Source of the DNA: a virus
IMG/VR virus record: IMGVR_UViG_3300037963_005223
Span: 1-33,113 of that record
Length of the DNA stretch: 33,113 bases
Direction: 5' to 3' (one strand)
Shown here: positions 1 through 33,113 of the stretch, piece after piece
How positions within the stretch are numbered: the stretch's first letter is position 1
How the letters are laid out: every line of letters starts with the position of its first letter
Translations under genes and position numbers: made by a program
The notes under the pieces: generated by a model
The model's input: only the letters and a program-made list of their open reading frames with translations
Databases searched by the model: none
What the model was told of the DNA's origin: nothing

Positions 1-17
1 AAACAAAAGGATAAGAC

Positions 18-188
18 ATGACTATACAAATTCAGTTAGATGAGCTAGGACTGTGTGACCTAGCTCAGAGACTAGACACAATCGATAAAACAGAAGCGAT
101 CGCTTCTGTATATGATGCAGACTGGAGCAAAGAAGAGCAGCATTTAAAGCAGCTTGCCATACTTCTTATCGAGGCGTACTATGATTAA
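18..188 (+). CDS. Small early protein, left copy (56 aa), unknown function
   Basis: A 56-residue ORF begins with MTIQIQLDELGLCDLAQRL and ends in EAYYD. AAAGGATAAGAC sits just before its ATG. It overlaps the next gene by 8 bases (ATGATTAA). A second copy of the same length lies at 32365-32535 and is identical at 46 of 56 residues by my count, with the changes concentrated at residues 24-30. Conservation of length and of both flanking signals between copies supports real coding. It is acidic, has no membrane segment and no domain that I recognise. Its constant pairing with the ribbon-helix-helix gene suggests a joint role, which is inference. The window starts inside its leader, so its upstream hairpin and promoter are not visible. 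Confidence 0.7.
   Translation: MTIQIQLDELGLCDLAQRLDTIDKTEAIASVYDADWSKEEQHLKQLAILLIEAYYD
90..109. repeat. 20-bp perfect palindrome in the left-copy small early gene
   Basis: The sequence ACAGAAGCGATCGCTTCTGT reads the same on both strands. It falls in the segment where the left copy differs most from the right copy of this gene, and the right copy has no palindrome there. Function unknown. Confidence 0.6.
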
Positions 189-465
189 ACGACCAACAGG
201 TTTCAGGGCGCACGGCGCGCCCTCGGTGGTACGTGGTACACGTATCAGTATAGAACTCGATAGCAGACTTGAGAGAGTAGCTACTCGTCTGGGTATATCG
301 AAATCTCAAACCATAGCAGAGTGCGTGCTCGCTTACGTTCTCCAGCTGGAGATAGAGCACGGTATAGCAGACCATAGCAATGAGGATTGTAGTGGTATTG
401 TAGGCGATACCATAGCAGAACCAGAGGACCATAGCAGAGCAAAGGATAACAATGAAGAACAATAA
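181..465 (+). CDS. Ribbon-helix-helix DNA-binding protein, left copy (94 aa)
   Basis: The start at 181 (MIKRPTG) is chosen because it overlaps the previous stop by 8 bases and matches the start of the right-end copy at 32528. An upstream in-frame ATG at 154 has no match there. Residues 20-58 follow the CopG/Arc ribbon-helix-helix pattern: a short strand (TRISIELD), a helix (SRLERVATRLG), then a helix beginning SKSQTIAECVLAYV. Such proteins are small dimeric repressors, often autoregulatory. The first 63 residues match the right copy at 59 positions, while the acidic tail diverges. The final EQ comes from the junction with the next gene. Targets are unknown. The two dyads just inside this gene are candidates for its own operator. 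Confidence 0.75.
   Translation: MIKRPTGFRAHGAPSVVRGTRISIELDSRLERVATRLGISKSQTIAECVLAYVLQLEIEHGIADHSNEDCSGIVGDTIAEPEDHSRAKDNNEEQ
205..244. promoter_or_regulatory. Two adjacent dyads inside the ribbon-helix-helix gene
   Basis: Positions 205-223 form AGGGCGC, a 5-base loop, then GCGCCCT. Positions 230-244 form TACGTG-GTA-CACGTA. Both are perfect and both are kept in the right copy (32552-32570 and 32577-32591). They could be operators or an mRNA hairpin near the start codon. They also encode conserved residues, so selection on the protein could explain their retention. Confidence 0.35.
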
Positions 466-799
466 GATAAGACTAGACTTTATGATGATGCCTATCATCA
501 TGAAACATTTTCAACTATTCAACGAACGGTGCGCCGATGGCAGGGGCAAGCAAGTATGGGATCTCTATCATGAGTACGTCAATGGTGTAGCAAAGCACGA
601 TTGGAAACGATCGTGCACACCGACAACGATCAGTGGTGTGATACACGGCAAGAAGTATAGCCAATTGATTACACCCAGTGACGTTAGCTGTACCTGTCCA
701 TCTTTCAAGTACAGTGCCGAAGGGCAAGAGACGTGCAAACATATTGCTGTCTTGCTGTTGCTCTTGTGGCAACATGAACTATACTGGATAAATAAATAA
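452..799 (+). CDS. SWIM-type zinc-finger protein (115 aa)
   Basis: The start at 452 has AAAGGATAACA before the ATG and overlaps the previous gene by 14 bases. Near the C terminus the sequence has C-T-C-P-S-F, a short spacer, then C-K-H-I, which is the CxC...CxH arrangement of SWIM zinc fingers. A hydrophobic helix follows, as in other SWIM proteins. SWIM fingers bind DNA or protein partners and occur in helicases, MULE transposases and Shu-type recombination proteins. Here the finger stands almost alone. Placement directly before the replication genes suggests a role in early replication or recombination, which is inference. A partial second copy begins at 33031 and runs off the window. The gene's start codon and SD look derived from those of the extra gene found in the right copy. 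Confidence 0.7.
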   Translation: MKNNKIRLDFMMMPIIMKHFQLFNERCADGRGKQVWDLYHEYVNGVAKHDWKRSCTPTTISGVIHGKKYSQLITPSDVSCTCPSFKYSAEGQETCKHIAVLLLLLWQHELYWINK

Positions 800-825
800 G
801 CAGGGCACGCTCATATGCCCTGCTT
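798..825 (+). terminator. Hairpin after the SWIM gene
   Basis: A perfect 10-bp stem (AAGCAGGGCA with TGCCCTGCTT) around an 8-base loop begins at the SWIM stop codon. The following bases are TTAATCT, not a strong T-run. It is therefore a weak terminator or an attenuator before the replication genes. Confidence 0.55.
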
Positions 826-861
826 AATCTACAATCTAACTATCATAACAAAAGGATAAGT
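826..861 (+). promoter_or_regulatory. Leader of the replication initiator gene
   Basis: AATCTACAATCTA is followed by ATAACAAAAGGATAAGT and the ATG. This matches the TACAAT / AACAAA / AAGGA elements found before the small early genes at the right end, but without the ACTC/GAGT dyad. No good -35 box is visible, so promoter activity is uncertain. Confidence 0.45.
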
Positions 862-1707
862 ATGACATCAAAGAGAATAGCACAATCCAGGAAGAAGGGC
901 AAGGCACATTTTATTGCTATACCTTTCCAGCTGGAGTGCAGCAAAGGTAAGAACAGCGAAGTCGAAGCAGCTTTTGAATGGATGAAGCTTCGAAGTCTTG
1001 ATTGTGTACCAGCACAAAGAGAGCTTGCAGCCCGCTGGGGTTGGACACTTTACAAGGTTAGACAGTTCTGTTTGGCAATGGAAGATTGGTATGTATTGTA
1101 TGCATCGAAAGGTAAATCAATCACAAATCAATCAAGTTTCAATCAAGATTTTGTCGATGATCCCCAAGATACCGAGGGTCAATTTTCAAAATCAATCACA
1201 AATCAATCAAGTTTCAATCAAGGTCAATCGGAAACGCCCGACAATGGGGAGTTATCAGAGCCCTATAAACAATATAAATTAATAAATATTGGTGTTGTTA
1301 ATTACAGGGTCCAGGAAACAGTTAGTGATAGCCTGTATCGTAGCATCAAAGATAATCCGAATTGCATAGCTTTACTGTCAAAATGGATAGAGCTATACAA
1401 AGCAGCAGGATATGACATTGATTGTATCCTTGCCCAAGACCTAGGTACTACGTCAAGGGTATGCAGAGAAGGCCTTCTGGATGATGCTCTGCTCATTGTG
1501 GAGTGGTGCTTTACTGCTACCACTTGCGGCCGTGCTAACTGGAGGAGAGAGAAGGGCTACATAAATCTATACTCTCTCCTTGGGAGAGATGTATTTGCAG
1601 ACAACCTGCAAAAGGCACGTAACTGGAAGCACAAACCACAACCAACACCAACAGAACAATCTACAACTACAACAACAACTACTCGAATTAAATGGGAGAA
1701 CCTATGA
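862..1707 (+). CDS. Replication initiator, lambda O-like (281 aa)
   Basis: AAAGGATAAGT precedes the ATG. Residues about 30-80 look like a winged-helix domain (VPAQRELAARWGWTLYKVR), the type found in phage replisome organisers and O-like initiators. Residues about 85-125 contain KSITNQSSFNQ twice, encoded by exact 34-bp direct repeats: the iterons lie inside the gene, as in lambda O. The C-terminal half (about 170-250) may carry the partner-binding region. The tail is a low-complexity TPTEQSTTTTTTT stretch. The stop overlaps the next start as ATGA. Known for this class: the initiator binds iterons in its own gene and recruits the helicase through a loader. Family assignment rests on motif, position and iterons, not on a search. 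Confidence 0.65.
   Translation: MTSKRIAQSRKKGKAHFIAIPFQLECSKGKNSEVEAAFEWMKLRSLDCVPAQRELAARWGWTLYKVRQFCLAMEDWYVLYASKGKSITNQSSFNQDFVDDPQDTEGQFSKSITNQSSFNQGQSETPDNGELSEPYKQYKLINIGVVNYRVQETVSDSLYRSIKDNPNCIALLSKWIELYKAAGYDIDCILAQDLGTTSRVCREGLLDDALLIVEWCFTATTCGRANWRREKGYINLYSLLGRDVFADNLQKARNWKHKPQPTPTEQSTTTTTTTRIKWENL
1114..1310. other. Probable replication origin (iterons plus AT-rich segment)
   Basis: Exact 34-bp repeats lie at 1114-1147 and 1189-1222, 75 bp apart. Each is built from three 11-bp units (AAATCAATCAC, AAATCAATCAA, GTTTCAATCAA) sharing TCAATCA, which places sites about one helical turn apart. Looser TCAAT copies lie at 1179-1183 and 1224-1228. A strongly AT-rich stretch follows at about 1262-1305. 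Iterons followed by an AT-rich unwinding region inside the initiator gene is the lambda-type origin plan. Confidence 0.65.
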
Positions 1708-2417
1708 GTATGACAACAAAACAAGCACTATCGCAAGCAATAGAAGACTACGCTGTTGCTTTCAACAAGAACGACAAATGGATACAAAGAGCCTGGCCTG
1801 TATGGGAAGGTGTCTTTGAGGAAAGCCATCCAAAGGCAATCCTCAAAGGGTTTCAATCCATCATAACAACACCAAGAGAATACCAGCCAAAGTTGTCTGA
1901 CTTGGTTGGTGCAGTCAAGAAGGCCACGGTTGACTTGGGGCTGGGTGCTACACACAATCAACATCAAGAATACAACCTATGTCAAGACTGCGAATACAGA
2001 CAAGGGTACGTGCGGACTGCTGCACACTATACTTGGATAGCACCGACCGAAGGAAGGTTCAAGCAGGGCGAGTATTATGTCAGCACGAAAATGAATATAT
2101 GTGGATGTCAAGGTAGTCTCGATAGACTACAGGCAACAGGATCTCGAATGGCTGGTGAACGTCATATTAAACTACAAAGAGATCCACGAATAGAGCTCCA
2201 CGAGTTTTATCAAACGTGCAGAGATTTACCTACTCTGACCCATCGAGAGACGATGAAGCCAGAAGAGTATGCCAACCTGAAACAGAACAGTGGCAAGGGT
2301 ACACATAGGTTCAGAAGGATCATCGACACCCTTATGTCAGGTAACCAGGAAGCAAGGGATGCTATCTTTAATGCACCCAAACGACAGCCAGACTATGATT
2401 GGGGGGACTATGAATAA
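1704..2417 (+). CDS. Putative replicative helicase loader (237 aa)
   Basis: The start at 1704 is chosen because its ATG overlaps the previous TGA (ATGA) and has GGGAGA 5 bases upstream. An in-frame ATG at 1692 lacks this. The N-terminal 80 residues (W-P-x-W segment, ILKGFQ, then PREYQPKLSDLV) resemble the alpha-helical fold of phage helicase loader/inhibitor proteins. The middle contains C-Q-D-C and later C-G-C, a possible zinc site. Position directly after the initiator matches lambda O-P order. The C terminus is acidic and aromatic (YDWGDYE). Function is inferred mostly from context; a zinc-binding DNA protein of another kind is possible. Confidence 0.5.
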   Translation: MSMTTKQALSQAIEDYAVAFNKNDKWIQRAWPVWEGVFEESHPKAILKGFQSIITTPREYQPKLSDLVGAVKKATVDLGLGATHNQHQEYNLCQDCEYRQGYVRTAAHYTWIAPTEGRFKQGEYYVSTKMNICGCQGSLDRLQATGSRMAGERHIKLQRDPRIELHEFYQTCRDLPTLTHRETMKPEEYANLKQNSGKGTHRFRRIIDTLMSGNQEARDAIFNAPKRQPDYDWGDYE

Positions 2418-2592
2418 CGACTATCCAATACCAGACAATGCTCAGGCCGTGTCCGATAGACTATGGATGGGTAAATATATAGTTATATACTTTCCAAAGT
2501 CAGGAGGCTATGCCTTCCTGGACAAGGACGGAAACTTTCGAATAATCAATCAAATCATACTACGATCATTGCATAGGAGATACAGACAATGA
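2410..2592 (+). CDS. Small hypothetical protein (60 aa)
   Basis: The start at 2410 (MNNDYPIPD) follows a GGGGGG run and overlaps the previous stop by 8 bases. An in-frame ATG at 2290 would lie deep inside the loader gene and is rejected. The protein has a beta-rich centre (GKYIVIYFPKSGGYAFLD) and a basic C terminus (RSLHRRYRQ). The stop overlaps the next start as ATGA, so it is translationally coupled to the annealing protein. I recognise no family. Confidence 0.6.
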   Translation: MNNDYPIPDNAQAVSDRLWMGKYIVIYFPKSGGYAFLDKDGNFRIINQIILRSLHRRYRQ

Positions 2593-3107
2593 GTACATTT
2601 AAAACACTGAATGGTATAGATGTCAACAACAACACTAAGAAGAAGGGCAAGCTCACGTACCTCAGCTGGGCTTGGGCTTGGGCTGAACTGCTCAAGAGAT
2701 ACCCAGACAGTAAACGTATCGTTTATGAGAATGCTCAGACTGGTTTACCATACTGGAAAGACAATGGTGGTGTCATCGTCAAGGTAGGTATTGTTGTTGG
2801 TGGTGTAGAACATATCTCTCACTTGGCTTGTATGGATAATAGAATGAATGCCATTCAGCCGGACAAGGTGACAATGAGAGATGTTACTGATACGATACAA
2901 AGATGCACGGTAAAAGCAATAGCATTGCACGGGCTAGGTCTATACATCTATGCTGGTGAGGATCTTCCTGAGATGCCATTACTCGAACCGGGTACACCAG
3001 TCTTTGATCGAGCCAAGATATGGATACGAACAGAGGGCGGATCGATTGAACAGGCACGGTCGAAATATACCATTACCAAGGAGGTAGAGGATTTACTACT
3101 CAAGTAA
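2589..3107 (+). CDS. Single-strand annealing protein, DUF1071/Sak3 type (172 aa)
   Basis: Residues 17-35 (KKKGKLTYLSWAWAWAEL) followed by KRYPDSKRIVYENAQTG and, further on, V-E-H-I-S-H-L-A-C-M-D and IQRCTVKAIALHGLGLYIY are the signature of DUF1071 (Sak3) phage recombinases, distant relatives of the Rad52/RecT annealing group. Such proteins coat and anneal single-stranded DNA for recombination-dependent replication and end repair. It is the last rightward gene, coupled to the gene before it and followed by a strong hairpin. The length is a little below many relatives, which often carry extra C-terminal segments. No exonuclease partner is visible. Confidence 0.8.
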   Translation: MSTFKTLNGIDVNNNTKKKGKLTYLSWAWAWAELLKRYPDSKRIVYENAQTGLPYWKDNGGVIVKVGIVVGGVEHISHLACMDNRMNAIQPDKVTMRDVTDTIQRCTVKAIALHGLGLYIYAGEDLPEMPLLEPGTPVFDRAKIWIRTEGGSIEQARSKYTITKEVEDLLLK

Positions 3108-3126
3108 GATAATGAGGGAATAAACA

Positions 3127-3151
3127 GGTCAGCTTCGTGCTGGCCTTTTTT
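3127..3151. terminator. Terminator between the convergent operons
   Basis: GGTCAGC, loop TTCGT, GCTGGCC (one G-U wobble) is followed by six T residues on the plus strand. It ends the rightward replication operon. On the minus strand the same stem is followed only by TGTTTATT, so it is a weaker stop for the leftward operon, whose last stop codon lies at 3150-3152. Confidence 0.85.
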
Positions 3152-3608
3152 ATTTTATAATGCGCAGTGCTTCCTTGAGATCAGATAGCTGTTGTGGTGC
3201 TACATCTGATTGGTGTACCAGTCTAGTATACAGAGTACTCAATACAAACTTGGAGGCCTGCATCTTTGCCATATCATTGCTATCAGGACTACCAAGTATA
3301 TATCCCATTGCTTCAATAGCAGGACATACCAGCTGGACTAGTCGTTCGTCCAATGCTTCTGGGGTCATCTCCTGCATAGGTAACAGTGTAAGTGGATGAG
3401 CGGTTGGAGGTTTGTATTCCCTGACTACCCTAGCAAATACTGGTATGTTCTTCTTCCATCCTCTTACAGTGTTGTGATGTACACCAACAGCTTCAGCTAC
3501 CTTGGGTATAGACCAACCTTCAGCAACCAACTGAGCGGCCTTTAACTGCTTGTGTGTTAACCCTGTTTTATAATCACGAGCTTCTTTTGTCTTTTTGTCC
3601 TTGGACAT
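3150..3608 (-). CDS. HTH protein, candidate small terminase subunit (152 aa)
   Basis: Residues 17-52 form a Sleeping-Beauty/Rec-like helix-turn-helix (LTHKQLKAAQLVAEGWS, then IPKVAEAVGVHHNTVRGWKK), a type used by many phage TerS proteins and by transposase-like regulators. The rest is helical with a basic end. TerS recognises packaging sites and loads TerL. Against this, the gene is the very last of the leftward operon, about 23 kb from TerL, and not beside it; no other TerS candidate is seen near TerL. A transcriptional regulator is the alternative. It overlaps the amidase gene by 35 bases. Confidence 0.5.
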   Translation of the reverse strand: MSKDKKTKEARDYKTGLTHKQLKAAQLVAEGWSIPKVAEAVGVHHNTVRGWKKNIPVFARVVREYKPPTAHPLTLLPMQEMTPEALDERLVQLVCPAIEAMGYILGSPDSNDMAKMQASKFVLSTLYTRLVHQSDVAPQQLSDLKEALRIIK

Positions 3609-4020
3609 GTGCTACCCTCCAATCTGATACCCATTTAAATAAGTGTTGTCCTGGACAAGCTGTCTGCCCGAGCTCCATATGTCCATATATCTCACCAGCA
3701 TCTAGATCAAACTCATCTAGTAAACCACGCAATAGCACAGACAACGATTGCTCTTGCCCTGGTGTCATAGCAAAATCATCTGTTTCATAATTACCAACAA
3801 CACAAATACCAATACTATTTTTATTATGACCTTTGACGTGAGCACCCACCTTAGCAAAGGGCCTTCCCATCATTATACTACCATCAGCTTCTATTACGTA
3901 ATGGTATCCAACACCAGTCCAGCCTCTATCCTTATGCCACTGGTCAATCATATCTCTGGTGGTGTTTTGTTGAGAGGATGCACTGTGATGTACAAAGATT
4001 TTATTGATACGTCTCATCAT
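3574..4020 (-). CDS. N-acetylmuramoyl-L-alanine amidase, T7 lysozyme-like endolysin (148 aa)
   Basis: This is an Amidase_2/PGRP-fold protein. The pattern FVHHSA (His11), GYHYVI, then YGHMELGQTACPG (His114 and Cys122, eight residues apart) reproduces the three zinc ligands of T7 lysozyme. It cuts the amide bond between muramic acid and L-alanine in peptidoglycan, for lysis. No signal peptide is seen, so it probably needs a holin. The start at 4020 is chosen for its TAATG overlap with the previous gene and an AGGG ten bases upstream; starts at 4026 and 4044 are also open. It lacks the RNA polymerase partner known for the T7 enzyme. Confidence 0.9.
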   Translation of the reverse strand: MMRRINKIFVHHSASSQQNTTRDMIDQWHKDRGWTGVGYHYVIEADGSIMMGRPFAKVGAHVKGHNKNSIGICVVGNYETDDFAMTPGQEQSLSVLLRGLLDEFDLDAGEIYGHMELGQTACPGQHLFKWVSDWRVAHVQGQKDKRSS

Positions 4021-4295
4021 TACCATTTCACCCTGTTTGCCCAATACGCTGCACTCATTTTACCCTTCTTTATATTTTTTGCGTGGCGAGCTTTAAATGA
4101 TTTTGCACGTTTTGTCATAGTCCGATCACCAGTTTTACCTTGCTGTCCAAATCGTATCAACTTTGTACGATCGCCGTCTTTGGCCATTACAACGTGGCTT
4201 TTACTGCCGTGCTTAGGAGTTCTCTTTGGCTTATTAAATCCAGACAAACCTAGTCGTTTCATCGTTGCTTTAGCACGGGTATGTTTTCCCTTCAT
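4020..4295 (-). CDS. Small basic protein, DUF6321-like (91 aa)
   Basis: The protein is lysine- and arginine-rich. The ordered segments GLSGFNKPKRTPKHGSKSH, TKLIRFGQQG and SFKARHAKNIKKGKMSAAYW match a family that I associate with marine phages and know as DUF6321. The biochemical function is not known. It is the fifth of five consecutive very basic small proteins between a coiled-coil membrane protein and the endolysin. Binding DNA or RNA, or a minor virion role, is plausible from charge alone. Confidence 0.75.
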   Translation of the reverse strand: MKGKHTRAKATMKRLGLSGFNKPKRTPKHGSKSHVVMAKDGDRTKLIRFGQQGKTGDRTMTKRAKSFKARHAKNIKKGKMSAAYWANRVKW

Positions 4296-4534
4296 CGTTT
4301 CTTTCCTTTGTGTAAACCGTGACGAGCATGTTGTTTACCCCTACGTGTAGCCTCTCGCTTCTTGCGATTTGCTGCAGCAAGTTTACGTCTACCAGCTGGA
4401 GTACTCTTTAGCTTTTTAATCTGTGCTGATGGAGCATAAACTTCACCAGTTTTTTTCGACGGCTTGCCTGATGGAGTGCGCCACTTCTGACGCGTCCATT
4501 TTTTCAGGCTCTTCTGGCTTTTTTTCAATGGCAT
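4292..4534 (-). CDS. Small basic protein, DUF5872-like (80 aa)
   Basis: SLKKWTRQKWRTPSGKPSKK followed by GEVYAPSAQIKKLKSTP and a C-terminal basic helix (RKLAAANRKKREATRRGKQ) resembles proteins I know as DUF5872, which are seen in phages and large DNA viruses. Function unknown. Its start overlaps the preceding 37-residue gene as TAATG and its stop overlaps the next start as ATGA, so it is translated as part of the basic-protein cassette. The family name is from memory. Confidence 0.7.
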   Translation of the reverse strand: MPLKKSQKSLKKWTRQKWRTPSGKPSKKTGEVYAPSAQIKKLKSTPAGRRKLAAANRKKREATRRGKQHARHGLHKGKKR

Positions 4535-4647
4535 TATTTCTTCTTAATGCGTATCATTTTTTTCTTCTTCGGCTTCATCATCGAGGTCTTCTTCTTTTTT
4601 GGTGGTCGTCCTCTTTTGCTTCCGTATGTTCCTGGTCCTTTTGGCAT
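4534..4647 (-). CDS. Very basic 37-aa protein with an AT-hook-like motif
   Basis: AAAGGGAGATAAA lies directly before the ATG, and the stop overlaps the next start as TAATG. The protein starts MPKGPGTYGSKRGRPPKKKK and ends in three lysines; 17 of its 37 residues are Lys or Arg. KRGRPPKKK fits an AT-hook core (GRP flanked by basic residues), which binds the minor groove of AT-rich DNA. The N terminus (GTYGSKRGRP) recurs in tiny proteins of other phages as I remember them. The strong SD, coupling and neighbours argue for real coding despite the size. Confidence 0.7.
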   Translation of the reverse strand: MPKGPGTYGSKRGRPPKKKKTSMMKPKKKKMIRIKKK

Positions 4648-4648
4648 T

Positions 4649-4780
4649 TTATCTCCCTTTCTTTTTTGATTTTTTATTGACTACTTTCTGTAAAGTTTTT
4701 GCTTGTGCAGCGTGTGATTTTGAGGCCTTCTTCAAACCTTTTATCACCTTCTTTATTTTATTTTTGTTTTGTTTTTTCAT
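4649..4780 (-). CDS. Very basic 43-aa helical protein
   Basis: The ATG overlaps the TGA of the upstream gene (ATGA) with GGTGG upstream, and the stop lies one base before the next gene. 18 of 43 residues are Lys or Arg. The centre (VIKGLKKASKSHAAQAKTLQ) is likely one amphipathic helix. Similar tiny lysine-rich proteins occur in this position in other marine phages as far as I recall. Function unknown; nucleic-acid binding is the obvious guess. Confidence 0.65.
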   Translation of the reverse strand: MKKQNKNKIKKVIKGLKKASKSHAAQAKTLQKVVNKKSKKKGR

Positions 4781-4962
4781 CGGTATCCGCCACCCTTAGC
4801 TTTGTATTGCTTGGCAAGCATCTGTGCTTTACGAGCAGACCACTGCCCAGGCTTTCCACCTTTGCTACCTGCTTTTATTTTATTGAATAATCGTTTTCGC
4901 ATTGCTGGTTTTGTATAGTTACCTGCTGCATTGACAGTGCTTTTCTTTTTTTTCTTTGGCAT
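4777..4962 (-). CDS. Small basic protein (61 aa), conserved phage type
   Basis: It begins MPKKKKKSTVNAAGNYTKP and continues with MRKRLFNKIKAG, GKPGQWSARKAQMLAKQYK and a GGGYR end. I recognise the NAAGNYTKP...GGKPGQWSARKAQ pattern as a recurrent small protein in marine phage genomes, with no known function. The start overlaps the upstream stop (TAATG), and the stop overlaps the 43-residue gene (ATGA). It is the first of the five basic proteins in transcription order. Confidence 0.75.
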   Translation of the reverse strand: MPKKKKKSTVNAAGNYTKPAMRKRLFNKIKAGSKGGKPGQWSARKAQMLAKQYKAKGGGYR

Positions 4963-5291
4963 TACTTTTGTACATCCCTGGCTAAATCTTTTATCCGTAG
5001 CTCCTGCACTACCTGACTTATATTATCCACACTACCTACTAAAGCGTCAACCTTTTTTTCCAAAGCAACCAGTGCCTGAGCTTGGTCCTTTTGCAAGGCT
5101 GCCTTCTCTGCTTGTAGGTCTGCAATCACTTTGTCATACCGACCACGCAGCATATCCTCTCGCTCAACAGCTTTTTCATTCAGGCCATCCATCCGCTTTT
5201 GCAGACCCTTGGTCTGAAAAACAAGATACGCTGCAAACCCAGCAAGAGGACTACTGTTAATCAATAGGTCAATCAGTGATGCCTCATCCAT
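4962..5291 (-). CDS. Membrane-anchored coiled-coil protein, possible holin or spanin (109 aa)
   Basis: Residues 5-26 (SLIDLLINSSPLAGFAAYLVF) form a single hydrophobic segment near the N terminus. Residues 28-105 are a charged heptad-rich helix (QKRMDGLNEKAVERED, then LQAEKAALQKDQAQAL). TTGGAGTAACG precedes the ATG. One N-terminal membrane anchor plus a coiled coil fits BhlA/UviB-like holin proteins or an inner-membrane spanin. It lies in the lysis end of the late operon but is separated from the endolysin by the basic cassette. Function is inferred from topology and position. Confidence 0.55.
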   Translation of the reverse strand: MDEASLIDLLINSSPLAGFAAYLVFQTKGLQKRMDGLNEKAVEREDMLRGRYDKVIADLQAEKAALQKDQAQALVALEKKVDALVGSVDNISQVVQELRIKDLARDVQK

Positions 5292-5293
5292 CG

Positions 5294-5506
5294 TTACTCC
5301 AATGTCTCCGCTATGGTATCAATCAAGCTCGGAAGAATTTGGAAGCTAGCCTCTTCAGCAATCATCCACTTTTCTTTTTTGGTAATGCGTACACCACCAT
5401 CACTGGCCTCATCCTTTGCTTCTTCGACTGCCTGCAATAGATTTAAAATCAGGGGCATCATTCGGCGCACAATGGCAATGGTTAGTTTTAATGCGTTACG
5501 GTTCAT
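5294..5506 (-). CDS. Small helical protein (70 aa)
   Basis: It has an AGGAG-preceded ATG. Residues 5-27 (ALKLTIAIVRRMMPLILNLLQ) are hydrophobic but interrupted by two arginines, giving an amphipathic rather than a clear transmembrane helix. An acidic stretch and a second helix ending TIAETLE follow. It sits between the tail-fibre gene and the coiled-coil membrane protein. A lysis role is possible but not shown. I recognise no family. Confidence 0.6.
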   Translation of the reverse strand: MNRNALKLTIAIVRRMMPLILNLLQAVEEAKDEASDGGVRITKKEKWMIAEEASFQILPSLIDTIAETLE

Positions 5507-5514
5507 TGCTACTC

Positions 5515-7074
5515 CTAGTGTAATGCTGTCCAGGCACTACCATTATACACCATCAATTTATTGGTGGTGGTGTTGTATATTATTAAACCTGCTGCTGGAG
5601 ATGATATTGCATTTTGTTGAGTAGTGTTGCATCGTGGTGGCAAAAATCCTTTTGTGGTGCTGTCTATTTGTAGTATAGCAGTCGCTTCATTTGGATTAAC
5701 GCCAATACCAACAGCATTATCACCACCATTAGTACGTAGCAGATTGGGAAAACTATTTCCATTGACCCGAAAATCAATATCGACACGACCGGTATTTGCC
5801 TCGATACAAAATGCCTGTGTTCCGCCTGCTGTATCCTCTTTACCAATCCGTAAACATTCGACAGCTGTATTGTTTACAAGCGCATTGAAAAGAATTTCTC
5901 CACTCTGTGCATTCCCAGCTGACGTTACATCTGATGCACGAGCAACGATTGACGCATACTCTTTTGCATTTGGAGGACCAGCATCATCCTCTCCATAAAA
6001 ACTAAACTTACCTATTTCCATATCATCAGAAACGTGGCCCAGTTTATTAAACCGTAGCATAGGTGGTTTGTCTGCACTATCATTACTGTTAATCAGCTCA
6101 ATCAATGGATTTGTTTCCGCTGCTGTACTCTCAATGACAACCGAACTCTTTGCTGCAATCGCATCGTTTTTCATTTGCAAAAGTATTGTATTAACTGCTG
6201 CTGTATTATCATTGGTTATGTCAATCAATGATCGGTCATTCGTTGTACTACTATTAGATATAATCTTGGCTATTGCTCCTGTTGTCAGTGCATTTGCCTC
6301 AATGTCCAGGACATCTGCTGTTGTATTGGCTGCAATAATCTCAAGTGCTTTCTGGTCTACATCATTACTATTAAGCTGCACCAATGGTACACCAGTTGCT
6401 CCTGCTGTAGCGTGGTTGGTTATCTCTAGTGTTGCTGCTGGTGCATCAGTACTATCACCGATTGATACTCTATTGTTATCACCATCAACAAATAACATAT
6501 GAGTTTCATCATCGCTCTCAACACGGAAATCTACATCACCTGAAAATTCATTGACAACAACCTCATCTTGTGTGCCTTCACTGATACGCAGCATTTCCAC
6601 ACCGCCAGCTTCAAAAGCAATCAAATCACCAGCATCAAAAAATGCAATCCTGGTATCTGTGTCTCCACTATGCTGAAGGAACTTACCAAAGTTTACAGTG
6701 TTACCAAAGGTTTTTGTACCAGTAAATGTTTGAGTATCACCCAATGTAGCAGTAACCGATGTATCTACAGACAGTGTAACATCACCTTCTGTACCACCAC
6801 CAGACAATCCTGTACCAGCAGCAACACCTGTAATGTCTCCACTACCACCACCACCAGCAGCATCCCATACAGCCTTTGCTCCATCCCATTTCAAAAACTG
6901 TCCTGAGCTTGGACTGTCCTGGCCAATCTTTGTAACGTTACCACTAGTATCGAAAGAAAATACTGTTGTGCTACCTTCTAGTAAGTTACCTGCTGCACTA
7001 AATACTATATCGCCTGACCGTACTGTTAGTTCACTAACACTGGTATTTGAACTGAATTGTCTTACTACTGACAT
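5515..7074 (-). CDS. Tail fibre / receptor-binding protein (519 aa)
   Basis: The N-terminal part contains a glycine-rich linker (DAAGGGGSGDITGVAAGTGL) and repeated short beta segments typical of trimeric fibres. The middle is rich in N, D, T and A with many S/T-beta turns. The C terminus (STTKGFLPPRCNTTQQNA, then PAAGLIIYNTTTNKLMVYNG) is the end-cap found on many marine phage fibres. It is probably the host-recognition protein at the tail tip. GGAGGAATAGATT before the ATG supports the start. No chaperone-type peptidase domain (SGNH or S74) is recognised. Confidence 0.75.
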   Translation of the reverse strand: MSVVRQFSSNTSVSELTVRSGDIVFSAAGNLLEGSTTVFSFDTSGNVTKIGQDSPSSGQFLKWDGAKAVWDAAGGGGSGDITGVAAGTGLSGGGTEGDVTLSVDTSVTATLGDTQTFTGTKTFGNTVNFGKFLQHSGDTDTRIAFFDAGDLIAFEAGGVEMLRISEGTQDEVVVNEFSGDVDFRVESDDETHMLFVDGDNNRVSIGDSTDAPAATLEITNHATAGATGVPLVQLNSNDVDQKALEIIAANTTADVLDIEANALTTGAIAKIISNSSTTNDRSLIDITNDNTAAVNTILLQMKNDAIAAKSSVVIESTAAETNPLIELINSNDSADKPPMLRFNKLGHVSDDMEIGKFSFYGEDDAGPPNAKEYASIVARASDVTSAGNAQSGEILFNALVNNTAVECLRIGKEDTAGGTQAFCIEANTGRVDIDFRVNGNSFPNLLRTNGGDNAVGIGVNPNEATAILQIDSTTKGFLPPRCNTTQQNAISSPAAGLIIYNTTTNKLMVYNGSAWTALH

Positions 7075-7077
7075 AAT

Positions 7078-7485
7078 CTATTCCTCCCATATCAAATGGC
7101 TATCGGCATCAACAGTGCAAGTTCCTGTGTTAACCTTATACCAAATATAAACTGTATCACCACCAGCAACATATATAGGATACTCCGGTACAAATGTAAG
7201 ACTTCCAGTGGTTGCCGTTTGTCCTATTGTAAATGCACCAGCATCAACATCAGTTAGGATTTTATTTCCTGCACTATCTGATGTTACCTTGAATGACATA
7301 TTTGCTGCTGAAGATGCAATGCTGCTAACCCATATAGTTATCTGTTTCAGCTTACCAGTGAAAGCTGAACCCGCTGGAAAAGATCCCAACGTTACTGTAT
7401 GTTTCCTGTCTGTATGATAACTGGTATCAACACTAGCAATGGCACTATCAAATGTAACCGGGTGAATAAAACTATTAACTCTCAT
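7078..7485 (-). CDS. Beta-rich virion or tail-fibre accessory protein (135 aa)
   Basis: AAGGAG, encoded by the last codons of the upstream 1848-residue gene, provides the SD. The sequence alternates hydrophobic and polar residues (KQITIWVSSI, NMSFKVTSDS, YPIYVAGGDTVYIWYKV), suggesting a single jelly-roll-like beta domain. It ends LIWEE. Placement just before the fibre gene suggests a fibre-associated or decoration protein. No enzymatic motif is seen. The name is inferred from composition and context. Confidence 0.6.
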   Translation of the reverse strand: MRVNSFIHPVTFDSAIASVDTSYHTDRKHTVTLGSFPAGSAFTGKLKQITIWVSSIASSAANMSFKVTSDSAGNKILTDVDAGAFTIGQTATTGSLTFVPEYPIYVAGGDTVYIWYKVNTGTCTVDADSHLIWEE

Positions 7486-7490
7486 AACTA

Positions 7491-10400
7491 CTACTCCTTG
7501 TATAGTTTAATTAAATCTCTTTCAATACGCTTCCGTTCCTGGAAGTACATATCAAGAATATCTTTTTGTGGAAGGCTTGTCTCCAAACCAAATAAATATC
7601 CTATTGGTGTTGGTGTTCCAAATCGTTTGACATCTACACGTTCATCAACATCAACAAAAGGATTTAAATCTACAATAGTTTCACCATCAGCTGCCATTGT
7701 TGCTTTTGCATAATCCCGAAGATTTCTTGATCCACCAATTAATGTAAACAACAACATCTCTCTAGCAAATCTTACTCTAGGATTAAATGGTGTTCCATCT
7801 GCATCCTGTCCTGTTTTAGGTAAATAGTATTGCTCTTCATAGTCTCCAAACACAGGTGCTTGTATACGACGCTCGCCAATTGGTCTTGTTGCTATTCCAA
7901 AGTATTCTTTAAACTCAGGCCATTTACCAAATGCTTTTGCCGCATATACAACTTCTGGAGGAACAGTGCTACTATGTTTGTCTGTTAAAGACTTTAAAGC
8001 AAAATCAATTACTGGTCTTGTTTGTCCATCTCTAAAGAATTTCAAAGCACTCTCTGTTACAGTTTGTTCTCCAAAAATAGGACCTGCACACATCATTGCA
8101 ATGTTTATAAAAGTTTCATAACTTTCTACATAAGGATTACTCAACCCAAATGTATACGTTGCTCGACCATCTATTTTACCTTTAAAAATAGCAAACAATC
8201 TAGCGTGTGCTGCATCATCTCCTTCTAACCAAGCACCAACAGCATTTATTTGTTTCTGTGATGCTCTTATTACAGATGCCAAATAGTTATGACCAGCATT
8301 ACCAACAACACTTTTAAATGTAGCATTAACAGTCTCTGAAAGTATTTGACGAGTAAACGACCAGAACATTGTATATCTATTAAATTTTTCTTTTTCTTTT
8401 GTAGACATTGCTCCATAGTCAAGCACTGATTTTTTGGCTAAATCAACAGCCTGATTTATAGACATATCATCAGCCAAGGCAGAATAAAATACAGCTCGTC
8501 TATACGTTAAATCACTAGCATCTGCAAACTGACTATACAAATTACGTTGTGATGGATTTATCTGAGCTATTAGTGTAGCTAAATATGGATCAACTCTTTT
8601 TCCTGTTATTGTCATTCCACCAGCACGCAAAGTTTCAACAGCCTGGCCTTCATAAAATTCAACTTGACCGCGACTTAACCCTAAGTTGAATTGGTCTTCC
8701 ATCATTCGTAGTTCTTTTGCTGTGTAAGCTCGGCCACCCTTAGATGTAAATACAACTTTAGCATCTGGTATCTGAGTAATAGAAGTAGCCTGTCTCATTG
8801 CTGCAAGAGCTCGTCTAGATCCCAATGCTTTAAATGTACGTTGCAATCCTACTGTACCCAACATTATAATAGGACCACTAAATATATTTACACCAATGTA
8901 TCTAGTACCAGGAAACGGCCAACCACCAAGCATACCTTGTGTCATTGATCGACGACCCCAAGAAAGTGCATCACCAAACATATTTTTTAATGCTGCATTT
9001 TGTTTTGGGTCAGCTTTTTGTAAGCTATCAATCATTGTTCTAAGTTTTAAATTACTTGAAATACCATACATTTCTTCAAACGTATTTGCTATTTCTTTTC
9101 CATACAATGCTGCATAATCGGTATTTCTTATGCTTTCAAACAAAGGAACATTTTTTTTAAGACCATTTACCAAATCATTACCAATAGCAATACCATTGGC
9201 ACGATAAAAACGTTTTAAATCATCAAGGACATCTTGTACAACAGATAATGAAGGGTCACCATAATATGTACCATTAACAGGTTTTCCATCAAAAAAGATA
9301 CGCCATACATTATCTTGTGCTTCCTGAATAATGTTATCAACAACAGCTTTATTTTGGTCGGTAACATTTACAACGTCTTTAATTATTCCTTCTACCATTC
9401 TATCTAAAGTAGCTTTAGGAAAATCTAAAACACTTTGTAATTGTTGTTTCATTGAAAACAAATCAGGATTTAATGTTTCTTTGTCGTGAATCATTGCATT
9501 AATTAAATCTACTAATTCTTTTCTTTGACCAGGAGTTACCTTTGTAACTAAATCAAAATGTCTATTTGCAAGTTGTCTACCTAAAGTACCACCAACCTGT
9601 CTTAAATAATTACCATTAATTGGTATTCCTGCGTTGTTTAATGCACTAAATGTACGTATAAACATATTATTATATTGAGATGTTAATGGTCTAAGATTAA
9701 CTTCCATATTTAAAGATGTGTATTGTGGATAGTATTCTAAACGATAGTTTGGATTTTGATCTATCCAATCTGCTTGTAACTTAGATACTACATCACCTCT
9801 TCTAGACCCAAGAATAAATTCAATGAAAGGTATTGGTGGTGTTGGTGTTCGTGTAAATGTAGTTCGTAATGTTTTTAAACCATATCTTTTTTCAATTTTA
9901 GGAATAACTTTTGTAACAAAATTTGTATATGTCAAATCAAGAATAAGTGATTCTGTTGGACGTTTTGAACTTCCAAAAGTAGGTTCTAAAATACCTCTTA
10001 ATCCTTTTCCCTTTTTTGTAAATATACGATTAATAACATTAGGATTATAATAAGTATTTAAAATTTCTTTCCAACTATCTAGCTTAGTAAAATACAACTC
10101 ATAATCAAGAATTAATTGTTGTAAGTTAATTTCTTTTCCTTGTCTTTGTAGTCTTTCTATTTCATTTTTTATTTGATTTCGATAACGCTCATCCATAAAA
10201 GTATTTAAATACTCAACATCATTACCATCAAAACTTCTATCAATTGTTTTTAATACTCTATTTACAATTGGTTCTCGTCTTATTTGATAGGCATCTAAAC
10301 CTAACTCATCAAGAGCAGCAACAGGACTATTTAATTGTTTTGACTTTGCTTTAAACTCTTTATCAAACTGTGAGTAAACTGTATCAATAGCACTATCAGT

Positions 10401-13037
10401 TGTTTTTTGCAGCTGGATAAAATCAGCATTAACATTAACACCAACCTCTGGAAACAAACCAGTTTTTCTTGAGCGTAATGCTTTTATTCCATTTAGTACA
10501 TCTCTTGTTATTTGTCCAAATGCTCCTTTTGATACTTGCTCTTCAAACTCTTTAGCTTCACTAAGAGCAATCACATCTCCCCTTGCTTCTGGTGCTGCTA
10601 ATGCACGTCTGTATTGCTCACCACCTTCACGGAGTTTAAAAGCATCAAGATGTTTCATTGCTGCTGTACTCTTGATAACTTTGTCAATCATATCTCTATT
10701 CTTGAAAGCTATCTCTCCTCTAGATAAATCATCAATCATCTTTCGAAAGCTATCTGATTGTCTTACTCTATCCAGCCCTGCATATTCAATGAGATCTGTA
10801 ATAAGCTCACGACCATTCTTCTTACTAAGACGAAATACACCTTTGTCTACATCAAAAGTAATCCCTTCATTGCGACGTTTTAATTCATTTTGAAAGGCTT
10901 TATATTGGCTACCTTTTAATCTAGATGTATTAACAACAGTACCACCAGCAACAACACTAAGATTTTGTGGTAAGAAGTTCAGTATGTTTTCTCGAATAGG
11001 TACTTTCAAAGTGTTTTGTAAAGCTATTGCTATTTCATCAACAGAAGAAACTCCAAGATCAACCATTACCCTCCCTACATCTTCTTGTGAAAGTGCAGCC
11101 CAAAACTTAGGAGAGTTTAAATCCAAATCCATTTGTCTAGATTTTAGTATTAACTTTGCAATATCATCTTTACTCATAGTAGCTAAACGAACTTTAGCTA
11201 CTTCACTTTGAAACTCAGAAGTTAAAGTATTAGACCGTATTGCTCTTGGAGTATCACTACGTTTCCACCCTTCGGTAATTAACTTTTGTGTTTCAGCTGC
11301 TTCATTGTATATCCGTGCAAAGTCTCTATTAGTTTTAGCTGCTTCTTTAAACTTATTAATCTCTTGCGTTACAAATGAGCCAGCATTAGCCCGAGTTAAT
11401 GCTTCAATAGGCTCATTACTACCACTTTGTACGGATGCAATAATAGCTTTACCTGTTGGTGTTGATTTTATTGTACCTAAGTCTGCAATTTTAATTTCAC
11501 CTTGAGCATCCAAACCAGCCCGAATGGTATGCAGAACTGATAATCTTTCAGCCATTGTATCAGCAGATACTTCTGATAGATTGTTTCTTTTCAGGCTAGC
11601 ATCTACCCAGTCTGCACTTTCAAATGGTTTATCATAGTACTCATTTACAATTTCTTTTGCTGACTTCTCACTTCCAACAGCATCTAACATTTCTTGAGTA
11701 CGTGCCATTTCAGCTTTCAATAAGTAATACTGATAAGGAGATCCAGCAGCTTCTATAACACCTGCTACTCCAGGAGCACCAAGTTTACCAACAGCTCTAC
11801 CAGTAGCAACAAGACCCTTTGAACCTGCCTTTAATGCTAACCCAGGGCCAACAGGAATAGGAAACTCCAAACCCATTCCAAGCCACCAAGCACCAGTCTC
11901 TCCAATAAGATCGGTAACATTTTCAGAACTCTCAAACAACTCTGGTAAACCTTGCATCTTTGCAATATTGACAGCAATCTGGTCTACAACATCAGCACTA
12001 TCAGCCATACGATATGTATCTGTTTCAACAGTGCCTAAATACTCATCACCAAACTTACCAGATGTAGCAGCAACAACAGCAGGTAATGTATTTAATGCTC
12101 TTAATCCTCTACCTAATTGTGTTTCTCTCACAATACCAGCAGTATATACAGGTTCAGTTAAAGCAGTTTTAACTTGTTCTTCACCTAGTAATTTTGGATA
12201 CGGTATTACATCTACATCACCAGGACCAGCAAAACCAATACGTTCTTCACGTTCTTCTTGGGCTTTTTGTTGACGCAACCATTCCTGTATTTCTTCCTCT
12301 GTCATTGGAGGAGCATCTATAATGTCTTCCTGAAACTGCCCCATTTGTTCTTGTATGTCTGCTAAACCTGTTAAGTCTTTTGGATCAAACTCTCCTTCAA
12401 GAATACCTAAATCTTTTAATCGTTGTGCTTCTCTTGCTGCACGTACATACTCTGCTTTGTAATCTGTACGACGTTGCTTTTCCGCTTCTGCTCTGGCCTT
12501 AGCTGCTGCTTCTGCTGCTTCTACTTCTGGTATTGTACCAAGCCGTTGCCTACCAAATGCTTCAGTTACCAACTCCATACCTTCAGCTGGTCTTATCTCT
12601 CCTGTTTCTTCATCTGTAACCAAACCCTTTTCAACATCAACAATACGTGACACACCTATGTCAGGCTGAGAATAAAACTCTGCTGTTGCTGGTCTTATTG
12701 TTTTGCTAATTGCTTGTCTTGCTATAGCCTCTGCTTCTGGAATAGAATAACCTTCTTGTAGCTTTTGTGATTTAATACTTCCAAAAGCATTTAAAGCTGC
12801 TGTACTAACATCTGAATCAGGACGATAAGGAAAAACAGGAATAGATTCTGGTAAACCATATACTTCTTTTGCTTCTAGTTCACCAGCAGCAACTTGTTTT
12901 GCTTGTTGCATTTGATATCTAGATGCTTGCTCATACAAACTTTGTTGTTGCTTACGAAATTCTTCAATCGTTATTTCTTTATTTCGATAACGATTTAAAT
13001 TATTTTGATGTGCTTCGGCAAGTTGTTCTGGTGTCAC
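7491..13037 (-). CDS. Giant internal virion / DNA-ejection protein (1848 aa)
   Basis: The start is GTG at 13037, overlapping the upstream TGA (GTGA), with AGGAAATAGAACC upstream. The N terminus is Q/A/E-rich and helical. Residues about 370-440 contain hydrophobic glycine-rich stretches; another hydrophobic stretch near 1390-1420 has GVNIFSGPIIMLGTVG. The C-terminal third includes SVLDYGAMSTKEKEKFNRYTMF, a segment that I associate with very large ejected proteins of podoviruses. The equivalent in T7-like phages is gp16, which leaves the capsid and forms part of the trans-envelope channel. I see no clear lytic transglycosylase motif (no convincing catalytic Glu region). At 5.5 kb it takes about a sixth of the genome. 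Confidence 0.7.
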   Translation of the reverse strand: MTPEQLAEAHQNNLNRYRNKEITIEEFRKQQQSLYEQASRYQMQQAKQVAAGELEAKEVYGLPESIPVFPYRPDSDVSTAALNAFGSIKSQKLQEGYSIPEAEAIARQAISKTIRPATAEFYSQPDIGVSRIVDVEKGLVTDEETGEIRPAEGMELVTEAFGRQRLGTIPEVEAAEAAAKARAEAEKQRRTDYKAEYVRAAREAQRLKDLGILEGEFDPKDLTGLADIQEQMGQFQEDIIDAPPMTEEEIQEWLRQQKAQEEREERIGFAGPGDVDVIPYPKLLGEEQVKTALTEPVYTAGIVRETQLGRGLRALNTLPAVVAATSGKFGDEYLGTVETDTYRMADSADVVDQIAVNIAKMQGLPELFESSENVTDLIGETGAWWLGMGLEFPIPVGPGLALKAGSKGLVATGRAVGKLGAPGVAGVIEAAGSPYQYYLLKAEMARTQEMLDAVGSEKSAKEIVNEYYDKPFESADWVDASLKRNNLSEVSADTMAERLSVLHTIRAGLDAQGEIKIADLGTIKSTPTGKAIIASVQSGSNEPIEALTRANAGSFVTQEINKFKEAAKTNRDFARIYNEAAETQKLITEGWKRSDTPRAIRSNTLTSEFQSEVAKVRLATMSKDDIAKLILKSRQMDLDLNSPKFWAALSQEDVGRVMVDLGVSSVDEIAIALQNTLKVPIRENILNFLPQNLSVVAGGTVVNTSRLKGSQYKAFQNELKRRNEGITFDVDKGVFRLSKKNGRELITDLIEYAGLDRVRQSDSFRKMIDDLSRGEIAFKNRDMIDKVIKSTAAMKHLDAFKLREGGEQYRRALAAPEARGDVIALSEAKEFEEQVSKGAFGQITRDVLNGIKALRSRKTGLFPEVGVNVNADFIQLQKTTDSAIDTVYSQFDKEFKAKSKQLNSPVAALDELGLDAYQIRREPIVNRVLKTIDRSFDGNDVEYLNTFMDERYRNQIKNEIERLQRQGKEINLQQLILDYELYFTKLDSWKEILNTYYNPNVINRIFTKKGKGLRGILEPTFGSSKRPTESLILDLTYTNFVTKVIPKIEKRYGLKTLRTTFTRTPTPPIPFIEFILGSRRGDVVSKLQADWIDQNPNYRLEYYPQYTSLNMEVNLRPLTSQYNNMFIRTFSALNNAGIPINGNYLRQVGGTLGRQLANRHFDLVTKVTPGQRKELVDLINAMIHDKETLNPDLFSMKQQLQSVLDFPKATLDRMVEGIIKDVVNVTDQNKAVVDNIIQEAQDNVWRIFFDGKPVNGTYYGDPSLSVVQDVLDDLKRFYRANGIAIGNDLVNGLKKNVPLFESIRNTDYAALYGKEIANTFEEMYGISSNLKLRTMIDSLQKADPKQNAALKNMFGDALSWGRRSMTQGMLGGWPFPGTRYIGVNIFSGPIIMLGTVGLQRTFKALGSRRALAAMRQATSITQIPDAKVVFTSKGGRAYTAKELRMMEDQFNLGLSRGQVEFYEGQAVETLRAGGMTITGKRVDPYLATLIAQINPSQRNLYSQFADASDLTYRRAVFYSALADDMSINQAVDLAKKSVLDYGAMSTKEKEKFNRYTMFWSFTRQILSETVNATFKSVVGNAGHNYLASVIRASQKQINAVGAWLEGDDAAHARLFAIFKGKIDGRATYTFGLSNPYVESYETFINIAMMCAGPIFGEQTVTESALKFFRDGQTRPVIDFALKSLTDKHSSTVPPEVVYAAKAFGKWPEFKEYFGIATRPIGERRIQAPVFGDYEEQYYLPKTGQDADGTPFNPRVRFAREMLLFTLIGGSRNLRDYAKATMAADGETIVDLNPFVDVDERVDVKRFGTPTPIGYLFGLETSLPQKDILDMYFQERKRIERDLIKLYKE

Positions 13038-14341
13038 GGTTCTATTTCCTGGATAAGATCAACTTCTGTTGCTTTTTTTGCACGATGTTTATTTAAATTA
13101 TCTGCCATCAATACAGACAAAGCTCGTTGCCTATCCAATGGATCATCAAACTCTGCATCTATTTTAGCTATTGAACCAGGAAAATCATACTTTTCATCAC
13201 GCAACATTAAAACACTAAATGCCTCTGGTTGTCCTTTTTTATTTATTTCTTCTAAAGATAAACCTGTTAATGCTTCTGCATCACCAGCTACTTTTAATGC
13301 ACGTCCACCCCAAGATGGTAACCTAGTCAACAGTTCTTGCTTTGCTGTTTCTTCAGCAACTTTTTTATCCCTGGCTTCTTGTTCTCGTTTTACTTTTGCT
13401 TCTTGTCGTTTAACGAGCTGCATATCTCTTTCAGCCATTATTGATTTAAATTCTTCTGTACCATATGGACGATAGTATTCTGCTGCACGTTCAAGTATAT
13501 CTTGTTCTGTTGGTGGTGTTATTGTTAGATCTTCTTCTGTTAGTTGTGTTACTGGTTGTAATCCAGATGCTATTAACGTCAAACGTGTACCTTCTAAATT
13601 AGCTTGCACAGCTCCATTTGTACTTTGATTTATTTGTTTTACATATAAGTTTTGTAAATTATTTAATTCCTTACTACCTACATGCATAGGAGCAATAGCA
13701 TCTATTTCAGCTTGTTTCATTCTAGCTACTGTACTAGGGTCAGGCAACGTTGCAAACCCAAGTTTTTCAGCAACATAATAAGGATTAGCAGTGTCTCCTT
13801 TTAAACCTTTGTCTCCAAAAGCCATTGCTATTCTTCCTGGATAAACTGAAGCAAACACTGCTTTTTGTTGAGGTGTTAATTTAGCTAACTCACTTTGTAT
13901 TTTTATATCTAATCTTGTATCACCTAAAGTATCTTCTATTCCTGATACTCCACCTGCCTCAATTTTTTTAATAACTTCTACCATTAAAGCTTCTGTTCTA
14001 GCAGGCAATCTATAGTTTTCATCAATAGTTTCTTTTGCTTTTGCAGTTCTATCTAATGATGCTCTTGTGTTTGTTTCTTTTATTGAAAGTAATCCTTTAT
14101 ATCCATTCATAAAAGCTAACAAGTCAGTATTAGCAGAAGGGTCTGAAAGAAGTTTTAAAATTTGTGCATTATTCTTTTTATCAAGAGCTAACTGTTTAGA
14201 TAAAATTTCTCTTACTTGTACCTCATCATTATACTGTGCCATCAAATCACGATACGCAGCAGTGTATGCCTGTTGGTATTGCTGCTCATAACGGTTTGCT
14301 CTAGTCTGAGCCATCTGTGCATAAAACTCATAGTTTGGCAT
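13034..14341 (-). CDS. Internal virion protein, helical (435 aa)
   Basis: The start overlaps the upstream stop (TAATG) with AAAGGAGCAGAGTA before it. The first 90 residues are Q/Y/A-rich helices (QMAQTRANRYEQQYQQAYTA). Residues 300-345 form a charged coiled coil (KRQEAKVKREQEARDKKVAE). No enzymatic motif is seen. Together with its two neighbours it forms a set of three large proteins in the position of podovirus gp14-gp15-gp16 ejection proteins. That role is inferred from order, size and composition. Confidence 0.65.
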   Translation of the reverse strand: MPNYEFYAQMAQTRANRYEQQYQQAYTAAYRDLMAQYNDEVQVREILSKQLALDKKNNAQILKLLSDPSANTDLLAFMNGYKGLLSIKETNTRASLDRTAKAKETIDENYRLPARTEALMVEVIKKIEAGGVSGIEDTLGDTRLDIKIQSELAKLTPQQKAVFASVYPGRIAMAFGDKGLKGDTANPYYVAEKLGFATLPDPSTVARMKQAEIDAIAPMHVGSKELNNLQNLYVKQINQSTNGAVQANLEGTRLTLIASGLQPVTQLTEEDLTITPPTEQDILERAAEYYRPYGTEEFKSIMAERDMQLVKRQEAKVKREQEARDKKVAEETAKQELLTRLPSWGGRALKVAGDAEALTGLSLEEINKKGQPEAFSVLMLRDEKYDFPGSIAKIDAEFDDPLDRQRALSVLMADNLNKHRAKKATEVDLIQEIEP

Positions 14342-15819
14342 TACTCTGCTCCTTTGTATGTTTTTAATACTCCTTCAAAATTTTTATCAGGTACTATTCC
14401 TTTTTTACCTTTGTTACTATGAAAGTAAAAACTTATTATTTCTCCATTTGAATCTAATATAGGATATACTATGCCCCAACCTATATCTTTAGCAGCTGGT
14501 AATCCTAATTGTTCATACACTTCATTTAATTCTTTTGAACCTGGACCATACTTTCGTCCAGTGCCATCGTAACCAAGGTCATAAAACTGTACTTCCTGTG
14601 GAATATTATTTTCTAATTTAGTAATAACATAACCTGTGGTTCGCGTTCTTTGTACTCGTGGGCGCTTATCCTTAACCAGAACCAGATCTGAGTTTATGCC
14701 AGAACCACCTCGATTTACCCATCTCGTTGCATCTTCAGGGTACTCAATTTCAGTACTCATATATGATGTTTGTTTTGGTTCTGGTTCTGTTTCAGGATTT
14801 AATTGATCTGTTATATATTCTGTTAATTGTTCACTTGGCTCTATACTTAAAAACATTCGAATTCTTTCTGCTTCTTCTTCTGTTAGTCTGCCTTCAGTAA
14901 CCATAGCATCTAAAGCAGGATTTCGAATAAGACCAGTATTTATATATGGATTAACAGAACCACCAGGAAGAGATCCAAGTACAGTTGCTATCATTTGTTC
15001 AGGGGGTATTGAACCTGAAGAAGTTGGAGCAGGTACTACAGAAGAAGTTACAGGAGGAGCTGATGCAGGAGCTGATGGAGTTGCAACTGGAGGAGCAGTT
15101 GAAGGAGTTACTATATCTTCTACTATATCCTTTATTGCAAACGGTTCTAAAGCTTCAAAGTAATCATTACCGCTTACAGTTTTATCTGATACCTTATTTA
15201 TTGTTTTCTTTTCTAAAGCAGCTCGTGCTTCATCTGCTCGTGATTTTGCATTTAACATAGCAATCTCACGTTCTTCTCTTTGTGTAGCTGCCACCTCAGG
15301 TGCTGCTGCAATACCGGCAGCAGTTTGTGTTGAACCACCAATAATACCACTAACCATATCAGCAACAGCTGCTCTATTTTGTTGTTGTTGTCGTCGTAAC
15401 TGAGCAAGCTCATTTAACTGTCTAGCCCTTGCAAGTTCATCTAGTTCAGCAATCTGTTGTTGCGCTGCACTGGTTGCTTGTGTTCGTGCTCTTGCACCAG
15501 CTTCTAGTAGTGCTTGTTGCCCTCTAAATGTTGAGCCTTGCCCTACATCACCAATCATTTGTCCTTGCGCTGAACGACGTATTGCTTCTCGTTCAGCAGA
15601 CTGTACTGGTTGCAACTGTTGAGATAATATACGTTGCTGTTGTCCTGCATCCAATCCAAGCAAACCCAATGCTTGTTGTCGTTCCAATTCTTTAATACGA
15701 TTTTTTTGTTCTGGTGACAATCTATCTATAGATGCAGCAGCTCTACCTGCTTGTGCAAGACCTTGTTGTTGGCCTTCAGCGATTGATTGTAACATCATTG
15801 CAATGGTTAACGGGTCCAT
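14341..15819 (-). CDS. Internal virion protein, Q/A-rich (492 aa)
   Basis: Residues 1-190 are strongly Q/A/R-rich helix (IAEGQQQGLAQAGRAAASI, then QQQQNRAAVADMVSGI), a composition seen in podovirus ejection proteins and T7 gp14-like proteins. A proline/serine/alanine linker at about 240-275 (TPSAPASAPPVTSSV) separates a C-terminal globular part (about 370-490) of mixed strand content. GTGAGGATACA precedes the ATG. It is first of the three large internal proteins in transcription order. Confidence 0.65.
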   Translation of the reverse strand: MDPLTIAMMLQSIAEGQQQGLAQAGRAAASIDRLSPEQKNRIKELERQQALGLLGLDAGQQQRILSQQLQPVQSAEREAIRRSAQGQMIGDVGQGSTFRGQQALLEAGARARTQATSAAQQQIAELDELARARQLNELAQLRRQQQQNRAAVADMVSGIIGGSTQTAAGIAAAPEVAATQREEREIAMLNAKSRADEARAALEKKTINKVSDKTVSGNDYFEALEPFAIKDIVEDIVTPSTAPPVATPSAPASAPPVTSSVVPAPTSSGSIPPEQMIATVLGSLPGGSVNPYINTGLIRNPALDAMVTEGRLTEEEAERIRMFLSIEPSEQLTEYITDQLNPETEPEPKQTSYMSTEIEYPEDATRWVNRGGSGINSDLVLVKDKRPRVQRTRTTGYVITKLENNIPQEVQFYDLGYDGTGRKYGPGSKELNEVYEQLGLPAAKDIGWGIVYPILDSNGEIISFYFHSNKGKKGIVPDKNFEGVLKTYKGAE

Positions 15820-15826
15820 TGTATCC

Positions 15827-16498
15827 TCACATATAAAAACATTCTATTGATATACCCCAGGCAACTTGTTGGCATTTACCTGCTGATGACCAAGCAGCCA
15901 AGCCTATCCCAAAGTTTAGTATTTCATCTGCCGATTCAAATAAGATATGTCCATTGGTAATAAATGTACCATCCAACAATACTGGAGTATCATTATTACT
16001 ACCACTAAAACTATGTACCAATTGCTCTGGTACTCGATGGTTCATACCAACAGTAGTAATGTTATTCTTGTAAGCATAAAACCTGGTTTCACCATCTGTA
16101 CCATCACCATCTCTAGGCGATTGGTGGTTCATCCACCATTGAAAGAAGATAGTTTGTGGATGAGTTATATCTAACTGTATACAGCTCAATGGAACAAACT
16201 GTGTGGCATTTGCATTAAATGTTGTAGGCATCATCCATCGAGTAACATACGATGTGTTTTGCCAAGTACCACCATTATTACGCCCACCAAAAACACCAGA
16301 TACATTATTGGTAATGTTGGTTACTGCATCATATCTACCTTGCATAATGTGTGATGTGTTAATCCAAGCACTCGATGTATTTATGTCAGCAGTTACAAGC
16401 TTTTGAGCTTTGTCTCTCATTGCATCAAGATTATCTTTGGTATCTGATGCTGTTAGTGTTTCACCACTACTCCAGGTCTTAGGAAATGATATTGACAT
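15827..16498 (-). CDS. Virion fibre/decoration protein (223 aa)
   Basis: The N terminus (FPKTWSSGETLTASDTKDNL) has the G-E-x-L-T-A-S-D pattern common at the start of marine phage structural proteins that attach to the particle. The rest is beta-rich and aromatic (WMMPTTFNANATQFVPL, then IFFQWWMNHQSP). The start overlaps the upstream stop (TAATG), with GAGGAA upstream. It is third in a row of three genes with related N-terminal designs. The function is inferred to be a spike or decoration on the virion. Confidence 0.6.
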   Translation of the reverse strand: MSISFPKTWSSGETLTASDTKDNLDAMRDKAQKLVTADINTSSAWINTSHIMQGRYDAVTNITNNVSGVFGGRNNGGTWQNTSYVTRWMMPTTFNANATQFVPLSCIQLDITHPQTIFFQWWMNHQSPRDGDGTDGETRFYAYKNNITTVGMNHRVPEQLVHSFSGSNNDTPVLLDGTFITNGHILFESADEILNFGIGLAAWSSAGKCQQVAWGISIECFYM

Positions 16499-17310
16499 TA
16501 TTCATTCCTCATCAATAAGAAAGACAAATCAGTTCGATAAATAACCATTGTATGAACAGGTCCAGCTGCTTGTGTACTAGCAATCGCATTATTCGATGAC
16601 GTTGTGTCATAGATTGGTTCGTATATTCCTCGAACCACCAATCGTAATCCATACAATGTAGTATCACTGGTAAACTTATAAAAGTATTGTCCATATCCCA
16701 TACGTCTACCTGGATAAACAGCTTGATCACTAGCATTTTCTCTAAATTGAATAGCGTGATAATCCAATGATGTAGCTCTTAGATTACTAGAAATTGAACC
16801 ATACCGTGTAGTTGAACCATCATTCAGTGTATCTTCTAAATCATTTTGACCAGTAACAGGAGTGTATGCACCACTACTACTTGTTTTCCATTCTAGATAC
16901 ATTGCCCAACATAAGTGCTGTCTATCTACACCTATAGGAGATGATAGATTACCTGTAGTATTAAAGTCATACTGCCAATACACACGTAGTATATCATTTT
17001 GATTAGCTGTAATAACAACTGCTTGTGCACCAACCTCAGTGGCTGCTTGTGGAACAGCATTAATTGCATTTGTATTTGCTTGTATGGTTAATGTACTTGA
17101 TCGTACTGTATAACTATTAGCATCTTTTAAAATAATACCAGCTCGTCCGTGATTGGGATTAGTATTAAATGCTGGCTGGTCGATTGCTTCTGTTCTAAAG
17201 TTGTCATCATCCATTGTAAATGCAGTATTCACAGCAGTAAACTCTGCATTCAAAGCTGCTGACGTAAGCTTATCGCCACGTTTAACACCTGTATTTTTAA
17301 TAACACTCAT
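16498..17310 (-). CDS. Virion fibre/decoration protein (270 aa)
   Basis: The start at 17310 is chosen because the ATG overlaps the upstream TGA (ATGA) and GGGAGA lies 6 bases upstream; an ATG at 17316 would leave no room for the SD. The N terminus (GVKRGDKLTSAALNAEFTAV) again gives a G-D-x-L-T-x-x-x-L-N attachment-like pattern. The remainder is a predicted beta sandwich (TLTIQANTNAI, then LRVYWQYDFNTTG, then LYGLRLVVRGIYEP). It is probably a particle-surface protein. Confidence 0.6.
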   Translation of the reverse strand: MSVIKNTGVKRGDKLTSAALNAEFTAVNTAFTMDDDNFRTEAIDQPAFNTNPNHGRAGIILKDANSYTVRSSTLTIQANTNAINAVPQAATEVGAQAVVITANQNDILRVYWQYDFNTTGNLSSPIGVDRQHLCWAMYLEWKTSSSGAYTPVTGQNDLEDTLNDGSTTRYGSISSNLRATSLDYHAIQFRENASDQAVYPGRRMGYGQYFYKFTSDTTLYGLRLVVRGIYEPIYDTTSSNNAIASTQAAGPVHTMVIYRTDLSFLLMRNE

Positions 17311-17939
17311 CGCCATCTCCCGATAAATAAGTGACTAGGAGATACAACATTAACAATGTTTACATTTGTGGGGTCATTACTACCAGCTTGCACTTGTCTT
17401 ATTTCCACACTTGCTGTATGGTTACCACCAGTAGTAGGAAAGTCAGCAATCAATCGAGCTGTGCCTATTGGTTGTGGCATTTTGTAACTTTCAAATACAA
17501 CAACATCATCCCATTTCATTCGTACTTGAATACCTTTTGCAGCTTCATTTGGAAGAGCATTTGCATAACTAAACTTTACATAGTTAGCAAAAAAGAATGT
17601 ATATTCCCAATGGCACATACCATCTTTAAACTTTGTTAGATTAACACTGTCAATCTGCATCCAGTTACCTGCATATGTAGCATATGATGGACCTCTCCAT
17701 TCACCACCTTTACCAGTGCTGCTATCCATTTGTATGTTCATATCACTGGAGTTTGTAATAGTTACCTGGTGAAAAGCACCAGCCACTACACTAGTCGACG
17801 TTAAAAAATCATCAGGCAATGTTGTACGATCTAGGTCACCATTAAACGAACTTTTGTATGCGTTGTATCCAGCATTGAACTCTTTGTAATCAACAATAGC
17901 ACTACTACCTGGATGAGCTTCGGTCCACTTCTTACTCAT
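17307..17939 (-). CDS. Virion fibre/decoration protein (210 aa)
   Basis: The ATG overlaps the nozzle gene stop (ATGA) with AAGAGGTTGTC upstream. The N terminus (EFNAGYNAYKSSFNGDLDR) introduces a beta-rich protein (HQVTITNSSDMNIQMDSS, then HWEYTFFFANYVKFSY). Of the three adjacent surface-type genes it lies closest to the nozzle, so a tail-associated spike is a reasonable guess. No enzymatic motif is seen. Confidence 0.6.
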   Translation of the reverse strand: MSKKWTEAHPGSSAIVDYKEFNAGYNAYKSSFNGDLDRTTLPDDFLTSTSVVAGAFHQVTITNSSDMNIQMDSSTGKGGEWRGPSYATYAGNWMQIDSVNLTKFKDGMCHWEYTFFFANYVKFSYANALPNEAAKGIQVRMKWDDVVVFESYKMPQPIGTARLIADFPTTGGNHTASVEIRQVQAGSNDPTNVNIVNVVSPSHLFIGRWR

Positions 17940-20020
17940 GACAACCTCTTTCCAGCAATAATACGAGTACCAGATGCAGTAAAGTCTATTGCATAACCAA
18001 CAACAATAACATCAACAGTAGTTTCAATACGCCATCGAAACCAGGAACAGCTACCATTGTGCACATCAAATCGTATGGGTGTAACCATTGGTTCTTCCCA
18101 ATACTTATCATCATCTAACTTTACTAGGTCATAAACATTTTGATCTGCAAAGTCAGCACGTTGTAGTTTTGTTGCACTGGTAGTATTGCTGGTGTTGTAG
18201 TCATAGTCTTTAAAGACTTCCATTGTAATGGTTGTGTCTCCACCCGTGCGAATAAACAGATACACACCGTGTACCTTCTTTTTCAATGATGGATCACCCA
18301 TATCAAGCCAGGCGGATGCCATTATACTTGTTGGTGGATCATCATCTACAATGTTTTCAGATACAATCTTTTGACCAAGAGAACGTCTTTTGGAAATAAC
18401 AAATAGTCCAGCTGGATCGTCAGCAGTTGCTGCGCCACCATTTCTTCCAAAGATAATGTCTCCATCTGGATTTTTTACCAGATTGTTTACTGGAAAGTTT
18501 TCTCGTACAGACCATACACCTTTATCTGTGTGATAAACAATGCCCAGATTATTTATCGATGAACCATCAACACAAAAGTAACAATGCCATTCTCTGTGTT
18601 TCTCACTGTATATTGCTGTAGCTTGAGCAATGTTTGTTACATTCATTCGTGATATTGTATCTTGTATTACGTGTGAGATTTTCTTTACATTGGTTGTATC
18701 AGAGTATTCTATGTTACCACCAACAACATAAACACCATCAACAGCAAGAAATATAACACCTAGTCCAGGGACCATTGTAATAGTATCAACTGCTCGTGTA
18801 CCAATATGTTGCTGAAATGGAGTGGCTACAAAGTTTGGATAGTCACCCTGAATAACATCAATACTATTCTCTCTAAATACAAGCAGGTATCCAAAGTATC
18901 CAAAGAAACCTGTTACTCCACCACCCTGTCTGTTACCAAGGAAAATAAAATCCAAGGCAGAAAACTGGTCAGGCTTGGTTGGATTAGAAAAGTAGATTGT
19001 AGTATCATTGCTTCTACCTCCATCAATAAACAAACAATCCTTGTAGGTATCCATAAATCTACAAGTTAATGATGGAAACACAATGCTATCTGTATTGTCA
19101 GGTGCAGCACTGCCCAATGCTATATCGGGTAAATCATCAATATACAATCGTTCAAAGTTATTTGGTATATCAGCAACAAAGTAGTACAAACTACCATCAT
19201 TACCAGCATCATCTGAAAAGTTTTTTGTGCGATACAAACGTCTTGCAACAGTTCCTGTTTCACCAATAGGTATTTCAATGGCGCAAGCATATCGAAAAGC
19301 ACTGGCTGTTGTTGTCCAATTTACTTGTTCCGATGCACTTGATAAAGGAGATTCAGCACCAGCATTATTGATAAAACTAACTTTCCATTTAAAACTATTT
19401 TTTTTACCATCAGTATCAATACCAAGACCAAGTTCAGGTACAGCTTTAAACTGCACACAAATACTATCTGTTGCTGTTGTACTTGCTGCTGTTGGATCTG
19501 TAGCAACATCCCAAGCCTTAGGTGTACCTGGTCTTCGATGAAAGCCAAGAGGAAAGATTGCTGGTTTAAATGTAGCTGTACCAGTTTGTACTACAGGCCA
19601 AGCCAAATACTTAATAGGTTTATCATACCCATTAACAATACAAACAAATCGACCAACAGGTAAATACTGGGTCGATGGTTCTATTGTTCCAGGTATTGTT
19701 CTGTCTGTATCAAGAGATTGTTTAGATGCAATCCCGTGCTCAAACAAATGATAGAGCACTCCGCCAGCTTCAAAGATAATACTATCCTGTGCACCCTGGT
19801 GTCGATTAAAGTAAAACAAACTATCTACTTTTGCCATTGACGCAAATGGTGTCCAGTCATTACGATACGGAAAATACATTTCGTATCCCAACTTGCTAGA
19901 CCAGCCTCCTGTAATGTCATCGGTATGCCAATTAACTAGTTCAGTTAAATGGTCTGGCATTTGGGGTTGGAGCTCGTTGATACCACCCAAAGCATTAATT
20001 ATTTGTTGTTTGTTTTGCAT
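17936..20020 (-). CDS. Tail nozzle / tail tubular protein B-like (694 aa)
   Basis: GGINELQPQMPDHLTELVNW near the N terminus is the typical opening of podovirus nozzle proteins. An Ig-like segment (KVSFINNAGAESPLSSASEQ) is followed by propeller-type repeats (TTIYFSNPTKPDQF, then GYLLVFRENSIDVIQGDYP, then GLGVIFLAVDGVYVV). In P22 gp10 and T7 gp12 relatives a hexamer closes the tail and opens on infection. No SD is visible before the ATG; the upstream gene stops one base earlier (TGATATG), so termination-reinitiation is likely. Confidence 0.8.
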   Translation of the reverse strand: MQNKQQIINALGGINELQPQMPDHLTELVNWHTDDITGGWSSKLGYEMYFPYRNDWTPFASMAKVDSLFYFNRHQGAQDSIIFEAGGVLYHLFEHGIASKQSLDTDRTIPGTIEPSTQYLPVGRFVCIVNGYDKPIKYLAWPVVQTGTATFKPAIFPLGFHRRPGTPKAWDVATDPTAASTTATDSICVQFKAVPELGLGIDTDGKKNSFKWKVSFINNAGAESPLSSASEQVNWTTTASAFRYACAIEIPIGETGTVARRLYRTKNFSDDAGNDGSLYYFVADIPNNFERLYIDDLPDIALGSAAPDNTDSIVFPSLTCRFMDTYKDCLFIDGGRSNDTTIYFSNPTKPDQFSALDFIFLGNRQGGGVTGFFGYFGYLLVFRENSIDVIQGDYPNFVATPFQQHIGTRAVDTITMVPGLGVIFLAVDGVYVVGGNIEYSDTTNVKKISHVIQDTISRMNVTNIAQATAIYSEKHREWHCYFCVDGSSINNLGIVYHTDKGVWSVRENFPVNNLVKNPDGDIIFGRNGGAATADDPAGLFVISKRRSLGQKIVSENIVDDDPPTSIMASAWLDMGDPSLKKKVHGVYLFIRTGGDTTITMEVFKDYDYNTSNTTSATKLQRADFADQNVYDLVKLDDDKYWEEPMVTPIRFDVHNGSCSWFRWRIETTVDVIVVGYAIDFTASGTRIIAGKRLS

Positions 20021-20021
20021 A

Positions 20022-21320
20022 TCAGTTTTGTATTAAAGGAGTATAAAGAGGGACAGGATCAGTTCTACTACCTTCCATAAATTGTTTGATGTACCGTTTG
20101 GCAATACTGTTAAGATACCTTTGCTCAATCTTAAGCATTTCTTGTGCAACTTTTCTATCGTACATAGCCGCTTGTGCATCATTATCGTGCTTAATAAAAA
20201 TATCTCGTAGTGACATATACGCCAATATGTAGTGGTTTGCTGAGGGAAATTCCGGGGTATCGGCATCATCTATTAATTTCTTTGGTCTGTACATATATCG
20301 TACAGTCAACTCGTAGTCCTGGTCCTGTCGGGGATACATCCGTATACGTTGTATGTTACCATCTACTCCAGTGTATGCTGTATACGTAAGCTCAAACACA
20401 TCGCCAGCAGTAAAGGCACTTAGATTGGTTACAGTATCGTAGCTAAATGTACCTGTAGATGTAGGCAAAAACTCTGTCAATGCAGAGCCTGCTTCGGGTA
20501 TATTGTAAAACTTATTTATACCTGCTGCTGTACACCGTACATACACTCGTCGTTTTAATCCCGATGTATTTGGTAATGCAGCAATTGTGATTGATGGAAA
20601 CTGGCCATCAGTTAATGTAACACTGGTTACAGGTGACAACGCACTCTCTCTACCAGCAAACACATATGACACAGCAAACTCTAACGTTCGTGCTCCACGA
20701 CCAGCACCACTGGTCGTTATTGTTATTGTTGGTGCTTTTGGTGGTACTAATGAATAGTCATCAAAGGGGACCCAGTAGTTGGGTATGTTGACTTCATTGA
20801 GTGGTAAGTTCCAGTACTCATCTTCATATCGTGTTACCGGGACCATCCTTCCAGGTTCTGCTGGTGTCATCTGCATTGAGCGTTTCAAGACTTGCATAAT
20901 CTCTACACAGTCCTGTGGTAAATCCAGGTAGCGATGTTTTACAGTAGCATCTGGTGTACCACTGGCAGCAAGATATACAGAAGTCAAATAAGCTGTTGTC
21001 GCAGAAGCAACCCAAGCTACTGTGTATTCTACATCAAGTATATCAATAACTTGGCCATCCATACTACCATCAGTAGGAAACTGCCCACCTCCACCTGTTG
21101 TAATGGTAGCTGAGTTTTGAGTAACAGTAACTGATGTTAAAGATAAATCTTTTTTTGCACTAATAAGTACTTGCTTTTGTGCAAAGGTAAATGGTTTTTC
21201 AGAAAACAATCGAAAATAGTTTTCATTGATAACATCATTTAACTGGTTTTGATAAGACGTAATGCTTGGTTGGTAATCCAATATGTTGCCGATATATTCA
21301 CGGATTTCAGATAGTTTCAT
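20022..21320 (-). CDS. Head-to-tail adaptor / tail tubular protein A-like (432 aa)
   Basis: The helical N terminus (YQNQLNDVINENYFRLFSEK) and C-terminal helices (NHYILAYMSLRDIFIKHDND) resemble podovirus adaptor proteins (T7 gp11, P22 gp4 class). In the middle, PKAPTITITTSGAGRGARTL followed by FAVSYVFAGRESALSPVTSV is an inserted Ig-like domain. It would sit between portal and nozzle. GTGAGGTTGGT precedes the ATG. A hairpin separates it from the decoration gene upstream, which may lower its expression relative to the capsid genes. Confidence 0.7.
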   Translation of the reverse strand: MKLSEIREYIGNILDYQPSITSYQNQLNDVINENYFRLFSEKPFTFAQKQVLISAKKDLSLTSVTVTQNSATITTGGGGQFPTDGSMDGQVIDILDVEYTVAWVASATTAYLTSVYLAASGTPDATVKHRYLDLPQDCVEIMQVLKRSMQMTPAEPGRMVPVTRYEDEYWNLPLNEVNIPNYWVPFDDYSLVPPKAPTITITTSGAGRGARTLEFAVSYVFAGRESALSPVTSVTLTDGQFPSITIAALPNTSGLKRRVYVRCTAAGINKFYNIPEAGSALTEFLPTSTGTFSYDTVTNLSAFTAGDVFELTYTAYTGVDGNIQRIRMYPRQDQDYELTVRYMYRPKKLIDDADTPEFPSANHYILAYMSLRDIFIKHDNDAQAAMYDRKVAQEMLKIEQRYLNSIAKRYIKQFMEGSRTDPVPLYTPLIQN

Positions 21321-21346
21321 ACCAACCTCACATTACTCAAATCAAA

Positions 21347-21370
21347 CTCCCTGGAAGCGGGGCCAGGGAG
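21347..21370 (-). terminator. Hairpin after the capsid decoration gene
   Basis: A perfect 8-bp stem (CTCCCTGG with CCAGGGAG, 8-base loop) lies between the decoration and adaptor genes. On the minus strand it is followed by TTTGATTTGAG, a weak T-run. Partial termination would favour capsid and decoration transcripts over tail transcripts. Confidence 0.6.
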
Positions 21371-21384
21371 AACCCCATAGGTTT

Positions 21385-21846
21385 TTAGTATTGTTTGATA
21401 ATCCAAACATCTGCTTCATTACCACTAGCAGCTTCTAACTGATACCCAAGAATAGCTTGGGTAGAAGAAGCAGCATACTGTGTTGCGCGACCTGCTGTAC
21501 TTGATCCAACAATGCGATCACCAATAGCACCACCAGTAGCGACATTTGCATCTTTTACAAATCCTCTTACTACAACATTGATTTCATCATTTGCAGCAGT
21601 AGCAGCATCAAGAGCAATACCAATTGTTAAAGTTGTTGCACCAGCACTAGTATCAGCTTTTTTAACAAACAATGACTTATCACCATCAGCAGTTTTAGAA
21701 ATGTCAAGACATACAACATCACCAGCAGCAATAGCCGCAGAAGCAATAAATCTTTCAACTTGTCTACGATTAGAAGGAGTAACACCTAAGGCAACACCAT
21801 CACCATCGGTAGACTGTAAGTATTGTAATAAAGTATTAGTAGCCAT
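21385..21846 (-). CDS. Capsid decoration protein (153 aa)
   Basis: This beta-rich, Ala/Thr/Gly-rich protein has AAIAAGDVVCLDISKTADG, then TIGIALDAATAANDEINVVV, then a C-terminal ADVWIIKQY. The A-G-D-V-V...G-I-A-L-D-A-A pattern is that of beta-tulip head-stabilising proteins (lambda gpD-like and DUF2190-like groups). Such trimers bind the expanded capsid. It follows the major capsid gene with GGAGAG before its ATG, the usual place for a decoration protein. Confidence 0.7.
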   Translation of the reverse strand: MATNTLLQYLQSTDGDGVALGVTPSNRRQVERFIASAAIAAGDVVCLDISKTADGDKSLFVKKADTSAGATTLTIGIALDAATAANDEINVVVRGFVKDANVATGGAIGDRIVGSSTAGRATQYAASSTQAILGYQLEAASGNEADVWIIKQY

Positions 21847-21848
21847 GA

Positions 21849-22916
21849 TTAACTCTCCGCGTTTAGTAACACACCTAAACCAGCAAGGTGACTTGCAGCC
21901 AACTGTGTACGAACCATAATGTTAGAAGATGCAGCAGCATATCCAGAGATACGTTCCATATCACTCATTTCAAAATGCGCATCTTTGTCAAAGTAAACTG
22001 TAAATAGTTTAGAGTTCAAGAAGTACATAGATACAAAGTTAGTATTTGTTGCATCTTTAAATCCAAGACCATTATCAATGTACATAGAAGCACCATTGTA
22101 CATAAGGATTAGCTTACCTACAATGTCTTTAGTTTGTTCAGCAGATGTATATCTTTCTTGCGCTGTCAACTCATTACGATACAATTCATAAGAAAGTGGA
22201 GAAGCAAGGATGATATCAATTTCACCTTCTGGCGCATAAATCTGAGTATTAATCATCAGATTGCTCATTGCTTGTAAACCTTTAGTATCAAAGTTACCAA
22301 CAGTTACATCTGCAACTTGATTTTGCCAAGAAGAAGTAAAGCTAGATTTTGGAATACCACCAACACTATTAGTGGTTTGAGAACCAAATGCTTGCATATT
22401 TAAAAATCCACTTGTATTAGCAGCTTTAGCACCACCCCAAGCACCAGCAGCATTAACTCCTTCACCGTTAAGTGTATTGAGTTCACTAAGTACTGTAGAG
22501 TTACCAGTTACAGTTTGCTTACACCATTCACGTTTTAACATACCCATAACAGACTTGAGGCGAGCTTCAGCAATACGAATGATTGCACGGCTACCTTTGT
22601 TACTTAGTTGTTCTTTTTCAGTAATAACAACAGGAGCAACAAAATCGCACCAGTCAAAAGATGCAGTACGAAGCGCATCTTTAACAGCCAGGTTTACACT
22701 TTCATAACCTGTAGTTAGTTCAGTAATGTTAGAATGTTCAGCAAGAATTACAGGATGATCAACCTTTTGACCACCATCAACCATCTCGACATTACCAGCT
22801 CGTTGAACAGCTTCAAGGAGTGGAATGGTACGAAATGTATTGTCGACCTCTCGATCACGCAAGATACGTAGGGTCGACGCGAGTATATCATATTGGATAC
22901 CCATAGCGTTCACCAT
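21849..22916 (-). CDS. Major capsid protein, HK97-fold (355 aa)
   Basis: IQYDILASTLRILRDREVDN, later KSVMGMLKREWCKQTVTGN, and near the C terminus SKLFTVYFDKDAHFEMSDM match HK97-type major capsid proteins of podoviruses in which the N-terminal arm begins near QYD(L/I)xAxTL. Position between scaffold and decoration agrees. A start at 22904 (MGIQYD) with GGTGA 5 bases upstream is equally possible; the start at 22916 has no SD. The gene has its own leader of about 90 bases and a promoter-like site inside the end of the scaffold gene. Confidence 0.85.
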   Translation of the reverse strand: MVNAMGIQYDILASTLRILRDREVDNTFRTIPLLEAVQRAGNVEMVDGGQKVDHPVILAEHSNITELTTGYESVNLAVKDALRTASFDWCDFVAPVVITEKEQLSNKGSRAIIRIAEARLKSVMGMLKREWCKQTVTGNSTVLSELNTLNGEGVNAAGAWGGAKAANTSGFLNMQAFGSQTTNSVGGIPKSSFTSSWQNQVADVTVGNFDTKGLQAMSNLMINTQIYAPEGEIDIILASPLSYELYRNELTAQERYTSAEQTKDIVGKLILMYNGASMYIDNGLGFKDATNTNFVSMYFLNSKLFTVYFDKDAHFEMSDMERISGYAAASSNIMVRTQLAASHLAGLGVLLNAES

Positions 22917-23005
22917 TAAATAAAAGTTATTTTTCGTATGTCGCGTGTCCGTTTTCGGGGCGGTGCTGTTGGCGTATCCTATACAGGGTCCTCTGGCACA
23001 TAGCT
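22917..23005 (-). promoter_or_regulatory. Untranslated leader of the major capsid gene
   Basis: About 90 non-coding bases inside an operon whose other genes overlap. It contains a GC-rich part with small dyads (GTAT-AGG-ATAC and CCG-AAAA-CGG) and ends in an AU-rich stretch lacking a normal SD. It may act as a stabilising or regulatory 5' leader. Confidence 0.4.
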
Positions 23006-23034
23006 ATTCTAGCAAATTTATTTCTTTTGTGCAA
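23006..23034 (-). promoter_or_regulatory. Promoter-like site before the major capsid gene
   Basis: On the minus strand TTGCAC and TAGAAT are separated by exactly 17 bases (-35 at 23029-23034, -10 at 23006-23011). The -10 matches five of six consensus bases, the -35 only three. It overlaps the end of the scaffold gene and would give an untranslated leader of about 80 bases. Confidence 0.45.
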
Positions 23035-23899
23035 GAAAGTATTGATACAGGTCAACGCCAGACATTTCAGAAGCATTTGGAGGAGTTGTTACTCCAGCCT
23101 TTTTTCCGTTACCAATCCGAGATGCTACTTGCCGATTAATTTCTTTCTTTTGTTGCTGTTGTTTTTTTTGTGTTTCAGCTAATTCTTTGGCGCGTTTACC
23201 TTTTACAATCCAGTATCCCTGTGCTAAATCAAGATGTTCATTTGCTTTTAAAACTTCATAAACTTCAGTTCGCAACGCTTCATCTGTACGGAGCTCGGGA
23301 TGCTCATTCATAAACGTTTCTACTTTCCTATTTGATTGTGCCTTCATTTGTTCCTGGTACATAGGTTCAAGAACAGCCTGAAGTTTTGCAGCAACCATAT
23401 TGTTAATGTAGCTTTCCATACTTTTGTTATCGAATGGATCAAACTCTTGCCCTGCTTCGGCAGCAGCTTTGGCTTGAGCTTGCAATGCTTTAAACGCTTC
23501 TGAGTTGGTAAGATTGTTTTGCAAGTCTTCTAGCTTTCGTCTTTCTTGAGACAATGCTTGCATCTTTCTAGTATAGTCACCACGTAAAGAACCAAGAAGA
23601 CGTTGTACTTCAGGTGGTTGTGCATCATAAATAGCATCAAAACTTTCACCTTCATTTAAAGAAATGTTTTCGTAATCTCGAACTTTCTTTTCTTCAACGT
23701 CTTCTTGTTGTTGTTGTTTTTGTTCTTTTAACTTTTCGTGATGATTAAGTATATCTTCAACACGTTGTTGGTATTCATCTAGTTTGGGTTTTGCACCAGT
23801 ATCAGCTTCAATACCTTCAGCCAGGGTAGGTTCTGTTGGTTCAGAGGTTGTTGTCTCAGTTACTTCTACAGTGCCGCTATTTGTAGTTTCTTCAGACAT
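23018..23899 (-). CDS. Capsid scaffolding protein (293 aa)
   Basis: The acidic, T/E-rich N terminus (TTSEPTEPTLAEGIEADTG) is followed by long charged helices (EDILNHHEKLKEQKQQQQED, then ALSQERRKLEDLQNNL) and a basic Q/K-rich C-terminal part (ETQKKQQQQKKEINRQV). This charge layout and its place directly before the capsid gene are typical of podovirus scaffolds, which guide procapsid assembly and are removed later. No protease domain is seen. The start overlaps the upstream stop (TAATG) with GGGAG before it. Confidence 0.75.
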   Translation of the reverse strand: MSEETTNSGTVEVTETTTSEPTEPTLAEGIEADTGAKPKLDEYQQRVEDILNHHEKLKEQKQQQQEDVEEKKVRDYENISLNEGESFDAIYDAQPPEVQRLLGSLRGDYTRKMQALSQERRKLEDLQNNLTNSEAFKALQAQAKAAAEAGQEFDPFDNKSMESYINNMVAAKLQAVLEPMYQEQMKAQSNRKVETFMNEHPELRTDEALRTEVYEVLKANEHLDLAQGYWIVKGKRAKELAETQKKQQQQKKEINRQVASRIGNGKKAGVTTPPNASEMSGVDLYQYFLAQKK

Positions 23900-24372
23900 T
23901 ACATTCTCCCTGCAAAAAATTCATCCATATCAGTATCATCTCCTGCTTCTACTTCTATTTCAACTTCAACCTCTTCTTCTTCTGGCATCATAGTATTTGC
24001 TTCAAGAAAACGTTTAAACGTTTTGTCTCTGCCAAGTTTTCGTAACTGACCAGCAACCATAGCCAAATCTCGGTCATCAGATATTTCTTCCATATCAATG
24101 TCAAAATCAACACCAGCATCATCCGCTGCACTTTTAACCATAGTCAATGACGATACAAACTCTTGTGGAAAAATAGTAATGTCTTCTTCAAACATTGGAT
24201 AAGTTTGATCAAACATTTCCAAAACAACATTTAATTCTTTTACCAATCGGTTTAAAGAGTTCTTAGAGAACTTACCTTGTGGTGTTATTTGTTGTTGCAT
24301 TTGTTCCATCATTGCATCTTGTTCAGCTCCAACCATTCCGGCTTCGGCCATTAAATCTGTAGGGATACTCAT
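23899..24372 (-). CDS. Acidic hypothetical protein of the head module (157 aa)
   Basis: The N terminus is Met/Gln-rich (QDAMMEQMQQQITPQG). The centre is helical (NSLNRLVKELNVVLEMFDQT), and the C terminus is strongly acidic (PEEEEVEVEIEVEAGDDTD). The start overlaps the upstream stop (ATGA) with GGAG. Its place between portal-linked and scaffold genes suggests a role in head assembly, for example a scaffold accessory. I do not recognise the family. Confidence 0.55.
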   Translation of the reverse strand: MSIPTDLMAEAGMVGAEQDAMMEQMQQQITPQGKFSKNSLNRLVKELNVVLEMFDQTYPMFEEDITIFPQEFVSSLTMVKSAADDAGVDFDIDMEEISDDRDLAMVAGQLRKLGRDKTFKRFLEANTMMPEEEEVEVEIEVEAGDDTDMDEFFAGRM

Positions 24373-24854
24373 GTATCATCTCCATTTGGGGGTTTAACTT
24401 CTAGATTAGGTTTCCAGGGTTTTTCAAAATCATATCGCCACTCTCTATCTGTTGCATCAGGATTAGGGTCTGGCGTTATTGCAGCTGCTGCTTTGGCAAA
24501 AGAGCCTGTTTGTTTTTTTACACGTTGAAATGTTTCTACAGTCTTTTTATGTTGTTGATCTTCATTGTATACAGCTTGCTGATGATCATCGAGTTCTCTT
24601 TGTGAAACAGGACGAAGGTTTTTTTCCTTCATTACTTTTTCTCTGTGCATCGAGTTTTCAATGTACATACCAAGGCCACGATCAAAATAGCCGTGACTGT
24701 CACCCCATCTTGCAGGCGTGTGCGCCCATAGTGATAGTTGGCGTGCAAGTGGAACTTCACATATTTCACAAACCTGTTCGTCTGCCTCATCAAAATCACA
24801 AATAATCTGCACGTCAAGATTACAAGGTTTACAGCGATAGTCATAAATAGGCAT
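24369..24854 (-). CDS. FmdB-like zinc-ribbon protein (161 aa)
   Basis: MPIYDYRCKPCNL and, 20 residues on, CEICEVPLARQ give two CxxC pairs in the arrangement of FmdB-type zinc ribbons (P-x-Y-x-Y-x-C-x-x-C). The rest is charged helix with a proline-rich end. Zinc-ribbon proteins of this type occur beside portal genes in several podovirus genomes as I recall; their role there is not established. It may bind DNA or a structural partner. The SD is weak (GGATACACT). Confidence 0.7.
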   Translation of the reverse strand: MPIYDYRCKPCNLDVQIICDFDEADEQVCEICEVPLARQLSLWAHTPARWGDSHGYFDRGLGMYIENSMHREKVMKEKNLRPVSQRELDDHQQAVYNEDQQHKKTVETFQRVKKQTGSFAKAAAAITPDPNPDATDREWRYDFEKPWKPNLEVKPPNGDDT

Positions 24855-24864
24855 AGTGTATCCA

Positions 24865-26535
24865 TTATGGAAGGAACTGTTGAATGTCTTGAGCTGATGG
24901 TTGACCCTGCATACCAGATGATTGCATTACTTGTTCTTCTGGTGTTGCTGCTTGTTGTTGTTGAGGCGTTTCAGCTGCCCCTTCTAGTGCTTCCAAAAAA
25001 GATTGTGGTAGGTCTAACATACGAACCATATGAGATAGTATTTCTTTTAACGGCACACCAAGCTCAATAAGTGTAGGCATTACAGCCAAAAACTCTTGTT
25101 TCTTTACTGCTTCTGATACTGGTGTAGCTCCTGTATCGTTTGCATAAAAAGTAAAGTCTCCAGTAATGTCATTGGCATTTATAGTGGTTGGTTCTCCATT
25201 AACCAGGATAACATCACCATTATCTTGTAAATAAAGCTTCATCATTGAGATGTAAACCTGTGCTACATATTCAATAGCAGCATCTCGTTCTCTGGCCAAT
25301 CGTCCAATTTCGGAAGAAGAATATGCAGCAAGTGCTGTAATTTCCGTAGCGGTTGCTCTGCTACTTTCCCCTCGGGTAAACGGAGCAAGCACACTACCGC
25401 GCTCAAAATCATCTTGCACTTGCTGCACGTATCTTTCAAGTTCTGCTGGTACAGGCGTGTGCGGCACTGGAACAATAGACCCACCCAATGTTTGGCCTTG
25501 TGACAGTTCTACTTCAATAAACTCACCATCTACCCCTTGTGATAGTTTGCTCATAGCTTCAGCATCAAATACACCAGACTCTACTACCCATTGTCTTGCT
25601 GCTCTGCGCACCATACTAGCTTGGTACGTACGAAGTATATTTACTTCTTGAACTTGATCGTATACACGTCTTAGTGCTGAGTATCCTCTCATAGGAATGT
25701 CAGGCTGCCGACTATAATACAATGGTATAATCGGTGAGATAGGATTATCTGCTGCATCTTTGAAAGGTATTTCAGCATACTTTACTTCTTTTATTTCGTT
25801 TGTTCCTTCTGGTAAAACAACACCATCATAAAGAAACTTTGTACCATCTTGATAGTCTGGTGACCAGACAACAAGTTTGTCATTTTCTAAATCATAAAAC
25901 TCTATAACTTCTACATATTGGAACTCTGGTCCGACTTCTTGTGTAGAACTATTTTGGTATCCATCATCGCCTTCAGTTCTATCCAAAAAACGTATTAAGC
26001 TATGAGCACTGTATTTTTTAGGACCGTACTTTTCCCTGGCTTCTTTTAAAGTAAGATAATAACGATGACCAATATATTTTTGATCTGTCCAGGCAGTAGC
26101 GTCTGTATCTACAATTACATCCCAAGGAGGAATGGCGCATATGGAAACTCTTTTGAAAGGGTCTGGATGGTCATTTGGTATAAGCTTAAGAAATGAACAA
26201 GGATAGATAAGTGCTAATCGAGAAGCATCTTCCAGCTGGGTTCTTATATTGTCAAGGAAATTATTACACAGTGTTTGAACAATGCGTGGATCACCTTGTC
26301 CTCGAACATCACCTTTTACAATTACAGATGGAGAACGAGCAAACAAAGAAGCAATGTATCCTTCTACAAACTCGTAAGCACGTGATGTTTCAATTACAAC
26401 TTGTTGTGGTGCATGTGTTCTTTTATCCCAATACCTAGTCATATAAGCAGATCTAAGCTGACGAAGCTCTGCCCGTTGTTCATCCCAGTGTTTTTCGTGT
26501 TGCCGATAATAGCTTTCAACAGTAAGAGCTTTCAT
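24865..26535 (-). CDS. Portal protein (556 aa)
   Basis: The ATG overlaps the TerL stop (ATGA). Features expected of podovirus portals are an N-terminal helical part (SYYRQHEKHWDEQRAEL), wing beta segments (SICAIPPWDVIVDTDATAW, then YVEVIEFYDLENDKLVVW), the stem/clip region and the long helix (RATATEITALAAYSSSEIGR, then AIEYVAQVYISMMKLYLQD). TATEI with conserved E/I is a usual portal landmark. The C terminus is Q/P-rich. It forms the dodecameric DNA gate at one capsid vertex and binds TerL during packaging. Confidence 0.85.
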   Translation of the reverse strand: MKALTVESYYRQHEKHWDEQRAELRQLRSAYMTRYWDKRTHAPQQVVIETSRAYEFVEGYIASLFARSPSVIVKGDVRGQGDPRIVQTLCNNFLDNIRTQLEDASRLALIYPCSFLKLIPNDHPDPFKRVSICAIPPWDVIVDTDATAWTDQKYIGHRYYLTLKEAREKYGPKKYSAHSLIRFLDRTEGDDGYQNSSTQEVGPEFQYVEVIEFYDLENDKLVVWSPDYQDGTKFLYDGVVLPEGTNEIKEVKYAEIPFKDAADNPISPIIPLYYSRQPDIPMRGYSALRRVYDQVQEVNILRTYQASMVRRAARQWVVESGVFDAEAMSKLSQGVDGEFIEVELSQGQTLGGSIVPVPHTPVPAELERYVQQVQDDFERGSVLAPFTRGESSRATATEITALAAYSSSEIGRLARERDAAIEYVAQVYISMMKLYLQDNGDVILVNGEPTTINANDITGDFTFYANDTGATPVSEAVKKQEFLAVMPTLIELGVPLKEILSHMVRMLDLPQSFLEALEGAAETPQQQQAATPEEQVMQSSGMQGQPSAQDIQQFLP

Positions 26536-28058
26536 ACGTTCTTCTTCCAGGGAATAGGTTGGTGTTTAATCTTCTTGCTTCTTACCTCAGAGATTAGCAT
26601 ATCCATTAAGTTTCGTCGAGCCAAAGTTAACTTACGTCGTGGTATGTCACGCAAGCATCGGTATGCTAACGCCATACTCATTGCCAAGTCATCGTGCATA
26701 CCCCTTGGTGCTTCTGGACATATTTTGGTAACAACCAATGCACGAAGCTCTTGCAACACTTGAGCATCCATTTTCATAATCATACCTTGTGTAATGTATT
26801 CACGCAGTGTTTCATAAGCATCAAGTTTAGATTTTGTTGTTGTTGTCCAGTCTTTCATATTGTGGTCAAGCCACAAGTTTTTGTAGCCCATATGCCGTAA
26901 ACGATAAAGTACAACGTGACCGTGATTGTTGCTTTCACACAGAACACGTGCATCTCCAAACCATTGTGCCACACTTAATACAACATCAGCAAAAGCAGAT
27001 GGACTAATTAGATTGTTCCGATAGTGATACACAGGCTGTAATGTTGCCATCGAAATAACAGATATAGTGCTGTAATCAGAACCAACACCAGCAGCAACAT
27101 CAACACCAATTGCATAAACATCGTCGTCTCTTGGTTCTTCGTACAATCTTTCATTACCATCAAAATGTATTTCCTCAATCTCACGTATATCTTCTTGGGT
27201 AAAATAAGTAGATGCAGCAAAATGAAACGCATCATCTAAACAACCAGGATACTCACGTTTAAACTTTTCTAGTCCGATGGTTGCTATTTGTCGTCTTCTC
27301 CAGTTCAGTTGGTCATACGAACAACCATAGGATTTAATCAAGTACTTTTCTTCATCCGTTGGTTCAAAGTCTTTTGGAGCTGGAAGTCTGTACTTTTCGT
27401 GGTCGTGCCACCAATAACTTATGAGATGCCATCCGTTCTCAGGAGCACCCATAATAAGACGGTGAAACACATCACCTGGCTTGTTAGGTGTACTTTCAAT
27501 AATAATCTGGCCTTCGCCAATCGTGGCGATAACTTGCGCCAACATCTCTGCCGCATCGTCATAAAATGCAAACTCCGATAAATGGACTGAAGACAAAGTA
27601 AATGAACGTGTACCACCTTTACTACCAGCAGTAAACGATGATAGCTGTGCACCAGTATCTGCAAACTCTAGTGTAGTACTATTGTCAATGCTAAGATTTT
27701 TTCGCAATACATTTGGCAGCGAGTTGTGCATCATACTGTCCATCTTTCGTAGATGCTTTGCTGACCGTTCGTGAAATGATATCACACCAAACTTTAATGG
27801 ATCTGTTGTATGATAAGTACGCCAAAGAGCATAGGCTCTCAATACAGTAGATATACCAATCTGTCGAGGTTTAAGAATAATAACTTTTTTATGTTTCTTA
27901 AGCTTTTTTAATAGCTGCACTTGTTCATTGTTTGGAGTAAACTGTACCAGCTTTTGACTATTTTTGTCCTGGATTTTCAACAACTGTATAAACTTTACAG
28001 GATCACGTAGTACTGGCTCAAGCTCAATCCGAAGTGCTTTTGGTAGTTTCTCTATCAT
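26532..28058 (-). CDS. terL: Terminase large subunit (508 aa)
   Basis: The ATPase domain has a Walker A variant at residues 63-71 (KPRQIGIST), a Walker B region ending VHLSEF (Glu162) and a coupling motif ESTPN at about 188-192. The nuclease domain has acidic residues at GVDVAAGVGSD (Asp320, Asp328), CESNNHG (Glu376) and HDDLAMSMA (Asp457/458), which fits the RNase H-like fold. It translocates DNA into the procapsid and cuts the concatemer. AAGGAAAAAA precedes the start, which lies 35 bases inside the resolvase gene. No conventional small subunit lies beside it. Confidence 0.92.
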   Translation of the reverse strand: MIEKLPKALRIELEPVLRDPVKFIQLLKIQDKNSQKLVQFTPNNEQVQLLKKLKKHKKVIILKPRQIGISTVLRAYALWRTYHTTDPLKFGVISFHERSAKHLRKMDSMMHNSLPNVLRKNLSIDNSTTLEFADTGAQLSSFTAGSKGGTRSFTLSSVHLSEFAFYDDAAEMLAQVIATIGEGQIIIESTPNKPGDVFHRLIMGAPENGWHLISYWWHDHEKYRLPAPKDFEPTDEEKYLIKSYGCSYDQLNWRRRQIATIGLEKFKREYPGCLDDAFHFAASTYFTQEDIREIEEIHFDGNERLYEEPRDDDVYAIGVDVAAGVGSDYSTISVISMATLQPVYHYRNNLISPSAFADVVLSVAQWFGDARVLCESNNHGHVVLYRLRHMGYKNLWLDHNMKDWTTTTKSKLDAYETLREYITQGMIMKMDAQVLQELRALVVTKICPEAPRGMHDDLAMSMALAYRCLRDIPRRKLTLARRNLMDMLISEVRSKKIKHQPIPWKKNV

Positions 28059-28422
28059 TTTTTTCCTTGTACAAATCTATATTTATTTGAAAACCCCATT
28101 TGTTTTTTTGATATGACTTTCGAGCCGCAATAAAAACAATCTGGCTATCGTCATCATAAACAATACCATTAAGTGCATCGCATATGCTACCAAAGCAGTT
28201 TTGCAAATCTCTTTTCCGTTTGTCACCAAACACAACTTCCAATGACATTGATACTGGTTTGTTGGTCTTTTCCCACCCTTGTACTTTCATTGCTTGTGCA
28301 GCTATCCAACCAACATACATTTCAAACTCTTGTACGTTTCTAGGCTTGTACATTTTGTTGTATCTTAAACCCATCGTATTTTTTTTGGATGGTATCTTCT
28401 GATGTCCTACTATTGCTAACAT
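28024..28422 (-). CDS. rusA: RusA-like Holliday junction resolvase (132 aa)
   Basis: The start at 28422 is chosen because its ATG lies over the last codons of the methyltransferase with AGGA 5 bases upstream; an ATG at 28467 is less favourable. FGDKRKRDLQNCFGSICDAL followed by NGIVYDDDSQIVFI is the RusA pattern (R-D-x-x-N...D-A-L...D-D-x-Q). E. coli RusA uses three Asp residues; here the second position of D-L-D-N reads Gln (D72-L-Q74-N). RusA resolves branched DNA made during recombination-dependent replication before packaging, which suits a genome with a Sak3 annealing protein. Confidence 0.85.
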   Translation of the reverse strand: MLAIVGHQKIPSKKNTMGLRYNKMYKPRNVQEFEMYVGWIAAQAMKVQGWEKTNKPVSMSLEVVFGDKRKRDLQNCFGSICDALNGIVYDDDSQIVFIAARKSYQKNKWGFQINIDLYKEKNDRETTKSTSD

Positions 28423-29270
28423 AATAATCCTGCCTCCATTATTCTTCTTCCAATCCATTCTGTGCATTGAGGTACGATACTATTTCCCAACGCTCTAAGT
28501 TTAGCCAACCTATTGGGTATCCCATCATCCACTCTACAAATTGGGGCTGGAGCCTCGGTCTTTTGCCAATAGCCAAATCCGGTTGTATAAAATAAGTTAT
28601 CAAAGTCGGATCTTTTCTTTTCCACTCTGATGGACTGCCGTACTCCTGGTGCAGATGTTTTGTTGGTGTTGGTAGGTTCGAGTGAAAATTGCGATAATCT
28701 CCGATACTGTATCTTTTCTGTCCAGCTGGATATGTTATCAATCTCAACAATCCCCCTGTCCCGTGCTTGTCCACATCCGTTGCTAGAGGTGTAGGCAACA
28801 ATGAATACTCTGTTTCTTCTATGGGGTGCTCCGCATTGTGCAGCCGATATAACTTGCCACTCCGCATCATACCCGATCTCGGCCAAGCTGCCGAGTATTT
28901 CTCTGATCCCCAAGGTAAACAACCCTGTGACGTTTTCCACACACACAACTCTTGGTCGAAGCTCGCTAATAACTCTCCACATTTCCCACCAAAGACCCGA
29001 CTTCTTTCCATCTAATCCCTTCCTTTTTCCTGCAAAGCTCAAGTCCTGACAAGGAAAGCCACCACATAAAATATCTACTTTCTCTAAATTATTACCACCA
29101 ACACCAACAATATCATTATACAACTTTGCTTTTGGCCAGTGCCTACGAAGCACACGTTGACAAAACTCATTCTGCTCTACCTGCCAAACTGTGCGACTTC
29201 CTGGTATACCACGCTCCAAACCAAGCTCAAATCCACCAATACCACTAAACAACGAACCTATCTTAATCAT
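28416..29270 (-). CDS. C5-cytosine DNA methyltransferase (284 aa)
   Basis: All main C5 motifs are present in order: I (FSGIGG, 8-13), IV (GGFPCQ, catalytic Cys74), VI (VENV, Glu112), VIII (QCGAPHRRNR, 145-154) and X (GNSIVPQ, 262-268). The variable region at about 160-243 should set the target site, which I cannot predict. Phages use such enzymes to evade restriction or to mark their own DNA; no partner nuclease is visible. It overlaps the regulator gene by 8 bases. Its 3' two-thirds carries a second long ORF in the +1 frame. Confidence 0.95.
   Translation of the reverse strand: MIKIGSLFSGIGGFELGLERGIPGSRTVWQVEQNEFCQRVLRRHWPKAKLYNDIVGVGGNNLEKVDILCGGFPCQDLSFAGKRKGLDGKKSGLWWEMWRVISELRPRVVCVENVTGLFTLGIREILGSLAEIGYDAEWQVISAAQCGAPHRRNRVFIVAYTSSNGCGQARDRGIVEIDNISSWTEKIQYRRLSQFSLEPTNTNKTSAPGVRQSIRVEKKRSDFDNLFYTTGFGYWQKTEAPAPICRVDDGIPNRLAKLRALGNSIVPQCTEWIGRRIMEAGLLC
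28439..29011 (-). CDS. Overlapping 190-aa ORF inside the methyltransferase gene (+1 frame)
   Basis: The frame is open for 573 bases, with GGAAGGGATTAG before its ATG. It contains ordered motifs: WKTSQGC (26-32), WPRSGMMRSGK (43-53), LLPTP at about 71-75, NLPTP at about 113-117, and PQFVEWMMGYPIGW (156-169). As I remember, this set marks a protein family often annotated as methyltransferase-related and encoded by phages. Here it lies out of frame over methyltransferase motifs VIII to X. Methyltransferase RVDDGIPNRL and ORF EWMMGYPIGW are the same DNA read one base apart. It may be a true dual-coding gene, or the family may itself arise from frame-shifted reading of methyltransferase genes. Confidence 0.4.
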   Translation of the reverse strand: MERSRVFGGKCGELLASFDQELCVWKTSQGCLPWGSEKYSAAWPRSGMMRSGKLYRLHNAEHPIEETEYSLLPTPLATDVDKHGTGGLLRLITYPAGQKRYSIGDYRNFHSNLPTPTKHLHQEYGSPSEWKRKDPTLITYFIQPDLAIGKRPRLQPQFVEWMMGYPIGWLNLERWEIVSYLNAQNGLEEE

Positions 29271-29532
29271 TGACTACACTCTTTGATTGACGACTTTTGG
29301 CACACCGATACGCATCTATTGTCAGTAAAGCCTCAAAGATTACATCGTCCAAACAACGACCCTCTTCTTTGGCAATCACTTCACACGATATAACAAACGT
29401 ATCTACCCTAGGTAACTGACCTGATACCCAACGATTTACACTGCTGTTGCTAAATCCTGTGCTGTCCAAAAACCATTGGTTCGTACGAGGAAAACGAAAC
29501 AAACAACTCTTTATCCAACGACCAAAGTTCAT
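29263..29532 (-). CDS. XRE-like helix-turn-helix regulator (89 aa)
   Basis: Residues 18-64 (WFLDSTGFSNSSVNRWVSGQ, then LPRVDTFVISCEVIAKEEG, then CLDDVIFEAL) follow the lambda-repressor/XRE pattern: helix-turn-helix, W-x-x-G-x-x-P, then the closing helices. The start overlaps the upstream stop (ATGA). It is the second gene of the leftward operon, close to the divergent control region, so control of the early/late switch is plausible. Presence of an XRE protein alone does not show lysogeny; no integrase is seen. Confidence 0.6.
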   Translation of the reverse strand: MNFGRWIKSCLFRFPRTNQWFLDSTGFSNSSVNRWVSGQLPRVDTFVISCEVIAKEEGRCLDDVIFEALLTIDAYRCAKSRQSKSVVND

Positions 29533-29882
29533 AATACACCAGTATAAAAACTTACTGTCTGTACCAATGACAAATGATACGTTTCAAATGTTTGAGTGCA
29601 CATTTTACCAGACCAAGCTGTTTTGTTTTTTCGACGAGAAGGCCAGATTACTTCGCGTGCAATAGGATTATTTCGAGGGTCGGAATGCACTTTTTTTAAA
29701 GCTGCGTGCACTATTACTAAACCTAAATCTATTGTTGTTAATGTAGGTAACTCTACACCATCAAAACTAAAGTCATCTAGTTTTGTTTTATCATAACAAT
29801 ACAGGTGCTGAATGCGACCTAAATTACCACACAAATACTCTAACTCGTCTGAGTACATTCGTACTAGCTTTTCATTGCTCAT
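29529..29882 (-). CDS. Hypothetical protein, first gene of the leftward operon (117 aa)
   Basis: AAGGAAAGAGT precedes the ATG. The leader contains TACAAT and AAACAAA, as before the rightward early genes. The protein has an aromatic N-terminal half (DELEYLCGNLGRIQHLYCYD) and a basic middle (REVIWPSRRKNKTAWSG). No known domain is recognised. Its position at the operon start and coupling to the XRE-like gene suggest an early regulatory or host-takeover function. Confidence 0.55.
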   Translation of the reverse strand: MSNEKLVRMYSDELEYLCGNLGRIQHLYCYDKTKLDDFSFDGVELPTLTTIDLGLVIVHAALKKVHSDPRNNPIAREVIWPSRRKNKTAWSGKMCTQTFETYHLSLVQTVSFYTGVL

Positions 29883-29906
29883 ACTCTTTCCTTATTTAGT
29901 TTGTTT

Positions 29907-29934
29907 ATTGTAGATAATTATTACACTATCACAA
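29907..29934 (-). promoter_or_regulatory. Promoter-like site of the leftward operon
   Basis: On the minus strand TTGTGA (29929-29934) and TACAAT (29907-29912) are 16 bases apart. The -35 matches four of six and the -10 five of six consensus bases. AAACAAA follows, as in the rightward early leaders. Confidence 0.5.
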
Positions 29935-30150
29935 GCATTAATTATAGTCCAGGATTTTTTTTGTTGGACCTAGACTTTTTTTCTCCGAATTTTTGAGGGG
30001 GTCTACTGCGTAGGGTGATAGCAGGGTATTGGGGCCCCCCTGGCGTTTGGCATTTCTTTGATTGTCTCTCTGCGTAGGACTATCTCATCTCTTTGTCTAG
30101 GTTGTGATGACAGTCTTCTTTACAGCGCGCCTTGTCATTGAATTTTTTCC

Positions 30151-30193
30151 CCCTATGAGATCGGATATACCGAAGCTATCTCTTGTGATAGGG
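30151..30193. promoter_or_regulatory. Nested dyad in the divergent control region
   Basis: Three nested inverted repeats share one centre: CCCTAT with ATAGGG, AGAT with ATCT, and CGG with CCG. One arm contains TCGGATAT, repeated again at 30204-30211. It may be an operator cluster or a folded RNA. Confidence 0.4.
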
Positions 30194-30276
30194 TATCATT
30201 GTATCGGATATGTATATAATGATAGATAGATTATTCTTTATCGTTTGATAATGTTGTTTACATTACAAACTTTTAT

Positions 30277-30300
30277 ACTCCAGCTGGAGTTTGTTTTTTT
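30277..30300 (+). terminator. Hairpin with T-run in the control region
   Basis: ACTCCAGCTGGAGT is a perfect 14-bp palindrome followed by TTGTTTTTTT. No rightward gene lies before it, so it would end a short leader transcript starting in the control region, or act as an attenuator before the early genes. Confidence 0.55.
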
Positions 30301-30382
30301 CAGTGTCGAAATATAATTGTGGTATTGTTGTGTGATTATTTAAAGTTTTTTTTATTCTCTTATCTTATCGAGTAGCACGAAG

Positions 30383-30532
30383 ATGTATATAAAATGTCTT
30401 GTTGGTGTTGTTATATATTTTGGATTTATTTTGTCTTTTTGGTTTGCATTCTCAAATAGTCTTGATACAATACTGTTAACACTTGTTCTTTCACATTCGA
30501 ATAAATCTAGATGCATAGACGATATGCAATAA
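30383..30532 (+). CDS. Small putative membrane protein (49 aa)
   Basis: An ORF begins MYIKCLVGVVIYFGFILSFW and has a second hydrophobic stretch (LDTILLTLVLSHS) before a polar end (RCIDDMQ). It would cross the membrane once or twice. The stop lies 17 bases before a good terminator (30549-30570), as expected for a transcribed gene. The SD is weak (ACGAAG). It is short and has no recognised relatives, so it may be chance. Confidence 0.35.
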   Translation: MYIKCLVGVVIYFGFILSFWFAFSNSLDTILLTLVLSHSNKSRCIDDMQ

Positions 30533-30548
30533 TCCTTTCCTTGTTTAC

Positions 30549-30570
30549 AGGGTCTTTACGGCCCTATTTT
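30549..30570 (+). terminator. Terminator before early gene 1
   Basis: AGGGTC, loop TTTAC, GGCCCT (one G-U wobble), then ATTTT. It separates the putative 49-residue membrane gene from the 80-residue early gene. Confidence 0.7.
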
Positions 30571-30612
30571 AACTCTACTTGAGTATCTACAACTATCTAC
30601 TAAGGAAATAAA
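30571..30612 (+). promoter_or_regulatory. Early leader module, copy 1
   Basis: Directly after the terminator T-run comes AACTCTACTTGAGTATC with the arms ACTC and GAGT (5-base gap), then TACAAC and TAAGGAAATAAA before the ATG. This is one of five similar modules. Confidence 0.6.
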
Positions 30613-30855
30613 ATGTACACAATCTACTATATTATGAACGTCAACGATCACTATTCATTCAACAGCATACAAATCAGTGAAGATGATCTGTATTGCTGGG
30701 ATAACGGACCACAAGATCACGTTCCTTTCGGCACTGAATATGCAGGTCACTATCGTACAGGATCACTTGACAGCACGCTGTCAAGAATAGATCTTGAGGC
30801 TTATTGTGATCGAATGAATGAACCATCTTACTACGATACTAGATGGTCAAACTAA
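30613..30855 (+). CDS. Early hypothetical protein (80 aa)
   Basis: TAAGGAAATAAA precedes the ATG. The protein is acidic and tyrosine-rich (MYTIYYIMNVNDHYSFNSI, then SEDDLYCWDNGPQDHVPFG, ending YYDTRWSN). It has no membrane segment or known motif. It is a single-gene unit between two terminators, under its own leader module. Small acidic early proteins like this often act on host factors, but nothing in the sequence shows the target. Confidence 0.6.
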   Translation: MYTIYYIMNVNDHYSFNSIQISEDDLYCWDNGPQDHVPFGTEYAGHYRTGSLDSTLSRIDLEAYCDRMNEPSYYDTRWSN

Positions 30856-30864
30856 CTCTATTTT

Positions 30865-30888
30865 GTATCTCCAGCTGGGGATACTTTT
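30865..30888 (+). terminator. Terminator before early gene 2
   Basis: GTATCTCC-AGCT-GGGGATAC (8-bp stem with one wobble pair) is followed by TTTT. It follows the 80-residue early gene by 9 bases. Confidence 0.75.
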
Positions 30889-30934
30889 AACTCTATTTGA
30901 GTATCTACAATCTACACAAACAAAGGAAAAAACT
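30889..30934 (+). promoter_or_regulatory. Early leader module, copy 2
   Basis: AACTCTATTTGAGTATC (arms ACTC and GAGT, 5-base gap), TACAATCTACAC, AAACAAAGGAAAAAACT, then ATG. The order is the same as in the other modules. Confidence 0.65.
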
Positions 30935-31093
30935 ATGACTATTATACTTTTCGATGATGCCTACGCTATCGTGAACGGTGACAAAATAATACCGATCAAA
31001 CATCTACCTATCGACATCCTTCTAGCAGTGGAAAAAGAAGGATCGATCGAAGTATCCGCTGATACTGCACACAATATACTTTACGCCCGATAG
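30935..31093 (+). CDS. Early hypothetical protein (52 aa)
   Basis: The start at 30935 (MTIILFDDAYAIVNGD) is preceded by AAAGGAAAAAACT; an in-frame ATG at 30818 lies inside the preceding gene and would read through its terminator and leader. The fold looks like a small beta sheet (IILFDDAYAIVNGDKIIPIK) followed by a helix (DILLAVEKEG). Function unknown. It has its own leader and a hairpin overlapping its stop codon. Confidence 0.6.
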   Translation: MTIILFDDAYAIVNGDKIIPIKHLPIDILLAVEKEGSIEVSADTAHNILYAR

Positions 31094-31105
31094 CAAGGGC
31101 CTTTT
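31085..31105 (+). terminator. Terminator before early gene 3
   Basis: GCCC and GGGC around an 8-base loop, followed by CTTTT, overlapping the preceding stop codon. The stem is short, so this is the weakest of the series. Confidence 0.5.
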
Positions 31106-31155
31106 AACTCTATTTCAGAGTACTTTACAATCTACATAAACAAAAGGATAAAACT
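31106..31155 (+). promoter_or_regulatory. Early leader module, copy 3
   Basis: AACTCTATTTCAGAGTA (arms ACTC and GAGT, 7-base gap), CTTTACAATCTACAT, AAACAAAAGGATAAAACT, then ATG. The gap between arms is longer than in the other copies. Confidence 0.65.
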
Positions 31156-31707
31156 ATGACTAACTTAGAATACAATGATCACAATACTATATTATGTATT
31201 ATCAACGACTATGAATCATACCAATCAGCCAAGGTTGTGATGGATAAAGATAACTTTATTCGTCTCAATGATTACTGTCTTGATAATAATAATCCTTGGA
31301 TTGACTTCACTATATCTAGAATGAAACACCTTGGATTGACGGGTAACGTCGAAGCAATAGCAAAAGATATTAGTGAGCACTATAGAGACGAACGAATAGA
31401 ACGCTTCAAGTCATCTATTATATCTATAGATATATCAGGTAGACGATGGTTCGATAAAAGATGGGGTAACACTTATAACTCATCACAAGTTCGGGTTATC
31501 ATCTATCAACCTTACATGCTCAATGACAAAAGAACTACATTTTTTGTACCATTCAGCTATGGATACGGTGACCAATACATAGTCAATGCAATAGATGCTA
31601 TCAACGAACGAATAGCAGGGTATGCAGTAGACTATTATAAGCAACGAAATTTTATCAATTGCTCTGTTGTCGACGTTCTACGAAAGAAGGACCTACACAC
31701 ATGTTAG
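31156..31707 (+). CDS. Early hypothetical protein (183 aa)
   Basis: AAAAGGATAAAACT precedes the ATG. The protein is charged and aromatic, with helices (RMKHLGLTGNVEAIAKDI, then YIVNAIDAINERIAGYAVDY) and strands (QVRVIIYQPYM, then TTFFVPFSYGYG). No catalytic motif or membrane segment is seen. The stop overlaps a possible 22-residue membrane peptide. It is the largest of the early accessory genes. I do not recognise the family. Confidence 0.65.
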   Translation: MTNLEYNDHNTILCIINDYESYQSAKVVMDKDNFIRLNDYCLDNNNPWIDFTISRMKHLGLTGNVEAIAKDISEHYRDERIERFKSSIISIDISGRRWFDKRWGNTYNSSQVRVIIYQPYMLNDKRTTFFVPFSYGYGDQYIVNAIDAINERIAGYAVDYYKQRNFINCSVVDVLRKKDLHTC

Positions 31708-31769
31708 ACCTTGACAACATTATATTCTTGATGCCAATAGCCTTGTACCTTTGGCTATTCATCATCTAA
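31701..31769 (+). CDS. Possible 22-aa membrane peptide
   Basis: MLDLDNIIFLMPIALYLWLF ends after two more isoleucines. AGAAGGA lies 9 bases before its ATG, which overlaps the previous gene by 7 bases, and a terminator follows 15 bases after its stop. It would be a single transmembrane helix. The length is at the limit of what can be called, and chance is a real alternative. Confidence 0.3.
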   Translation: MLDLDNIIFLMPIALYLWLFII

Positions 31770-31784
31770 TCTACTTTCAAACTT

Positions 31785-31803
31785 GTACCCAGCTGGGTAC
31801 TTT
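31785..31803 (+). terminator. Terminator before early gene 4
   Basis: GTACCCAGCTGGGTAC is a perfect 16-bp palindrome followed by TTT. As RNA it gives a 6-bp stem with an AGCU loop. Confidence 0.65.
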
Positions 31804-31846
31804 AACTCTATTGAGTACTTTACAATCTAAACAAAAGGAAAACAAA
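31804..31846 (+). promoter_or_regulatory. Early leader module, copy 4
   Basis: AACTCTATTGAGTA (arms ACTC and GAGT, 4-base gap), CTTTACAATCT, AAACAAAAGGAAAACAAA, then ATG. Confidence 0.65.
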
Positions 31847-32287
31847 ATGAACTATGATATAAACAAACAACATTCATTAGCCCTATTGCAGGGGCTACTC
31901 GTACAAGTGGTAGCAGACGATCAAATTTTGATGTCAGATAACGACAGATGCGAACTTGGTCGAGCCTTGCAAGTTGTCGAACGATTACAGCTCGACCCGT
32001 TCGAAGTAATCGCTGATTACTTTGAAACAACTCGAGAGGCAATCGATGAATATGTTGCTCACATCGATCAGCATAACATAGCTTTTGTCATCCCATCAGA
32101 TGAGGTATCAACTATTGAAAGCATCATCGACATTATCAGAGGATACAGCTGGAATGTTGATTTTGATAAGGTTTTGTGTCCAACATTAGACTGTCTTGAC
32201 ATAAGGAACATATCTATAGATATCGACAAAGAAGGTAACTTCTATGTCGAGGTTGACACAAAAGGGTATATGCGAGCAATAAGCTAG
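31847..32287 (+). CDS. Early hypothetical protein (146 aa)
   Basis: The start at 31847 (MNYDINKQHSLALLQ) has AAAGGAAAACAAA before it; an in-frame ATG at 31751 would span the upstream terminator and leader and is rejected. The protein is acidic, with N-terminal helices (SDNDRCELGRALQVVERL, then EVIADYFETTREAIDEYV) and C-terminal strands (NISIDIDKEGNFYVEVDTK). No known domain. It is the last gene before the duplicated cassette and is followed by its own terminator. Confidence 0.65.
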   Translation: MNYDINKQHSLALLQGLLVQVVADDQILMSDNDRCELGRALQVVERLQLDPFEVIADYFETTREAIDEYVAHIDQHNIAFVIPSDEVSTIESIIDIIRGYSWNVDFDKVLCPTLDCLDIRNISIDIDKEGNFYVEVDTKGYMRAIS

Positions 32288-32297
32288 ACCCTTCTAT

Positions 32298-32317
32298 GCC
32301 CTGTAACAGGGGCTTTT
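32298..32317 (+). terminator. Terminator before the right-end cassette
   Basis: CCCTG-TAA-CAGGG with flanking GC pairs (one bulged G), followed by CTTTT. Confidence 0.65.
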
Positions 32318-32364
32318 AACTCTATTTGAGTATTTACTTTACAACATAAACAAAAGGATAAGAC
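32318..32364 (+). promoter_or_regulatory. Early leader module, copy 5
   Basis: AACTCTATTTGAGTA (5-base gap), TTTACTTTACAACAT, AAACAAAAGGATAAGAC, then ATG. The last 17 bases match the first 17 bases of the window exactly, so the left cassette copy probably had the same module upstream. Confidence 0.65.
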
Positions 32365-32535
32365 ATGACTATACAAATTCAGTTAGATGAGTTAGGACTT
32401 TGTGACCTAGCTCAGAGACTAGACACAATAGATTTAAGCACCGCCCTTTCTGCTGTATATGATGCAGACTGGAGCAGCGATGAGCTGCATTTAAAGCAGC
32501 TTGCCATCCGATTAATCGAGGCGTACTATGATTAA
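32365..32535 (+). CDS. Small early protein, right copy (56 aa), unknown function
   Basis: It has the same length as the left copy at 18-188, the same leader (AAAGGATAAGAC) and the same 8-base overlap with the next gene. The N-terminal 23 residues and the C-terminal EAYYD are unchanged, while residues 24-30 differ almost completely (LSTALSA in place of KTEAIAS). By my count about 86% of bases match. The changes do not shift the frame, which supports function in both copies. No domain recognised. Confidence 0.7.
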   Translation: MTIQIQLDELGLCDLAQRLDTIDLSTALSAVYDADWSSDELHLKQLAIRLIEAYYD

Positions 32536-32809
32536 ACGACCAACAGGATACAGGGCGCACGGCGCGCCCTCGGTGGTACGTGGTACACGTATATCTCTCG
32601 AGCTCGATAGCAGACTTGAGCAGGTAGCTGCTCGTCTTGGTATCAGCAAAAGCCAGACCATAGCAGAGTGCGTGCTCGCTTACGTTCTCCAGTTGGAGAT
32701 AGAGCACGGTATAGCAAGTCCTCTCGATGAGGATTGTAGCGGCATTGTAGGCGACACCATAGCAGAACCAATAGATAAATCAAAAGCAGAGGATAACAAT
32801 GAAGAATAA
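32528..32809 (+). CDS. Ribbon-helix-helix DNA-binding protein, right copy (93 aa)
   Basis: It matches the left copy at 59 of the first 63 residues. The DNA-binding strand is TRISLELD and the helices LEQVAARLGISKSQTIAE. The tail after residue 63 differs more. It ends in NNEE, one residue shorter than the left copy, because here the next gene is the extra 81-residue ORF. Both 5' dyads are conserved (32552-32570, 32577-32591). If both copies are in one genome they could form mixed dimers. Confidence 0.75.
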   Translation: MIKRPTGYRAHGAPSVVRGTRISLELDSRLEQVAARLGISKSQTIAECVLAYVLQLEIEHGIASPLDEDCSGIVGDTIAEPIDKSKAEDNNEE

Positions 32810-33044
32810 AATTTATGCAGTAATCCAGGAAGGATACGCAATCTTTGGAATAGGGACAACGCAAGCAGAGGCGATCTCTGATGCAGAACAATGGACAGAT
32901 AAACCATTTAATATAGTCCCCTATAATCAGGCTACAGATGGAGACTTCTTTGTAGTTGAGTGCACACCAGAGCTAGCCAAAGCGGTTAGTCGGGGTGTAA
33001 TCACATACGAGATAATAGATGGAGTCGCTGATGCAGAACAATAA
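32799..33044 (+). CDS. Small hypothetical protein present only in the right copy (81 aa)
   Basis: AGAGGATAACA precedes the ATG, and the gene overlaps its upstream neighbour by 11 bases and its downstream neighbour by 14. The sequence (MKNKIYAVIQEGYAIFGIG, then TTQAEAISDAEQWTDKPFNI, then VVECTPELAKAVSRGVITYE) looks like a compact alpha/beta domain of a kind common among small phage proteins with no known role. The left cassette lacks it and instead fuses its start region to the SWIM gene. Confidence 0.65.
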   Translation: MKNKIYAVIQEGYAIFGIGTTQAEAISDAEQWTDKPFNIVPYNQATDGDFFVVECTPELAKAVSRGVITYEIIDGVADAEQ

Positions 33045-33113
33045 GATACGACTAGACTGGAGGATGATGCCAATAATTTTAAAGCATTTCCAGTTGTTCA
33101 ACGAGAGATGTGC
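33031..33113 (+). CDS. SWIM-type zinc-finger protein, right copy, cut by the window end
   Basis: The first 27 codons are visible (MQNNKIRLDWRMMPIILKHF, then QLFNERC). They match the left copy at 23 of 27 residues. GGAGTCGCTG precedes the ATG. The zinc-binding part would lie beyond the window. This is a partial gene by truncation of the window, with no sign of a mutation. Confidence 0.65.
   Translation, partial: MQNNKIRLDWRMMPIILKHFQLFNERC

Follow-up and report, generated by a model that had tools for sequence, protein, structure and literature searches.

In the genome of an uncultured, probably marine, phage, a small unit made up of a terminator-like stem, a short inverted repeat and an A-rich leader is found again and again in front of early genes. 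Does each copy start a transcript, bind a protein on the DNA, or act as RNA within a longer message? The window analysed here is the complete IMG/VR record IMGVR_UViG_3300037963_005223 (33,113 bases), in which the unit, hereafter the module, occurs five times at 30549-32364. The initial annotation held that an RNA stem-loop at a new 5' end, a processing site or an unusual promoter would fit the module better than a dimeric operator of fixed spacing, and suggested a covariation analysis and a search for the consensus in related genomes. Both were carried out, and the results are reported here together with an analysis of the sequence upstream of the first module.

Genome and early genes

The phage encodes a P22-like portal, a terminase, a Sak annealing protein, RusA, a cytosine methylase and an amidase. 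None of the proteins scanned could be recognised as an RNA polymerase. The 1848-aa protein (7491-13037) had no Pfam or PHROG match and is probably a virion protein; relatives carry an ORF of similar size (1759 and 1868 aa). The ends of the record (1-525 and 32348-33104) overlap at 86% identity, so the real map is approximately 32.35 kb and may be circular or terminally redundant, and the tail of module copy 5 recurs at 1-17. The overlap suggests population variants joined by the assembly or a diverged tandem duplication, and not an exact terminal repeat. An extra 81-aa ORF (32799-33044) is found in the right end copy only. The genes that directly follow the five modules are:

30613-30855, + strand: early gene 1, 80 aa, no assigned function
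30935-31093, + strand: early gene 2, 52 aa, no assigned function
31156-31707, + strand: early gene 3, 183 aa, PHROG match to phrog_6246 (unknown function)
31847-32287, + strand: early gene 4, 146 aa, 32% identity with the fourth module gene of the relative L027 (see below)
32365-32535, + strand: early gene 5, 56 aa, no assigned function, with a diverged second copy at 18-188

The modules had been described as controlling single early genes, which does not hold for the fifth, since it precedes several (the 56-aa gene, an RHH-like gene and a SWIM gene). A further terminator-like site, ACTCCAGCTGGAGT followed by a long T-run, lies at 30277-30290 between the divergent operons, and its CAGCTGG recurs in terminators 2 and 4.

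Organisation of the module

Each module is arranged in the order terminator, AACTC-(4-7 nt)-GAGTA, TACAAT or TACAAC, A-rich leader, SD and ATG, with the start codons, each preceded by an SD, at 30613, 30935, 31156, 31847 and 32365. The pattern AACTC-N(3-9)-GAGTA-N(0-25)-TACAA gave five matches in the window, all on the + strand, starting at 30571, 30889, 31106, 31804 and 32318 (span 30571-32344); 0.01 matches were expected by chance on dinucleotide shuffling, and five were reached in none of 100 shuffles. The five copies and their order of parts, as initially described, were thus borne out, and so were the terminator stems of unlike sequence directly upstream of each copy and the alteration of AAACAAA in copy 1. 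The loops, read in all five copies (TACTT, TATTT, TATTTCA, TATT and TATTT for copies 1 to 5), agree with the reported gap of 4-7 bases. TACAAT is present in copies 2-4 and TACAAC in copies 1 and 5. The hairpin starts 4-6 nt past the terminator stem, and its distance to TACAA also varies (3-8 nt). In the following list, the first terminator was located by sequence scan and predicted fold, and the leader hairpins by pattern match, predicted fold and covariation.

30549-30565, + strand: terminator-like stem, module 1
30572-30584, + strand: leader hairpin 1, ACTC-TACTT-GAGT
30865-30884, + strand: terminator-like stem, module 2, 9 nt past the gene 1 stop
30890-30902, + strand: leader hairpin 2, ACTC-TATTT-GAGT
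31085-31100, + strand: terminator-like stem, module 3, GCCC-GATAGCAA-GGGC, overlapping the gene 2 stop codon
31107-31121, + strand: leader hairpin 3, ACTC-TATTTCA-GAGT, 5 bp possible
31785-31800, + strand: terminator-like stem, module 4, 15 nt past a 22-aa ORF and 77 nt past gene 3
31805-31816, + strand: leader hairpin 4, ACTC-TATT-GAGT
32298-32313, + strand: terminator-like stem, module 5, 10 nt past the gene 4 stop
32319-32331, + strand: leader hairpin 5, ACTC-TATTT-GAGT

Occurrence in related phages

Terminase searches returned approximately 80 related loci. One relative, IMGVR_UViG_3300025093_000071 (L015/L027; here L027), has a terminase 91% identical to that of the window phage and carries four modules, the only further ones that the consensus search in related genomes produced. 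The module was seen only in the window and L027, both among the matches listed by three IMG/VR DNA-pattern scans, where the other matches were judged to be chance, and in five protein-based scans, including one with early gene 3. Searches of Rfam, of cultured phages by nucleotide sequence and with early gene 3 as query gave no match, and the terminase had only distant matches (below 60% identity) in cultured phages. In the other relatives with a readable early region, gene leaders are G-poor (such as ACTAACAAAGGATAA) and neither per-gene terminators nor hairpins were found. At one gene of the related locus L023 (about 5872-5925, - strand), TTGATTCTATTTCAACTACAAC follows a terminator. Its TTGA and TCAA are able to pair, and this single example may represent a distant module copy whose pairing differs.

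Covariation of the hairpin arms

The five window copies and the four from L027 were aligned, the alignment being unambiguous within the hairpin. The arms had been described as invariant, which is correct within the window genome; in L027 they are of three kinds within one genome (ACTC/GAGT, GTTC/GAAC and CTTC/GAAG), with complementarity kept throughout. Over the nine copies the three kinds occur six, two and one times, respectively, with no mismatch, so all 36 of 36 stem cells are paired. Compensatory changes affect two of the four pairs (AU/GC/CG and CG/UA); each of these outer two pairs has both partners changed in three copies, and in no copy is only one partner changed. The observed pairing or covariation score was reached by none of 500 shuffles, and sliding the partner arm by 1-3 columns lowered pairing to 8-60%. 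The nine copies are related and offer only three arm kinds, with L027 copies v1 and v3 probably representing one event, so the changes amount to about two independent ones; we estimate the chance of two independent compensated changes at about 0.004. A 4-bp hairpin was present at the same position after 110 of 1,235 (8.9%) terminator-like sites in unrelated viral contigs, hence a hairpin in a single copy is unremarkable and it is the conservation through changing letters that is striking. These data support the identification of the module hairpin, by comparison of sequences, as a base-paired RNA element.

The preference of the initial annotation for an RNA stem-loop over a fixed-spacing dimeric operator therefore agrees with arms that differ between copies and genomes and always pair, the stem itself being a predicted fold. 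An operator would require a dimeric repressor, for which the RHH (CopG/Arc-like) protein encoded at 32528, just downstream of the inverted repeats and with weak PHROG matches to CopG/Arc-like repressors, could be proposed. However, relatives that have no modules carry the RHH gene as well, and three kinds of half-site in one genome together with spacers of 4-7 bp exclude a single sequence-specific DNA-binding dimer; we find the operator reading scarcely credible.

Alternatively, the module might be a gene cassette that spreads by recombination at short repeats, with the small inverted repeat having no function. The genes between the modules differ between the window phage and L027, two terminators of L027 are identical, and a Sak-type SSAP (annealing protein) is encoded, all of which would suit such a process. 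A passive repeat, however, should not stay complementary while its letters change, and we regard this explanation as unlikely.

Predicted folding

In complete copies the predicted fold consists of the terminator, the small hairpin and an open leader; for window copy 3 and for the first two copies of L027, the folded pieces included only part of the terminator. The features of an intrinsic terminator (GC-rich stem, short loop and T-run) were found in all nine copies, with a T-run of only 3-4 T. The predicted hairpin probability was 0.75-0.91 in eight of the nine copies and 0.35 in copy 5, for a short stem of -1.5 to -3.7 kcal/mol in context. Forcing the hairpin open in silico left SD accessibility unchanged, so no effect on translation is predicted; the same result gave no support to a role of the hairpin in keeping the terminator U-tract away from the SD.

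Outside the stem, the A flanking the hairpin on both sides and the UA(U/C)U that starts the loop are kept in nine of nine copies while stem letters vary. Such constancy, in an element that stands directly before the leader of every module gene, is what would be expected if the hairpin (short stem, flanking A, UAUU loop) were recognised by an RNA-binding regulator of phage or host origin that controls all the early genes jointly, through translation or local antitermination. The loop length, on the other hand, is not constant (4-7 nt), no effect on SD accessibility is predicted, and no candidate RNA-binding protein was identified. We consider a regulator of this kind possible but rather improbable.

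Are the modules promoters?

The initial annotation left room for an unusual promoter with an activator or a modified polymerase, having noted that no -35 box sits at a normal distance. The latter observation stands for all copies but copy 3, which passes the scan with TACAAT as its -10. As a promoter, each module would use TACAAT as the -10 with an activator or altered polymerase, or would be a hairpin promoter of the N4 type. TACAAT does resemble a -10, starts placed behind terminators are common, and in N4 the early promoters retain an inverted repeat whose stem letters can be exchanged (PMC4496689). Against this, the last T of TACAAT is lost (TACAAC) in three of the nine copies, the distance from hairpin to box is not fixed, loops are 4-7 nt as opposed to 3 nt in N4, promoter-like sites show no excess over shuffles, and no RNA polymerase was recognisable in the protein scans, in which the 1848-aa protein had no family match. 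TACAAT is also found in leaders that have no hairpin, one of them at 830 and another ahead of the leftward gene at 29882. In the latter case a TGTGATAG that relatives also conserve precedes it by about 12 nt, so TACAAT is probably part of an untranslated leader there. We therefore hold a promoter in each module to be very unlikely. A single promoter-like site is instead present upstream of all modules in both the window phage and L027, and is followed by a nut-like leader.

30443-30471, + strand: candidate early promoter, TTTGCA-17-TGATACAAT (extended -10), consensus match only
30484-30495, + strand: boxA-like TGTTCTTTCACA, at the same place as TGCTCTTTAACA in L027
30512-30528, + strand: boxB-like hairpin, TGCATA-GACGA-TATGCA, by predicted fold and sequence comparison
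30532-30542, + strand: pyrimidine tract ATCCTTTCCTT, SD-complementary and conserved, by sequence comparison

The L027 counterpart of this region (window 30443-30545) is at 2535-2690. Just after the candidate promoter, ACTGTTAACAC is conserved in L027, and the boxA-like sequence of L027, TGCTCTTTAACA, is what we take to be the E. coli rrn boxA. The boxB-like hairpin of L027 reads TACAAG-GTCGA-CTTGTA; of the six stem pairs, three are changed on both sides relative to the window and none is broken. The loops, GACGA and GUCGA, are P22-type GNCGA pentaloops as far as the fold can be read from the sequence. In the boxB of P22, GACAA, a looped-out cytosine contacts the N peptide (PMC12550061), and the loops of the window phage and L027 fit the P22 class. 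When related genomes were scanned, only the two that bear modules had a boxA-like sequence in their early leader, and the nut-like leader was absent from those without modules. A simple scan for K/R density, applied to the early region, returned no arginine-rich N-like protein; N proteins are short and divergent.

Two further ideas concerning this leader were set aside. Derivation of the boxA from a host rRNA leader was examined through four genome matches, which came from unrelated organisms, were taken as chance and pointed to no host, and the ATCCTTTCCTT tract was considered as an antisense RNA against the module leaders, but module genes pair with it no better than others do. Of the genes tested, the first leftward one (29882) could pair most strongly with ATCCTTTCCTT, through its SD region, with about 13 pairs and -15.7 kcal/mol.

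A model for early expression

In our preferred reading, to which we give an even chance on the basis of sequence features, the modules are not promoters but belong, as intercistronic units, to a single early transcript whose leaky terminators are read through. Transcription would start once, upstream of module 1, and would immediately yield the boxA/boxB (nut-like) RNA, which together with host Nus factors would let RNA polymerase pass the weak terminator before each gene. Terminators other than the first are located between 9 nt ahead of and 16 nt beyond the point where the preceding reading frame ends, and E. coli terminators placed likewise are repressed by translating ribosomes (PMC4824070); terminators 2-5, at or just past the preceding stop codon, would be weakened in this manner. 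The runs of 3-4 T and the distances from terminator to stop point to an early operon with leaky, read-through terminators, where read-through would probably be achieved by antitermination and ribosome coupling combined.

Terminated RNA would end within or before the 5' arm, too early for the small hairpin A-[4-5 bp]-A, which is therefore expected only in read-through RNA. There it would bound, on the 5' side, the G-poor leader and SD of the cistron that follows, and its most likely task would be to limit decay or processing of that leader; the initial annotation's stem-loop at a new 5' end and processing site may well be part of this reading. For the gene at 862 there is a terminator and a TACAAT leader but no hairpin, which indicates that the hairpin is not required for every such gene.

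More tentatively, the module may represent a new cis-acting RNA leader element, in which a per-gene terminator is followed by a hairpin conserved in structure and free in sequence, so that one nut-like antitermination event would turn on separately bounded mRNAs. If the hairpin does bound each cistron, the arrangement would be a compact natural route to separately controlled mRNAs from one read-through transcript. As far as our literature search reached, the combination of a nut-like leader, a per-gene terminator and a paired leader hairpin has no earlier description.

Comparison with known systems

The hairpin promoters of the N4 virion RNA polymerase resemble the module in being small inverted repeats upstream of early genes with partly free stem letters. 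They need the virion polymerase, a 5-7 bp stem, a 3-nt loop in which purines are required, and a fixed distance to +1 (PMC4496689). Module stems, in contrast, are of 4-5 bp with U-rich loops of 4-7 nt and a variable distance to the next conserved box, in a phage with no such polymerase recognisable. The early genes of T7 also have a hairpin unit between consecutive genes, namely the RNase III sites of a polycistronic transcript, but these are long duplexes whereas the module is a short terminator stem with a 4-bp hairpin.

The closest likeness among described systems is with SAS/ESAS, known from mycobacteriophages of Cluster K (PMC3203893) and from Microbacterium EF phages (PMC7302621), where a repeated unit also stands just upstream of many start codons. 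It contains, in Cluster K, an inverted repeat whose spacer varies in length, and its consensus is unlike between relatives. SAS/ESAS combine a conserved 13-bp SD motif with 17-bp imperfect inverted repeats, for which the authors found little support for RNA pairing (PMC3203893). The SD leaders of the modules vary, the arms are of 4-5 bp with pairing kept by compensatory changes, and each unit opens with a terminator. Should the hairpin bound each cistron, the module would be one instance in which repeated inverted repeats of phage leaders are attributable to RNA and not to DNA, a point left open for SAS/ESAS.

With the nut sites of lambda and P22, the early leader shares a boxA upstream of the terminators and, downstream of it, a boxB with a GNRA-like pentaloop of the P22 GN(N)RA type. 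It differs in that an N-like protein was not found in the early region, no lysogeny genes were seen among the phage proteins examined, and a terminator precedes nearly every early gene. If this reading is true, antitermination signals in the style of lambda and P22, here joined to a terminator and a paired leader hairpin before each early gene, would extend to a group of uncultured phages that has no close cultured relative.
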